Of a stretch of 64,000 nt of DNA, positions 1 through 64,000 are shown piece by piece. Within the stretch, counting starts at the first letter, position 1, and the number at the start of each line of letters is the position of its first letter. Source of the stretch: Chitinophaga pinensis (GTDB lineage Bacteria > Bacteroidota > Bacteroidia > NS11-12g > UBA9320); the NCBI GenBank assembly GCA_945907065.1, contig CAMDSC010000001.1, forward strand, positions 33,190 through 97,189. The letters run 5' to 3'. A program made the translations under genes and the position numbers. The notes below the pieces were generated by a model that saw only the letters and a program-made list of their open reading frames with translations, was not told the origin of the DNA and did no database searches.

Positions 1-213
1 GGAGGGGTTAATATTTTATTAGCTATTAAAGGTAATATATTTATTTCGGTAGGTTTAATAATTTATGCAATTTCAGCCTTTCTTCATTCAAATAAAATTT
101 CAATAAGCAAGTGGTTTAATCATAATGACATTAGCCATGTCATTATGATTTTTGATTTTTATTTTATAGCTAAAAGAGATATTAAATTACACGAAAATTA
201 TGCAATCAATTAG
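1..213 (+). CDS. C-terminal fragment of a small membrane protein (truncated by window start)
   Basis: Frame 1 is open from base 1 to TAG at 211-213: GGVNILLAIKGNIFISVGLIIYAISAFLHSNKISISKWFNHNDISHVIMIFDFYFIAKRDIK...; one hydrophobic segment plus an HND..H motif. Confidence 0.5.
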   Translation, partial: GGVNILLAIKGNIFISVGLIIYAISAFLHSNKISISKWFNHNDISHVIMIFDFYFIAKRDIKLHENYAIN

Positions 214-1600
214 GTTGAAAAAAACAGTCGCAATTTTTATTTTAGGAATATGTTTTTTAAAAGCTAATTCCCAGCCATCAAAGGATTCCATTCAGATTCG
301 CAGGATATTTGATATGGCATTGACTGATGATAAAGCTTATGAAAACTTAAGAGTGCTTTGCAAAAATGTAGGCAACCGAATTAGTGGAAGTAAAGCTGCT
401 GATTCCGCTGTAAACTGGGGGTATAATGTGTTAAAATCAATGTGGGTAGATACAGTGTATAAAATGCCCATTACTGTGCCATGCTGGAGCCGAGGAACGG
501 TAGAAAGAGCCTATATTTATCATACCGATTTAAAATTAAATATTACTGCGCTTGGTGGTTCGATAGGTACCAATGGATTATTGAAAGCTCATTTAGTGGT
601 AGCCAACGGAATTGAAGATTTAGAACGATTGGGAGAAAAGGGAATTAAAGGGAAAATTGTATTTTTTAATAAACCGTTTGATCCAAGAACCATAAATGGT
701 TTTGAAGCTTATGGAGCTTGTGTAAACCAAAGGTATGCAGGTGCAAGTAAGGCTGCTGAGTTTGGAGCTGTAGGTGTTTTAGTGCGAAGCATGACTCATA
801 AAAATGATAATAGTCCGCATACCGGAAGTATGGGATATACCAATGAGGCTAACAAAATACCGGCAGCGGCCATAAGTACTGAACATGCTGATCTGCTTAT
901 TGAACAATTAAAACTAAAGCCAACGTTGCGAGTGGCCTTAAGAATGAATTGTAAAACATTGCCTGATAAAGAAAGTTTTAATGTAATAGCTGAAATAAAA
1001 GGAGAGACTGAGCCCGAAACTATTATAACGGTAGGTGGTCATTTAGATAGCTGGGATATTGGTGAAGGGGCTCATGATGATGGGGCAGGAATTGTTCATA
1101 GTATCGAATTATTGCGCTTAATGCGAGCCAATGGTTATAGGCCAAAACATACCATTCGTGTGGTTTTGTTTATGAATGAAGAAAATGGAAACCGCGGCGG
1201 AAAAGGGTATGCTCAATGGGTTAAAGACAGAGGTGAAAAACATCTGATGGCATTGGAAAGCGATGGGGGAGGACATACCCCGAGAGGGTTTGGTATTTCT
1301 GCTCCTGATAGTGTATATAATATTATTGTAGGCTATCGTTCTATTTTAGAACCTTATGGTTGCCATGTATTTAAAAAAAGTGAATGGGGGGGAGGAGTAG
1401 ATATTAATCCGTTAAAATTAGATTCAGAACTTACTATCAATCCCAATATGATTCTTTTGGGATTTATGCCGGATAGCCAAAGGTATTTTGATTTTCATCA
1501 TGCAAAAACCGATGTGTTCGAAAACGTTCACAAACGTGAACTGGAAATGGGAGCTGGGGCTATCGGAGCTATTGTTTATTTAATAGATAAACATTTTTAA
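200..1600 (+). CDS. M28 family metallopeptidase (carboxypeptidase Q-like), secreted
   Basis: Signal peptide; ITVGGHLDSWDIGEGAHDDGAGIVHSIELLR and FMNEENGNRGGKGYA zinc-site motifs of M28 peptidases. Confidence 0.9.
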   Translation: MQSIRLKKTVAIFILGICFLKANSQPSKDSIQIRRIFDMALTDDKAYENLRVLCKNVGNRISGSKAADSAVNWGYNVLKSMWVDTVYKMPITVPCWSRGTVERAYIYHTDLKLNITALGGSIGTNGLLKAHLVVANGIEDLERLGEKGIKGKIVFFNKPFDPRTINGFEAYGACVNQRYAGASKAAEFGAVGVLVRSMTHKNDNSPHTGSMGYTNEANKIPAAAISTEHADLLIEQLKLKPTLRVALRMNCKTLPDKESFNVIAEIKGETEPETIITVGGHLDSWDIGEGAHDDGAGIVHSIELLRLMRANGYRPKHTIRVVLFMNEENGNRGGKGYAQWVKDRGEKHLMALESDGGGHTPRGFGISAPDSVYNIIVGYRSILEPYGCHVFKKSEWGGGVDINPLKLDSELTINPNMILLGFMPDSQRYFDFHHAKTDVFENVHKRELEMGAGAIGAIVYLIDKHF

Positions 1601-1610
1601 AGGTGTTTTT

Positions 1611-2234
1611 TTAGAATTTACCATACAATATGCAAATCGGACAAGCCTCAGCATCATGTGCCCGAGCCGGGCAATATTGCCTTCCAAAATATATAATCTG
1701 TAGATGGAGGGTATTCCATTTTTCTTTTGGTGTTAATCGCTTTAAGTCTTTTTCGGTTTGTTCTACATTTTTTCCATTGGTAAGTCCCCAGCGGGTGGCA
1801 AGCCTGTGAATATGCGTATCCACAGGAAAAGCCGGAAAACCAAAGGCCTGACTCATGACTACCGATGCTGTTTTGTGTCCAACACCCGGCAATTCTTCCA
1901 AGGCTTCAAATGTTTTTGGAACTTCTCCATTGTATTTATCAATCAAGATATGGCTAAGGTTAAATATAGCTTTTGATTTGGCCGGTGAAAGTCCGCACGG
2001 TTTGATAATTTCACGTATTTCTTCAATACTCATTTTAACCATATCATAAGGATTGTCGGCCCGTTTAAAAAGCAAAGGGGTTATTTTATTCACCATCACG
2101 TCAGTACATTGAGCTGAAAGTAAAACTGAAATCAATAATGTATAAGAATCCTTATGCTCCAATGGAATAGGAGGATTTGGAAACAAATCTTCAAGGATTT
2201 GGATGATATGGGATACTTTTTCTTTTTTTGACAA
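1611..2234 (-). CDS. nth: Endonuclease III
   Basis: ELPGVGHKTASVVMSQAFGFPAFPVDTHIHRLATRWGL HhH-GPD motif; C-terminal Cys cluster CPARAHDAEACPIC (4Fe-4S). Confidence 0.95.
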   Translation of the reverse strand: MSKKEKVSHIIQILEDLFPNPPIPLEHKDSYTLLISVLLSAQCTDVMVNKITPLLFKRADNPYDMVKMSIEEIREIIKPCGLSPAKSKAIFNLSHILIDKYNGEVPKTFEALEELPGVGHKTASVVMSQAFGFPAFPVDTHIHRLATRWGLTNGKNVEQTEKDLKRLTPKEKWNTLHLQIIYFGRQYCPARAHDAEACPICILYGKF

Positions 2235-2354
2235 AATGTTGATGTTAAGAAGTTACGAAATTAGGATTAAATGAAATTAAGAAATTATGAAGTCGGATGT
2301 CCAAATCTAAATATTTTCTCATAAAATCTTAACTTCCTAAAATCATAACATCAA

Positions 2355-3344
2355 TTAAAAAAACGCTCCAATCAATTCTTCCTCACTAATATTATTAAAG
2401 TAATCGCTGCTTGGGATATTTTTAAGATGTTCTAAAATGATCTCCGCACGGTGTTCTTTTCCAACTAAGGCTGCTTCTACTTCTTCAATATCTTTTTTAG
2501 CGAAAAAATCACCGTAAATTTTTATTTCCTGAATAAGCCCTTTATCTACATTAAGATGAACTTCCAAATGGCCACCGGGTGTTTTTATACCTTTTTGAAA
2601 CGCATATTTAGGCGAATAGCCAAAGTTCCAGTGCCATTGGCTGTATTTTTCATCGGCCAGTTGTTGAATGGCTTTTTTATCAGTTTCATAAAATTCATAA
2701 GGCTTTACATCACTGTAAATACTCACAATATAAGCCATCACTTTTTCTCTGAATTCCTCTACTGTAATAGGCTCTTTTAAATGACTTGATATATTGGTAA
2801 CCCGGCTGCGAACTGACTTTACCGCCTTATCTTCAAATTTTAAAGGGTTTACTTTTAATGCAGCTGATAAATCTGAAATTTGTGAAGCAAACAATAATGT
2901 GCCGTGGTGAAGCACCCTTTTCTTTTGGTGAAAAATATGTTCCGCATTACCAGAAAACTTTTGACCATCAATCAAAATATCGTTTCTTCCCGAAAACTCT
3001 GCTTCAATTCCCAGTTCGGCCATTACACCAATAATAGGTCGTGTATATTTTTTAAAATCTATTTCGGGTTGGGCATCCCCATAATTCATAATAAAAGTAA
3101 AATTAAGGTTTCCCAAATCATGAAATACTGCACCGCCACCGGTTAATCGCCTTACAACTTTAATATTCTTTTCGTTTACAGTTTCCGTATTTATTTCAGC
3201 TAATGTATTTTGATGTTTGCCTACTATTATGGCATTATCATTTCGCCAAAGCATAAAAATATCTTCGTCTGAATTTTTTAATAAATATTCTTCGGCAGCT
3301 TGATTAAAGTAGGGTTCAGTAAAGTTGTTGTGAATGACTAGCAT
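2355..3344 (-). CDS. lplA: Lipoate--protein ligase
   Basis: VVRRLTGGGAVFHDLGNLNFTFI and FSGNAEHIFHQKKRVLHHGTLLF motifs of LplA; C-terminal accessory domain. Confidence 0.93.
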   Translation of the reverse strand: MLVIHNNFTEPYFNQAAEEYLLKNSDEDIFMLWRNDNAIIVGKHQNTLAEINTETVNEKNIKVVRRLTGGGAVFHDLGNLNFTFIMNYGDAQPEIDFKKYTRPIIGVMAELGIEAEFSGRNDILIDGQKFSGNAEHIFHQKKRVLHHGTLLFASQISDLSAALKVNPLKFEDKAVKSVRSRVTNISSHLKEPITVEEFREKVMAYIVSIYSDVKPYEFYETDKKAIQQLADEKYSQWHWNFGYSPKYAFQKGIKTPGGHLEVHLNVDKGLIQEIKIYGDFFAKKDIEEVEAALVGKEHRAEIILEHLKNIPSSDYFNNISEEELIGAFF

Positions 3345-3502
3345 TTATATAATTAGGAATTAAAAATTAGAAATTACGATTTTTTTAAGAACTGCAAAGT
3401 TGATTAAGTAAATTGGGTATGACAATAGGAGTTTTAAATTTCTTGGTAAAAATTTTTTCCAATGAAAAGACTTTATTATTTCATAGTTTCGTTAAAGTAA
3501 AT

Positions 3503-4549
3503 ATGAAAAAACTAACGTTACTAATCGCTTTAGGTTTTACGTCCATGGTATTTGGACAAAACCCCTCTTTGCCCAAGGCTATTGGAAAAAACTGGGTACT
3601 TATTCCTGCCCTTGATTTCAGATTGGATGGAGTTGATGGAAATGATTCTGTGAATTTTGTTAAAGCTTGCCATAAAGTTAAAACTGATGCTTTTTTCGTT
3701 TTCAATAAAGAAATTACGAATCAGGAGTATCGAGAATTTGTAAATGCTGTTAATAATCCGTCCATGCTGCCGGATACCAATAGCTGGAATACAGATTTTG
3801 AAATGGCTTACAATGACCCAATGAGAAAAAACTATTTTTGGTACCCATATTATTTTGATTATCCAGTTGTAGGTATTTCTCAAACACAGGCATTGGCTTA
3901 TTGCAACTGGCTTCAGAATAAATTAAATGAGCAATTATCTCAATCTAAAAATAATGATTACACGTGTGTTGTAACGTTGCCGGCAGAAATGCAGTGGGAG
4001 TCGGTATTTTATTATTCGTATTTAAAAGATGAAAAGTACACCCACTTTGCATGGTTACTTGAAAACAAGCTATTAAAAACAAAAGATAAGTATAATTTAA
4101 ATTTCGGTATAGATTTTACAAAGGAAGGAGTTGGTATACATGATTATATGAAGGATGGCGGAATGTATCCTGTAGGGCATAAAAAGTATAAACCTACCAA
4201 ACACGGTATTTATAATCTTTTGGGAAATGTGGCGGAATGGACTTTATCACCGGCCTACAATTTTACCGATAGTTCAAAGGTGTTTTTTAATAAGGAAACC
4301 AAACAAGTAATAACTTATTTGAAATGTAACGGTACAGAAAATTATGATACAGCTAGAAGTTATGAATTTTACAATAACCCTTATAATTTAAAACCCGTTT
4401 ATGAAAAGGACGGTTATATAGCTGCAAAAGGTGGAAGCTGGTGTCATAGTACTTTTTATTTGCAACCTGAAGTTTCATTGTTTTGCAAACCCAATGAGCA
4501 GCACAGTTATATAGGGTTTAGGCCGGTAATGACTTTGGTGAAGAAATAG
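3503..4549 (+). CDS. SUMF1/FGE-sulfatase-fold protein, GldK/GldJ-like paralogue
   Basis: ORF begins at 3413 but the likely start is 3503 (MKKLTLLIALGFTSMVFGQ signal peptide). EITNQEYREF, YFWYPYYFDYPVVG, GNVAEWT, KGGSW, IGFRPV parallel GldK in this window (13682-14941). Confidence 0.85.
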   Translation: MKKLTLLIALGFTSMVFGQNPSLPKAIGKNWVLIPALDFRLDGVDGNDSVNFVKACHKVKTDAFFVFNKEITNQEYREFVNAVNNPSMLPDTNSWNTDFEMAYNDPMRKNYFWYPYYFDYPVVGISQTQALAYCNWLQNKLNEQLSQSKNNDYTCVVTLPAEMQWESVFYYSYLKDEKYTHFAWLLENKLLKTKDKYNLNFGIDFTKEGVGIHDYMKDGGMYPVGHKKYKPTKHGIYNLLGNVAEWTLSPAYNFTDSSKVFFNKETKQVITYLKCNGTENYDTARSYEFYNNPYNLKPVYEKDGYIAAKGGSWCHSTFYLQPEVSLFCKPNEQHSYIGFRPVMTLVKK

Positions 4550-4569
4550 ATAATGATTTTTAAAACACT

Positions 4570-4594
4570 TCCCTAATTCCTCTCAAGAGGGGAA
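4570..4594. repeat. Short palindromic intergenic repeat (CCCTAATTCCTCTCAAGAGGGGAATTT type)
   Basis: TTCCTCT-CAAG-AGGGGAA hairpin (one G-T pair) just downstream of the GldK-like gene. Confidence 0.45.
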
Positions 4595-4667
4595 TTTCTT
4601 CTAAAAAAATTTGTTTATTATCTTGTCGAACATCAAAAAGTAATTTTTAAAAAAGGGTTTACTTATA

Positions 4668-5112
4668 TTAGAGGCTTTCAGCCCCTATAACCCTGACCTT
4701 CTTTTTTTCTTGATAAAAAAAGAAGGCAAAAAAATCAAGCCAAAAATATACTCCCTCCGCACATGCTAACCCACGCCCGTATTTTTGGCATTCCAACGCG
4801 CCTTAACCCGAAACTTTTCCTATTAAACAAAAGCCTTGTCAGTTTGCAGTAGTGAGGTGGCAGGTCAGAAATGCGGGCCGAGCCTAGGAATGAGCGTGGA
4901 AGCATATTTCTGACTTGATTTTTTTGTTTACTTTTTTTATCAAGAAAAAAAGTGAATAGGAGTTATAGAGGGCAAAGCCCTCTAATCGAAGAATTTTTTA
5001 ATCAAAATTTACAAGGCTTTCATTAAGATTATTAAAAACTTTGCAAATAAAATTGCCTAATTTTTAGGAGGTAATACCGTGATTTTTGGACTGAATAAGT
5101 TTTTGAGGCTCA
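4668..5112 (-). repeat. Long palindromic repeat element, copy A
   Basis: Arms are imperfect inverted repeats (TTAGAGGCTTTCAGCCCCTATAACC...CTTGATAAAAAAAGAAGG...ATCAAGCC at left; reverse-complement-like copy at 4905-4985). The core CCAACGCGCCTTAACCCG...AAGCCTTGTCAGTTTGCAG and the flank AATACCGTGATT recur, reverse-complemented, at 40808-41212. Confidence 0.85.
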
Positions 5113-5125
5113 ACTATCTAAACAA

Positions 5126-5596
5126 TTAAGCCAACATCTTCAGCAAACTAAAAGCGGCTTCTTCGCCTTTGTTGCCATGTTTACCTCCGGCTCGGTCTTC
5201 AGCTTGTTGCATGGTGTTGGTTGTGAGTACCCCAAAAATAACAGGTTTGTTAAATTTTAATCCAACTTCCATAATGCCGTTAGTGGCAGCTTGAGAAATA
5301 AAATCAAAATGAGGTGTTTCACCCTGAACAACACAACCTATACAAATTACACCATCTATTTCAGGGTTTTTTGCAAGTTTTTGAGCTGCCAAAGGCAATT
5401 CAAAAGTTCCGGGAACATACCGTGTAATAATATTTTTAGATACAACGCCAGCTTTCTTTAAAGTTGAAACGGCTCCGTTGTAGAGGACTGAAGTTATTTT
5501 GTCATTCCATTCGGCACAAACTATGCCTAATCTATAAGCTGATCCATCAGGTAACGGGGATGAAAAAACAGATAAATTTTTATCGGATGATGACAT
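5126..5596 (-). CDS. ribH: 6,7-dimethyl-8-ribityllumazine synthase
   Basis: GTFELPLAAQKLA, DGVICIGCVVQGETPHFDFIS, KPVIFGVLTTNTMQQAEDRAGGKHGNKGEEAA. Confidence 0.97.
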   Translation of the reverse strand: MSSSDKNLSVFSSPLPDGSAYRLGIVCAEWNDKITSVLYNGAVSTLKKAGVVSKNIITRYVPGTFELPLAAQKLAKNPEIDGVICIGCVVQGETPHFDFISQAATNGIMEVGLKFNKPVIFGVLTTNTMQQAEDRAGGKHGNKGEEAAFSLLKMLA

Positions 5597-5598
5597 AA

Positions 5599-6288
5599 TT
5601 AATCAGGTGATTGACCCATTTTAGCCATAGCTCTTGCTATGTATTTATTTGCGAATTGGGCTTGTTGAGCTTCTTTGAATTTATCACGAATCATTTTGTA
5701 AGCTTTTACAGCCGATTCATAATTTTTTACGGCTTCGTAATGTTGACCAGCTTTCATTAATAAAAGCGGAGAAGTGAAAATATTTTCACGCTCCTTGGCG
5801 GCTTTCATATATAAATCAGCAGCCTTGGCGGTTTCATTAAGTTCTGAATAACAATCGGCTTGCAAACCAATTATTAATGCAGACATAATTTCATCATCAA
5901 AACCCACATCTTCCAAATATCCCAAAGCATTTTTATATTCTTTTTTGCTCATGTAAGCTCTTCCTGCATAAAATTTTGCAAGATTACCCGAACTCGTATT
6001 GCCATATTCTTCAGCTACATCTACTGCTGATGGATATTTTCCGTCACCTTTCAAAACCTGATTCATTGAATCTTTTTCAAAATAGCGTTCGGCCATAAAA
6101 AGTTGTCCGGCGGCTTCTAATTCCTGTGCCGGTTTATACATTTTTTGATAGTAAATTAAGCCTGCAACAGCAACAATAAGTGCTATTAAAATAATGTTGG
6201 CATTTTTACGGTGGTTTTCATACCAGTTAGCAATTTGGTTTATCTTTAACGAATCTTGCCAGTTTGATTTATTATTTTCAGTTGTCAT
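5599..6288 (-). CDS. Tetratricopeptide repeat protein with one N-terminal TM helix (YfgM-like)
   Basis: TM segment ANIILIALIVAVAGLIYYQ followed by TPR-like repeats. Confidence 0.75.
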   Translation of the reverse strand: MTTENNKSNWQDSLKINQIANWYENHRKNANIILIALIVAVAGLIYYQKMYKPAQELEAAGQLFMAERYFEKDSMNQVLKGDGKYPSAVDVAEEYGNTSSGNLAKFYAGRAYMSKKEYKNALGYLEDVGFDDEIMSALIIGLQADCYSELNETAKAADLYMKAAKERENIFTSPLLLMKAGQHYEAVKNYESAVKAYKMIRDKFKEAQQAQFANKYIARAMAKMGQSPD

Positions 6289-6291
6289 GTT

Positions 6292-7284
6292 TTATTCTAT
6301 TATAAAAGGATATTCTTCTTGGTAAATGTTGGTGTATAAGGCATCAGCCGACGGGTATTCTGAATTTTCGGCAAACTCAACAGAAGCTAAAACTAATTGT
6401 TCTAATTGTACTTCTGTTTGCTCCAATTCAGCTTCAGTAGCCCATTTTTTTGAAAGAATTGTTTTTTTTACTCTTTCAATCGGGTCTTGCTGTTTGTATT
6501 CTTCCAGTTCTTCTTTGGTTCTGTATTTGGCAGGGTCGCTCATGCTATGCCCGCGATACCGGTATGTTTTAATCTCTAAAAATGTAGGTCCGTTGCCGCT
6601 TCTAGCTCTTTCTGCTGCTTCCGCTATGGCTGCATGAACGGTTTCGCATTGCATTCCATCCACTTGAAACGAAGGCATTCCATATCCATGACCTATTTTA
6701 TATAAATCCAAAAGATTGGTAGTTCGTTCTACCGAAGTTCCCATGGCGTATTCATTGTTTTCACAAACAAATATAACGGGAAGTTTCCAAAGCATGGCCA
6801 TGTTAAAAGTTTCGTGCAATGCGCCTTGACGGGCTGCACCATCGCCAAAATAACATACGCATAAATTTTTGGTTCCTAAATATTGTTCGGCTAAGGCGAT
6901 GCCTGCACCTAAAGGAATTTGACCACCTACTATACCGTGTCCGCCAAAAAACCTATGCTCTTTGCTAAACATGTGCATGCTTCCACCTTTTCCGCCGCTG
7001 CAACCGGTCACTTTTCCATAAAGTTCGGCCATTACTTCATTGGCACTAATGCCGCAAGCTAATGCATGGGCATGATCACGATAAGCAGTAATAATATTGT
7101 CTTCTTTAGTAATGGCACTCATGGTGCCGGAAACAACAGCTTCCTGACCAATATACAAATGGCAAAATCCACGAATCTTTTGCTGCCCGTAGAGTTGTGC
7201 TGTTTTCTCTTCGAACTTCCGCATTAGCGTCATTTCTTCAAACCATTTAAGGTAGGTTTCTTTACTAAAGGTTAATTTTGCCAT
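6292..7284 (-). CDS. pdhA: Pyruvate dehydrogenase E1 component subunit alpha
   Basis: GGKGGSMHMFSKEHRFFGGHGIVGGQIPLGAGIA, GDGAARQGALHETFNMAMLWKLPVIFVCENNEYAMGTS (TPP binding). Confidence 0.96.
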   Translation of the reverse strand: MAKLTFSKETYLKWFEEMTLMRKFEEKTAQLYGQQKIRGFCHLYIGQEAVVSGTMSAITKEDNIITAYRDHAHALACGISANEVMAELYGKVTGCSGGKGGSMHMFSKEHRFFGGHGIVGGQIPLGAGIALAEQYLGTKNLCVCYFGDGAARQGALHETFNMAMLWKLPVIFVCENNEYAMGTSVERTTNLLDLYKIGHGYGMPSFQVDGMQCETVHAAIAEAAERARSGNGPTFLEIKTYRYRGHSMSDPAKYRTKEELEEYKQQDPIERVKKTILSKKWATEAELEQTEVQLEQLVLASVEFAENSEYPSADALYTNIYQEEYPFIIE

Positions 7285-7335
7285 CTATTATTTTAAGCAA
7301 GCCGCAAAAATATACATTTAACTAAAATTTGTCCA

Positions 7336-8415
7336 TTGTTTTTAAAAAACATTTCAATAAGTCAATTTAAAAGCCACTCAACAGCTACTTTGCAGTTGCA
7401 ACAGGGGGTAAACTGCATTGTAGGTAAAAATGGGGTGGGTAAAACCAACCTTTTGGACGCTGTTTACTGTTTGCTCAATGGCAAAAGCTACTTTCAAATG
7501 ACGGATGCTTTGTGCATTTTGCAGGGTGAAACCTATTATTTGTTAAAAGGAAATTTACAAGAAACCGATGAAACCGAATCTCACCTCATGGTTTCTTTTC
7601 AAATTGGGAAACGAAAAGCCATCCGACGAAATGACGAACCGGTAAATAAATTAGCTGAGTATTTTGGAAAATACCCTTGTGTGGTAATAGCTCCTGATGA
7701 TGTGGAAATAATAAATGGGGAAAGTGATCAGCGGCGGCGGTTTTTTGATTACATGCTTTCGGTTGTAGATGCTGATTATTTAAAGCATTTATCGGCTTAC
7801 AATAAAGTGCTTGAAGCAAGAAACAAGCAGTTAAAGGTTTTTTTAGAACACGATAATTTTGATGAGGTATTGCTGGATTATTATGATACCAAACTGGAAT
7901 TGCACGGGGCTTATATTTTTAAAGTAAGGCAGGAGTCGACCACAATTTTTGAAAAATATTTTAATATGGTATATGCAGAAATAGCGGCAGGAGTGGAAGT
8001 TCCGGTGTTTAAATTTATAAGCAAATTACACGATTCTGATTTTAAAACAGGATTTGCCCAAACCTTGAATAAAGACCGAGTATTGGGCCGAACCAGTTTT
8101 GGAACCCATCGTGATGATTGGTCGTTTGAACTGAATGAAATGCCTTTAAAAAAAACAGGTTCACAAGGACAAATAAAATCGTTTTTGATAGCCCTTAAAC
8201 TGGCTATGTATAATTTTATTTATGAAAACCGAAATGTAAAACCCTTGCTATTGCTGGATGATATATTTGAAAAGATAGATACCTCGCGGATGCAGCAATT
8301 GATAGAAATAATCTCAAAACCCGACATGGGACAGGTAATAATTACCGATACCAATAAAAAAAGGGTGGAGGAGTATTTTGAGGGAAGGGGAGAAGTTGGT
8401 TTTTTTGAGTTGTAA
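7336..8415 (+). CDS. recF: DNA replication/repair protein RecF (TTG start as called)
   Basis: GKNGVGKTNLLDAVYCL Walker A, RTSFGTHRDDW, GSQGQIKSFLIALKLA, LLLLDDIFEKID Walker B. Confidence 0.95.
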   Translation: MFLKNISISQFKSHSTATLQLQQGVNCIVGKNGVGKTNLLDAVYCLLNGKSYFQMTDALCILQGETYYLLKGNLQETDETESHLMVSFQIGKRKAIRRNDEPVNKLAEYFGKYPCVVIAPDDVEIINGESDQRRRFFDYMLSVVDADYLKHLSAYNKVLEARNKQLKVFLEHDNFDEVLLDYYDTKLELHGAYIFKVRQESTTIFEKYFNMVYAEIAAGVEVPVFKFISKLHDSDFKTGFAQTLNKDRVLGRTSFGTHRDDWSFELNEMPLKKTGSQGQIKSFLIALKLAMYNFIYENRNVKPLLLLDDIFEKIDTSRMQQLIEIISKPDMGQVIITDTNKKRVEEYFEGRGEVGFFEL

Positions 8416-8510
8416 ATTTTGAACTATGAATGTTGAATTTTCGCTCCGCCCTGATTTGTGTCTTTACGAATCGGAATGTTACACTCATAAGCCTCAATTG
8501 CAAGACAACT

Positions 8511-8649
8511 GTGGCTAAAGCCAATTGCCTTTATCATTTTTATCAGTTCATTAAAATGAACTGCAATGGATGGTTAGCAGCTATATCCATTGCCGCTGGC
8601 TTCAGCCAGCGGACAGTATAATCCATTGCCGTTGGCTTCAGCCAGCAGA
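8511..8649. repeat. REP-like cluster of hairpins
   Basis: 8586-8613 TCCATTGCCGCTGGCTTCAGCCAGCGGA and 8622-8649 TCCATTGCCGTTGGCTTCAGCCAGCAGA form a 36-bp-period tandem; 8544-8563 CAGTTCATT-AA-AATGAACTG is a perfect hairpin; 8511-8525 GTGGCTAAAGCCAAT is a related shorter hairpin. Confidence 0.85.
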
Positions 8650-8755
8650 TTAAAAAGATTTTTAAAGCAATCCTAAAATCCTGAAATCCTAAAAAATCCT
8701 AGTCAAGACAATTAGCTAAACAAAAATTAGCAAAACTGAAAAAAATCGTGTTGGT

Positions 8756-9058
8756 TTGAACTATCCATTTATGTTTACCGACGAAAAACCTATAAAGCAA
8801 GTAATCAACGAATTGTTGAATGCTTATAAACTCAATGGAAAAATTGATGAGCTTAAAATTTGGAATAACTGGCCCGATATTGTTGGGGTGGTAATAGCTA
8901 AAAATACCAGCAAACTTCAATTAAAAGGAAATACGCTTTACATTTATGTGGAATCGGCTCCTTTAAAAAGTGAACTTACGTTTCACCGCAGTGTTATTTT
9001 GCAAAAAATTAATGCCTATTTTGGAACTCAAATCGTTAAAGAAATACATATCAAATAA
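8756..9058 (+). CDS. DUF721 (DciA-like) protein; ATG start possibly at 8771
   Basis: Short protein next to recF with IWNNWPDIVGVVIAKNTSKLQLKGNTLYIYVESAPLKSELTFHRSVILQKIN, typical DUF721. Confidence 0.85.
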   Translation: MNYPFMFTDEKPIKQVINELLNAYKLNGKIDELKIWNNWPDIVGVVIAKNTSKLQLKGNTLYIYVESAPLKSELTFHRSVILQKINAYFGTQIVKEIHIK

Positions 9059-9708
9059 TGTCTTATAAAATTGCACCGTCTATCCTCTCGGCAGATTTTG
9101 CCAACTTACAACGTGATGTAGAAATGATTAATAATAGTGAGGCCGACTGGTTTCATGTGGATGTGATGGATGGTGTTTTTGTTCCTAATATTTCTTTGGG
9201 TTTGCCTGTTATTTCAGCCATTAAACGCCATGCCACCAAACCACTTGACGTGCATTTAATGATAGTGCAGCCCGAAAGGTATATTGCTGATTTTAAAAAA
9301 GCCGGAGCTGATATTTTAACCGTTCATTTGGAAGCAAGTACCCATTTGCACCGCACCATTGGCGCCATAAAAGAAAATAATATGCTGGCCGGTGTGGCAT
9401 TAAATCCACATTCATCCGTTCAATTATTAAAAGATTCGATAATGGATATTGACATGGTTTTGATAATGAGTGTAAATCCGGGATTTGGCGGTCAAAAGTT
9501 TATTGAAAACACCTACAATAAAGTGAAAGAATTGCGCCAAATGGCTAACGAGCGTGGCAAAGATTTATTAATAGAAATAGATGGCGGAGTAACATTAGAT
9601 AATTATAAAATTTTGCTTGAAGCTGGAGCTAATGTCCTTGTAGCAGGTAATACCGTTTTTGCATCATCCAATCCTACTGGCACCATTGCTAAATTAAAAG
9701 GAAATTAA
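9058..9708 (+). CDS. rpe: Ribulose-phosphate 3-epimerase
   Basis: APSILSADFANLQRDV, HVDVMDGVFVPNISLG, VNPGFGGQKFI, IDGGV. TAATG overlap with the upstream gene. Confidence 0.97.
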   Translation: MSYKIAPSILSADFANLQRDVEMINNSEADWFHVDVMDGVFVPNISLGLPVISAIKRHATKPLDVHLMIVQPERYIADFKKAGADILTVHLEASTHLHRTIGAIKENNMLAGVALNPHSSVQLLKDSIMDIDMVLIMSVNPGFGGQKFIENTYNKVKELRQMANERGKDLLIEIDGGVTLDNYKILLEAGANVLVAGNTVFASSNPTGTIAKLKGN

Positions 9709-9950
9709 CGGCAATATTTAAAAGAAGTAAAGCGTTAATCAATTTTTAGTATCAAAGTTGAAAATGTTAAAATAGTGAATCGTAAATTGTAATTATTTTT
9801 AATATAACCAAACACAATTTTAACCAATAACCAATATAACCAATCAACTCTCTTAAATACGATATATCTTTAGTATTAATTTTCATTGGGCTAAGTTCCT
9901 TTGGGCAATCGTTTGTAAAAGGGCATGTTTCGGATTCATCAGGAGTTGAT

Positions 9951-12329
9951 TTGGGAGGAGTTTCTATTTTTACAAGTGATAAATTGAATGCAACTATTTC
10001 CGATGAAAACGGAAATTATAAGTTAAAGATTCCTTCCGATAAGTCGTTTGTTGTTTATTATAGCTTTGCACAAAAGCGTGTGACCCGGGACGTAGGACCT
10101 TTAAAATCGGGAGAAACAATACTTGTAAATGTTGTAATAAAAACCAGTGTTGAATTATCTGAGGTTACAAAAATTCAACAAGTGAACCGTGACTTAATGG
10201 CTATAACTATTGAAGCCAAAAAATTTGAAAGGTTTCCTTCTGTTAGCGGTTCTATTGAATCGGCCTTAAAATTTTTAGGGGCTACGGGTGGCAATGAATT
10301 AAGTTCGGGCTACAATGTTAGGGGTGGAAACTATGATGAAAATTTAGTTTACATAAATGATATTGAAGTGTATCGTCCGTTTTTAGTGAGAGCCGGGCAG
10401 CAGGAAGGATTAAGTATTATTAATCCTGATATGGTAGATAGATTGGTTTTTTCAACCGGAGGTTTTGAAGCCAAGTATGGTGACAAGTTGAGCAGTGTAT
10501 TGGATATAACCTATAAAATTCCCCGAAAATTTGAGACAGCAGTTCGCAGCAGTTTGCTCGGCACTAGTATTACATTGGCCAATCAATCAAAAAACAAACG
10601 ATTTACTTTTTTGATAGGAGGCCGTTATCGTAGTAACAAGCTTATTTTAAATACACTGGATGTGAGTGGTGATTATCGGCCGTTGAATGTAGATTTTCAA
10701 TCTCTCATTCGGTATAGTATTAATACTTCTTTAAATATTTCATGGCTTACAAATATTGCTTACAACAAATTTGCACTAGTGCCATCGAGCAGGCAAACTT
10801 CTTTTGGAACGGTTACATCAGCCTTACGGCTTAATATTAATATGGGAGGCTTGGATGAAATGAAATATTTGGTAGCCTTAAATGGACTTACCCTTCATTT
10901 TACCCCTAATAAAAATACTTCGGTAAAATGGATTAACTCCTATTTTACCACAACTGAAAACGAACACAATACGACCGAAGGGGCTTATGGGCTGTATGAA
11001 TTAGATAATAATATAGGTTCAGATAATTTGGGTAAGGAGAAACGTTTGCTAGGTGTTGGTTATTTTATTCAAAATGCTAGAAATGATTTACAAGCCAATG
11101 TTTTTAATTCAGGAATTGTGGCCACACAAAAAACAAAACATTCCACTTGGTTTTATGGAACTAAATATCAAAATGAAAATATAAATGACCTGTTAAATGA
11201 ATGGCAATACAATGATTCAGGAGGCCATAATATTGCCATTGGCCGTCAAAATGGGCAACAAATAAATTTAGATAACCGAATACATGCCGAAAATACCGTT
11301 AATTCATTCAGGATTAGCAGCTATGTGCAAAACAGTTATTTATTAGATAAATCTAAAAATTTCAGAATTAATGGTGGAGTTCGCCATCAGTATTGGTCGC
11401 TCAATGAGCAAAATATGTTTAGCCCCCGATTTTCTTTAACCTTTGAGCCCAATAAAAAATTTAATGATTCATTATTTAAAAGGTCAACCACCTTGGAAGC
11501 GTATGATTCATTAAAGAAAAAAGATTTACTAATAAAATTTGCATCGGGAGTTTATTATCAGCCGCCTTTTTATCGCGAGTTTAGAAGGTTGGATGGAACA
11601 CTGAATACAAATATAAAAGCTCAAAGAAGTGTTCATTTTGTGTTGGGCTCCGATTATAATTTTTCCGCTTGGGGCCGTCCATTCAAGCTTATAAACGAAT
11701 TGTATTATAAATATTTAGATAATCTTATACCTTATTATATAGATAATGTAAGGGTTCGCTACTATGCTGAAAACAGTTCCAAAGGTTATGCGACAGGTTT
11801 TGATACACGTGTAAACGGAGAATTTATTAAAGGTTTAGAGTCGTGGTTAAGTTTTTCGCTGCTTCAAACCCGAGAAAATATTACTTACATAAATGAAGCT
11901 GGAAAATCTGTAGAGTCAGGATTTATTAGGAGACCAACTGATCAACGAGTTAATTTTTCAATACTTTTTGCTGATGAATTGCCAATGGACAAAACTTATA
12001 AAATGCATTTGGGTTTAATTTATGGTGGAAGGATTCCATACTACTTTAATGGGAATAATCGTTATACCAAAACTCCTAATACCATTCCTCCCTATCGCAG
12101 AGTTGATATTGGTTTTTCAAAAGAAGTGATTGGTGGGCAAGCCAAAAAAAGTGAAAAGTACAAGCATATTGAAAGTTTATGGACGAGTGTAGAAATATTT
12201 AATCTTTTAGAATTTAATAATACAGTATCCTATATTTGGGTTAAAGATATTAGTAACAGAACTTACGGTGTTCCTAATTACTTGACAGGAAGACGATTAA
12301 ATATTAAGTTTATTATAAAATTCAAATAG
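9951..12329 (+). CDS. TonB-dependent receptor with CarboxypepD_reg-like N-terminal domain (frame is open from 9840; start unclear)
   Basis: GYNVRGGNYDENLVYINDIEVYRP plug domain; beta-barrel-like C-terminus. In-frame upstream sequence reads LVLIFIGLSSFGQSFVKGHVSDSSGVDLGGVSIFTSD (signal peptide plus carboxypeptidase-regulatory start). Confidence 0.9.
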   Translation: MGGVSIFTSDKLNATISDENGNYKLKIPSDKSFVVYYSFAQKRVTRDVGPLKSGETILVNVVIKTSVELSEVTKIQQVNRDLMAITIEAKKFERFPSVSGSIESALKFLGATGGNELSSGYNVRGGNYDENLVYINDIEVYRPFLVRAGQQEGLSIINPDMVDRLVFSTGGFEAKYGDKLSSVLDITYKIPRKFETAVRSSLLGTSITLANQSKNKRFTFLIGGRYRSNKLILNTLDVSGDYRPLNVDFQSLIRYSINTSLNISWLTNIAYNKFALVPSSRQTSFGTVTSALRLNINMGGLDEMKYLVALNGLTLHFTPNKNTSVKWINSYFTTTENEHNTTEGAYGLYELDNNIGSDNLGKEKRLLGVGYFIQNARNDLQANVFNSGIVATQKTKHSTWFYGTKYQNENINDLLNEWQYNDSGGHNIAIGRQNGQQINLDNRIHAENTVNSFRISSYVQNSYLLDKSKNFRINGGVRHQYWSLNEQNMFSPRFSLTFEPNKKFNDSLFKRSTTLEAYDSLKKKDLLIKFASGVYYQPPFYREFRRLDGTLNTNIKAQRSVHFVLGSDYNFSAWGRPFKLINELYYKYLDNLIPYYIDNVRVRYYAENSSKGYATGFDTRVNGEFIKGLESWLSFSLLQTRENITYINEAGKSVESGFIRRPTDQRVNFSILFADELPMDKTYKMHLGLIYGGRIPYYFNGNNRYTKTPNTIPPYRRVDIGFSKEVIGGQAKKSEKYKHIESLWTSVEIFNLLEFNNTVSYIWVKDISNRTYGVPNYLTGRRLNIKFIIKFK

Positions 12330-12473
12330 AATTAGATTTTTTTTACGATGTAGTTATTCTTTTTGTAAGGTGAAGTGTTAATAATTTTTAATAACACAAT
12401 CCTGTAGACAAAGGATAAATAATAAATTTGCATAGTATAAATAGAATTACCACATTTGTAAACTGTACCCAAT

Positions 12474-13553
12474 ATGGTTAAAAACTACTTTTTTAAATCA
12501 CTTCTAATAGGAGGATTGCTTGCAGCATCTTTCGTTTCAAAGGCTCAACATGATCCTTATTATACTCATTTCAGATTTAATAAACAGGCTTACAATCCTG
12601 CTGCTGCAGGTGATAAGGTGGATTATATTTGTATTAACGGACTAACCCATTATCAATATAGGGACTATAATGATAAAACGTGGGTTACTGGTACCGAGCC
12701 AGATCCTAATGGTAAGGTAATTACAAATATGGCTCCGGAAACGTATAATTTAAATATAAGTACCTTGTTGAAACTTGACAAGGCTGGAAGAAATAAAGTG
12801 GGGGTTGGGTTAACCTTTATTGATGATAATATTGGTTTTATGAAAACTACAACTATAAAGGGAGCTGTTAACTATCGCAAGCCTATTCAGGGGCAGTTTG
12901 GTTACTTAGCTTTTGGTTTAGAAGTTGGAACAACTTCATTTGCCTATGTTAATCCAAAATTTAAAGCAATTGATCCGGGCGACCCTAGAATTCCTGCAGG
13001 TGATGGCAGTGAATCTAATCTCGATTTAGGATTTGGGTTATATTATCATCAGGCTAGATTTTTAAAAGTATTAGAAAATTTTTATGTTGGAGCATCTTAT
13101 AATCACCTGAATGCTGCAAAATATAGTTTTACTGTTCCTATGGCAAGTGGGGCAAGAGGTGCAGTTGATGTTGATTTTGTAAGATATATGTATTTAACCT
13201 CCGGTGCTGATTGGAATTTGGCCAATAAAAATTGGAAGCTTGAACCTACCGTATTAGTAAAGTACAATCCTAAATTTCAGCTAGATCTTAGTATGACGGC
13301 TTTATATTCCAACTCGTTAAGGGCCGGTTTAGGTTATCGTTCAGCCGCTGATGCATTGGCTATTATTGTAGGTTATGAAAAAGGACAACTTCAGGTTGGT
13401 TATTCTTATGATATCACAATGTCTAAAATTAGGAAGGTGAGTGATGGAACTCATGAAATATTTGTTAAATATTGCATTCCAATATCTTTTCCACCTCCTC
13501 CACCACCGAAATTTCGTTTAACCCCACGTTTCATGGGTAAAGGGGCGTATTAA
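12474..13553 (+). CDS. PorP/SprF family type IX secretion system membrane protein
   Basis: AQHDPYYTHFRFNKQAYNPAAAG N-terminus, outer-membrane beta-strand pattern, directly upstream of gldKLMN. Confidence 0.93.
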   Translation: MVKNYFFKSLLIGGLLAASFVSKAQHDPYYTHFRFNKQAYNPAAAGDKVDYICINGLTHYQYRDYNDKTWVTGTEPDPNGKVITNMAPETYNLNISTLLKLDKAGRNKVGVGLTFIDDNIGFMKTTTIKGAVNYRKPIQGQFGYLAFGLEVGTTSFAYVNPKFKAIDPGDPRIPAGDGSESNLDLGFGLYYHQARFLKVLENFYVGASYNHLNAAKYSFTVPMASGARGAVDVDFVRYMYLTSGADWNLANKNWKLEPTVLVKYNPKFQLDLSMTALYSNSLRAGLGYRSAADALAIIVGYEKGQLQVGYSYDITMSKIRKVSDGTHEIFVKYCIPISFPPPPPPKFRLTPRFMGKGAY

Positions 13554-13681
13554 TATTTTTTAAAATTTACACAATAATAACAAATGGGTAACCGTTTATT
13601 AGATGAATTAAACAAATAATATTGTTTTTAAATTCAAATTAAGTATAATTGCAAAGTCAAATATAAACCATAGTAACGAAA

Positions 13682-14941
13682 ATGAACAGAGTGATTAGGA
13701 TAATGGCAGTTTTTGGGATTGTAACCCTATTTAGTTGTATGGGCCAAGATCGCGGGGAGTTAACAGGTGTGCCAGGTCGTAAGCCTTGGTTTCATCCTCA
13801 ACCGTATGGTACAATTTATGTACCTACAGGTACTTTTCATACAGGTCAAAGTGATCAGGATATTTTCCGCTCATATATTGCTCCTAATAAGCAGGTTTCA
13901 ATTCATGCAATGTGGGTTGATGAAACCGAAATTACCAATAATGAGTATCGTCAGTTTGTTTACTATGTTATAGATTCATTAGCACGTACTATAGGCGAGC
14001 AAGTTATTGAAGTAGATAATGCAGGTGATAATTATACAATATTAGATTATAAGAAAAGAGTTGATTATAAAAATGAGGATCTTGATCAATTGTATTATAC
14101 ACCAGGTCAAAGATTTCGTCATAAAAAACAATACGATACAGATAAGCTAATTTTTACTTATCAATGGATTGATTATAGAGAAGCAGCCGCAACACAAAAA
14201 GTACCAGGGCAAGATCATCGTGCAAAATTTGTAAAAACAGCTACAGTTCCTATTTATCCCGATACACTTTGTTGGATTCGTGATTTTGCATTTAGTTATA
14301 ATGAACCAATGACTCGTCAATATTTTTGGCATCCAAAGTATGACGATTATCCTGTAGTAGGTGTTAATTGGAAACAAGCTAAGGCATTTTGTAAATGGAG
14401 AACTGAATGGTTGAATCGTTATTGGGAAGATATTGGTCAGCCGATTACTGAGGAGTTCCGTTTGCCAACTGAATTTGAGTGGGAATACGCTGCACGTGGC
14501 GGTAGAGATAATAATATGTATCCATGGGGTGGTCCATATACACGTAATAGCAAAGGCTGTTTTTTAGCTAACTTTAAACCTAATAGAGGTGATTATATGG
14601 GTGATGGCGGAATGTATCCTGTTCGCTCTGATGCCTATTTTCCAAATGATTACGGATTGTACAATATGGCTGGAAATGTAGCTGAATGGACTATAAATGC
14701 TTATTCAGAATCTACTCATCAGTTCGCACATGATTTGAATCCTGATTATCAATATGAGGCACGAGAGGATGAAGCAATTTCAATGAAACGAAAAGTAATT
14801 CGTGGTGGTTCTTGGAAGGATATTGCCTATTTTATACAAAATGGTAGTAGAACATATGAATACCAGGATACTTGTAAATCTTATGTTGGATTTAGATGTG
14901 TACAGACATATATTGGACGTTCTGCATTAGATAAAAGATAA
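13682..14941 (+). CDS. gldK: Gliding motility / T9SS lipoprotein GldK (PorK)
   Basis: Lipobox (GIVTLFSCMG), SUMF1 domain, followed by gldL, gldM, gldN. Confidence 0.95.
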   Translation: MNRVIRIMAVFGIVTLFSCMGQDRGELTGVPGRKPWFHPQPYGTIYVPTGTFHTGQSDQDIFRSYIAPNKQVSIHAMWVDETEITNNEYRQFVYYVIDSLARTIGEQVIEVDNAGDNYTILDYKKRVDYKNEDLDQLYYTPGQRFRHKKQYDTDKLIFTYQWIDYREAAATQKVPGQDHRAKFVKTATVPIYPDTLCWIRDFAFSYNEPMTRQYFWHPKYDDYPVVGVNWKQAKAFCKWRTEWLNRYWEDIGQPITEEFRLPTEFEWEYAARGGRDNNMYPWGGPYTRNSKGCFLANFKPNRGDYMGDGGMYPVRSDAYFPNDYGLYNMAGNVAEWTINAYSESTHQFAHDLNPDYQYEAREDEAISMKRKVIRGGSWKDIAYFIQNGSRTYEYQDTCKSYVGFRCVQTYIGRSALDKR

Positions 14942-15005
14942 ATCTTTTATTGTAGGTTAAAGTTAAAGAAATATAAACAATTAAAATAAATTAAACATTA
15001 CAAAC

Positions 15006-15638
15006 ATGAGCAAAAGTGTATTTGAAAGCAAAGGATTTAAGAAGTTCGTATCAATGTCATACGGACTTGGGGCTTCGATCGTTATTATTGGTGCATTATT
15101 TAAAATTATGCATTGGCCATTAGCTGACCAATTTTTAATTGCAGGTATGACTACTGAAGCGATTATTTTCGCTATTTCTGCGTTTGAACCAATTCATCAG
15201 GAATTAGATTGGACTTTAGTTTATCCTGAATTAGCGGGGATGGATACCGGTCCTAAGAAAAAGGCCGATCCTGTTGCTCAACAGTTAGATAAAATGCTTG
15301 CCGAAGCTAAAATTGGTCCTGAATTGGTTGAAAGTCTTGGAATAGGGTTAAAATCGTTAAGTTCTAATGTTAGTAATATGGCTGATTTGTCAAATGCTAC
15401 AATTGCAACAAAAGAATATGCTGAGAATGTTCAAAAGGCGTCTAATAGTATAAATTCTATGAATTCTACTTATGCTCGTGCGGTTGATGCTTTAAACTCA
15501 CTAGCTGATTCAACTGAGTCTTTGAAAAATGTTTCAGGACAAATAGATGGTGTTGGTCAAACTTTTACCGATCTACAAGGAAATTTATCTGCCTTGAATA
15601 AAGTTTACGGAGGTATGTTGACGGCTATGAGACCATAG
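15006..15638 (+). CDS. gldL: T9SS inner-membrane motor protein GldL (PorL)
   Basis: MSYGLGASIVIIGALFKIMHWPLADQFLIAGMTTEAIIFAISAFEP signature; position in cluster. Confidence 0.96.
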   Translation: MSKSVFESKGFKKFVSMSYGLGASIVIIGALFKIMHWPLADQFLIAGMTTEAIIFAISAFEPIHQELDWTLVYPELAGMDTGPKKKADPVAQQLDKMLAEAKIGPELVESLGIGLKSLSSNVSNMADLSNATIATKEYAENVQKASNSINSMNSTYARAVDALNSLADSTESLKNVSGQIDGVGQTFTDLQGNLSALNKVYGGMLTAMRP

Positions 15639-15689
15639 TAGTATTAAATTTATATAGAACTTAAACAAATTAAATAATAGTAGAATAAT

Positions 15690-17270
15690 ATGGCAGGTGG
15701 AAAACTATCGGCAAGGCAAAAGATGATTAACATGATGTATCTCGTGTTAACTGCACTTTTGGCTTTGAATGTGTCAAAGGAGATTTTAAAGGCGTTTCAC
15801 TTGATGGAAGTAAGTTTTAACAAAGCTAATGATAACGTAAGTAAGAAAAATAAAGGTCTTATTTCGGCTTTGGAGGATCAAATGAAAAGTAGACCAGAGG
15901 TAGTAAAACCTTACCTTGAGCGAGCTAAAGATGTTCGTAAAGCTTCTGAAGAATTTGTTAATTATATTGAGGAACTGAAGAAAAACCTTATAAGTAACAC
16001 TGAAGGACGCAAAGAGGTTGCTGGAGGTGAAGCAAAAGGTGAAACTGAGCTTATCGAGGCTGATAATATTGAACTACATGCCAATTACTTTTTTAAAAAT
16101 CCAGAGGATGCTAAAGCAAAAGAATTGACAGATAAAGTAAATAGTACACGCGAAAAACTTTTGGGGCTCTTAAAAACTTCAAATGGAGTAGTTGTTAAAG
16201 AATCCGATATTATTCGTATCAAATTACTTACTAATTTAAAGACGGATTATGATAAGACTAATTATCCGGGTTGGGCTGAAATGTATTTTGAACATTCTCC
16301 TTTAGCTGGTGTAATTACTATGTTAACAAAGATTCAGAATGACTGCAGAAATACAGAAGCTGATATTATTGATTTATTGGCAAGTAGTGTCGATGTTGAT
16401 AAAGCTACTTTTGATCGATTAGAGGCTAAAGTTATTGCAAACTCTTCTGCTGTAATGGTTGGTTCTGAATATCGAGCGGAAGTTTTATTAGTTGCTTCAA
16501 ATTCGACTTCAGATAACCCTGTTATAGTTGGAGGTAGAGAATTGCCTATGGAAGAAGGAGCCGGTGTATATACTGCACGTCCTTCCAATGCTGGTACTTT
16601 TACTTGGGGTGGTGTAATAAGAGTTAAAGGTCCTTCTGGGGTAAAAGATTATGATTTTAAAGCTGATTATCAGGCCTTCCAAGGCGGAGCTACAATTTCT
16701 GCAGATGCTATGAATGTTTTATATATAGGTTTAGATAATCCAATTTCAATTTCCGCAGCTGGATATTCTCCTGAAGATATTGTTGCTACTATGACCGGTG
16801 GGTCACTTACGCGTGGAGCCAAAGGTGCTTATGTAGCTAAAGTTACAGCAGCTGGTAAAGCAACTATTAATGTATCTGTTCGAATGAAGAAGGATAATAG
16901 TGTTAGGCCAATGGGTTCAAAAGAATATAGAATCAAATCGGTTCCTAAACCTGAGTCAATGTTTGGAACGTTGGAAAGTGGTTCAGCCCCGGCTGCAGCC
17001 TTATTAGCTCAAAATACAATACGTGCTGTTCTACCTAATTTTGTTTTCGAAGGAGTAACATTTACCGTGACAAAATACGCAGCACTTTATGTTCCAAAAA
17101 GGGGAAACGCAGAAGGCGTTGCTGGTGTTGGATCAGCAATTACAACCCAATTAAAGAGTTTTATTACCAGAGCTAAAAGAGGGGATAAGGTTTTAGTAGA
17201 TGAAATAGAAGCTGTAGGTCCAGGTGGTATTAAGAAGAGATTGGCACCAATTGCCATTACAATTTTATAA
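15690..17270 (+). CDS. gldM: T9SS motor protein GldM (PorM)
   Basis: MAGGKLSARQKMINMMYLVLTALLALNVSKEILKAF signature N-terminus. Confidence 0.97.
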   Translation: MAGGKLSARQKMINMMYLVLTALLALNVSKEILKAFHLMEVSFNKANDNVSKKNKGLISALEDQMKSRPEVVKPYLERAKDVRKASEEFVNYIEELKKNLISNTEGRKEVAGGEAKGETELIEADNIELHANYFFKNPEDAKAKELTDKVNSTREKLLGLLKTSNGVVVKESDIIRIKLLTNLKTDYDKTNYPGWAEMYFEHSPLAGVITMLTKIQNDCRNTEADIIDLLASSVDVDKATFDRLEAKVIANSSAVMVGSEYRAEVLLVASNSTSDNPVIVGGRELPMEEGAGVYTARPSNAGTFTWGGVIRVKGPSGVKDYDFKADYQAFQGGATISADAMNVLYIGLDNPISISAAGYSPEDIVATMTGGSLTRGAKGAYVAKVTAAGKATINVSVRMKKDNSVRPMGSKEYRIKSVPKPESMFGTLESGSAPAAALLAQNTIRAVLPNFVFEGVTFTVTKYAALYVPKRGNAEGVAGVGSAITTQLKSFITRAKRGDKVLVDEIEAVGPGGIKKRLAPIAITIL

Positions 17271-17274
17271 AAAT

Positions 17275-18093
17275 ATGAAAAGTATACGTCAAATAGTTCT
17301 TGCAGTTGTTATGTTTGGCACCTTTGGAAGTGCTATGGCACAGTATGAAGATTGGACATTTCCTAAAACAGCTGTAGCTGAACGTAAAGTGATTCCTTAC
17401 CGATATATTCGAGAGGGAAACGTTAGATGGTCAAAACGCATTGATAGGGTAATTGATGTTCGTGAAAAAATGAATAAAATTATGGATTGGCCTCGTAGTC
17501 CTTTTTATAGGGTTATTCATGATAATGTAATGAAAGGCGTTTTAAAGCCATACCGTAATGATTCGTTAACATCAATTTATACCCCTGAGGAAATATTGAA
17601 AAGAGGAACAAGAGATTTTGTTACTCAAGTTGAGAACCCTTTAGACCCTGACAATCCAATTGATTCAACGGTTACAATTCCCTTTGATCCAGCTTCTATA
17701 AAGAAGTATAGAATTATGGAGGATTGGATATTTGATCATAACTATTCCGATTTTAGAGCTAAAATTATTGCGATTGCACCTTTATTCAAGCCAATTTTTG
17801 CAGGTGTGGAATTGGGTGAACAACCTATTTATTGGGTCAAAATGGATGATTTAAGACCAATTATTGTTAATGTTGAATTATTTAATGCTGATAATGACGC
17901 GGCTAGATTATCCTATGATGATTTCTTTCAAATGCGTCAGTTTTCAAGTTATATTGTTAAGGAATCGAACATGTATGACATGGATATTAATTTATTTGAT
18001 GAATTTAAAGATGATGGAATAGCTGCTCAATTAGAAAGCGATAGGATTAAAAATGATTTGTTCATTTTAGAACATGATTTATGGCAATACTAG
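17275..18093 (+). CDS. gldN: T9SS ring protein GldN (PorN)
   Basis: ORF track starts at 17224 but the likely start is 17275 (MKSIRQIVLAVVMFGTFGSAMAQ). RIDRVIDVREKMNKIMDWP motif. Confidence 0.95.
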   Translation: MKSIRQIVLAVVMFGTFGSAMAQYEDWTFPKTAVAERKVIPYRYIREGNVRWSKRIDRVIDVREKMNKIMDWPRSPFYRVIHDNVMKGVLKPYRNDSLTSIYTPEEILKRGTRDFVTQVENPLDPDNPIDSTVTIPFDPASIKKYRIMEDWIFDHNYSDFRAKIIAIAPLFKPIFAGVELGEQPIYWVKMDDLRPIIVNVELFNADNDAARLSYDDFFQMRQFSSYIVKESNMYDMDINLFDEFKDDGIAAQLESDRIKNDLFILEHDLWQY

Positions 18094-18111
18094 TTATTAT
18101 ATAAAAATATT

Positions 18112-18142
18112 AAAAAGGGTTGTAGAAATACAGCCCTTTTTT
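18112..18142 (+). terminator. Rho-independent terminator after gldN
   Basis: AAAAGGGTTGTA-GAAA-TACAGCCCTTTTTTT stem (one G-T pair) plus T-run. Confidence 0.85.
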
Positions 18143-18153
18143 TATTACAATAT

Positions 18154-18183
18154 TTTGTATTTGCTAAATTTCATGTATGTTTG
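18154..18183 (+). promoter_or_regulatory. Bacteroidota-type promoter (TTTG-N18-TATGTTTG) for the permease gene
   Basis: Matches the -33 TTTG / -7 TAnnTTTG consensus; 13 nt before the ATG at 18197. Confidence 0.65.
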
Positions 18184-18196
18184 GAAGAGTTAAACT

Positions 18197-19681
18197 ATGG
18201 GAAATTTATTTATTAAAAAGGATATCTATTTACTGACGAAAGAGGCAGATGAAAATGATATTGATGATGAAAAGTCGTTAAAAAGAACTCTTACAGCTGG
18301 TAACTTAATTGCTCTTGGTATTGGTGCTATTATTGGAGCTGGGCTTTTTGTAAGAACTGCAGCAGCAGCAGCTAATAATGCAGGACCATCAGTTACTATT
18401 GGTTTTATTATAGCCGCAATTGGTTGTGCTTTGGCTGGATTATGTTATGCTGAATTTGCAAGTATGATTCCTATTGCAGGAAGTGCATATACCTATAGTT
18501 ATGCAACTATGGGAGAATTTATGGCTTGGATTATTGGTTGGGATTTAGTTTTAGAATATGCTTTAGGCGCTGCCACTGTGGGTATAGCTTGGAGTGAATA
18601 TCTTAATAAACTTTTAGAGTATGTTAGTATGCATATTCCCTATGAATGGTGTCACTCTCCGTTTGAAACCTCCACTCTAGGTATTACCGGTATTATGAAT
18701 ATTCCAGCTTTATTCATTATTCTCTTATTATCACTTCTTCTTATTAGAGGAACTAAAGAATCGGCTTGGGTAAATGGTATCATTGTTATTACCAAAGTAG
18801 CTATTGTTATTTTATTTATAGTTTTTGGTTGGTCTTTTATGAATCCAATTAATCATGCTAACTATATTCCTGAAGCTACAGTTTATGTTGATAGTCAAGG
18901 AGTCGATCATAATTATGGTGGAATTATGGGGATTCTAGGTGCAGCAGGAGTTGTGTTTTTTGCGTTTATAGGTTTTGATGCAGTAAGTACGGCTGCCCAA
19001 GAATCTAAAAATCCTAAGCGTGATATGCCGATAGGTATTTTGGGTTCATTAGCAATATGCACAGTTCTTTATATATTGTTTGCACATGTGCTTACTGGTG
19101 TGGCTACAATTGATGATTTTAGAAATCAAGGGAAGGAAGCCTCAATTGCTTATGCAATTAAAACTTATATGACTGGTTATGATTGGTTGGCAAAGTTGGT
19201 TACTGTAGCTATTTTAGCTGGTTTTAGTTCAGTGATTTTAGTTATGCTAATGGGTCAAAGCCGTGTGTTTTATTCAATGAGTTGTGATGGATTAATTCCC
19301 CCGGTATTTAGTGTATTGCATAAAAAATTTAGAACACCCTATAAATCAAATCTTATCTTCTTTGTTTTTGTAGGCAGTTTTGCGGCATTTGTTCCTGGAG
19401 ATATAGTGGGGGATATGACTAGTATTGGAACTTTGTTTGCATTTATTTTGGTTTGTGCAGGAGTTATGATATTGCGAAAAACAAATCCTGAAATTCATCG
19501 TAATTTTAAAACTCCTTTGGTTCCATTGGTCCCTATTTTAGGAATGATTGTTTGCCTTGCCATGATATTTGGATTGGGTTGGCCTAACTGGTCACGTTTG
19601 TTGATTTGGTTGGCCATTGGAATGATTATTTATTTTGGGTATAGCAGGAACCACAGTAAACTAGGCAATCCTAAAAAATAA
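18197..19681 (+). CDS. APC-family amino acid permease (cationic amino acid transporter-like)
   Basis: About 12 TM helices; LIALGIGAIIGAGLFV, FFAFIGFDAVSTAAQESKNPKRDMPIGILGSL. Confidence 0.92.
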   Translation: MGNLFIKKDIYLLTKEADENDIDDEKSLKRTLTAGNLIALGIGAIIGAGLFVRTAAAAANNAGPSVTIGFIIAAIGCALAGLCYAEFASMIPIAGSAYTYSYATMGEFMAWIIGWDLVLEYALGAATVGIAWSEYLNKLLEYVSMHIPYEWCHSPFETSTLGITGIMNIPALFIILLLSLLLIRGTKESAWVNGIIVITKVAIVILFIVFGWSFMNPINHANYIPEATVYVDSQGVDHNYGGIMGILGAAGVVFFAFIGFDAVSTAAQESKNPKRDMPIGILGSLAICTVLYILFAHVLTGVATIDDFRNQGKEASIAYAIKTYMTGYDWLAKLVTVAILAGFSSVILVMLMGQSRVFYSMSCDGLIPPVFSVLHKKFRTPYKSNLIFFVFVGSFAAFVPGDIVGDMTSIGTLFAFILVCAGVMILRKTNPEIHRNFKTPLVPLVPILGMIVCLAMIFGLGWPNWSRLLIWLAIGMIIYFGYSRNHSKLGNPKK

Positions 19682-19702
19682 GAATCATGTATTTTGATGT
19701 AT

Positions 19703-19740
19703 AAAAAAAACCTCTGAATTATTTATTCAGAGGTTTTTTA
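19703..19740. terminator. Bidirectional terminator between convergent genes
   Basis: AAAAAAAACCTCTGAAT-TATTT-ATTCAGAGGTTTTTT. Confidence 0.9.
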
Positions 19741-19754
19741 TGTTAAAGATTATT

Positions 19755-20261
19755 TTACAATTTCTTTTTATAAACAGGAACGGTACTGCAAGGTTCCCCA
19801 TACATAATACTTGCGGCTATAGGAAGTAAAAGTCTAGAAATTTCTACGTAAGCATTTATTGGAACGGGTAAATTTCCACACCCTTTTATTACAATTTTCT
19901 GGTTACGGAAGAACTCAAAATCAATTTCTGATAACGCTTTTTGAAATAATGAATTTTCAAGATTAATTAAATCACCAAATGCATAATGGTTAGCTATACC
20001 TGAAAGTTTGGAAGCTAACAACATATAAGCCCAAGTCGGCACAATAGCATCAGCCGAGCATGTTATGGCAACATTTTTATTTCTGTATTGTACCCAATCA
20101 TTTGCTTTAATAAATTCTCTAAAATCTTTTTCTCTTAATATTAATCCCATAAATAAGCAATCTTTTATATCAAAAATTACTCGTTCATTTTTATCATAAT
20201 AATCCTCAAGATTGAAAGTTATTAAACCACTCTGAGCTACTTTATTTACAATGGTTTCCAT
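19755..20261 (-). CDS. DUF2480 family protein
   Basis: VNKVAQSGLITFNLEDYYD, FDIKDCLFMGLILREKDFREFIK, WVQYRNKNVAITCSADAIVPTWAYMLL. Confidence 0.88.
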   Translation of the reverse strand: METIVNKVAQSGLITFNLEDYYDKNERVIFDIKDCLFMGLILREKDFREFIKANDWVQYRNKNVAITCSADAIVPTWAYMLLASKLSGIANHYAFGDLINLENSLFQKALSEIDFEFFRNQKIVIKGCGNLPVPINAYVEISRLLLPIAASIMYGEPCSTVPVYKKKL

Positions 20262-20291
20262 TTTTAATTTATCTTTTTATATTGTTTATTC

Positions 20292-21752
20292 TCAATGAAC
20301 AACACTCACTTTCAAAGTGTTTGTTCTTTGTTTTTTGTGAATTGGCATACTGGCGCAATTTATTACTATATCATCTTTTTTTACATACCCTTTATCTTTT
20401 AAAAATTCCAAGGCATCGCTAATCGTTTTATCAGTACTTTCTTCGTTTTCATAATAAAAACCACGTACCCCCCAAACTAGATTTAAGGTTCTTAATACCG
20501 GGTGGTTGTGTGTGAAAATAAATATATCGCAATTAGGGCGATATGAACTTATTTTGATACCAGTGTAGCCTGAATGTGTCATTCCGATTATCGTTTTAGC
20601 ATTTAAATGTTCACTCATTCGCACAGCTGTAAAACATATTTCATCCGAAATAAACGTTGGACTTTCTTTGCTAGGTTTCATTCCTTTGTAATAGGGGTTG
20701 GCATTCAACTCAACTTCTCTTAATATTTTTTCTACTACTTGTATCGTTTTTAATGCATGTTTACCTACCGAGGTTTCAGCACTTAACATTACAGCATCAG
20801 CACCATCAAGTACCGCATTGGCCACGTCATTTACCTCAGCTCGGGTAGGGGTTGGATTTTCAATCATGCTCTCCATCATTTGTGTGGCTATAATAACTGG
20901 CTTGGCAGCTATTATACATTTCTCAACAATTTGTTTTTGAATAATTGGTACTTTTTGCATTGGCATTTCTACCCCTAAATCGCCACGAGCTACCATTATT
21001 CCATCCGACACGTTGAGTATTTCTTCGAAATTTTTTACAGCCTGTGGCTTTTCTATTTTAGCTATAATGCAGGTACGGGGATTGTGAGAATCAATAATTT
21101 TTCTTAGTTCGATAATATCTTTTGCTTCTCTTACGAAAGATAGCCCAATCCAGTCAATATCATTTTTTAAAGCAAAAAGAAGATCAATATGGTCTTTTTC
21201 AGTAAGACTGGGTACTGATAAATTTGAATTTGGTAGATTAAATCCTTTACGGGAAGTGAGTAATCCGCCAACTACAACCTGCGCCATAACCGAGGTTTTG
21301 TTTACTATTTCAGTAAATTTAAGTTCTATTTTCCCATCATCCAATAATACCCTTTCGCCAGGTTTTACATCCTGAGCAAGACTACTATAATTGATATAAA
21401 TTTTCTGTTTGTTACCAATACATTTTTCGGTGGTCAATACAACTTTTTCACCCCTTTTTAATTCTATAAAACCTCTTTCTATTTCTCCAATCCTAAGTTT
21501 GGGGCCTTGCAAATCGCCAAGTATGCAAATATTAGTTCCAAGTTCTTCATTTATTAGTTTTATTCTATCAATCACTTCCAAATGTGCGGCATGTTCACCA
21601 TGAGAAAAATTGATGCGACATACATCAACTCCAGCCTCTATTATTTTTTTAAGCATTTCATAGCTTGAGCTGGCGGGGCCAATGGTTGCTATTATTTTGG
21701 TTTTGTTATATCGAGGATAATTAGAGCCTTTTTGTGCGGGTAAAATTTTCAT
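20292..21752 (-). CDS. pyk: Pyruvate kinase
   Basis: TKIIATIGPASSS, CRINFSHG, ILGDLQGPKLRIG, IEKPQAVKNFEEIL, MVARGDLGVEMP, MLSAETSVGK. Confidence 0.97.
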   Translation of the reverse strand: MKILPAQKGSNYPRYNKTKIIATIGPASSSYEMLKKIIEAGVDVCRINFSHGEHAAHLEVIDRIKLINEELGTNICILGDLQGPKLRIGEIERGFIELKRGEKVVLTTEKCIGNKQKIYINYSSLAQDVKPGERVLLDDGKIELKFTEIVNKTSVMAQVVVGGLLTSRKGFNLPNSNLSVPSLTEKDHIDLLFALKNDIDWIGLSFVREAKDIIELRKIIDSHNPRTCIIAKIEKPQAVKNFEEILNVSDGIMVARGDLGVEMPMQKVPIIQKQIVEKCIIAAKPVIIATQMMESMIENPTPTRAEVNDVANAVLDGADAVMLSAETSVGKHALKTIQVVEKILREVELNANPYYKGMKPSKESPTFISDEICFTAVRMSEHLNAKTIIGMTHSGYTGIKISSYRPNCDIFIFTHNHPVLRTLNLVWGVRGFYYENEESTDKTISDALEFLKDKGYVKKDDIVINCASMPIHKKQRTNTLKVSVVH

Positions 21753-21862
21753 AGTATTGTTATCTATTAGAGCTTACAAAGGTATACTTAATACCAAATT
21801 ATAATTTATTAAAGAGTTACCTTTCAGTTATTTTTCAAACAATCTCGATGGTAACTTTGTTT

Positions 21863-22291
21863 TTAGATGTCCAATAATTTCTTTGTTTTATCTGATAATT
21901 TCTGAATTTCAATTTCAATTATGGCTTGAACTAATTTTTGTTTAAAAAGTAGTTCTTTAACAGATAAAATAGGTTCTGAATTTTCAGGACCGGGGATTAA
22001 AATATAATCCAAACCTTTAAATTCTTTGCTTAAAATCCCTTTGGTTCCCTTGTTTTTAATCAGTCGATATGAATTATTACTTTCGAAATCATTATTGGTA
22101 AAACTTATAAAATAGGTTTTATCGGTATTGGTTTCCAATTCTATTTCATTATCTCTTTCTAGATTAAAATAATCGGTTTTGTTGAGAAAATGAACAAATG
22201 AAAGATGCGACGATGATGAAACTATTCCTAAAATATAGTTTTCGTTAGTCTCATTGTCCCATTCCAGTATAAGTTTCTTTTTTTTACTCAT
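21863..22291 (-). CDS. IPExxxVDY family protein (likely start 22291, ORF extends to 22336)
   Basis: Small acidic protein with FKGLDYILIPGP, immediately upstream of pyk on the same strand, a common Bacteroidota arrangement. Confidence 0.75.
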   Translation of the reverse strand: MSKKKKLILEWDNETNENYILGIVSSSSHLSFVHFLNKTDYFNLERDNEIELETNTDKTYFISFTNNDFESNNSYRLIKNKGTKGILSKEFKGLDYILIPGPENSEPILSVKELLFKQKLVQAIIEIEIQKLSDKTKKLLDI

Positions 22292-22850
22292 TTTTATTAA
22301 CCTTTGCCATGGCTTTATCGCAACCTTCAAGTACAAATAATTCGATAGCTTTCTCGGCTTTTTTAATGCCTTGTTTTACCAACTCAATTTCATCTTCAGC
22401 CCATTTGCCTAGTACAAAATCTACCTGAAGTCCTTTTTCAAAATTATTCCCTATCCCAAATCTAAGCCTTGGATATTCATTAGAATTAAATACTTCATTA
22501 ATACTTTTAAGTCCGTTATGTCCGGCATCACTTCCCTTTCCTCGCAATCGCAATTTAGCAAGAGGCAAGGCTAAATCATCCGCAATTATTAAAATATTTA
22601 ACCGGTTAATATTGAATTTATTGGCCCAATATAATACAGCCTTGCCACTTAAATTCATATAAGTCGTAGGTTTTATGCAGTGCAATTGTTTGCCTTTTAG
22701 TTTTACCAAAGCATAATTAGCAAGTCTGTCTGAACTAAAAGATGTATCATGATTTAGGGTAAAACAATCCAATACATCAAAACCTATATTATGCCGGGTA
22801 TGTTCATAATCGATTCCTATATTACCTAATCCTACTATTAAAAATTTCAT
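22284..22850 (-). CDS. pth: Peptidyl-tRNA hydrolase
   Basis: MKFLIVGLGNIGIDYEHTRHNIGFDVLD, KPTTYMNLSGKAV, IADDLALPLAKLRLRGKGSDAGHNGLKSI. Confidence 0.97.
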   Translation of the reverse strand: MKFLIVGLGNIGIDYEHTRHNIGFDVLDCFTLNHDTSFSSDRLANYALVKLKGKQLHCIKPTTYMNLSGKAVLYWANKFNINRLNILIIADDLALPLAKLRLRGKGSDAGHNGLKSINEVFNSNEYPRLRFGIGNNFEKGLQVDFVLGKWAEDEIELVKQGIKKAEKAIELFVLEGCDKAMAKVNKNE

Positions 22851-22918
22851 TGTTTTTTTGTTATTTGTTATTGGGTTAATAAGAAATTAACCATTTATCA
22901 TTAACCATTAATAATTAT

Positions 22919-24109
22919 CTAAATTTTCCTAGTTGGTATCCATGCGGTTATTAAACCTATTAATATTGAAATAGCCAAAATCATTATAAAGTCCATAGCT
23001 TGCAATGCCATTGGATAAGCCTCAACTACACTATTTTCTATGCCAAGCAAGCCATATTTTATTTGCAACCAACACACAATTAATCCTATCATCAGTCCAA
23101 TAATTGAACCTATTAACGAAATGATTAGACCAGATGAAATAAAAACTTGTTTTATGGTTCGGTGAGTTGCCCCCATACTTTTAAGTATTGAAATATCTTT
23201 TTCTTTTTCAATAATTAACATTGTTAGTGCCCCAGCCATATTAAATGCAGCTATCAAAAGTATAAAACTGAGAATAGCAAATGTGGCCAATTTTTCACTT
23301 TTAAAAATTTTATAGATGCTTTCTTTTTGCTGATATTGGTCTTTAATGGAAAATTTGGGGCCTAAAATTCCTGCTATTTCTTTTTTAATGTTCGAAATTT
23401 TATAACCCGGCTGCACAGCTACTTCAATTGCTGAAAGCTCATTATTATACCCAAATAAACTGCGGGCAAAAGCTAATGAAACCAATAGATACCGGCTGTC
23501 TATTTCCTCCTGAACAAAAAATGTTCCTGTGGGTAATACTCTATCAATCGTTAAATTTTGTTCGGGATTAAGATTTTCAAATTCACCTTTTTTTGGAACA
23601 TAAATCGTTACAAATCCACCGGTATTATTTATACTCAAGCCAAGTTTTGACGCTAATTCATAGCCAAATACTCCTCCTGCAATATCTGAATTTCCTAATA
23701 GAAAACTACCTTCTACTAGGGTACAATCAATTTGGGTAACCTTGTTGTAGTTGGCCGAAACCCCTTTAATAATTGCTATTTCCTGCGATTCGCCATATTT
23801 TACCATCGCATTATCTTCCAATACTTTGGCAATGTTGTTTACTCCTTCTATTTTGTTTAGTTGTTCGTATTTTACGGAGTCAATTGTAAATGTTTTTCCT
23901 TTTAAAACTTCAATTTTTAGAGATGGGTCAAAGGCTGTAAATAGTCCGGTAATAGTAATCTCAAATCCGTTGAGTGCAGAAAGAACAATAATCATGGCGG
24001 CTGCACCTACTGCAAACGCTAGGGCTGTGATGGCAGAGATAATATTTATTGCATTGGTTTTCTTTTTGGAAAACACATAACGAATAGAAAATATCAGCGG
24101 CAGCTTCAT
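22919..24109 (-). CDS. FtsX-like permease (LolC/E-like ABC transporter permease)
   Basis: N-terminal RYVFSKKKTNAINIISAITALAFAVGAAAMIIVLSALNGFE, MacB-like periplasmic domain, EKEKDISILKSMGATHRTIKQVF. Confidence 0.9.
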   Translation of the reverse strand: MKLPLIFSIRYVFSKKKTNAINIISAITALAFAVGAAAMIIVLSALNGFEITITGLFTAFDPSLKIEVLKGKTFTIDSVKYEQLNKIEGVNNIAKVLEDNAMVKYGESQEIAIIKGVSANYNKVTQIDCTLVEGSFLLGNSDIAGGVFGYELASKLGLSINNTGGFVTIYVPKKGEFENLNPEQNLTIDRVLPTGTFFVQEEIDSRYLLVSLAFARSLFGYNNELSAIEVAVQPGYKISNIKKEIAGILGPKFSIKDQYQQKESIYKIFKSEKLATFAILSFILLIAAFNMAGALTMLIIEKEKDISILKSMGATHRTIKQVFISSGLIISLIGSIIGLMIGLIVCWLQIKYGLLGIENSVVEAYPMALQAMDFIMILAISILIGLITAWIPTRKI

Positions 24110-24147
24110 GGTGAAAAAGTTAACTTCTCAAAATTTAATGCCTAGAA

Positions 24148-24507
24148 TTAAGCTTTATCTTCTTCCCTTATTTTATCAAGCAATCGTTCAATGTGTTCAG
24201 CATTATCCAAAGTAGTATCCAAATAAAAATGAAGATTAGGGATTTTTCTTACCTGATTTCGTATTTTATCGCTCAGGGCTTTTCGTATTAGGGGATTATG
24301 AAATTCAATAAGCTCCAGTAATTCTTGCTTTTTAGGGTAATTCATAACCCCAATATAAACCTTTGCAATTCCTAAATCTGCTGATAATCTAACCTCCATT
24401 ATGGTTATAAATGCCTTTTCAAAAAGCTTTGATGAAAGGGAATTAAATATTTCACTTAAGTCACGCTGTATTTGCCTTGCCAGTTTATCGGTCCGTTTTC
24501 CACTCAT
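24148..24507 (-). CDS. rbfA: Ribosome-binding factor A (likely start 24507)
   Basis: RTDKLARQIQRDLSEIF, MEVRLSADLGIAKVYIGV, IRNQVRKIPNLHFYLDTTLDNAEHIERLL. Confidence 0.93.
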   Translation of the reverse strand: MSGKRTDKLARQIQRDLSEIFNSLSSKLFEKAFITIMEVRLSADLGIAKVYIGVMNYPKKQELLELIEFHNPLIRKALSDKIRNQVRKIPNLHFYLDTTLDNAEHIERLLDKIREEDKA

Positions 24508-24687
24508 TGCACAAACGTACAACAAAAAATTTATTTAGTCATTTAAAGGCTTACTGTGTGTTTATATTCAGTCTAAAAAAGGCCTGTTGATTTTTTCTAA
24601 AATTTATTCTTTAAATTGCATGAAAATTTAAGACCTAAGCAACTAATTATTTACTCAGGTAGTCTTAATAATAGTAAGGAACTAGGA

Positions 24688-27600
24688 ATGAAAAATTTAA
24701 TATTTAAATTGTCGCTTATTGCTTGTCTTTTTGGAAGTAATCTAGCCAAAGCTGACCATATTATGGGTTCGGATATTACCTATCGATGCTCTAAAACAAA
24801 TGATAGTATCTTTACTATTATAATAAATTTTTATCGCGATTGCCGCGGGTGTTATGTATTGGGGCAAAGTCCTAAATGCGGAACCAGTGAAGATTGTAAT
24901 TCTTCAGGTACAGTACCTACTGCACTTGCACTTACATGTTCATCTAATTCTGCTAATTTGGGAACAGTAACAATGACGAGAGTGGCAATTGCTGATATTA
25001 CCAAAACCTGTAAAAAAGAAATAAGTAAATGCCAGCAACCTTGTAATGGAAGTTACCCTTATGGTATTGAAAAACATACTTTTGAAGGAACCATAGATTT
25101 GCGAACTGCCATGAAAAATGGATGTTGCATATTTAGAGTTTCTACCGGTAATATTTGTTGCCGAAGTGTATTTATTACTACAGGTCCTTCAGGAGGATTT
25201 TATACCTATCTGGAAATAGATGCCTGCAAAAAACCATGTAATACTTCACCTCAATTAACCAATGATCCAGTTTCAATTCTTTGTTGCAATCAACCCTATT
25301 TTTTTAATAATGGTGCAGTAGATACTGTAAATTTTGATTCATTATCTTATTCATTGGTTACAGCTTGGTCTGGTTCAGGAAGTAAATCAAATTATAGTGG
25401 AGGGTTTTCAGGAGGTTTTCCGATGACTCCTTATTTTCCTACTGGTTGGACAGATAAAACTAAATCCAATCCTAATGCCGACCCTCCAATAGGATTGTTT
25501 ATGGATCCTGAAACCGGTGATTTAATTTTTACCCCAACCGAGTGTGGTCAAGAAGCTGTAGTTGTAATGCAAATAGATGAATGGCGGAAAAATAGCAAAG
25601 GGGTATATGAACATATAGGTCTTACGCGGCGTGATATGCACTTTATTGTTCAAACGTGTCCGTCCAATAATCCTCCTAAAATAACAAATAAAGTATTTAA
25701 ATACAGTGTATGTGCCGGCACCCAATTGTGCTTTGATATTACTACTGAAGATAAACCTTTTGTGCCTCCGCCACCGGCCAAAACTCCAGCACCTGATACG
25801 GTTAACCTTACATGGAACCGTGGTATTCCCGGGGCTACTTTTACCATTAAAAATAATAAAGCCAGAGAAAAGGTAGCCACATTTTGCTGGACTCCTAAAA
25901 AGAATCAGGCCAGCGATTTGCCTTACACCTTTACTGCTACAGCCATTGATGATGCTTGCCCAAAAAATGCTTTAACCACACGTTCGTTTTCCATAGTTGT
26001 TAAACCAATCGCTGAAACCGTTAGAAATATTGACACTTTAATCTGTGGAAAGTATATTTTTGAGAGTAAACCTTACCCTAATTTCAAATATCCGGCTACT
26101 TATTTATGGGACGTGTCCGATTCTAATAATCAATCATTAAACAAAAAATATTATTCGTTTAAAAGTAATAATGCTCTAGCTTCAAATAAACAGAAAGATA
26201 CAATTACCTTTAGAAAAGGCGGAAAGTATATTATTCATCATCGAATAAATAATGTAGTTAACTGCCCTACCGATTATTTTGATACTTTGATTGTTCCGCC
26301 ATTATTAGAAGTTGATTTGGCTCTTGGCCCCGATACATTTGTTTGTGCAGGAACAACTTTAAGACTGGCAGCTAGGGTTGCTCATGGGGTTCCTAATTTT
26401 AAATACAAATGGTTTACGCCAGTTAATTTTGATACGAAAGATTCATTTGACTTTATTGATGTAACCATGAGTACTCATGATTCCACGTTTAGAGTAGAAA
26501 TATCTGATAAAAATAAATGTACTGCTTTTGATACCATAAGCGTGTTTTTAAAAGCAAATCCTAAAGTGGATATGGGTAACGATATCAGAATTTGTTGGTA
26601 TGATAGTATTACCCTTACTCCAAATGCAAAATATGCGTATTGGATAGATTCGAATTTAGGAGATACTTTGCAACAAGGAGATACTTTAATGTGGAAATGG
26701 AAGTATGAAGGTGTTGATTTTGGTACAGATACATTTGCAAGAATTGCCAAAAGAGGAATGTATACTACAAGTGTGACAGATACTCTTGGCTGCACTTGGA
26801 CGGATACTTTAAATCTGTTTGTCAATGATACTTTATATCCTATTGCAGGCCCCGACCAAACTAAATGTTTTAATGATACATTATTGCTTAATGCTTCGGG
26901 GTTAGATACAATAGGGAATGGTAAAATAGGAACTTATTTGTGGTTTCAAGGTTTGCCCAAAACACCCCCATCATTTAGCTCTGCAGAAAAATTAAAATTT
27001 AGAATTAAAACTAGTAATCCCTATTTGTTAGAACTGCAGGTACAAGAAGATACAGTGAAATGCTACGGTTATGATACTGTAAATATTACTGTAAATGCAT
27101 TGCCAATACTTACATTAATTTCACCACAAAAGTATTGTTGTGATAATGGAAATATTTCATTAGGAAGCAGCACTTATGCTACTCCTACTGGAGGAATCTG
27201 GACCTGCAGACAAGATGCATCCGCAATAACCGGAGGTGTATTTGATACTAGAAAGGTTTGTAGCCCAACTCAAGCAGGTGTATTTACATTGATTTATACT
27301 TACACGGATCCTGTAACCTCTTGTATAAATGTAGACAGTACAGTATTTACAATTAATCCACTACCTTCACTTCAATTGGATGGTGGAACTATTTGTCAAA
27401 ATGCTGAAGAAGTTCCGATAAAACCATTTATAAAAGCACCTAACAATTTAAATGCGATGGTAGATGTTCAGTTCCGTTTGCTTCAAGGGATATCAAAGAC
27501 AGGCGGAGGGGTAGTTTCATTAAATGATATTGTTTATGATAAAGATCCTGGATTAGCATATGATTTTAGATTAATTGTTAGTAAAAGTATTATTGATCTT

Positions 27601-29355
27601 AAAGGAAAGAATAAAGATTCAATAAAATTGGAGATTACAATAATGAACGGAGATGGTTGCTCCAATAAAGATACAGCTTGGTTTTATATAATTGGCGTGC
27701 CAGCAATTACTTTTAATGCATTCCCTGATTTATGTATCGATGAAGGTATTGTAAATTTATCAACCATTAGCAATACTCAGCCTTTAACTGGTAAATGGAG
27801 TGTTATTGACAGTTCGGGGACTAAAGCCAAAGCCTTTTTACAGATTGGTTTGGATAATAATAATGGTGATACTTTAAATACAAATAAGCTTAGTACGCAA
27901 AATGGACCAGGTTTGTATAAGCTTCGCTATATAGATGTATCGACGGGCTGTTATATTAAACGTGACACCGTAATTCGAATTAATCCGCTACCGAAAGTAA
28001 ATATTAGTATTAATCCAACAGGTGATAAAGGTAAGTTTTGCGAAATAGACCCTGATGTAACACTTATTGCTAATCCATCGGGTGGTATTTGGACAAGTTC
28101 AGTGGCTGGAGTAATTAGTGGAGGAGTATTTAAGCCAAGTAAAGTACCTCCTGCCGAACGTGATAAAAATATTATTCTTACATACACTTATATTCATCCT
28201 ACCACAAAATGTGATACTTCGAAATCACTCCAAGTCTATGTTCAAAGTGCCCCAACTATAGATATTATAACACCTGATATTGAGCAATGTAGAACTAATA
28301 ATATGCAATTTACATTGACTGCTGATTATAAATTTACAAGTAAAATAAGTTGGGTGCATAGTGCAGGAATTGATAGAGGCTATTTTGATAATAATTTACA
28401 ATTAACCAATGTCAATCCTACAGTTTATCATTTGAACGCCCGAAGTGATAGTTCTACAAATTTATTAATTACTGCGTTTACTGAAGCCGAAGGAGTTTGT
28501 CCGTTTGCTCAAGATTTTATGACAATTACAATTAATCCAAAACCACATGGAAGTATATCTGTGGATGCTCCTGATGGATGCGTACCTCATACAGCCAACT
28601 TTACTTTAAATATTAATAATGGTGTAGATCCATCAAAAGCCAACATTACCTGGAAATTTGGTGATGGCGATTCTTCAAAAATTCAAAATCCGACTCATAC
28701 ATATACCAAAGCTGCAACCAATTCGGTGACACTAAAAATCGTAAGTGATAAAGGATGTGATACTACTTTAGGGCCAATGGTAGTGGATGTATATCCAATA
28801 CCTGTAGCAGATTTTGTTCCAAATCCTAATAATAGTACAACGGCAGCTTTACCTCGATTTAGATTTACAGATAAAAGCAGCATTACCCTTAATAATAAAA
28901 TAACCAATCATATATGGGATTTTGGCGACCTTAATATAGATACAGATACATCCACTCAGACAAATCCGGAGTACTATTACACAAGTGATACTGGAACGTA
29001 TTATGTAACTTTAATTGTTGAATCGGAACACGGATGTAAAGACACAGTGGTTAAGCCTGTTATAATTGGACCAGATATTTTAGTATATATTCCTACTGTT
29101 TTTTCACCAGACGGAGCCGGTCCATTAAAAAATGATAAATTTTGGGTTGAAGTTAGTGGTTATGATACCTATCAGATTTTAATATTTAACCGATGGGGAG
29201 AAAAGCTTTATGAATCTCATAAACTTGAGGAGCCTTGGGATGGAAAGTATAAAGGAGAATTAGTTCAAATGGATGCTTATGTGTATGAGGTGAGAGTAAC
29301 TAGTTTTAGTAAAAAATTATACAAATATTCAGGAACTGTTGTTTTGATTAGATAA
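24688..29355 (+). CDS. Large secreted multidomain protein with Cys-rich N-terminus, PKD-like domains and T9SS type B (gliding motility-associated) C-terminal domain
   Basis: Signal peptide MKNLIFKLSLIACLFGSNLAKA; ADHIMGSDITYRC; late PKD motifs (NITWKFGDGDSS); C-term VYIPTVFSPDGAGPLKNDKFWVEV...ILIFNRWGEKLYES...WDGKYKGELVQMDAYVYEV. Confidence 0.92.
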   Translation: MKNLIFKLSLIACLFGSNLAKADHIMGSDITYRCSKTNDSIFTIIINFYRDCRGCYVLGQSPKCGTSEDCNSSGTVPTALALTCSSNSANLGTVTMTRVAIADITKTCKKEISKCQQPCNGSYPYGIEKHTFEGTIDLRTAMKNGCCIFRVSTGNICCRSVFITTGPSGGFYTYLEIDACKKPCNTSPQLTNDPVSILCCNQPYFFNNGAVDTVNFDSLSYSLVTAWSGSGSKSNYSGGFSGGFPMTPYFPTGWTDKTKSNPNADPPIGLFMDPETGDLIFTPTECGQEAVVVMQIDEWRKNSKGVYEHIGLTRRDMHFIVQTCPSNNPPKITNKVFKYSVCAGTQLCFDITTEDKPFVPPPPAKTPAPDTVNLTWNRGIPGATFTIKNNKAREKVATFCWTPKKNQASDLPYTFTATAIDDACPKNALTTRSFSIVVKPIAETVRNIDTLICGKYIFESKPYPNFKYPATYLWDVSDSNNQSLNKKYYSFKSNNALASNKQKDTITFRKGGKYIIHHRINNVVNCPTDYFDTLIVPPLLEVDLALGPDTFVCAGTTLRLAARVAHGVPNFKYKWFTPVNFDTKDSFDFIDVTMSTHDSTFRVEISDKNKCTAFDTISVFLKANPKVDMGNDIRICWYDSITLTPNAKYAYWIDSNLGDTLQQGDTLMWKWKYEGVDFGTDTFARIAKRGMYTTSVTDTLGCTWTDTLNLFVNDTLYPIAGPDQTKCFNDTLLLNASGLDTIGNGKIGTYLWFQGLPKTPPSFSSAEKLKFRIKTSNPYLLELQVQEDTVKCYGYDTVNITVNALPILTLISPQKYCCDNGNISLGSSTYATPTGGIWTCRQDASAITGGVFDTRKVCSPTQAGVFTLIYTYTDPVTSCINVDSTVFTINPLPSLQLDGGTICQNAEEVPIKPFIKAPNNLNAMVDVQFRLLQGISKTGGGVVSLNDIVYDKDPGLAYDFRLIVSKSIIDLKGKNKDSIKLEITIMNGDGCSNKDTAWFYIIGVPAITFNAFPDLCIDEGIVNLSTISNTQPLTGKWSVIDSSGTKAKAFLQIGLDNNNGDTLNTNKLSTQNGPGLYKLRYIDVSTGCYIKRDTVIRINPLPKVNISINPTGDKGKFCEIDPDVTLIANPSGGIWTSSVAGVISGGVFKPSKVPPAERDKNIILTYTYIHPTTKCDTSKSLQVYVQSAPTIDIITPDIEQCRTNNMQFTLTADYKFTSKISWVHSAGIDRGYFDNNLQLTNVNPTVYHLNARSDSSTNLLITAFTEAEGVCPFAQDFMTITINPKPHGSISVDAPDGCVPHTANFTLNINNGVDPSKANITWKFGDGDSSKIQNPTHTYTKAATNSVTLKIVSDKGCDTTLGPMVVDVYPIPVADFVPNPNNSTTAALPRFRFTDKSSITLNNKITNHIWDFGDLNIDTDTSTQTNPEYYYTSDTGTYYVTLIVESEHGCKDTVVKPVIIGPDILVYIPTVFSPDGAGPLKNDKFWVEVSGYDTYQILIFNRWGEKLYESHKLEEPWDGKYKGELVQMDAYVYEVRVTSFSKKLYKYSGTVVLIR

Positions 29356-29386
29356 TTTTTAGTTTTCAGAAAAATTTTATAATATT

Positions 29387-30007
29387 TTGAATAATATTCT
29401 ACTCCCTTTTTTCTCAGGTATTGGAATGGGAGTAATTCTTGGTTTTGGATTTGGTACTGTCTTTTTTGCTTTAATACAAAATAGCATCAAGCATGGATTT
29501 AGAAAGGGATTAGATATTGCAACAGGTGTAGTTCTTAGTGATATACTTATTATTTCACTCATATTATTTGGCTCACAATATCTTGATGAGATAGATAGAT
29601 ATAAAGATGTGATAAAATACTCTGGTGGAATTCTTTTGATAGGATTAGGAATATATCAATTTGTTCCTCAAAAACCGAGGATGGATAAAAATGGTGAGGT
29701 AATTGGAAAAGCTAGTTATTTGTATATTACCAAAGGTTTCTTTCTCAATTTTATGAATCCCATAAATTTTGTAGCTTGGCTAACCATTCAGATTCAATTA
29801 AAAGGTGTATATATGTACAATGCTATACAGTCTATATACTTTTTTACAGGTTCAATTATTGCAATATTTACTATTGAAGTTATTTTAAGCAAAATGGCTC
29901 ATCATATTGGAAAAAAATTGAGTGAGAGAGTAATTAAGGTGGTGAACTATACCGCAGGGTATATTTTTATTATAATTGGAATTGTATTGATTTTTAAGAA
30001 AATTTAG
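29387..30007 (+). CDS. LysE family transporter (TTG start as called)
   Basis: Six hydrophobic segments; [46 protein letters not shown]. Confidence 0.85.
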
Positions 30008-30717
30008 CCTGCCGTTACTAATGTACCGATGGCTTTTCCATTAATCAGTTCTAAAAGATTGCCATTTTTGTTCATATCAAAAACAATAATTGGTAAATTG
30101 TTTTCCTTACAAAGCGTAATAGCTGTTAGGTCCATAACATTCAAGCCTCTCTTATAAACTTCTGAGAAAGTAATGGTATCAAATTTCACAGCAGAAGAAT
30201 CTTTTTCAGGGTCGGATGTATATATTCCATCCACTCGTGTACCCTTTAAAATAACATCAGCTTCTATTTCTACCGCTCTTAATGACGCTGCAGTATCAGT
30301 AGTGAAGTAAGGATTGCCGGTGCCTGCTCCGAAAATAACGACGCGGCCCTTTTCCAAATGTCGTATAGCTCTTCTTCGTATAAATGGTTCACAGATTTGT
30401 TCCATTTTTATAGCGGAGAGAAGCCTTGTTTTTAGTCCGTATTTTTCTAAAGTTCCTTGCAAAGCCATTGCGTTAATAACAGTAGCAAGCATTCCCATAT
30501 AATCACCTTGGGCTCTATCAACCAAACCGCCTTGAACGCCTTGAACACCTCTAAAAATATTACCACCACCAATTACAATAGCTACTTGAACACCTGTATC
30601 GATGGCGTTTTTAATCTCAAGGGCATACTGCTCCAATATGTTGGAATCAATACCAAATTCTTTGGTTCCCATTAAAGATTCGCCACTTAGTTTTAATAAA
30701 ATCCTTTGGTATTTCAT
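30004..30717 (-). CDS. pyrH: UMP kinase (likely start 30717)
   Basis: [87 protein letters not shown]. Confidence 0.97.
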
Positions 30718-30800
30718 CTGTTTGTTATTTGTGGTTATTATACTATCAATCTGCAAATTTCAAGATTGACATTTGTTATTGCAAATGTAAAGGCATTTCA

Positions 30801-30833
30801 AAAAAAAAGAGAAACTTAATGTTTCTCTTTTTT
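30801..30833 (-). terminator. Rho-independent terminator after tsf
   Basis: AAAAAGAGAAAC-TTAAT-GTTTCTCTTTTT, flanked by A/T runs. Confidence 0.85.
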
Positions 30834-30839
30834 AATTTT

Positions 30840-31667
30840 TTAAGCTCCTAACTGAATTCGCTTGAATTTAGTAACCGTGAGACCTTTCTCAATATCATTC
30901 AGCATTTGGCTGATAGTTTTGGAACTATCTTTTACAAAATCCTGATTTAATAAAGTTGAATCTTTATAAAATTTATTCAACTTACCTAATGCAATTTTTT
31001 CAAGCATAGCTTCAGGCTTACCTTCAGCTGCAGCTTGTGCTTTACCTATTTCTATTTCTCTATCAATAATACTTTGAGAAACATCATTTTTATCTAAAGC
31101 TACCGGTGACATTGCTGCTATCTGCATAGCTACATCTTTTCCAGCTTCTTCAATTTTATCACCAGTGCTTGACATTGCTACCAAAACACCAATTTTATTT
31201 CCAGCGTGAATATAATTTATTATTAAGTTTCCTTCTACAAAATCGTAAACGGTAACATCTATTTTTTCGCCTATTTTACCAATATAATCCAAAAGTTTTT
31301 CGCTAATTGTTTTACCGTCTAATGTAAGTTCCTTTAGCGCTTCAATAGATGCTGGCTTGCTGATTAATGCAACTTGTGCAATATCATTTGCGAATTTTAT
31401 GAAATCCTCATTTTTAGCAACGAAATCGGTTTCACAATTTAAACGGATAACAACTCCTGTCTTTTTATCATTTGAAGCAATGGCTATAACGGCTCCTTCG
31501 GCTGCATCACGGTCGGCACGATTTGCCGATACTTTGGCGCCTTTTTTTCTAAGAAAATCGATTGCTTGCTCCATGTCACCATTGGTTTCTTGCAATGCTT
31601 TTTTGCAATCCATCATCCCGGCTCCAGTTGCTTGTCTTAATTCATTTACTGCTGATGCTGTAATCAT
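30840..31667 (-). CDS. tsf: Elongation factor Ts
   Basis: VNELRQATGAGMMDCKKALQETNGDMEQAIDFLRKKG, LNCETDFVAKNEDF. Confidence 0.98.
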   Translation of the reverse strand: MITASAVNELRQATGAGMMDCKKALQETNGDMEQAIDFLRKKGAKVSANRADRDAAEGAVIAIASNDKKTGVVIRLNCETDFVAKNEDFIKFANDIAQVALISKPASIEALKELTLDGKTISEKLLDYIGKIGEKIDVTVYDFVEGNLIINYIHAGNKIGVLVAMSSTGDKIEEAGKDVAMQIAAMSPVALDKNDVSQSIIDREIEIGKAQAAAEGKPEAMLEKIALGKLNKFYKDSTLLNQDFVKDSSKTISQMLNDIEKGLTVTKFKRIQLGA

Positions 31668-31672
31668 TGGTA

Positions 31673-32416
31673 TTAAATAGTTTCTGCTACGTCTGTTTTA
31701 ACTTCTACTTCTTCTTTATCGGCCTTATCCTTACGTTCCTGCATTCCTTCAATTATCGCATTTGAAAATTCGCGGGTAATTAAAAAAACTGATTTTGCAG
31801 CATCGTCATTGGCTGGTATTGGGTAATCAACTTTTGATGGGTCGCTATTGGTATCTACAATTGCAAAAATTGGAATGTTCAATTTTTGTGCTTCTGATAC
31901 CGCAAGGTGTTCACGTTTTGAGTCTACTATGAATAAGGCAGATGGCAAACGGTTTAAGTCTGCAATTCCTCCTAATAGTTTTTCAAGTTTTATCTTTTCA
32001 CGATCAATCATTAATCGTTCACGTTTTGAAATGTTTAGGTAAGTTCCATCTTGCGACATTTTTTCAAAGTTTTGCATTTTTTTGATGGATTTGCGAACAG
32101 TTGCAAAGTTGGTAAGCATTCCACCTAACCAACGCTCAGTAACAAAAGGCATATTTACGCGTTTTGCTTCCTCGGCTACAAGTTCTTTTGCTTGCTTTTT
32201 AGTGGCAACAAACAATACTTTTTTGCCTGATTTTACTATGTTTTTGATGGCAGATTTGGCATCATCCAATTTTGAAATAGTTTTATTTAAATCAATAAGG
32301 TGAATACCGTTTTCTTCCATTAATATAAATGGAGCCATTTTTGGGTTCCATTTGCGGGTAAGATGTCCAAAATGAACTCCGGCTTCCAATAATTCTTTTG
32401 TTGTAAGATTTGACAT
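31673..32416 (-). CDS. rpsB: 30S ribosomal protein S2 (likely start 32416)
   Basis: LLEAGVHFGHLTRKWNPKMAPFI, VATKKQAKELVAEEA, RWLGGMLTNF, PIFAIVDTNSDPSKVDYPIPANDDA. Confidence 0.98.
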   Translation of the reverse strand: MSNLTTKELLEAGVHFGHLTRKWNPKMAPFILMEENGIHLIDLNKTISKLDDAKSAIKNIVKSGKKVLFVATKKQAKELVAEEAKRVNMPFVTERWLGGMLTNFATVRKSIKKMQNFEKMSQDGTYLNISKRERLMIDREKIKLEKLLGGIADLNRLPSALFIVDSKREHLAVSEAQKLNIPIFAIVDTNSDPSKVDYPIPANDDAAKSVFLITREFSNAIIEGMQERKDKADKEEVEVKTDVAETI

Positions 32417-32432
32417 GAATTGTATAAAAATA

Positions 32433-32822
32433 TTAACGTTTACTGAACTGGAATTTCTTTCTCGCTTTTTTCTGTCCTGGTTTTTTTCTCTCAACCATTC
32501 TTGAGTCACGAGTCATTAAGCCATTAGCTCTCAAAAGAGGCTTGTTGGTTTCTTCATCTACCAATACTAAGGCTTTGGCAATACCCAAACGTAACGCTTC
32601 GGCCTGACCATGGTATCCACCACCATCTATATTAGCTTTTACATCGTATTGACCTGCAACATTACAAATTGTAAAAGGCAGATTTACATCGTAAAGCTGA
32701 GCAGTGGATGGGAAATAAGCAGATATTTCTTTCCCGTTTACTATTATAGAGCCTGTACCTGCAGTCATATAAACTCTGGCTACGGCTGTTTTTCTTCTTC
32801 CTGATGTGTTTAAAACTTCCAT
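32433..32822 (-). CDS. rpsI: 30S ribosomal protein S9
   Basis: TSGRRKTAVARVYM, DGGGYHGQAEALRLGIAKAL, LTRDSRMVERKKPGQKKARKKFQFSKR-like C-terminus. Confidence 0.98.
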   Translation of the reverse strand: MEVLNTSGRRKTAVARVYMTAGTGSIIVNGKEISAYFPSTAQLYDVNLPFTICNVAGQYDVKANIDGGGYHGQAEALRLGIAKALVLVDEETNKPLLRANGLMTRDSRMVERKKPGQKKARKKFQFSKR

Positions 32823-32832
32823 CTATAATTAT

Positions 32833-33276
32833 TTAAAATTCTAAAATTTCTGGTTTTTGAGCCTGATGAGGATGCTCGTTTCCGGCATAAACAAAAAGGT
32901 TGTGAAAGATGGCACGGCCCAATTTGTTTTTTGGCAACATACCTTTTACTGCTTTTTCTACCAAAGCTTCTGGTTTTTTTGCAACTAAATTTCTGGCACT
33001 TATAAATTTTTGTCCACCCGGGTAACCTGAATATGAAACATATTCTTTAGTTGTCATTTTATCTCTACTCAATGCTACTTTTTCTGCATTAAGTACAATA
33101 ACATTATCCCCACAATCCATGTGTGGAGTAAAGTCGGGCTTATTTTTGCCACGAATAACTTTGGCTATTGATGAGCTTAGGCGGCCAAGGGTTTTTCCTT
33201 CGGCATCTACCACAAACCAACGCTTATTTACCGTTGCTTTATTGGCTGATATGGTTTTGTATGACAGTGCGTCCAT
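32833..33276 (-). CDS. rplM: 50S ribosomal protein L13
   Basis: RWFVVDAEGKTLGRLSSSIAKVIRGKNKPDFTPHMDCGDNVIVLNAEKV, KGMLPKNKLGR, HPHQAQKPE. Confidence 0.98.
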   Translation of the reverse strand: MDALSYKTISANKATVNKRWFVVDAEGKTLGRLSSSIAKVIRGKNKPDFTPHMDCGDNVIVLNAEKVALSRDKMTTKEYVSYSGYPGGQKFISARNLVAKKPEALVEKAVKGMLPKNKLGRAIFHNLFVYAGNEHPHQAQKPEILEF

Positions 33277-33311
33277 TCCAGTATGATTTTATTAAATTTC
33301 TTTAAGGGCTG

Positions 33312-33342
33312 CAAAAGTATGTATATATTTTATAAAATTCAA
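33312..33342 (-). promoter_or_regulatory. Candidate TAnnTTTG promoter for the rplM operon
   Basis: Minus strand TACTTTTG (33319-33312) with TTG about 20 nt upstream. Confidence 0.5.
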
Positions 33343-33503
33343 GCCTGTTTTGAAAAGTATTTTAAAAAGATTTCTATACTATTGATTTATGTTAAATGCA
33401 GCAGTTAATCTGATTTTTGTAATTCTAATTTTAGGAATGTGAATTGATATAATAATAGCTAGAAAAAGGTCAAATTATATTACTTAAAGAACCTGTTTAA
33501 TGG

Positions 33504-33536
33504 AAAAACGGAACACTTTTAAGTATTCCGTTTTTT
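33504..33536 (-). terminator. Terminator after the DUF1501 gene
   Basis: AAAAACGGAA-c-ACTT-TT-AAGT-a-TTCCGTTTTT. Confidence 0.85.
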
Positions 33537-33551
33537 AGTTATAACAAGTAT

Positions 33552-35135
33552 TTACTTTTTTAGCATTACACCATTCGCCCTGCTCGAACCGCTAATAATA
33601 CTGTAGTAATAATTTCCAGATGCCAGATTATGAGCCTCAAATAGTATTTCATAAGTGCCAGATGGAAGCACTTTATTAACCAATGTAGCAACTTCATTTC
33701 CTAAGGCATCAAATACTTTAAGTTGAGTTAAACCTCCGCTTGTTTGAATTTTTATAGTGGTACTATTTTCAAAAGGATTAGGATAATTATCAACTAATGA
33801 TATTATAGCAGCTTCACTGTTTTTAATGTCTGTTGTGGATTTAAAGATTGGAAGGGTGTCAATATCTTTTAGTAATACACCGGCAGCTTCAATTTTGGTA
33901 AGGCCAAACCACTGCTGCAGTATGGAGGTATAGATTTGTCGGAAGTCGTATTGATAATTAACATTATCTGCTGCACCTACAGTGCTTGGTATAGTTGGGT
34001 TAGCTCCAATTAAAGTATTGTTTACACTAGTGCCAAAAACAAAAGAGGGACCTGCCGCTCCATGGTCTGTTCCCAAGCTGGCATTTGAAACTATTCTTCG
34101 TCCAAATTCAGAATAGGTCATACCTGCTACTCGATCGGCTACACCCAATTTTTTACAATCATCTAAAAAAGCACTTATACCTACCGAAACTTTGCTCCAC
34201 AAGTCAGCATGGGCTCCTGTTTCGGTTCCTCCAGTTGTATTTACTTGATTGGAATGGGTATCAAATCCTCCCAAGCTAACCATGTAGATTTTTGTTTTTA
34301 GCCCTCCGGCAATCAGTCTGGCTACTATTTTTAATTGGTCGGATAAGGAATTTTTTGCAGTAGTATCCGCATACATTGTTGATTTTGTAGCTACAGAATT
34401 ATAAGCTGCTTTAATACTATCAGCATATTTGTCAGATTGTTGGGCAATAAGGCGGATGTATGCTAATTCTTTTTCGGAAGGAGTTGTCGGATTAGGGTTA
34501 ACAACACTGTCTACAAAGTTATAAAAAGCAGTTGGGTCGCTAATGGCCATACCCATATTTATTTCGGGGCCTTGAAGGGCTTGCGAAACTACACCGCCTA
34601 TAGATATTGCCAGTGGATCAGGCATATCAGTATTTGGATAATTGGTTGGAAATCCTGGATAGGCATCTTCTAAATAACGACCTATCCAACCGGAGTTCAT
34701 GTATTGGCTGCTGTCAGATCCAGATAACCAAATATCTGTAGCCCTAAAATGCGAAAAATTTGGACTTGGGTAACCAACAGCCTGAATAATGTTTAAACTA
34801 CTTTCATTATTAAATAGGTTTAACATTCCTGTCATAGCAGGATGCAAACCTGTTTTGTCAAAACCTTTTAATTTTGGAACCTTGCTTTCGGTAATCATAA
34901 TATTAGCCCGGGCATTGGAAAGGTTAGTGTATTGGTCTAATGGAATCAATGTATTTAGCCCGTCATTTCCCCCATTTAATTGAACCAATACTAACACCTT
35001 ATTATTAATTGAAGCCTTGGCTGCCAACAATTGCAAGAGTGGTGAATTGCCATAACTGCGAAATGACAATCCATTTATAAACACCGGAAGTAAAGCCACG
35101 GGTGCTGTTCGTTTTATGAATGATCTTCTTTTCAT
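33552..35135 (-). CDS. DUF1501 family protein with T9SS type A sorting domain
   Basis: MKRRSFIKRTAPVALLPVF twin-Arg-like signal; VLVLVQLNGGNDGLNTLIPL, HSNQ, TYSEFGRRI; C-term LVDNYPNPFENSTTIKI...LKVFDALGNEVATL...ANGVMLKK. Confidence 0.93.
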   Translation of the reverse strand: MKRRSFIKRTAPVALLPVFINGLSFRSYGNSPLLQLLAAKASINNKVLVLVQLNGGNDGLNTLIPLDQYTNLSNARANIMITESKVPKLKGFDKTGLHPAMTGMLNLFNNESSLNIIQAVGYPSPNFSHFRATDIWLSGSDSSQYMNSGWIGRYLEDAYPGFPTNYPNTDMPDPLAISIGGVVSQALQGPEINMGMAISDPTAFYNFVDSVVNPNPTTPSEKELAYIRLIAQQSDKYADSIKAAYNSVATKSTMYADTTAKNSLSDQLKIVARLIAGGLKTKIYMVSLGGFDTHSNQVNTTGGTETGAHADLWSKVSVGISAFLDDCKKLGVADRVAGMTYSEFGRRIVSNASLGTDHGAAGPSFVFGTSVNNTLIGANPTIPSTVGAADNVNYQYDFRQIYTSILQQWFGLTKIEAAGVLLKDIDTLPIFKSTTDIKNSEAAIISLVDNYPNPFENSTTIKIQTSGGLTQLKVFDALGNEVATLVNKVLPSGTYEILFEAHNLASGNYYYSIISGSSRANGVMLKK

Positions 35136-35146
35136 TTGTTTAAAGT

Positions 35147-36838
35147 TTAGTTCAATTGAAATTCAGCAAGGTTGAGAATATATGAAATGGCAAGCTTTAA
35201 TTGGTTGGTACAATAATTTTTATTGACAGTATCGTTGTTATTAGCTAAATAAGCATTCCATGCGTCTGTCCAATAATAGTCCTGAGTCTGATTATTTAAT
35301 AAAGCCGCTTTTAAAATTGGTTTTACAGCGGAATCAACAGTTCTTGGTACTAATAATTCTAGCATATTATCAATAAGTTTATTGGGGTCGGAGGCATTGG
35401 GGATTTTAGCAGTAAAAGCTAAAACATCTACTATTAGTTTAAATCCGCCACGGTTGTAACCGGAATAAACCATTACTGTTGCTAATCCCATTCTTTTAGG
35501 CAAAGTATCTGAGTTTATCCAAATTTCATAATATTGTGGGGCTTGATAATAGGCTGGCCAGCCTGCCACGTTTGGTGGATCACCTGTATCCTGTTGCATC
35601 ACCGCTCCTAAACTTTGTAAATATCCCCAGTGATTGTAAGAATTTATATAGTCAGTTTGCAGTGGAAATGCAACCTCAAACTGGCGACAAAAACCAATTA
35701 CAAAATCAATAGGGGATTTAATATGGCAAGCCATACTTAATGAATCATAGAAATGTTCGCTTTTTAATAATGCTGCTAAAACTGGCTTTATTTCATAATT
35801 ATTGTTTCTGAAAATAACGGCTAAGGGCTCTATAACATTGGTCTCTACTGTTGCATCAATATCATAATATACAAACCAGCGGTATAGTTTTCGGCATATA
35901 TATTTAGCCACCTCATTCTGCTGAAAAATCATGGTTAACATTTCATCCGTTTCATTGGCACCTGCAGTTCCTGTTTTGCCTGTTATAAGGGTATTATTAT
36001 AAAAAGAAGAAAATTGTTTGTTCGCAGTATCATGTTTATTGGAATCAAAATAGGGTTGAAGTTTTGTGTTATCTATTCTCCATCCAGTTAAAACCTTTGC
36101 TGCAGCTTTCACATCATCTTCTGTATATTTACTGTCTTTACCTTTACCCATTGTAAAAAGTTCCTGCAATTCGCGACCATAATTTTCATCTGGGGCACTT
36201 TTGGTATTTAGGTATCCATTGAGATAACGTAACATGCCTGGATCAACAGTCATTTCTTTTACAAATGTTTTGAAATTTCCTAAGGCATATTGACGGCATA
36301 ATACATTATTTTTATACATGTAATGTTCCACCTGAATAGTATCTCCTTCAGTGGCAAAGTGATTGTGCCAAAACAAAACCATTTTTTCAAGTATTGTACT
36401 TTCCTGATTTACCATCAAGCCTGTCCACCAGCCTTTTACCGAACGGCGGCGTTGAAAAGAAAAGTTAGGGCTAATTGTTGCATTTATCCAAGTTTGACCA
36501 GCCGGAACATCGGGGTCTATTGCGGTGCCATTATTATAAGCGTTTACCGGAGGAGGTGGTTGAGTGGCCGAAACATTTAACAATGCATCTACAGCATTGC
36601 TCATGCTCATAGCCTTAAATGAATTGAGTTCTGATTGTTTAACTCCAAATAAAGTTCGGCGCAATAAATGCAGAACCTGAACATTGCCCCAAGTTCCTAT
36701 GTATTGGTTTAATCCTGTAGTTGGTGTTTCACCTTGACCGCGACCTTTTCCTGTAGGAGAAGGAGCAAGGGCAGTGGATGATAATTGTTTGAAGAAATCC
36801 CGTCTTTCCATTGGAATAGTTTTTTTATTATCAGACAA
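35147..36838 (-). CDS. DUF1800 family protein
   Basis: LLRRTLFGVKQSEL, KMVLFWHNHFATEG, NENYGRELQELFTMGKG, YTEDDVKAAAKVLTGWRI, ICRKLYRWFVY, PPNVAGWPAY. Confidence 0.93.
   Translation of the reverse strand: MSDNKKTIPMERRDFFKQLSSTALAPSPTGKGRGQGETPTTGLNQYIGTWGNVQVLHLLRRTLFGVKQSELNSFKAMSMSNAVDALLNVSATQPPPPVNAYNNGTAIDPDVPAGQTWINATISPNFSFQRRRSVKGWWTGLMVNQESTILEKMVLFWHNHFATEGDTIQVEHYMYKNNVLCRQYALGNFKTFVKEMTVDPGMLRYLNGYLNTKSAPDENYGRELQELFTMGKGKDSKYTEDDVKAAAKVLTGWRIDNTKLQPYFDSNKHDTANKQFSSFYNNTLITGKTGTAGANETDEMLTMIFQQNEVAKYICRKLYRWFVYYDIDATVETNVIEPLAVIFRNNNYEIKPVLAALLKSEHFYDSLSMACHIKSPIDFVIGFCRQFEVAFPLQTDYINSYNHWGYLQSLGAVMQQDTGDPPNVAGWPAYYQAPQYYEIWINSDTLPKRMGLATVMVYSGYNRGGFKLIVDVLAFTAKIPNASDPNKLIDNMLELLVPRTVDSAVKPILKAALLNNQTQDYYWTDAWNAYLANNNDTVNKNYCTNQLKLAISYILNLAEFQLN
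36731..36770. repeat. Short palindromic repeat-like sequence inside the DUF1800 gene
   Basis: ACCTTGACCGCGACCTTTTCCTGTAGGAGAAGGAGCAAGG with hairpin CCTTTTCCT-GT-AGGAGAAGG (36744-36763); translates in frame as APSPTGKGRGQGE. Confidence 0.65.
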
Positions 36839-36909
36839 ATCTAATAATAATTTTATTCCCTTTTGGTTGTAGAATTTATTTTTTTACAGAGTTCTGTTTA
36901 AAATTTTAT

Positions 36910-37497
36910 TTAATTCTCTTCAATAGCTTTGAAAGTAACATTCCTGGTTCCATCAATATATTGGGTAACAAAGGCATTGGTTATTCCTAGTTTTTTAATA
37001 ACAGTGTCAAATTGAATTGCTTCTTCCACTGTTATAAAATTTCCTATCAAATAGGCATTTCCTCCGGTGTAGTTTTCAGTTCGCAATCCTTTGGATACAT
37101 TAAATATACTTCGTAAATCAAGATTTTTGAAATTACCAATCTGAACGGAATATACAGTACCTTGTGAGGGCACTTTTCCACACTCAATATTTGATTTTTC
37201 AAATTCGGCAATGGTTTGTTCGGCTTCTGTCACAGCAGTTTTCAACGAATCTACTTTGCCCCATTCAGTTGTCAATTGAGCTTTTAAACTTTCAATTTCG
37301 GCTTCCTGCTCTGCAATTTTCTTCGCAGTATTGTCTTTATTGTCTTTATATATTTCAGGGTGTTTTTTGAGGTTTTTTATCTCTTTTCTTAGAGCTTTTT
37401 TTTCAGGTTTGGTTAATACAGTTTGGCTGAAAGCAGCGTTACTAAATAATAAAATGCTTGCAAAAACGAATGTAAATATTGGTAAATTATTTTTCAT
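36910..37497 (-). CDS. Secreted coiled-coil protein with SPOR-like C-terminus (annotated 'Ezrin/radixin/moesin family' in relatives, from memory)
   Basis: Signal peptide MKNNLPIFTFVFASILLFSNAAFSQ; coiled coil; VYSVQIGNFKNLDLRSIFN...YLIGNFITVEEAIQF. Confidence 0.65.
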   Translation of the reverse strand: MKNNLPIFTFVFASILLFSNAAFSQTVLTKPEKKALRKEIKNLKKHPEIYKDNKDNTAKKIAEQEAEIESLKAQLTTEWGKVDSLKTAVTEAEQTIAEFEKSNIECGKVPSQGTVYSVQIGNFKNLDLRSIFNVSKGLRTENYTGGNAYLIGNFITVEEAIQFDTVIKKLGITNAFVTQYIDGTRNVTFKAIEEN

Positions 37498-37768
37498 GTT
37501 TCTTTAAAAAAGGAAGTTTCAAATCTCAGTATATTTTCAAGATACTTAGTGCTCTTTGTGAAAATGATTGTCACTTGGTGTAATTAATTTAATACACCAT
37601 TTTTATTTACTAATAAGTGTTTTTTTAAAAGCTTTAAAATTTTCAATAGTTACCCTGTAATTTAGAAGATTTCCAAATCTTTAAAATTCCAAATCTCCTC
37701 TTTTTTTTCGCTGTTAAGTTAAATTTCAACTCTATTTTTGTACCATTATGACCACAAACATAAAAGCA

Positions 37769-39172
37769 ATGAATTTTCGTATTGAAAAAGACACCATGGG
37801 TGAAGTAAATGTGCCTGCTGATAAATATTGGGGTGCACAAACGGAGCGTTCACGCAATAATTTTAAAATAGGACCCGAAGGCAGCATGCCCATAGAAATA
37901 ATAAGGGCTTTTGGAATATTAAAGAAATGTGCTGCCAAAGCCAATCAGCAATTGGGTAAGCTATCAAAAGAAAAATGCGATCTTATAGCAAAGGTGTGTG
38001 ATGAAATAATAGCCGGAAAATTGGACGACCAGTTTCCTTTAGTCATTTGGCAAACCGGTTCGGGCACTCAAAGCAATATGAATATGAATGAGGTGATAGC
38101 CAACCGGGCGCATGTACTGAGCGGTGGAAACCTTACTGATGAAAAGAAAATTTTGCATCCCAATGATGATGTAAATAAATCGCAATCCAGCAATGATACT
38201 TATCCCACGGCTATGAGCATAGCGGTTTATAAACAAGTAATTGATTATACCCTTCCCGGAATTCAAGCATTAAAAACAACTATAAAACATAAAGCCCGCG
38301 ATTTTAAAAATATTGTAAAAATTGGCCGTACCCACTTGATGGATGCCACTCCTTTAACCCTCGGTCAGGAATTTAGCGGTTATACTCAACAACTAAAAAT
38401 GAGTGTAAGAGCCATTAATAATGCATTACCGGTAGCTGCCGAATTGGCTTTGGGCGGAACGGCTGTAGGCACAGGATTAAATGCTCCTGAAGGTTATGAT
38501 AAATTGGTGGCTAAAATAATAGCCGAAGAAACCGAACTTCCTTTTGTAACTGCCCCAAATAAATTTGAAGCTTTGGCGGCTCATGATGCCATGGTAGAAA
38601 TACACGGTGCCTTGAAAAGGGCGGCAGTTAGTTGCATGAAAATAGCCAACGATATTCGTTTGTTAAGTTCGGGCCCACGGAGCGGTATTGGTGAAATTTT
38701 TATTCCTGAAAACGAACCGGGCAGCAGTATTATGCCGGGCAAAGTAAATCCTACACAGTGCGAAGCGTTAACAATGGTTTGTGCCCAAATTATGGGTAAC
38801 GATGTGGCGGTATCTATTGGCGGAAGCAATGGTCATTTTGAGTTGAACGTATTTAAACCAATGATTGCTTACAATGTGTTGCAATCGGCTCGCTTATTGG
38901 GTCAGGCTTGTTTGTCGTTTAACGATAATTGTGCTATAGGTATCGAACCTAATTATAAAGAAATACAAAACAAAGTGGAAAGCTCGTTGATGTTGGTAAC
39001 GGCTTTAAACACTCATATTGGCTACGACAATGCTGCTAAAATTGCCAAAAAGGCTCATAAAGAAAATTCATCATTGCGCGAAGCGGCTCTAAGTTTGGGA
39101 TTGCTGACCAACGAACAATTTGATGCTTGGGTAAAACCGGCAGATATGGTTGGAAAAATAGAGGTGGAGTAG
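37769..39172 (+). CDS. fumC: Fumarate hydratase class II
   Basis: ERDTMGEV-like [61 protein letters not shown]. Confidence 0.97.
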
Positions 39173-39210
39173 GTAATGGTTAATTGTTAGTGGTTAATTA
39201 TAATGAACGA

Positions 39211-39277
39211 TTTGTCATGCTGACGAAGGAAGCATCTCTCTGATAGTTATAGATTCCTCGTGCCTCGGAATGACAAT
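39211..39277. repeat. Palindromic intergenic repeat (GTCATGCTGACGAAGGAAGCATCT...AGATTCCTCGTGCCTCGGAATGAC)
   Basis: TTGTCAT...ATGACAA termini and GACGAAGGAA/TTCCTCGT inverted arms. Confidence 0.65.
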
Positions 39278-39294
39278 TTAACCCCAAATAAAAA

Positions 39295-39326
39295 AAGCTC
39301 AAACCATTGGTTTGAGCTTTTTTGTT
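39295..39326. terminator. Bidirectional terminator between fumC and the convergent lipoprotein gene
   Basis: AAAAAGCTCAAACC-ATT-GGTTTGAGCTTTTTT. Confidence 0.9.
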
Positions 39327-39341
39327 TTTTTAAAGCTTTTT

Positions 39342-39698
39342 TTATTGTTTGGTATAAATTTTATAGTCTCCTTTACTTACTTTCATTTTCAATTCTGTAT
39401 CAGTACAATATTCTGCATACCATACAGAACTACCTAAGGTTGCATCAACTTTTTCAAGACTATCGGAATTATTTAGCCAAGCCCAAGTTCCAAAAACCAT
39501 TTGGCCATCAGAAGAACATATTTTTCCATCACTTCTAAAATAATGATCCAAAGGAACACCTGTGGTTGTTTTCCAATACTTATTTACCATCAAACTTTTG
39601 TTCAAAGTTTTAGGTGCCGGGTCTTCGGTAGTTTTGTCTTTACAGTTTACTAATGCTAAGGTTAAAGCCAGTAGGGTGATTGCTAATACTTTTTTCAT
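39342..39698 (-). CDS. Small hypothetical lipoprotein
   Basis: MKKVLAITLLALTLALVNCKDKTTEDP lipobox; short globular domain. Confidence 0.75.
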   Translation of the reverse strand: MKKVLAITLLALTLALVNCKDKTTEDPAPKTLNKSLMVNKYWKTTTGVPLDHYFRSDGKICSSDGQMVFGTWAWLNNSDSLEKVDATLGSSVWYAEYCTDTELKMKVSKGDYKIYTKQ

Positions 39699-39969
39699 GT
39701 TTTTATATTTGGTGGCGAATCACGTTTAATTTAATCGATGATTTTTACCCCCCCCATACATGACATAAAAATGACACATAAGCGTCCAAGTTTTTAATTC
39801 ATCCAACGTTTTAAAATGGTGTAACAAATGCAACCTTAAGTTTCGTCTATCGTTTCACATTTTTACCGGTTTTTATAATTTCGTTGTATTTTTTTTACAT
39901 GAGTGGATAAAGTTTCAGCGTTAAGTATTAACCGTTATTAAATTTGAATAATTATAAACTATAAAATAT

Positions 39970-40755
39970 TTGCTCTTTATTAAACACACATACGGTTTTT
40001 TGGCAATGATTGCGATGCTGTTTCTATCGTTCAGCACACGGCCGGTTCATAGGCTGGGTGATGAAGATTTTAAACGCAATCAATTGTTAAACGTTCGTGT
40101 GCTAAAAGCCTACATGGAAGAAATTGACAGTATTGATAATTGGCTGTTGGATAAAAATATAGCCTTGAGCAATTATGAAATTCTTATCCGTGCTTTTAAA
40201 AAGGAAGATTTGGTGGAGTTGTGGATTAAAGGAAGTGATGTGGATACTTTTGCCTTGTTCAAAACCTATAAAATTTGCTCATCTTCGGGAGTTTTAGGCC
40301 CCAAGCGCAAGCAAGGCGACAAGCAAATACCGGAAGGTGTGTACTATATCAACGAATTTAATCCAGTGAGCAATTACCACCTTTCATTGGGAATAAATTA
40401 CCCCAATAAATCGGACAGCATATTGGGTGAAAAAGGTAATTTGGGAGGTGAAATTTATATTCACGGCGGCTGCGAATCCATAGGTTGCATGCCTGTAACC
40501 ACCCGTAGAATAAAGGAATTGTATGTTATTGCATTGCAAGCCCGTTATTTGGGTCAACAAAAAATTCCGGTAATGATATTTCCTTGTAAGCTTACAAAAA
40601 GTAATTTTAAATCAATAACCCAAAGTTATTCTGATCCTCAATTAGCCAGGTTTTGGGGAAGTATGAGGTCGCTTTATATGTATTTTGAAAGTTTTCATAA
40701 TATTCCTAGTATGAAAATAGACGATGATGGAAAGTATTATTTTTTCCCACGGTAG
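39970..40755 (+). CDS. L,D-transpeptidase (YkuD) family protein
   Basis: N-terminal hydrophobic segment; IPEGVYYINEFNPVSNYHLSLGINYPN, IYIHGGCESIGCMPVTTRRIKELYV catalytic HGxxxxxGCxxV-like motif. Confidence 0.88.
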   Translation: MLFIKHTYGFLAMIAMLFLSFSTRPVHRLGDEDFKRNQLLNVRVLKAYMEEIDSIDNWLLDKNIALSNYEILIRAFKKEDLVELWIKGSDVDTFALFKTYKICSSSGVLGPKRKQGDKQIPEGVYYINEFNPVSNYHLSLGINYPNKSDSILGEKGNLGGEIYIHGGCESIGCMPVTTRRIKELYVIALQARYLGQQKIPVMIFPCKLTKSNFKSITQSYSDPQLARFWGSMRSLYMYFESFHNIPSMKIDDDGKYYFFPR

Positions 40756-40777
40756 AGACGCCATGCTTCGCGTCTCT
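40754..40777. repeat. Short palindrome AGAGACGCCATGCTTCGCGTCTCT overlapping a stop codon
   Basis: 8-bp stem AGAGACGC/GCGTCTCT, loop CATGCTTC; the TAG at 40753-40755 includes its first two bases. Confidence 0.7.
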
Positions 40778-40807
40778 AATCAATATTAATAGGTTGTTAA
40801 ATTAGTG

Positions 40808-41212
40808 GAGTCTCAAACTTCTTAAGCTAAATAATCACGGTATTAACATTTGCAAATTTTTGTTAAGAAAGTCTTCGATTAGAGGGCTTTGCCCTCTATA
40901 ACTCCCATTCACTTTTTTTATTCACTTGTTTATATTTATTTTTAATGGTGTTCATGAACCTACGGTGTCTAGATAAAAAAAGTGAAAAAAAATCAAGTCA
41001 GAAAAATGCTTCCACCCGCAAGTCCGGGTCGCGGCCCGTATTTCTGACATCCCAACGCACGGCTGCAAACTGACAAGGCTTTGTTCAATTGGAAAGTATC
41101 GGGTTAAGGTGCGTTGGGCTTGACAAAACGGCGGGGGTGCGCTGGTACAAGCAAGGGAGCATATTTCTGACTTGATTTTTTGTAACTTTTTTATCAAGAA
41201 AAAAGTTAATAA
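40808..41212 (+). repeat. Long palindromic repeat element, copy B
   Basis: Reverse-complement relative of copy A: AATCACGGTATTA, CTTCGATTAGAGGGCTTTGCCCTCTATAACTCC, CTGCAAACTGACAAGGCTTTG, CGGGTTAAGGTGCGTTGG, CATATTTCTGACTTGATTTTTT, ACTTTTTTATCAAGAAAAAAGT. Confidence 0.85.
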
Positions 41213-41263
41213 AACATTTTTCTTAATTAGATAAGATTTTTTAGATTCTACTAAATAGTTAAA

Positions 41264-41926
41264 TTAATTTTTCCAAAGGTATTTATACAACATCACCGCC
41301 AAATAAATTAGCATCACATCCATAAAAGCCAAAGCCGCTATGTCATAATAAATAGCATTAGTTTCAATTCCATCCATCGCTTTTTTGGCAGATTTTACAG
41401 TAATCAATAATAAAGGAAGCATAAGAGGCAAACCAAGTACAGGAATTAACAAATGATTATTTCCGGCACCAGCTGCAATGGCTGAAACCATTGTAAATAC
41501 AGTGGAAAGACCAATAGTAAAAAATATAGCCACCAATAAATATTGCAAAGGAATTTGAATTTTAAAACCCAAAACTAGCGAATAGGCAGCACTAAAAACG
41601 ATAAGCAACAGCAGTGATACAATAGAGTTGAAAATAATCTTTGACAAAATAAGTGCCTCGGGTTTGCACACCGAATGGTAGTAAAGCATTTTTCCTTCTG
41701 ACTCTTGCAAAAATCCTTTGGCTATTGTGTTCATGGTATTAAACAAAACCATTAACCAAAATAAAGCGTTCCAAACCGGTAGCGAAATAGTGGTGATACT
41801 TAAATAAATTAAAAACACTGAAGTGAACATTTGAACCAACACCCCTTGAAGCGCATATTTCTGCCGCCACTCCAGAGTTATGTATAATTTTATAAGATTT
41901 TTAACAGATGTTGTAGTTTTATGCAA
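41264..41926 (-). CDS. ccmB: Heme exporter protein CcmB
   Basis: EWRQKYALQGVLVQMFTSVFLIYLS; LFNTMNTIAKGFLQESEGKMLYYHSVCKPEALILSKIIFN; LLIPVLGLPLMLPLLL. Confidence 0.9.
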   Translation of the reverse strand: MHKTTTSVKNLIKLYITLEWRQKYALQGVLVQMFTSVFLIYLSITTISLPVWNALFWLMVLFNTMNTIAKGFLQESEGKMLYYHSVCKPEALILSKIIFNSIVSLLLLIVFSAAYSLVLGFKIQIPLQYLLVAIFFTIGLSTVFTMVSAIAAGAGNNHLLIPVLGLPLMLPLLLITVKSAKKAMDGIETNAIYYDIAALAFMDVMLIYLAVMLYKYLWKN

Positions 41927-41982
41927 AATGGAAAGGAATGTGGTTTTGATTTTTTAATTTCGCGGCACAAAAATATTCATAA

Positions 41983-42444
41983 ATGTTATACCATATTAGT
42001 AAATTACATCGTGATGAGCAGGAGTTAGTTAAAAAAGCCCCTTTGCTGGTAAGTATCCTTGTGGCTGGTGCCGATGGACAGGTGGATTCAGACGAAATAG
42101 AAAAGGCCGTGAAACTTATTCATACTAAATCATTTTCTGAATCTTCGGATATCAGGCATTTGTATAGAGAGATAGACCATGACGTGGAAGCAGGTTTAAA
42201 TGCATTATTAAAAGAATTGCCAACCGATGCTGAAGAACGTGAAAAAAGAATTTCAGAACAATTGGCCGGGTTAAATCCTATTTTAGCGAAATTGGACAAC
42301 CAAATTGCTACCGATTTTTATAACAGTCTTAGAAGTTTTGCTTTAAGAGTAGCTCAAACTTCAGGCGGAGTTTTTGGAATGTTGCAGTTGAACCATCATG
42401 AAAAAGAAGTTGTGAAACTGCCGATGATTAATGAACCAAAGTAA
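41983..42444 (+). CDS. TerB-like small helical protein, hypothetical
   Basis: LLVSILVAGADGQVDSDEIEKAVKLIHT resembles TerB/EF-like acidic motif. Confidence 0.55.
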   Translation: MLYHISKLHRDEQELVKKAPLLVSILVAGADGQVDSDEIEKAVKLIHTKSFSESSDIRHLYREIDHDVEAGLNALLKELPTDAEEREKRISEQLAGLNPILAKLDNQIATDFYNSLRSFALRVAQTSGGVFGMLQLNHHEKEVVKLPMINEPK

Positions 42445-42490
42445 TTAGGAATTAAAAATTAGGAATTAGGAATTGCGTTTTTTAAACCCC

Positions 42491-42530
42491 TAATAACTGA
42501 ATAACCAATAACTGAATAACCAATAACCCA
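42491..42530. repeat. 15-bp tandem repeat (AATAACTGAATAACC)
   Basis: TAATAACTGAATAACCAATAACTGAATAACCAATAACC upstream of accC, about 2.5 copies. Confidence 0.7.
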
Positions 42531-42545
42531 TTAACCAAACAAAAG

Positions 42546-44018
42546 GTGAAAAAAATACTAATTGCCAACCGTGGAGAAATAGCCTTTAGGGTAATGCGAA
42601 CCTGTAAAAAAATGGGTATAAAAACGGTGGCAGTCTACTCGGAAGCCGACCGCGAAGCCTTGCATGTTAAATTTGCTGATGAGGCATATTTACTAGGGCC
42701 ACCACCATCAGCTCAATCTTATTTGTTGGGGGATAAAATTATTGAAATTAGCCTGAAAGCCGGTGTAGATGGAATACATCCCGGTTATGGTTTTTTATCT
42801 GAAAATGCAGGGTTTGCCCGCAAAGTAAGAGCTTCAGGAATTACACTTATAGGCCCATCGCCCGAGGCAATGGAAATGATGGGAAATAAACTGGCCGCCA
42901 AAGATGCGGTTTCGGGATACAATGTACCGATGGTTCCCGGTATTAATTCAGCCATTTCGGATATACCCAAAGCCAAGCAGGAAGCTGAAAAGATTGGGTT
43001 TCCAATATTAATAAAAGCCGCTGCCGGTGGGGGAGGAAAAGGAATGCGGGTGGTAAAAAGCCTGAGTGAATTTGAAGAACAAATGAACTTGGCTATTAAC
43101 GAAGCAAAAAGTGCTTTTGGTGATGGTTCGGTGTTTATTGAAAAATATGTGGGAAGTCCACGACACATTGAAATACAAGTGTTGGGCGATAACTTTGGAA
43201 ACATCGTTTATCTTTTTGAAAGGGAATGCAGCATTCAGCGCCGCCATCAAAAATTGGTGGAAGAAGCCCCATCGGCAGTGGTTAGCCCTGAATTGCGCAA
43301 ACGAATGGGCGAAGCTGCTGTAAACGTGGCCAAAGCTTGCAATTATACAGGAGCTGGAACAGTAGAATTCTTGGCCGATGAAAACCTTGATTTTTATTTT
43401 TTAGAAATGAATACCCGCCTCCAAGTGGAACATCCGGTTACTGAAATGATTACCGGTTTGGATTTGGTAAAAGAACAAATCAGAGTAGCTTGTGGTGAGC
43501 CTTTGGGCTATACTCAGGATGACCTTAAAATAAAAGGTCACGCCATTGAATTGCGAGTATGTGCCGAAGATCCGGCAGAAGATTTTGTGCCAAGTATCGG
43601 GACTTTAACAACCTATAAAAAACCAGTTGGAGCTAATATTAGAATTGATGATTGCATGGAGCAAGGCATGGAAATCCCAATCTACTATGATAACATGATA
43701 GCCAAATTGGTGGTGTGGGCCGAGAATCGTGCCGAAGCCATTACTCTAATGAAGGAAGCTATTAATAATTATAAAATAGAAGGTATTAAAACTACGTTGC
43801 CTTTTGGCGGTTTTGTTATGAATCATGAGGCTTTTATTTCCGGTAATTTTGATACTCATTTTATTAATAACTATTTTACTGCCGAGGGGTTATTGGAAAA
43901 TAATGACGAAGTAGCTGCCTTGTTTTCGGCATGGTTTATGGACCAGTCAAAAAAGGAAATAGTATTGCCCCAAATGGGCTCCAAAAAAGCGTGGTATCTT
44001 ACACGAAAATCTCATTAA
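42546..44018 (+). CDS. accC: Acetyl-CoA/propionyl-CoA carboxylase biotin carboxylase subunit (GTG start)
   Basis: KILIANRGEIAFRVMRTCKKMGIKTVAVYSEAD, IHPGYGFLSENA, KAAAGGGGKGMRVV, ERECSIQRRHQKLVEEAPS, FLEMNTRLQVEHPVTEMI. Confidence 0.95.
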   Translation: MKKILIANRGEIAFRVMRTCKKMGIKTVAVYSEADREALHVKFADEAYLLGPPPSAQSYLLGDKIIEISLKAGVDGIHPGYGFLSENAGFARKVRASGITLIGPSPEAMEMMGNKLAAKDAVSGYNVPMVPGINSAISDIPKAKQEAEKIGFPILIKAAAGGGGKGMRVVKSLSEFEEQMNLAINEAKSAFGDGSVFIEKYVGSPRHIEIQVLGDNFGNIVYLFERECSIQRRHQKLVEEAPSAVVSPELRKRMGEAAVNVAKACNYTGAGTVEFLADENLDFYFLEMNTRLQVEHPVTEMITGLDLVKEQIRVACGEPLGYTQDDLKIKGHAIELRVCAEDPAEDFVPSIGTLTTYKKPVGANIRIDDCMEQGMEIPIYYDNMIAKLVVWAENRAEAITLMKEAINNYKIEGIKTTLPFGGFVMNHEAFISGNFDTHFINNYFTAEGLLENNDEVAALFSAWFMDQSKKEIVLPQMGSKKAWYLTRKSH

Positions 44019-44024
44019 CTGTAG

Positions 44025-44885
44025 ATGAATTCCTTGTGTTTCTCTATATTCTCATATCCATCCTTAATAAAAAAGCTTTTAATTTTTAGTCTGTTTTTTA
44101 TAAGCATCCAAACCTTTGGGCAGGATATTTATGATGCCGCTAATTCAAAAAGGTATGCCGATTATTTATTCAAATCAAAGGAATACTCACGGGCGGCTTT
44201 GGAGTATGAACGTGCCTGTTATTTAGATTCACAAAATTGGGATGCCCATTTTTATTTGATGAAGAGCTATCGCAAAAGTGAGCAAGCTGCCAAAGGATTA
44301 GCACATTATCAAACGATTTATTTTCAGTTGCCTCAAAATCAAATTTCACAGTTTGAACACGAAAAAAACATAAATCTTTTTACTATTCAGCCATCTTTTT
44401 TTATTACCAAAACTGAAAAGGATTCATTAGATGATCTCCAATATTTTAAAGCTCCGTCTATTTTATTAACTTACAATTGGAAGGCCTCACAATCGTATTT
44501 GATAAGTGAAAATTATAAGGAAGATAAAACCCTTTCAAAATATTATGACAATGCCGTTCAAGGATTAAATACAAACTATAAAAAACCATGGTTGGCCGGC
44601 ACTATGTCCACTTTGGTTCCCGGCTTGGGCAAGGTGTATACGGGAAATTACAAAGATGGAATTATTGCTTTTTTGGTCACCGGAATATCTGCATTTCAAG
44701 CTGTTCGCGGTTATAATTCCAAAGGATTAAACTCCGGAATTTTTATTCTTTATTCAGGGGTATTCACCGGATTTTACCTCGGTAATATTTATGGTTCAGT
44801 AAAATCAGCCCGACAAAAAAATAGAAAACTAAATGAAGCCATCGACCGAAAAACCAAAGCGGTTTTTTATGAATGGGCGGAGTAA
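44025..44885 (+). CDS. TPR-containing membrane protein (DUF5683-like C-terminus)
   Basis: YADYLFKSKEYSRAALEYERACYLDSQNWDAHFYLMKSYRKSEQ TPR; STLVPGLGKVYTGNYKDGIIAFLVTGISAFQA. Confidence 0.6.
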   Translation: MNSLCFSIFSYPSLIKKLLIFSLFFISIQTFGQDIYDAANSKRYADYLFKSKEYSRAALEYERACYLDSQNWDAHFYLMKSYRKSEQAAKGLAHYQTIYFQLPQNQISQFEHEKNINLFTIQPSFFITKTEKDSLDDLQYFKAPSILLTYNWKASQSYLISENYKEDKTLSKYYDNAVQGLNTNYKKPWLAGTMSTLVPGLGKVYTGNYKDGIIAFLVTGISAFQAVRGYNSKGLNSGIFILYSGVFTGFYLGNIYGSVKSARQKNRKLNEAIDRKTKAVFYEWAE

Positions 44886-44897
44886 TTTTTAAAGGTA

Positions 44898-47800
44898 TTA
44901 ATAGCCGACTATAATCTTTTCATTAAAGATTAAGCCTCCATTTTTTACTCTTACAATATAAATGCCTTTGTGGGAATCTAAAGCTATAAAATAATTTGAT
45001 TTTGGCTGAGAATTGGTTTCTACAGATTTTATAAGATTTCCCAATAAATCATATATTTCAATCGAAATATCTTTGCTCAAATTTTCAATTTCAATTATAA
45101 AACTACCTTGGTTTGGGTTTGGAGAAATTTTAATACCATTTGATTTTACAAGGTTGTAAATTCCAACACTTATCGTTTTACAGGTTTGAGAAATGCAACC
45201 TGCAATATTGGTAACACTAAGGCAAACCGAGAATTGATCATTCGATTTTATGGTATGAGTGTAATCGACTTTTGAAGTAGTAAAACTATCTGTAGTTCCA
45301 AATTTCCAGTGGTACTTAGTATTTGAAATTTGAGAAGCCTTTAAATCCAAATTTGAACCTTTTAAAATATAACTGAAATCGGAAATTGGGTTTTCTTTTA
45401 CGGTAACTGCTTTCACCAGAGAATCAGAACAACCATCCGGCACAACGGCTACAAGAGTTACATTATAAGTTTGGGTAACGCCATTAATTTTATATAAATG
45501 CTTTGGTGAATTATTATAAGAATAATCACCATCACTAAATTTCCATTTATAACTAATGGCATCGGTAGACTTATTTTTAAAATTAACACTATCCGATTCA
45601 CAAGCATCATTAGCGTCAAAATTGGCTTTAGCTTGTTGTTTTAATTCTACTGTTTTGCTAATACCGTCGCTACATCCATTATCTGAGGTTACCGTTAAAG
45701 TAACTTTTTTAGACCCCGGAGTTGTATAAAGTTGACTAGGATTTTCAAGTGTTGAAGTAGTTGGTCCTAAATTCCAAAGGAATAAAGTGTTTCCTTGTTT
45801 GGTTCCGGTAAAAGTAAAATTAACAGGAGTTAGGTGACAAGCGGGGCCAAAACTGAAATCGGCTACAGGGCTTGGCACCACAGTGATATATTTAGTTAAG
45901 GTGTCTTTACAATTATTGGAAGAAGTGGTAAACAATCGTATTTTTAGCGCTCCGGTTTTATTAAAGGTTTTGGCTTCCACGTCTTTTTTGTTGTAATAAA
46001 CATCTGCTAAATCCCATTGGTAACTAAGGCTATCGGTATTTACAGAGGTATTTTTAAAATCAAAACTGTTTGATATAAGGCATTGAATTGAATCGTTAAC
46101 GGTAAATCCAACCTGTGTTTGCGGATAAACCCGAATGGTTTTTGTAATGGAATCAATGCAGCCGAGCTGGCTTTGAGCTATTAATTTAACAGAATATACC
46201 CCGTTTTTTGAAAAGGATTGAATCGTTTGGCTGTCGTTCACCAAGCTTCTGTCTTCAAAATACCAAAGGCTTTCTTTTCTCTTATCATCGCTATATACAC
46301 TTGTTTCTTTAAACTCAAATTGGTTATTTTTAAAACATTGGTCGCTGTCATTTATACTAAAATTAGCTTTTACATAAGCATTTTTTAAGAAAATAGTGTC
46401 GGATGTTTTGCAGCCATCACCATCAGTTACAGTTAGGTGGTATCTCCCTTTTTTTGTAATATATAGGCTTTTGCTAGTATTTCCTGTACTCCATTTATAG
46501 CTTGAATAATTACCTTTTGGCATTAAAAGAATGTACTGGGATATGCAAACTGTGGCATCATTGCCAAGAAAAGGTTTGGAATAATTGACAAAAAACGATT
46601 CATAAATTGTGTCAGTAAAATGAGTGTGATAACTAACAAGCCTTACTTTGTAAGTTCCTGAATTTTTGTATGAATGAAAAACCTTGGTGGTTTTATTGGA
46701 TGTATTTAATGAGCCACTTGATGGGTCTCCAAAATCCCATTTTGCTGAGTCCAGTTCATAAGTTTCTTTTATTGTAAAAAATACAGAATCGCGTGAGCAA
46801 TTTTGCCTCACGTCAAAGTTAGGTTTATATAACAGGGAGGAAACGAAGTTGGGTAGACCCAAATGGATATTAGTTTCAATTGTAGACATATAGGCAAAAT
46901 AGTCTTTTTGAAAATGAGCTTTCTTTCCTAATGAATCAGGGGCATGAATTACATCTAAATATTTACTGTCATAGTGGTAAATATAAATTTTTCCATCAGG
47001 TGCTAATTGCATAGAAGGATATGATAAAAAATCTTTCGCACTATCTACTGTCTTTCTTGATGCCAAAAAATCAGTTTTGCTTTTGGATGATAAATTATAC
47101 TGACTTAAAACATAAGGAAATGAATAGGCATATAAATAGTTGCTCTTTGTTGAAAATTCAACCCCTTCTCTGTAAGCCATAAATTCCCAAACATTGCTAA
47201 CCTTGCCTGTTGAGGCATCAAAATCTGAAATCATTGATGTTGTTCCACTATTAACATTACATAATTTTCGTCCGTCAGGCGAAAATTTTAAATAACCATA
47301 ATAATTTTTATTTGGACTACCAGGATACACTTGTCCTGCGCTAATATAAATTGAGGTTGGGCTTTTTACTGGGGGAGTTACTATCCCCTTTGAAGTTACC
47401 AGATATGTATTAATTGAATCGCTATTACCCTGCGGGGTTAGCACCCAATATTCTCTTCTGTTATTATGCCGCACCGCAGCTACTTTGCCTGAATTGAGCG
47501 TTGGAAGGTTTATGTTTTTTTTACCGGTTACCACGTCGCCCAAGCCACCTCTTAATTTCATATTTACTATCGAATAACTAAGGGAATCATTATCACTGAC
47601 ACCCGGAGTAAATACATAATATAGGTGAGAACTATCAGGCCAAGGCACGATGAGTGAGGATTGGATGGTACGGTCGTTGTTTTTTAAGATGCCATTGGGC
47701 ATTGCTTTGTTCGTGCTATCCACAACAGTGTGTGAAGCGGAATAAAAAATTAATCTACCATTTTTGGTACTTATTGTAGAACCTCCGCTGTGCCATGTGT

Positions 47801-47945
47801 CGGCTCCACTTGTATACACCGATACCAGTTTTCCTGAATTAAAGGTGACTCCTTTAGAACATCCAAAAAACCAATTGTTTGTTTCCTTTTGACCTAATGC
47901 TAATTGCGCTGAAATGAGGAATATTATGAGGGATAATTGTTTCAA
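44898..47945 (-). CDS. Secreted PKD-domain protein with T9SS type A sorting domain
   Basis: N-terminal beta-propeller-like KETNNWFFGCSKGVTFNSG; PKD motifs (AKWDFGDPSSGS, YKWKFSDGDYSYNNSPKHLY); C-term ISPNPNQGSFIIEI...IEIYDLLGNLIKSVE...GIYIVRVKNGGLIFNEKIIVGY. Confidence 0.92.
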   Translation of the reverse strand: MKQLSLIIFLISAQLALGQKETNNWFFGCSKGVTFNSGKLVSVYTSGADTWHSGGSTISTKNGRLIFYSASHTVVDSTNKAMPNGILKNNDRTIQSSLIVPWPDSSHLYYVFTPGVSDNDSLSYSIVNMKLRGGLGDVVTGKKNINLPTLNSGKVAAVRHNNRREYWVLTPQGNSDSINTYLVTSKGIVTPPVKSPTSIYISAGQVYPGSPNKNYYGYLKFSPDGRKLCNVNSGTTSMISDFDASTGKVSNVWEFMAYREGVEFSTKSNYLYAYSFPYVLSQYNLSSKSKTDFLASRKTVDSAKDFLSYPSMQLAPDGKIYIYHYDSKYLDVIHAPDSLGKKAHFQKDYFAYMSTIETNIHLGLPNFVSSLLYKPNFDVRQNCSRDSVFFTIKETYELDSAKWDFGDPSSGSLNTSNKTTKVFHSYKNSGTYKVRLVSYHTHFTDTIYESFFVNYSKPFLGNDATVCISQYILLMPKGNYSSYKWSTGNTSKSLYITKKGRYHLTVTDGDGCKTSDTIFLKNAYVKANFSINDSDQCFKNNQFEFKETSVYSDDKRKESLWYFEDRSLVNDSQTIQSFSKNGVYSVKLIAQSQLGCIDSITKTIRVYPQTQVGFTVNDSIQCLISNSFDFKNTSVNTDSLSYQWDLADVYYNKKDVEAKTFNKTGALKIRLFTTSSNNCKDTLTKYITVVPSPVADFSFGPACHLTPVNFTFTGTKQGNTLFLWNLGPTTSTLENPSQLYTTPGSKKVTLTVTSDNGCSDGISKTVELKQQAKANFDANDACESDSVNFKNKSTDAISYKWKFSDGDYSYNNSPKHLYKINGVTQTYNVTLVAVVPDGCSDSLVKAVTVKENPISDFSYILKGSNLDLKASQISNTKYHWKFGTTDSFTTSKVDYTHTIKSNDQFSVCLSVTNIAGCISQTCKTISVGIYNLVKSNGIKISPNPNQGSFIIEIENLSKDISIEIYDLLGNLIKSVETNSQPKSNYFIALDSHKGIYIVRVKNGGLIFNEKIIVGY

Positions 47946-47998
47946 TAGAATGAATTAGAAACAAATTTAAGGTTTTTAGTAATAGGTTATTAAATAAA

Positions 47999-49591
47999 TT
48001 ACTTCACCTCCATTTCATCCATATAAATAACATTGTTGCCTTCGCGGTCTTTAATGTCAGACCTTTTTATCTTTTGCACACCCCAAATTAAATATTTTTT
48101 GCCATACCAAGGCGTTACATCGGCTATGTATTCACTGGCTTTTTCATCTTCCTTGAGCAATCGTGGCAACTTGAAATATTCAGGGCCATTAAATGTATCG
48201 CCATTGATGGAGATAACATTAATATTTGCTCCCGAACCATAGGATAATTGCACGTTTTCGCCACTCTTGAGTACTTTCACTTTTTGCGAAATATTGAGAT
48301 ACAGTCGGTTAAAATTTAAAGGAATGGTTTGGTCCCATTTAATATTTCCTTTTTTATCAAAACAAATAATGAGGCAGTTGGTATAATTATAGCCTTCAAA
48401 ATATTGAATTAAGTTACCGTTAATATCGCGATAGGTTGAATACACAGGGTAAAAAGCTTCGGCAGTGGCTATAAAATCATTTTCACGTTCTACAATTTCA
48501 TTGAACCTAAGTAGTGTAGAATAATTTTTATATCGTCGTTTTAATCGGTTTTTTCGGTTTTCTGAAAGTTCTGTTTTGCCTCTCAAATTCATATCTTCTA
48601 TATGTTTTTCAAACGATTTTAATTCAGTAAACCGAAACAGTTTTATGGCCGTCACCTTTTTATTAGAATCAATAATTACCGTATAAAATCCCTGAGCAGT
48701 AATGGTATTAATATCTTCATCCGCATCGGGCGAACTGTTGTTAAAAGTGCCTGCTCCGGCAAATCCTTTATCCGAAACCACAAGTTGAATATTTTGAAGA
48801 TAAATATTCATGGGTGCTGTAATAATAATGCTGTCTTTAGTTGTTAAATTTTGTTTAATATTTTTAACAATAATAGCTGTATTTCCATGGGAGTGGGGCT
48901 GACGCTTGTAAGAGGAAACTAAAATTGTTTCATCGGCCAAGTTAATATTCTGAATTTTATCAGGAATAGAAATGCCTTTGCTCACATCAATCCGTTCATA
49001 TTTCAACTGATTTTTTAAATCGATTCGGGTATATATACTTCCATATTTAAAAACCGACCACCCAGCAGAATTAAGAGGCAGCGACAAAGGAAGGCAACAC
49101 ATCGAAAAACAACTGCTGGCTTGATCATTGGGGGCATATTTGAAAAGTAAAAAAAGGTCAGAACCAATCACTTTTGCCGAAATAATATCGGTAGCATGTT
49201 TCGCCAAACTGTAGGTTTGAGCAGAATTAAGACCGTCTTTTAAATCAACAATATCAATTCTTAGTTGGCTTGCAGAAGTGCTTATCCAAATAAATTGGTT
49301 GTTGGCGGTGTCAATAAAATTATTCTTTATAGAAAACCGGCTTGGTATTTCTAAAAGTTTGTTCCAGCCTTCTTCAAAATTTGTATTAAATTTAGTAATG
49401 TTCCATGAATTGTAGGTATTCCCGTGTCGTTCACCACCTGTATAAAGCAAAAGAAATCCTTCACTATTAAGCGAAACCACATTCATATCTTTCGGAATTC
49501 GGTTCAGTTTTATTTCAACACGTGTATCCTGACTCTTACAAAGTGTAGAGAAAATTAGAAGGAAAAAAAGGAATTGAATTCGTTTAAACAT
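47999..49591 (-). CDS. Secreted hypothetical protein
   Basis: Signal peptide MFKRIQFLFFLLIFSTLCKSQ; repeated beta-rich segments; 54 nt upstream of the PKD gene on the same strand. Confidence 0.65.
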   Translation of the reverse strand: MFKRIQFLFFLLIFSTLCKSQDTRVEIKLNRIPKDMNVVSLNSEGFLLLYTGGERHGNTYNSWNITKFNTNFEEGWNKLLEIPSRFSIKNNFIDTANNQFIWISTSASQLRIDIVDLKDGLNSAQTYSLAKHATDIISAKVIGSDLFLLFKYAPNDQASSCFSMCCLPLSLPLNSAGWSVFKYGSIYTRIDLKNQLKYERIDVSKGISIPDKIQNINLADETILVSSYKRQPHSHGNTAIIVKNIKQNLTTKDSIIITAPMNIYLQNIQLVVSDKGFAGAGTFNNSSPDADEDINTITAQGFYTVIIDSNKKVTAIKLFRFTELKSFEKHIEDMNLRGKTELSENRKNRLKRRYKNYSTLLRFNEIVERENDFIATAEAFYPVYSTYRDINGNLIQYFEGYNYTNCLIICFDKKGNIKWDQTIPLNFNRLYLNISQKVKVLKSGENVQLSYGSGANINVISINGDTFNGPEYFKLPRLLKEDEKASEYIADVTPWYGKKYLIWGVQKIKRSDIKDREGNNVIYMDEMEVK

Positions 49592-49703
49592 TTATTAAAA
49601 TAATTACAAAAATACAAGAATAGCGCAAGTTTGAATGTCTTTTAAACCGATTTTAAATACAATAAATCGGACAGTTGATTATTTTTTTTTAAAAAAAATA
49701 TGG

Positions 49704-49731
49704 TTTGGCACAATTTTCTATGTTACATTTG
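49704..49731 (+). promoter_or_regulatory. Candidate Bacteroidota promoter TTTG-N16-TACATTTG
   Basis: TACATTTG at 49724-49731 fits TAnnTTTG; TTTG at 49704. Spacer is slightly short. Confidence 0.45.
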
Positions 49732-49747
49732 TATAAAACATTACAGT

Positions 49748-50101
49748 ATGAAAATAAAAGTACTTTTTTTAATTCTGTTTTCTGCAAGCATTTTTACAGC
49801 TTCGGCAGATAATACCCCAAAGAATACAGCAGATGACATGTCTTTAGTAAATGGTGTTGTTTTAGGTCAAAATTATCCTAATCCTGCAAAAGGTAAAACT
49901 GTTATTTTAGTTGATTTTACTTCATTTGAAGCTGTATTGAGTATTTATAATGTTTTAGGAAAACTAGTAGAACAACATGTTATTTCTAATGATCAAAAAA
50001 GAATAACACTTGATGTTTCTGAATACAAAGAAGGAATTTATCTTTATTCCATTGAGGCTGATGGTCAGAAAGTGACGAAGCGAATGACAGTAAGTAAATA
50101 A
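49748..50101 (+). CDS. Small secreted protein consisting almost entirely of a T9SS type A C-terminal domain
   Basis: MKIKVLFLILFSASIFTASA signal; VNGVVLGQNYPNPAKGKTVILVDF...LSIYNVLGKLVEQHV...YKEGIYLYSIEADGQKVTKRMTVSK. Confidence 0.88.
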   Translation: MKIKVLFLILFSASIFTASADNTPKNTADDMSLVNGVVLGQNYPNPAKGKTVILVDFTSFEAVLSIYNVLGKLVEQHVISNDQKRITLDVSEYKEGIYLYSIEADGQKVTKRMTVSK

Positions 50102-50131
50102 TGATTTTTTAAACTCTTTAATATATTTAAT

Positions 50132-50160
50132 GCCTTGCTGAAAAGTGAGGCTTTTTTTTT
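50132..50160 (+). terminator. Terminator after the small CTD gene
   Basis: GCCTTGC-TGAAAA-GTGAGGC (two G-T pairs) plus T9 run. Confidence 0.7.
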
Positions 50161-50162
50161 AG

Positions 50163-51515
50163 TTAAAGCATCAATCGGGCTAAGCTAAAATAGAGAAATA
50201 ACCCAACCAAATCATTGGTAGTAGTAATAAATGGGCCTGTAGCCAAGGCGGGATCAATTTTAAATCTGTCAAGAATAAGTGGTATCAAAGTTCCAAGTAT
50301 GGATGCAAAAAGAATAACTGATAATAAAGCAATGCTTACCACTTCGGCAATATTTAAAGGATTGCCAATGGCAGCAGTATAGGCCAATAATAATCCAGAG
50401 CATATTAAACCATTAAGTAAAGCTACTGAAAATTCTTTGGCCAATCGGGGAATAAAATTTTTGGTGTCCAAACTGTCGTTGGCCAAACCTTGAACAATTA
50501 TAGATGACGATTGAACTCCTGCGTTTCCGCCCATTGCCGCTACCAAAGGCATAAATAAAGCAAGTTGCAAGTTGGCCGATAGCTGACTTTCAAATCCTTT
50601 AATTACAAAGGAATTCATTAATCCTCCACCCAATCCAATAATTAGCCAAGGTAATCTGGCTCGGGATAATACCCATATTTTATCGGTTGATTCTACGTTT
50701 TCACTGATACCTGATAGTAATTGATAATCCTTATCGGCCTCTTCTTTTACAAAATCTATAACATCATCTATTGTTACCAAACCAATGAGCCGTTTTAATG
50801 CATCAACAATTGGCAAAGCTTCCAAATCGTATTTGCTCATTATGTTGGCTACTTCTTCACCTCGTGTATGCACATGAGCAAAAATTACATTAGAATCAAA
50901 TATTTCTGAAACTTTAGTAGTAGCTTTTTCTAGTAGTATTTTTTTTAAAGGAACTATTCCTAAAAGAATATCGTGGTTATCTACAACATATATGGCGTTA
51001 ACCTTTGTTACGTTTTCAGCCTGTTTTCTTATCTCCTCAGTACATTGAGCCAGATTCCAGTTTAGGTTAACTTTAATTAATTCCTTAGCCATTAATCCAC
51101 CCGCAGTGTCTTCATCATGGTGAAGCAATGAAACCAATTGAATGGAATATTCTAAATCCGTTACATAGCTTATAATTTCCTGAGATAAGGATTTGGGTAA
51201 TTCATTAAGAATATCTACCGCATCATCCGAGTTTAAATTCTCTATAAATCGGGAGGCTATTTCCTTGGGAGTATATGCTGTTAAAAGAATTTCTCGCTTG
51301 TCAGATTCTAGTTCTGCCAATACTTCTACCGCTTTATTATCCGCTAAATGGTCAAAGCAATATTTGCATTCGTTTAAATTTAGTTTGGTAAATAATTCGG
51401 CAATATCTACAGGATATAAACGATCTAAGGCTGAAGAAACACTGGATTCGAGATTGCCACTAATCCAAGATTTAAGTTCTTCTACAAATGTATCTGTTAG
51501 CTGAAACTGCGACAT
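50163..51515 (-). CDS. mgtE: Magnesium transporter MgtE
   Basis: MgtE_N repeats (FIENLNSDDAVDILNELP), CBS pair, membrane domain PLVAAMGGNAGVQSSSIIVQGLA. Confidence 0.95.
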   Translation of the reverse strand: MSQFQLTDTFVEELKSWISGNLESSVSSALDRLYPVDIAELFTKLNLNECKYCFDHLADNKAVEVLAELESDKREILLTAYTPKEIASRFIENLNSDDAVDILNELPKSLSQEIISYVTDLEYSIQLVSLLHHDEDTAGGLMAKELIKVNLNWNLAQCTEEIRKQAENVTKVNAIYVVDNHDILLGIVPLKKILLEKATTKVSEIFDSNVIFAHVHTRGEEVANIMSKYDLEALPIVDALKRLIGLVTIDDVIDFVKEEADKDYQLLSGISENVESTDKIWVLSRARLPWLIIGLGGGLMNSFVIKGFESQLSANLQLALFMPLVAAMGGNAGVQSSSIIVQGLANDSLDTKNFIPRLAKEFSVALLNGLICSGLLLAYTAAIGNPLNIAEVVSIALLSVILFASILGTLIPLILDRFKIDPALATGPFITTTNDLVGLFLYFSLARLML

Positions 51516-51571
51516 TTTTTATATAATAACAGACGACTTCCAATTTTTTTATAAACTTCTTAAATTAAAAC

Positions 51572-52345
51572 TTATACCTTTTCACTTTCTATAAATTTTG
51601 TAAGTTCTATGAACTGATTTACCGAAAGTGTTTCAGGCCGCAATTTAGCAAAAGGATGGCTTAAAAAAACCTCTTTTAAATTAAATTTACTTAAACTGTT
51701 TAGCAGTGTTTTTCTTCGTTGGTTAAAGGCGGTTTTTACAACTTCAAAAAGAAGTTTTTCGTTGCAATCTAACTTGTAATCTGATTTCCTGATACAGGAT
51801 ATAACGGCAGAGTCAACCTTTGGTGGCGGAAAAAATGCTCCCGGTGAAATTTTAAACTCAATTTTTACATCATAAAAAGCTTGCACCAAAACCGACAAAA
51901 TTCCATATTCCTTGCTTCCTTCTTTTGAGGCAATCCTTACTGCTACTTCTTTTTGAAACATCCCGCCCATCAAAGGAATAAGATTTCGATTCTCCAACAT
52001 TTTGAAAATAATTTGAGACGAAATATTGTATGGGAAATTTCCTATAAGGATAAATTCTTTATCAAAAAGCTTCGAAATTTGAAGTTGTAAAAAATCACCT
52101 TCAATTAAAAACGGTTTCTGTAAAATGCCATTTTCTTGCAAATATTCTGAAGATTCAGTGTCAATTTCAATGGCATGAATAATTTTGTTGGGTTGTTTTA
52201 ACAGGTGTTTGGTTAAAATTCCTTTACCGGGTCCAATTTCCAAAACATTTTCTACATTGCTTTTATTCACTAAAATAGCAGTTCGTTCGGCGATGTTTTG
52301 GTCGGTTAAAAAATGTTGGCCAAGGTGTTTTTTAGGTTTTACCAT
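51572..52345 (-). CDS. rsmA: 16S rRNA (adenine(1518)-N(6)/adenine(1519)-N(6))-dimethyltransferase
   Basis: KKHLGQHFLTDQNIAERT, VLEIGPGKGILTKHLL, LIGNFPYNISSQIIFKML, FNQRRKTLLNSL. Confidence 0.97.
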   Translation of the reverse strand: MVKPKKHLGQHFLTDQNIAERTAILVNKSNVENVLEIGPGKGILTKHLLKQPNKIIHAIEIDTESSEYLQENGILQKPFLIEGDFLQLQISKLFDKEFILIGNFPYNISSQIIFKMLENRNLIPLMGGMFQKEVAVRIASKEGSKEYGILSVLVQAFYDVKIEFKISPGAFFPPPKVDSAVISCIRKSDYKLDCNEKLLFEVVKTAFNQRRKTLLNSLSKFNLKEVFLSHPFAKLRPETLSVNQFIELTKFIESEKV

Positions 52346-52420
52346 TTACAGGGCAAAGGTAGTGAAGAGATGTAAAGGAATGAAAAGCAAAAAGATTTAT
52401 TGTAATGCTTTTAAAAATCC

Positions 52421-52451
52421 TTTGAATAAATAATTATTATTTCTATTTTTG
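52421..52451 (+). promoter_or_regulatory. Promoter of rpsO (TTTG-N19-TATTTTTG)
   Basis: Match to -33/-7 Bacteroidota consensus with 19-nt spacer, 30 nt upstream of rpsO. Confidence 0.7.
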
Positions 52452-52481
52452 CCGTCCTTTAAAGAAAACCAATAGCATACA

Positions 52482-52751
52482 ATGCATTTAACAACAGAAG
52501 ACAAAAAAGAAATTTTCAAAACCTACGGAGGTAGTGAAACCAATACAGGTTCGGCGGAAGCACAAGTAGCTATGTTTACACAACGTATCACATACTTAAC
52601 CGGACATTTAAAAATTAACAAAAAGGATTTTTCTACTGAATTGAGCCTTGTTAAATTGGTTGGTAAACGTCGTGCATTGCTTGATTATATCGCTAAAAAA
52701 GATATTTACAAGTATCGCGAACTTATCAAACAACTAGGTATACGTAAGTAA
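52482..52751 (+). CDS. rpsO: 30S ribosomal protein S15
   Basis: GSAEAQVAMFTQRITYLTGHLKINKKDFSTELSLVKLVGKRRALLDYI. Confidence 0.97.
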   Translation: MHLTTEDKKEIFKTYGGSETNTGSAEAQVAMFTQRITYLTGHLKINKKDFSTELSLVKLVGKRRALLDYIAKKDIYKYRELIKQLGIRK

Positions 52752-52800
52752 TTTCTTTTTTCGTCGAGCCTTTGGCGAGGCGAAATTTCACCTTCTCGGT

Positions 52801-52830
52801 AAAAAGCCCCGTTCGGAAACGACTTTTTTT
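52801..52830 (+). promoter_or_regulatory. Hairpin with T-run in the rpsO-pnp intergenic region (possible attenuator/partial terminator)
   Basis: AAAAAG-CCC-CGTT-CGGA-AACG-A-CTTTTTTT, 20 nt before the likely pnp ATG at 52850. Confidence 0.55.
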
Positions 52831-52849
52831 ACTATTAAAAAAAATTAAA

Positions 52850-55090
52850 ATGAACTATACAGCTTTTACCAAATCATTCGATTTTGGCGACGGACGCATA
52901 ATTACTCTGGAAACAGGGAAATTAGCAAAACAAGCACATGGATCCGTGGTGCTAACAATGGGCAAAACTATGATTTTGGCCACCGTGGTTTCTAATTATG
53001 AAGCCAAAGAAGATTTAGATTTTCTTCCCCTTTCAGTGGATTACCAAGAAAAATTTGCAGCAGTAGGTCGTATTCCCGGTAGTTTTTTACGCCGTGAAAG
53101 CCGCCTTTCTGATTATGAAGTATTAATCTGTCGTATTGTTGACAGAGCTATTCGTCCTTTATTTCCGGATGATTATCACTCAGAAACTCAAGTAAACTTA
53201 TTTTTAATCTCAAGTGATGAAAATATTTTACCTGATGCTTTAGTTGGTTTGGCTGCTTCAGCAGCTATTTGTATCACTGATATTCCTTTTGCCGGTCCAA
53301 TTTCTGAAGTAAGAGTTGCTCGTGTAGATGGTAAATTTATCATCAACCCTTATAAAGACCAATTAGAGAAAAGTGATTTGGACTTGATCGTTTCAGGAAC
53401 TGCCAATGAACTTAACATGGTAGAAGGTGAAATGACCAACGCTTCGGAAGCGGATATGGTTGAAGCTTTGAAACTTGCTCATGAATACATTAAAAAGCAA
53501 TGTGCTTTCCAGTTGGAATTTTGTGATTTAATGGGTGGTCGCAAGGCAACCAGAGAATACAATCATGAAATAAATGATGAGGATTTAAAGAAAAAAGTTA
53601 GAGACGATGTTTACCAAAAAATATATGATGTAGCTAAAGTTCCTAGTAATAAGGACGAACGTTCGGCTGCATTCAAAGCTATTTTAGATGAATATATTTT
53701 ATCTAAAGGTGATGGTTTGGAAGACACAACCAAAAAACTTATAAAACGATATTTTGGTAAAGCCAAAAAGGAAGCGGTTCGTAACATGATGTTGGATACC
53801 CGCAGCCGTTTGGACGGTCGCCAATTGGATGAAATTCGCCCGATATGGAGTGAAGTGGATTATTTACCATGTGCTCATGGTTCAAGTGTATTTACTCGTG
53901 GTGAAACACAATCGTTGACTTCAGTAACTTTAGGCGGAAAACTTGACCAGCAATTATTGGATAGCCCAATGGTGTATGGCAAAAGCGGTTTTATGTTGCA
54001 TTATAATTTTCCAGGCTTTAGTACAGGTGAAATAAAACCAAACCGTGCTCCGGCTCGTCGTGAAATTGGACATGGAAATTTAGCTGCCCGCAGTTTAAAG
54101 AAAATGCTTCCTGACCAAGTAGATTATACTATCCGTATCGTTTCTGATATTTTAGAATCGAACGGAAGTAGCAGTATGGCTACTGTTTGTGCAGGTTCAT
54201 TAGCGTTAATGGATGCCGGTATTAAAATGAAAGAAGCTGTTTCAGGTATTGCGATGGGTATGATTTCTGATCCAAAATCAGGCCGTTATGCGATCCTTTC
54301 TGATATCTTGGGTGATGAAGATCATTTAGGAGATATGGATTTTAAAATTGTTGGAACAAGCAAAGGTATCGTAGCTTGCCAAATGGATATAAAAGTAGAA
54401 GGTTTATCGTATGAATTATTAGCTGAAGCTTTGGAGCAATCACGCAGAGGAAGACTTCATATCTTGGACAAAATGAATGAAACCCTTAGTGCTCCAAGAG
54501 AAGAACTAAAACCACATACCCCAAGAATTGAACGCATTGAAATTGAAAAAGATAAAATAGGAGCAGTAATCGGTAGCGGAGGAAAGGTGATTCAGGAAAT
54601 TCAGGCAACTACAGGTACTACAATCTCTATTGAAGAAGTTGGAAATAAAGGAATCGTTGAGATTTTAGCCACTGACATGGAAAGCATGGAAAAAGCCAAA
54701 GCCATTGTGATTGGAATAATTACCGACCCTGAAGAAGGAGCTACTTATGAAGGTGTGGTAAAAGGTATTCAGGAATTTGGAGCTTTTGTTGAATTTATGC
54801 CAGGCAAACAAGGTTTGTTGCATATTTCTGAAATAAGCTATACACGATTAAACAGCATGGATGGTGTTTATCAGGAAGGTGATACCGTTCAGGTGAAATT
54901 ATTAGAAGTTGATAAAAAGACCGGTAAGTTTAAGCTTTCACACAAGGCACTTCTAGAAAAACCTGAGGGTTATGTAGAACCAGCCCCTCGTCCTCCGCGT
55001 GATAGAGATGATAGAGGCAGAGGTGGTGATCGAAGAGATGATAGAAGAGGTGGCGGAGATAGAAGAGGGGATGACAGAAATCGTCGTTAA
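52850..55090 (+). CDS. pnp: Polyribonucleotide nucleotidyltransferase (likely start 52850)
   Basis: Two RNase PH domains, KH (IGAVIGSGGKVIQEIQATTG), S1 (EGVVKGIQEFGAFVEFMPGKQGLLHISEI); Arg/Asp/Gly-rich tail. Confidence 0.97.
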   Translation: MNYTAFTKSFDFGDGRIITLETGKLAKQAHGSVVLTMGKTMILATVVSNYEAKEDLDFLPLSVDYQEKFAAVGRIPGSFLRRESRLSDYEVLICRIVDRAIRPLFPDDYHSETQVNLFLISSDENILPDALVGLAASAAICITDIPFAGPISEVRVARVDGKFIINPYKDQLEKSDLDLIVSGTANELNMVEGEMTNASEADMVEALKLAHEYIKKQCAFQLEFCDLMGGRKATREYNHEINDEDLKKKVRDDVYQKIYDVAKVPSNKDERSAAFKAILDEYILSKGDGLEDTTKKLIKRYFGKAKKEAVRNMMLDTRSRLDGRQLDEIRPIWSEVDYLPCAHGSSVFTRGETQSLTSVTLGGKLDQQLLDSPMVYGKSGFMLHYNFPGFSTGEIKPNRAPARREIGHGNLAARSLKKMLPDQVDYTIRIVSDILESNGSSSMATVCAGSLALMDAGIKMKEAVSGIAMGMISDPKSGRYAILSDILGDEDHLGDMDFKIVGTSKGIVACQMDIKVEGLSYELLAEALEQSRRGRLHILDKMNETLSAPREELKPHTPRIERIEIEKDKIGAVIGSGGKVIQEIQATTGTTISIEEVGNKGIVEILATDMESMEKAKAIVIGIITDPEEGATYEGVVKGIQEFGAFVEFMPGKQGLLHISEISYTRLNSMDGVYQEGDTVQVKLLEVDKKTGKFKLSHKALLEKPEGYVEPAPRPPRDRDDRGRGGDRRDDRRGGGDRRGDDRNRR

Positions 55091-55112
55091 TTTATAACAG
55101 AATTATATTATT

Positions 55113-55144
55113 AAAACCCTTCTCATTTGAGAGGGGTTTTCTTT
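55113..55144 (+). terminator. Rho-independent terminator after pnp
   Basis: AAAACCCTTCTC-ATTT-GAGAGGGGTTTTCTTTT. Confidence 0.9.
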
Positions 55145-55310
55145 TGATATTGAAAATGTTATGTAATTTTACCAAAACAATTTTTGAACCAGGTAGTTAA
55201 TAAAAGTACTTAAGTTTCACATAGCTTTTCCAATTTATCTATGTGCGTTGCTATGTTTCTTTGCTCCTAGGTGTTTGAAAAGAAAATCAAGTAATATTCA
55301 GTATTATTAA

Positions 55311-55730
55311 ATGAAAATAAAAATTGAATTACAATCTCTGGGTTACGATGGCTACCACCTGTTTTGCAAAGTAAAAGTGAATGGTAAAAAATGCCGTGCA
55401 TTAATAGATACTGGCGCCAGCAAAACTGTTATAGGCAAGAAACTGATTGGAAAATTGATGGTGGAAGAATATAAAGTGAAAGGAGATAACCAACTGACTG
55501 GCATTCATCCCGGAGAGGTAAATGTGGCTTTTGCTAAAATTGATTCTATTAGTTTTGGTAACCTAAAGTTTAAAAATTTAATTACTGGCCTCATCGATTT
55601 GGAGCATGTAAATTTGCAGTATAAAACCTTAAATATTGAACCTTTTGAGCTGATAATAGGGGGTGATATTTTAACTAAAGGCAAAGCGGTGATTGATTAT
55701 AAAAACAAAATTTTAAAACTTAATAAATAA
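55311..55730 (+). CDS. Retropepsin-like clan AA aspartic protease
   Basis: CRALIDTGASKTVIGKKL (DTGA) and LIIGGDILTKGKAVIDYKNKIL. Confidence 0.8.
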   Translation: MKIKIELQSLGYDGYHLFCKVKVNGKKCRALIDTGASKTVIGKKLIGKLMVEEYKVKGDNQLTGIHPGEVNVAFAKIDSISFGNLKFKNLITGLIDLEHVNLQYKTLNIEPFELIIGGDILTKGKAVIDYKNKILKLNK

Positions 55731-56272
55731 TGAACCGATGGTTGCTTATAATTTCGATTGGAATTTTGGCAAACTGCAATTCCAAGCCGTTTCATAATCT
55801 AAAAGGTGAAGAAACCAACATTGAAATAAAAGCCAACACCAAAGCCATTGTTTATTTTTTTATGGTTCCTGATTGCCCTTTTGCACAATTTTATACCATG
55901 TCCATAAGTCAGGTATACAGCCAGTATTATAATAAAGAAGTTCAGTTTTATGGAATTGTTCCGGGCGATTTATATTCGCTAAAAGAAATTAATGAGTTTA
56001 AAACCAATTACAATTTTATACCTGAAATATTGATTGATAAAACCTATAGTCTTTCAAAAAAATACGATGTTAAAGTGGTTCCGCAAGTTGTGGTTACTGA
56101 TATAGAAGGATTGGTTTTGTATTCAGGAAAAATAGATGACCAAGCCATACAAGCTGGGCAAAAGAAATATCAACCCACCAAGTTTTATTTGTTGGATGCT
56201 TTAAAAAATACGCTATCGGATAAGCCGGTTGTTGTAAAAAAGACCAATGCAGTTGGGTGTTATATTGAGTGA
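55730..56272 (+). CDS. Redoxin/thioredoxin-like lipoprotein
   Basis: MNRWLLIISIGILANC lipobox; AIVYFFMVPDCPFAQFYTMSISQVYSQYYNKEVQFYGIVPG; YDVKVVPQVVVTDIEGLVLYSGKIDDQ; ends VVVKKTNAVGCYIE. Confidence 0.75.
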   Translation: MNRWLLIISIGILANCNSKPFHNLKGEETNIEIKANTKAIVYFFMVPDCPFAQFYTMSISQVYSQYYNKEVQFYGIVPGDLYSLKEINEFKTNYNFIPEILIDKTYSLSKKYDVKVVPQVVVTDIEGLVLYSGKIDDQAIQAGQKKYQPTKFYLLDALKNTLSDKPVVVKKTNAVGCYIE

Positions 56273-56306
56273 GGTTGATTTGGCCTTATGATAAACCACT
56301 GTTAAG

Positions 56307-56322
56307 ATGCTAGCGATAGCAT
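56307..56322. repeat. Short palindrome ATGCTA-GCGA-TAGCAT
   Basis: 6-bp perfect stem between the redoxin gene and the 3' end of the minus-strand nuclease gene. Confidence 0.55.
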
Positions 56323-56337
56323 GGGTGTGTTTAATCT

Positions 56338-57051
56338 TTATAGATCAATATCAATATTTATAGGTGAATGGTCACTATGTGCAGTCCAGTTTTCATAAGT
56401 TCCAATTTCGACTTTCGTTACTTTGTCAAGCAAGTCAGCTGAAACAAAGCAATAATCAATGTGATATGGTTTTTCTTGCTTTCGATACATATACAAAGTT
56501 GGGTGCTTTTCTTTTCCTTGTTCAGTATTAAAGTGCTTATGGTAGACACTATGAATGTCTTTTTCTTCAAGTTTATTTACAACGTTTGAATGAGTTCCAA
56601 CTCTGTCTTTGTAGTCCCAAATTTTATTGCTATTAAAGTCACCTATTAAAATTGTTGAGCTACGAAGCAAGTTTTTGTAATGATTAATAGCAAACCATAC
56701 TTGTCCAATGTATCTAGCTTCACGATTTTCTTTGTTGCCCATAGCCCAAATAGCTAAAAGTGTAAATGTCTGTCCGTTTCCGGTTACCTCCAATGGAAGA
56801 ATGTATCGAAATTCGGGATTAAAATCGGGTAGAAGTTTGAATTTGAAATTAGAGTAAGAAAAAATTCCAATTCCCTTTTTTCCCCCGTCACTATACCAAT
56901 AAACATCATTGGGTTTCTTTGTATTTTCACTAAACTTTAATTTGTCAGGATGCTCACATTCTTGAATAACTAAAATATCAGGTTTTAATGTCAAAATAAA
57001 ATCCGCCTTTTTTCTAAATGCTCCTTGACAGTTCCATGATACTATTCTCAT
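56338..57051 (-). CDS. Endonuclease/exonuclease/phosphatase (EEP) family protein
   Basis: MRIVSWNCQGAFRKK, PDILVIQECEHP, TILIGDFNSNKIWD, NWTAHSDHSPINIDI. Confidence 0.9.
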   Translation of the reverse strand: MRIVSWNCQGAFRKKADFILTLKPDILVIQECEHPDKLKFSENTKKPNDVYWYSDGGKKGIGIFSYSNFKFKLLPDFNPEFRYILPLEVTGNGQTFTLLAIWAMGNKENREARYIGQVWFAINHYKNLLRSSTILIGDFNSNKIWDYKDRVGTHSNVVNKLEEKDIHSVYHKHFNTEQGKEKHPTLYMYRKQEKPYHIDYCFVSADLLDKVTKVEIGTYENWTAHSDHSPINIDIDL

Positions 57052-57221
57052 TTTACATTATTAATTCATTATTTCGGTGTCTTCTAATAGTGATCCCAAA
57101 ATATATAGTTTTCAAAATAGTATTATTTATTCCACGCAAGTAAACCATTAAATTTTAATCCTCCCAATTTTAAAAAAAATCTATTAGGTAGGAAACTTAC
57201 CCTTTATTTTTGCAGCATCGG

Positions 57222-58580
57222 ATGCAAAAAATTTTATTTCTTTTTTTTGTTTTTACTTTCATTTCCTGCACACAGCAAGAAACCGAAACCCTTTCCATCC
57301 CGGCTGAAAAGCTTACGTTCACCGAACATATTGCTCCAATACTTTATAAAAACTGTGTGGTGTGCCACCGCAGCGATGGTATAGCACCGTTTAGTTTGAT
57401 TACTTATAAAGACGTGTGGCGGAAGAAAAAAACAATTGTAAATGTAACCCAACGGGGCTTTATGCCGCCATGGCCTGCTGACCCAAATTACAGCCATTTT
57501 GTAGGGGAACGGATATTAACCAAAGAAGAAAAACTGATGCTGAAACTTTGGGTAAAAAACGGAGCCAAGGAAGGTCCGGCAGCGGCTTTGCCCAAAGCTC
57601 CAAAATTCCCAAACGGTTCGCTTTTAGGAACGCCTGATTTAACCTTGTACCTGGACAGCGTGTATTTGGAAGCCCACGGGCAAGATAAATTTTTAACAGT
57701 TAAAATTCCATTTAGTATTGGAAAAGATACGTTTGTAAAAGCCGTTGAATTTGTTCCCGGTATGGGCAACAATGTTCACCACATGAACGGGCATTTGCTT
57801 AATTATTCCCCGCTTAAAAAAGCCAATGTTTTTGACGGAACACGGGTGGCTAACGAGCAAGCCAATAACTTTGATGAACAGGTTTTAAAATTGAAACTGA
57901 AAAATGATGATGGCTCAGATCCTGACCGAATTCACTCTGCAGTAAATTATTTACCCGGCGTTTATCCTGTTCTGTATCCTGCCGGTATAGGTGGGTTTAA
58001 ATTAAGTAAAATTGGAGCCTTTGTAGCCAGTGATATTCATTATGGGCCAAGCCATAAAACCATGATTGATAAATCTCGCATCAATGTGTTTTATGCTGCT
58101 AAACCTCCCACCCGTCCAACATTTGAATTGATGCTTGGAACCAACGGGCAATCGGAAATTATTCCTCCGCTAGTTGTTCCGCCCAATCGTATAATTACTT
58201 GCCGAACCAAAGGCATTGTGCCCGATGATATTTCGGTATTAACCTTAAATCCTCACATGCACTTGTTGGGAACATCTTTCAAAGCCTTTGGATTAACCGA
58301 GCAAGGCGATACCATAAAATTAATAAGTATTCCCCGCTGGGATTTCCGGTGGCAGTATTTTTATACCTTTCAAAAACCGGTGAAATTGCCCAAAGGCACT
58401 ACGATTATAGTGGAAGGGGTGTTTGATAATACGGTAAACAATCCCAATAACCCCAATAATCCACCCAAAACCGTATCGGATAAGCGGGCCACCATGAAAA
58501 CCAGTGATGAAATGTTTCAGTTTATTATTACTTGGATGCCTTATAAAGCAGGGGATGAATCCATTATCCTAGGCAAATAG
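57222..58580 (+). CDS. Cytochrome c-containing copper type II ascorbate-dependent monooxygenase-like lipoprotein
   Basis: Lipobox FTFISCTQQ; heme motif CVVCH; RGFMPPWPADP; NPHMHLLGTSFKAFGL, RWDFRWQYFYTF, LPKGTTIIVEGVFDNTVNNPNNPNNPP. Confidence 0.82.
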   Translation: MQKILFLFFVFTFISCTQQETETLSIPAEKLTFTEHIAPILYKNCVVCHRSDGIAPFSLITYKDVWRKKKTIVNVTQRGFMPPWPADPNYSHFVGERILTKEEKLMLKLWVKNGAKEGPAAALPKAPKFPNGSLLGTPDLTLYLDSVYLEAHGQDKFLTVKIPFSIGKDTFVKAVEFVPGMGNNVHHMNGHLLNYSPLKKANVFDGTRVANEQANNFDEQVLKLKLKNDDGSDPDRIHSAVNYLPGVYPVLYPAGIGGFKLSKIGAFVASDIHYGPSHKTMIDKSRINVFYAAKPPTRPTFELMLGTNGQSEIIPPLVVPPNRIITCRTKGIVPDDISVLTLNPHMHLLGTSFKAFGLTEQGDTIKLISIPRWDFRWQYFYTFQKPVKLPKGTTIIVEGVFDNTVNNPNNPNNPPKTVSDKRATMKTSDEMFQFIITWMPYKAGDESIILGK

Positions 58581-58620
58581 CTTAAAATTTGAAATTTGAG
58601 ACATGAAATTTAGGACTTCC

Positions 58621-60006
58621 CTATTGCCCAACCTTTAATTTCTGGCCTTCGCGAATGCTTTCCACATTTTTAAGACCATTCCAATCCACCAGTTGAGTGG
58701 TATTTATTCCGTAGGTTTTACAAATCTTATAGGCAGTATCTCCTTTAGCCACAGTATGTAATCTGGCTTTTACTACAGGGGTTTCACGTTCTTTTTTAGG
58801 TTCAGGAGTTTTTAATAATCCTGCTTTTTTTGCAGCTTCTTTGGTTAAATAAATTTTATCACCAACTTTAAGTCCGTCAGTAGAAGTAATGCCGTTCCAA
58901 TCCAAAATATCTTCCATAAAAACATGGTATTTTTCAGAAATCCGGTAAAGATTATCTCCTGCCTTAAGGGTGTAATATCCTGAATTATTCGCAACTTCAT
59001 CAGCAGCAGCTTCTTTTTCAATTGCTTTTTTTGTCTCAGCTTCCTTTATTTTTTTTTCATTTTCAGCTGCATCTTTTTTTTCTTTTTCAAGCTGTTCCTG
59101 TTCTTCTTTATTAACAGTCGTCGGTTTGTCATCCCGCTTTTTTTGAAGGTAGAGTTTTGTCCCGGGCACAGCTTCTTCGCCGGGTGAAATATGATTTTTC
59201 TTGTATAATTGTTTTAATTTTATACCATAAAGTTGTGATACATCGTGCATATTTTCACCTTCCTGAACAATGTGGTAGGGCTCATTACCTTTTTTTCTTT
59301 TTGGTTTCAAATAAACAATATCGCCAGGCTCAATAGTTACACCTTTTGGTAAATCATTGTATCTGTATATTTGCTTTGAGTCAACGTCATTTTTTTTTGC
59401 AATAATATCAATTGATTCTCCTTCTTTGGCATACACCAAGGGGATATTATTATTTTTCAATTCATATTCTGGAACTATTCCATCAGGCATTGGTGCCAAG
59501 TCGTATTGATGTAAATTGTATCGGTCAATTATTCCAGTTATAAGTGTGTTGTATTTTGGATTGGTAGCATAGCCGGCTTTTCTCAAACCTTCTGCCCAAG
59601 CCTTGTAATCTGTTCGGTCCAATTTAAAACATTCGCTATAGCGCCAGTTATCTCTTAAAAAATTGGAGTGGTCTTTATAGCTTTCCTGGGCCGATTCATA
59701 AGCTCTGAAACATTCACCTTGTTCATCATCATCAGCAGTGATGGTTTTACCAGCCCAACCGGTTTTACATTTAATACCAAAATGGTTATTTGCTTCATGA
59801 GCCAATCGGCTGTTACCATTTTGAGATTCAAGAATACCTTGTGCCAAAGTAATACTGGCAGGAACACCCGTGCGATACATTTCACCAATAGCAAAGTCTT
59901 TATATTTTAAAATATATTGTTCTGAACTTGCTTTTGAAGGCTGGGCAAAACAAAACGATGAAAAGGGGATTATTAAAATTGCTAAAAAAAATCTCATATA
60001 ATACAC
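58621..60006 (-). CDS. Glucosaminidase domain protein with LysM repeats
   Basis: GVPASITLAQGILESQNGNSRLAHEANNHFGIKCK; DHSNFLRDNWRYS; LysM modules YTLKAGDNLYRISEKYHV and HTVAKGDTAYKICKTYGI. Confidence 0.92.
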   Translation of the reverse strand: MYYMRFFLAILIIPFSSFCFAQPSKASSEQYILKYKDFAIGEMYRTGVPASITLAQGILESQNGNSRLAHEANNHFGIKCKTGWAGKTITADDDEQGECFRAYESAQESYKDHSNFLRDNWRYSECFKLDRTDYKAWAEGLRKAGYATNPKYNTLITGIIDRYNLHQYDLAPMPDGIVPEYELKNNNIPLVYAKEGESIDIIAKKNDVDSKQIYRYNDLPKGVTIEPGDIVYLKPKRKKGNEPYHIVQEGENMHDVSQLYGIKLKQLYKKNHISPGEEAVPGTKLYLQKKRDDKPTTVNKEEQEQLEKEKKDAAENEKKIKEAETKKAIEKEAAADEVANNSGYYTLKAGDNLYRISEKYHVFMEDILDWNGITSTDGLKVGDKIYLTKEAAKKAGLLKTPEPKKERETPVVKARLHTVAKGDTAYKICKTYGINTTQLVDWNGLKNVESIREGQKLKVGQ

Positions 60007-60105
60007 AATACTGCAAATTTAGGTAAGGTAAATTTTGATAATGTTTTGAATTTTACACAACCTTACTGAATACAACGCTTTAAATACTGATATTTGTATA
60101 TTAAA

Positions 60106-60603
60106 ATGGAAAAATTAAAAATTAAATTCATTGTAATAGCATTTTGTTTGATGAAAACAATTTCCGGTTATTCGCAGGAGTTGCAGCCATCTGATTGGGA
60201 AGTGAAATTTTCTCGACAAAAGGTTAAAAATAATGATACAGTAACCATTTATTTTATTGGTAAAATTCCTGAAAATCAGGGAATTTATTCAACCAAATTT
60301 GAGTGTGATTATGGCCCTTCTCCGGCAAGAGTTCTTTTTGAAAACTCTTGGAAAAACTATGAATTAGTGGATTCGGCAATATCTGCAGGGGAAGTAATTG
60401 AGTATGATGATATTTTTGGATGCACACTTAAAAAATTTAAACATATTGCCGTTATCAAACAAGTGGTAAGGATTAAAAATAAAAATGCTTTAATAAAAGG
60501 AAAACTTGAGTACCAAGCCTGCACAAATGAAATGTGTTTGCTGTACTATATGTATTTTGAAACAAAAGGAACAAAGGTGTTAAAAGTTGAAAACCTAAAG
60601 TAA
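60106..60603 (+). CDS. Stand-alone DsbD alpha-like (N-terminal) domain protein
   Basis: Signal peptide; DWEVKFSRQKVKNNDTVTIYFIGKI...DDIFGCTLKKFKHIAVIKQVVRI...LEYQACTNEMCL parallels the DsbD N-terminus encoded next. Confidence 0.75.
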   Translation: MEKLKIKFIVIAFCLMKTISGYSQELQPSDWEVKFSRQKVKNNDTVTIYFIGKIPENQGIYSTKFECDYGPSPARVLFENSWKNYELVDSAISAGEVIEYDDIFGCTLKKFKHIAVIKQVVRIKNKNALIKGKLEYQACTNEMCLLYYMYFETKGTKVLKVENLK

Positions 60604-60640
60604 TAGATTGAATGATTTTGGCGTTATTTGCAATAGATTT

Positions 60641-62677
60641 ATGATTCGAATAAGACTTCTATTAATTGGTTTATTGGCATTGGCTAATCTAGCCTTTTCG
60701 CAAACACCACAATCAACAGATGATAAAACTCCCAAGCCTGTAAATTGGACGGTTTCCTACAATGTGAAAGAGGCAAAAGTTGGAGAAGAAGTGGAGTTGA
60801 TTATCAAAGGAAGTATAGCTCCTCATCAACACATGTATGCCAACGATTATGTTTGCGACCCAACAGCATATACTTTAATATTTACCCCAAATTCTTCATT
60901 CAAAACTATTGGAATTCCAAAGTCTTTTGGATTTAGAAAATATGTTGACGATATATTTGGTTGTGAAGTAAAAGACTTTGAAGACAAAGCTGAGATTCAT
61001 CAAAAAATAAGAGTTTTAAGCGATAAGTTTTTATTAGCTGTGTTGATAGATTATCAAACCTGCACCGAGTCTATGTGTTTGGCATTTAAAGATAAATTAC
61101 AAATTCCTTCCTTAAAAGTACTTCCTGGTGAGGCCATAAAAGATACAGCGCAAACTATAGCAGAACCTATAATAATGGATAGTTCATCTTCTTCAACTAC
61201 TCCCGAAAAGGTGACTGAGCCTAATGTAAAAACGGAACCAGCAAAAAAGGATGATTTGGAAGATAAAAGCCTTTGGGCATTATTTATACTAGGAATGGGT
61301 GCCGGCTTGTTGGCTTTAATTACACCTTGTGTTTTTCCTATGATTCCTATGACGGTTGCTTTTTTTACTAAGCAAAAAGATAAAGCCAAAGGACGCAAAC
61401 TGGCCGTCTTTTATGGTTTTAGTATAATAATAGTAGCCTTAGGTCTTGGCTTGCCATTAGCGGCCATGTTTGGCCCTGCATTTACCAATCAGTTAAGTAC
61501 ACACTGGCTTCCCAATATTTTATTCTTTTTAATCTTCATTTTTTTTGGGGCTTCATTTTTAGGAATGTTCGAAATTGTATTGCCAAGTTCATTTGTAAAT
61601 AAAATGGATCAGCAAGGGGATAGAGGCGGTTATATTGGCGTGTTTTTTATAGCTTTTACACTTGTTTTGGTTTCGTTTAGTTGCACTGTTCCAATAGTAG
61701 GTTCGGTAGCAATACTAGCAGCAGGAGGCGAATTTATACGACCGTTTTTTGCCATGCTTGGTTTTGGGTTTATGTTCGCATTACCATTTACTTTATTTGC
61801 TTTTTTTCCTCAGTGGTTAAGCAGTTTGCCTAAATCAGGCGGCTGGCTCAATTCAGTAAAAGTCGTTTTGGGAATTGTTGAAATTGCTTTAGCTTTAAAA
61901 TTTCTTTCGCAAGCCGATGTGGTATACCACTGGCGAATATTAGACCGCGATGTTTTTATAGCTATTTGGATTAGCTTGGCAATTATGTTGGGACTTTATT
62001 TTTTAGGAAAATTAAAATTTTCACACGATAGCGATTTACCATACGTTTCTGTACCACGCTTTACATTTGGATTTCTGTCCTTCGCTTTTGCATTTTATTT
62101 AATTCCAGGAATGTGGGGAGCTCCGTTACGTTTGTTATCGGGAGTATTGCCACCCATTTCAACACAAGATTATGTGGTATTAAATGGTAGCTCAAGTTCA
62201 GATGAAAAAGAAAACACAGCACGTTTTTCAGATGTACTTGAATTACCGCATGGATTGACCGGTTATTTTTATTATCCCGATGCTTTAGCCGCAGCTAAAG
62301 AAAATAATAAACCAATTTTTGTAGATTTTACTGGTAACGCTTGCGCTAATTGCCGAAAGATGGAAGAATATGTTTGGGTTAAACCTGAAATTTTAAAACG
62401 ATTAAAAGACGATTTTATTATAGTTTCATTATATGTGGATGAGTCTTCGGAATTACCTAAAACGGATTGGATAAAAAATGCGGATGGCACAGTATTAAAA
62501 AAATTAGGAGATCAAAATTTTGAATTGCAGGTTTCTAAATACAAATCAGCCGGACAGCCCTATTATTATATAATTGATGCCAATGAAAAAATACTAAGTG
62601 TTTATAATGGCTATGACCCTGATGTTACAAAATTTGCAGCTTTTTTGGACGAAGGAAAAAGTAAGTTTAGCAAATAA
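60641..62677 (+). CDS. dsbD: Thiol:disulfide interchange protein DsbD (likely start 60641)
   Basis: N-terminal domain with YQTCTESMCL; TM domain ALITPCVFPMIPMTVAFFTK; C-terminal thioredoxin FVDFTGNACANCRKMEEYVW. Confidence 0.93.
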   Translation: MIRIRLLLIGLLALANLAFSQTPQSTDDKTPKPVNWTVSYNVKEAKVGEEVELIIKGSIAPHQHMYANDYVCDPTAYTLIFTPNSSFKTIGIPKSFGFRKYVDDIFGCEVKDFEDKAEIHQKIRVLSDKFLLAVLIDYQTCTESMCLAFKDKLQIPSLKVLPGEAIKDTAQTIAEPIIMDSSSSSTTPEKVTEPNVKTEPAKKDDLEDKSLWALFILGMGAGLLALITPCVFPMIPMTVAFFTKQKDKAKGRKLAVFYGFSIIIVALGLGLPLAAMFGPAFTNQLSTHWLPNILFFLIFIFFGASFLGMFEIVLPSSFVNKMDQQGDRGGYIGVFFIAFTLVLVSFSCTVPIVGSVAILAAGGEFIRPFFAMLGFGFMFALPFTLFAFFPQWLSSLPKSGGWLNSVKVVLGIVEIALALKFLSQADVVYHWRILDRDVFIAIWISLAIMLGLYFLGKLKFSHDSDLPYVSVPRFTFGFLSFAFAFYLIPGMWGAPLRLLSGVLPPISTQDYVVLNGSSSSDEKENTARFSDVLELPHGLTGYFYYPDALAAAKENNKPIFVDFTGNACANCRKMEEYVWVKPEILKRLKDDFIIVSLYVDESSELPKTDWIKNADGTVLKKLGDQNFELQVSKYKSAGQPYYYIIDANEKILSVYNGYDPDVTKFAAFLDEGKSKFSK

Positions 62678-62713
62678 TCTCTAATCTCTGTAATCAAAGT
62701 CTCAAATCTAAAG

Positions 62714-63277
62714 ATGATAAAATCCCATTTCACAGAAGCATATGAAATTTTAGGTCAGTTTTTGGCAGACCAAGCAAATTTTGATACTATAGAAAAGGCC
62801 GGAAACATTATGGTGGAAAGTCTTAAAAAAGGTGGTAAAATTATTAGCTGCGGCAATGGTGGTAGCCTTTGCGATGCCATGCACTTTGCCGAAGAACTTA
62901 CAGGTCGATACCGCGATAATCGCCCTGCTATTGCAGCAATTGCTATGAGTGATGCTTCGCATATGGCTTGTGTTGGAAATGATTATGGTTATGAATTTGT
63001 GTTTAGTCGCTATTTGGAAGCTGTGGGAAGAGAAGGAGATGTTTTGTTAGGAATTAGTACAAGTGGTAATTCGCCAAATGTTTTAAGAGCGATTGAGGTG
63101 GCCAAAGCCAAAGGAATAAAGGTAGTAGGACTTACAGGAAAAGACGGTGGAAAAATGGCCGGTATTTGTGATGCTGAAATAAGGGCACCATTTAGTAAGT
63201 ATGCCGATAGAGCTCAAGAAATTCATATCAAAGTAATTCATTCATTGATTGATTATATAGAAAACAATTTGTTCTGA
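62714..63277 (+). CDS. gmhA: Phosphoheptose isomerase (D-sedoheptulose 7-phosphate isomerase)
   Basis: [88 protein letters not shown]. Confidence 0.95.
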
Positions 63278-63307
63278 TAATTTGTTAAGTTGAAAACTTT
63301 AAGAAAT

Positions 63308-64000
63308 ATGATGAATAATAAATTTACAATCACAGTTTACATTATTCTTTTTGGGATTTTGTTTTTTAGTTTGAATGGCTGTAAGGACGAAAATCCTAAA
63401 CCGACAGATACCATTAAAACAAAAGGTATTTTAACATTACAATTTTCACATACAGTAGATGGAACTTCTTTAACAAAAAATTCTGCCACCTATTTTACCA
63501 ATGCAGCAGGTAATGAATTCAATGTTTCCACATTTCGTTATTATATTTCAAATGTTGAGCTTACAAAATTGGATGGTTCAAAAGTTTTTTATCCTATTTA
63601 TAAATTGATTGATGCATTTGATGAATCTACCCAAACAATAACTTTGCTGGAAGTACCCAATGGAGATTATAAGGCCATTTCATATTTTATTGGTATTGAT
63701 AGTACACGTAATCACAGTGGCCCTCAGGAAGGAGATTTAAGTGCCACAACAGGAATGTTATGGACGTGGACCAGTGGGTATTTATTTTTAAAATTAGAAG
63801 GCTTTTATAAAGATGGCGCCTCGCAAACTTCATACAGATACCATATTGGTACAGATGAATTTTTAAATAAAGTTACCTCACCAATATCCTATTCAATCCA
63901 AGGGACACAGAAAAATGCATTTATGGTTTGTAATCTTGCTGAATTTTTCAAAAATCCGACAACTTTTGATATAAAAATTAAAGACGACATTCAGTCATTT
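63308..64000 (+). CDS. MbnP-family (methanobactin-associated, copper-binding-like) lipoprotein, truncated by window end
   Basis: Frame open from ATG 63308 to the window end: MMNNKFTITVYIILFGILFFSLNGCKDENP...LTLQFSHTVDGTSLTKNSATYFTNAAGNEFNVSTFRYYISNVELTKLDGS...GIDSTRNHSGPQEGDLSATTGMLWTWTSGYLFLKLEG. Confidence 0.82.
   Translation, partial: MMNNKFTITVYIILFGILFFSLNGCKDENPKPTDTIKTKGILTLQFSHTVDGTSLTKNSATYFTNAAGNEFNVSTFRYYISNVELTKLDGSKVFYPIYKLIDAFDESTQTITLLEVPNGDYKAISYFIGIDSTRNHSGPQEGDLSATTGMLWTWTSGYLFLKLEGFYKDGASQTSYRYHIGTDEFLNKVTSPISYSIQGTQKNAFMVCNLAEFFKNPTTFDIKIKDDIQSF

Follow-up and report, generated by a model that had tools for sequence, protein, structure and literature searches.

The palindromic sequence between the GldK-like gene and ribH in the window, as we call the whole 64,000-nucleotide stretch of DNA that was analyzed, is probably a single insertion (copy A) of a MITE-like palindromic DNA element that is non-autonomous, depends on a mover acting in trans and carries a hairpin module whose fold as DNA is kept by selection or hairpin-templated correction. 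The mobile-element interpretation follows from multiple copies, inverted termini, orthologous sites that lack the element, and target duplications (clear in a relative, weak within the genus of the window), and it bears out the non-autonomous mobile element proposed in the first-pass annotation. The same annotation had also considered a structured RNA or DNA repeat family, and this too is supported, by strong covariation of the hairpin stem over a phylum.

Structure of the two copies in the window

Copy A is an imperfect palindrome of 490 bp, consisting of two inverted half-elements between short terminal inverted repeats (Table 1). Its arms, 4662-4755 and 4898-4991, are 94 nt each and 77% complementary, and the palindrome includes two T/A hairpins besides. 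This confirms the imperfect inverted repeat annotated at first at 4668-5112, although not its limits, since the real ends are the terminal inverted repeats at 4625 and 5114; the GC and poly-T/poly-A hairpins quoted at that time were all found where they had been placed. Copy A folds much more stably than its dinucleotide shuffles, with a z of -6.6 as DNA and -7.9 as RNA, and 0/100 shuffles equaled it. Copy B is about 70% identical to copy A and lies on the opposite strand; the existence and the reverse-complemented orientation of this second copy had been recognized correctly, while its extent, given as 40808-41212, proved to be slightly longer.

Neither copy (447-490 bp) contains a credible ORF, and no terminator-like site was found inside the element. 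Both copies sit between convergent genes, and no transposase adjoins them, as had been noted before; the neighbors are an FGE-sulfatase-domain (GldK-like) gene and ribH, which flank copy A, and the YkuD and ccmB genes.

Table 1. Coordinates of copies A and B and of their parts in the window
Feature	Position	Strand	Remarks
Copy A, entire, 490 bp	4625..5114		Same gene junction without the element in four same-genus genomes
Candidate left target-site duplication TATCTT	4619..4624		Right copy TATCTA at 5115-5120; 5/6 bases identical
Left terminal inverted repeat GTCGAACATCAAAAA	4625..4639	+	Ends shared by other copies in G000, G004 and G006
Left-half GC hairpin AGAGGC-TTTCA-GCCCCT	4670..4686	+	Consensus TTAGGGGCTNTCAGCCCCTATAACCC
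Left-half T/A hairpin (stem S1)	4697..4726	+	Loop CTTGAT at 4709-4714
Left-half hexamer ATCAAG (S2)	4734..4739	+	Complement of the CTTGAT loop
Left-half second hairpin GCCAAAAATA...TATTTTTGGC	4739..4789	+	
Right-half second hairpin GTCAGAAAT...ATTTCTGAC	4864..4914	-	
Right-half hexamer, minus-strand ATCAAG	4914..4919	-	Partner of the right loop
Right-half T/A hairpin	4927..4956	-	Minus-strand loop CTTGAT at 4939-4944
Right-half GC hairpin AGAGGGC-AAA-GCCCTCT	4967..4983	-	
Right terminal inverted repeat, minus-strand GTTGAGCCTCAAAAA	5100..5114	-	
Copy B, entire, 447 bp	40805..41251		Orientation opposite to copy A; relative G006 has this copy at the same site
49-bp nested insert in copy B, between T-arm and loop of its hairpin	40920..40968	+	Recurs in other copies at the equivalent structural site

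Copies, ends and empty sites

The first-pass annotation had allowed for the case that just these two copies exist, but in G000, the genome to which the window belongs (2.7 Mb in 63 contigs), such places number about 15 and the half-elements about 22, the latter arranged as head-to-head pairs like the window copies and as solo halves, and the element was also found in 11/39 relatives. Full-length copies in G000, G004 and G006 carry an inverted terminal repeat at both ends (consensus GTCGAACCTCAAAAA). Four of ten copies in the window's genus have fully identical 6-bp flanks (TAATTA, TATTTA twice and TAACTA), and the flank agreement of these ten, whose pairs were hand-curated from a longer list that included chance pairs, exceeds that of shuffles at p 0.01-0.03; it is thus modest evidence for a 6-bp target duplication. 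Stronger evidence of insertion comes from the orthologous sites: the gene pair flanking copy A is also present in G003, G004, G005 and G006, where it encloses a spacer of 60-145 bp in which no part of the element is present. Copy A is therefore an insertion specific to its lineage. Copy B, which G006 also has (L093), is older than copy A.

Elements of the related genus to which G011 belongs carry the same inner module between other ends, AATGCTTCTCCG...ACACCAA, and are present in about 60 copies (121 end matches as opposed to 1 for the control). These have clean 8-bp target duplications, e.g. TAGTCTTA, TAAAATTA and TAATCTTT, with p < 5e-5. The module common to the window-genus and the G011-type elements reads (N)CTTTTTT-CTTGAT-AAAAAAG(N')-AAAAAATCAAG.

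In most of the features that define a MITE, i.e. no transposase of its own, terminal inverted repeats, and occupied as opposed to empty sites, the element behaves as one. It resembles the MITEs described in Bacteroidota, one from P. gingivalis (PMC4596501) and the IS982-derived MITECca01 from Cardinium (PMC9769881), in being short, non-coding, bounded by inverted terminal repeats, present in many copies, mostly intergenic and in need of a transposase in trans. Each of those families was described in one organism, whereas here a covarying module occurs in elements with different ends in several genera. A further difference is that no parental IS was found here; the P. gingivalis element was compared by its description alone.

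Candidates for the mover

A cognate transposase with similar ends had been suggested as something to look for, and none was found: there is no autonomous partner with the same ends in G000-G006 at 2 or fewer mismatches, nor among the inspected G011 ends. Many MITEs have lost their parent, and since the assembly of G000 is in pieces, a repeated transposase gene could also have dropped out where contigs end. The only long G011 pair inspected, with two G011-type ends 1457 bp apart around a 227-aa ORF, MNTTLDPMLSQINGLKWLPW...LIVGESHY (L476 778-2234; G011:C20:89077-90533), was rejected as an autonomous partner, as the ORF resembles cargo or a coincidence; possibly it is cargo between two elements.

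It seems unlikely that a Y1 (HUH) transposase moves these repeats as REP/BIME-type elements, in which case they would correspond to the "atypical secondary structures" near the genes of TnpA-REP subclass 2.6, with the loop or ATCAAG serving as guide and cleavage site. The genes of this mostly Bacteroidetes TnpA-REP (RAYT) subclass are reported to have such unusual structures on their flanks, copies of which occur elsewhere, and the subclass is reported without the GT[AG]G foot too (PMC6006769). No GT[AG]G foot was present at the module hairpins of the copies examined. The half-elements are REP-like in that they occur as solo hairpins and head-to-head pairs, in intergenic many-copy families, as do REP, BIME and REPIN sequences, and in G422 a module and a Y1-like gene with the motif YIHQNP are about 300 bp apart. 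With this sole exception, no module was found beside the Y1 genes of the relatives, in the module-bearing phylum genomes that were read, or at profile hits. Moreover, two copy-rich genomes, G008 (100% complete) and G018 (91%), have no Y1 gene, and G000 itself has no REP-type gene, whereas G001 and G002 have REP-type genes and no element. The element is also larger than a REP and has terminal repeats and, clearly in G011, target duplications, neither of which is expected of REPs. With no adjacency and no link to copy number, the Y1/IS200 and REP-type transposases were rejected as the mover.

The hairpin module across Bacteroidota

The core of the module has the order arm NNNCTTTTTT(N), loop CTTGAT, arm (N')AAAAAAGN'N'N', A-run and ATCAAG. 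A search pattern with three fixed parts, namely the loop, the A-run 3' of it and ATCAAG, and with a free 5' arm matched at least 119 stretches from Flavobacterium, Pedobacter, Mucilaginibacter, Sphingobacterium, Pontibacter, Chitinophaga, Saprospiraceae and others; a few of the listed matches are titled as other phyla, for which misbinning is a possible source. The module was present in 23/396 phylum genomes, while the reversed control pattern had no match. Even though it was free in the search, the 5' arm is complementary in nearly all copies. S1 pairs in 92% of the cells among 73 usable rows, which were required to have 6 or more of 13 pairs, and there are 154 double-sided changes as against 49.5 when shuffled (0/500). 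A shift of the partner by one column abolishes the signal in these rows, the unselected set of 128 rows has the same S1 pairing pattern, and in alignment A3 row L054 adds gaps only. At the place of the second hairpin, a stem of at least 8/9 pairs was found in 37/114 phylum copies, compared with 1/114 shuffled.

Such covariation would also be expected of a structured RNA, and it could be argued that the transcribed module is an RNA pseudoknot, e.g. a 3' end stabilizer or a terminator-like structure, which was spread by transposition. The co-variation of loop and hexamer described below, the RNA folding z of -7.9 and the position at the ends of convergent genes are all in line with this, but the kind of base pairs and the gene context make it distinctly unlikely. 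G-T accounts for only 7 of the 377 paired cells in the variable pairs of S1. Structured RNAs commonly tolerate G-U pairs, and their near absence here favors a DNA hairpin, or correction templated by the palindrome, over RNA. The nearest genes around the phylum copies are more often convergent than divergent (27 vs 8, p 0.002), and the copies have no preference for the transcribed strand (15 sense vs 25, p 0.15), which again favors DNA over an RNA function. Taken together, the convergent excess and the lack of strand preference are as expected of tolerated insertions and lend no support to a strand-specific RNA role. In addition, the element is without a terminator-like site, and Rfam, where a known family had been thought conceivable at first, gave no match above the gathering score; both element and module are apparently undescribed in Rfam and the searched literature. 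Among 111 flanking proteins no gene family is enriched beside the module beyond ordinary genes.

The loop and the downstream hexamer

The CTTGAT loop is complementary to the downstream hexamer ATCAAG. Among hairpins collected without requiring the canonical pair, variant loops were exactly complementary to the hexamer in 5 cases, compared with 0.67 for re-paired tails (maximum 3). The variants include CTTGAC/GTCAAG (L043, L238, L248) and GTCTTG/CAAGAC (L209), and bulged ones such as CTTAGTC/GACAAG also occur. The support is moderate, since the cases are few, some come from related copies, and the weaker count of 5 or more matches is not above chance. From these sequences, the covariation suggests that loop and hexamer form a pseudoknot or a guide-site contact. 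RNA and single-stranded DNA are both conceivable substrates, with the contact taking the shape of an H-type pseudoknot. The ends of IS200/IS605 elements combine a hairpin with base pairing between guide and cleavage site, and the pairing of loop and ATCAAG resembles this. Unlike in IS200/IS605, the would-be guide lies inside the loop, no such transposase is nearby, and the G011 elements have target duplications.

That CTTGAT is a rolling-circle nick site, and the module derives from the origins of HUH Rep replicons or of IS91/Helitron-like transposons, is highly improbable: a loop that is invariant although its stem varies freely would suit an endonuclease site, and CTTGATA in a hairpin loop resembles the site nicked by Reps of the pC194 and phiX174 types, but the IS91 transposase (PF04986) had no match in 56 relatives (the control genomes being equally silent), and the element had none among 72,556 plasmids and 50,697 phages, with the module in only 9 stretches of a viral collection of 2.9-million contigs.

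How a MITE-like DNA element could have reached its present distribution may be envisioned as follows. A transposase acting in trans would have recognized the ends and inserted copy A, duplicating about 6 bp of the target. The half-elements are members of a Bacteroidota-wide module, i.e. the T/A hairpin with its CTTGAT loop, the downstream ATCAAG and often a second hairpin, whose folding as DNA is probably maintained by selection or hairpin-templated correction, and which is carried in other genera by MITEs with other ends. When the palindrome is single-stranded, the contact of loop and hexamer could be the recognition structure for transposition or replication proteins. Survival would be mostly between convergent genes, where promoters stay unbroken. 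A bolder form of the idea, possible though on balance doubtful, is that the CTTGAT hairpin with ATCAAG is a phylum-wide recognition device of single-stranded DNA, in which the loop pairs with its own downstream site and is read by an undescribed protein, making it a common signal for mobility or replication in several unrelated Bacteroidota transposons. Whichever form is preferred, undescribed-looking repeats sit between genes throughout one large bacterial phylum, and the module supplies both a search signature and testable pairing rules (stem S1 and loop-hexamer S2). It also raises the question of which protein recognizes a CTTGAT loop that stays invariant while its stem varies freely.

Other arrangements of ends and modules

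Several further arrangements were seen. A different left part, GCATCATCCGCATGGGTGCGGCTGGGATCCAACACATGCG ... TTGGTGCCTTTTTTTGCTCCTTTTTTGGGCAAGCAAAAAAGGAG, lies within the same terminal repeats in G004 and G006 (L062 1034-1240, L071 1122-1330, L097, L280 and L294), so the ends carry interchangeable modules. A 123-bp G011-type element without the CTTGAT module (L483 441-563, G011:C18) shows that the G011 ends occur also without it. Nested hairpins with a conserved apex ACTCGCTNCGCTCAAACAG come after the module in L157, L158, L161, L234 and L241 (Flavobacterium, Sphingobacterium and Parabacteroides), and this form is a second architecture of the same family. Finally, a second repeat of about 50 bp, TATTCACTTGTTTATGTTTTTTTTCAAAGGTGTTCATGAACCTACGGTGT and variants, which forms the nested insert of copy B (window 40920-40968), was also found in L033, L034, L039, L046, L053, L062, L071 and L294. 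Its recurrent insertion places are the junction of loop and arm in the T/A hairpin, the ATCAAG tail and the second hairpin, and it seems to be a separate mini-element with hairpins as its targets.
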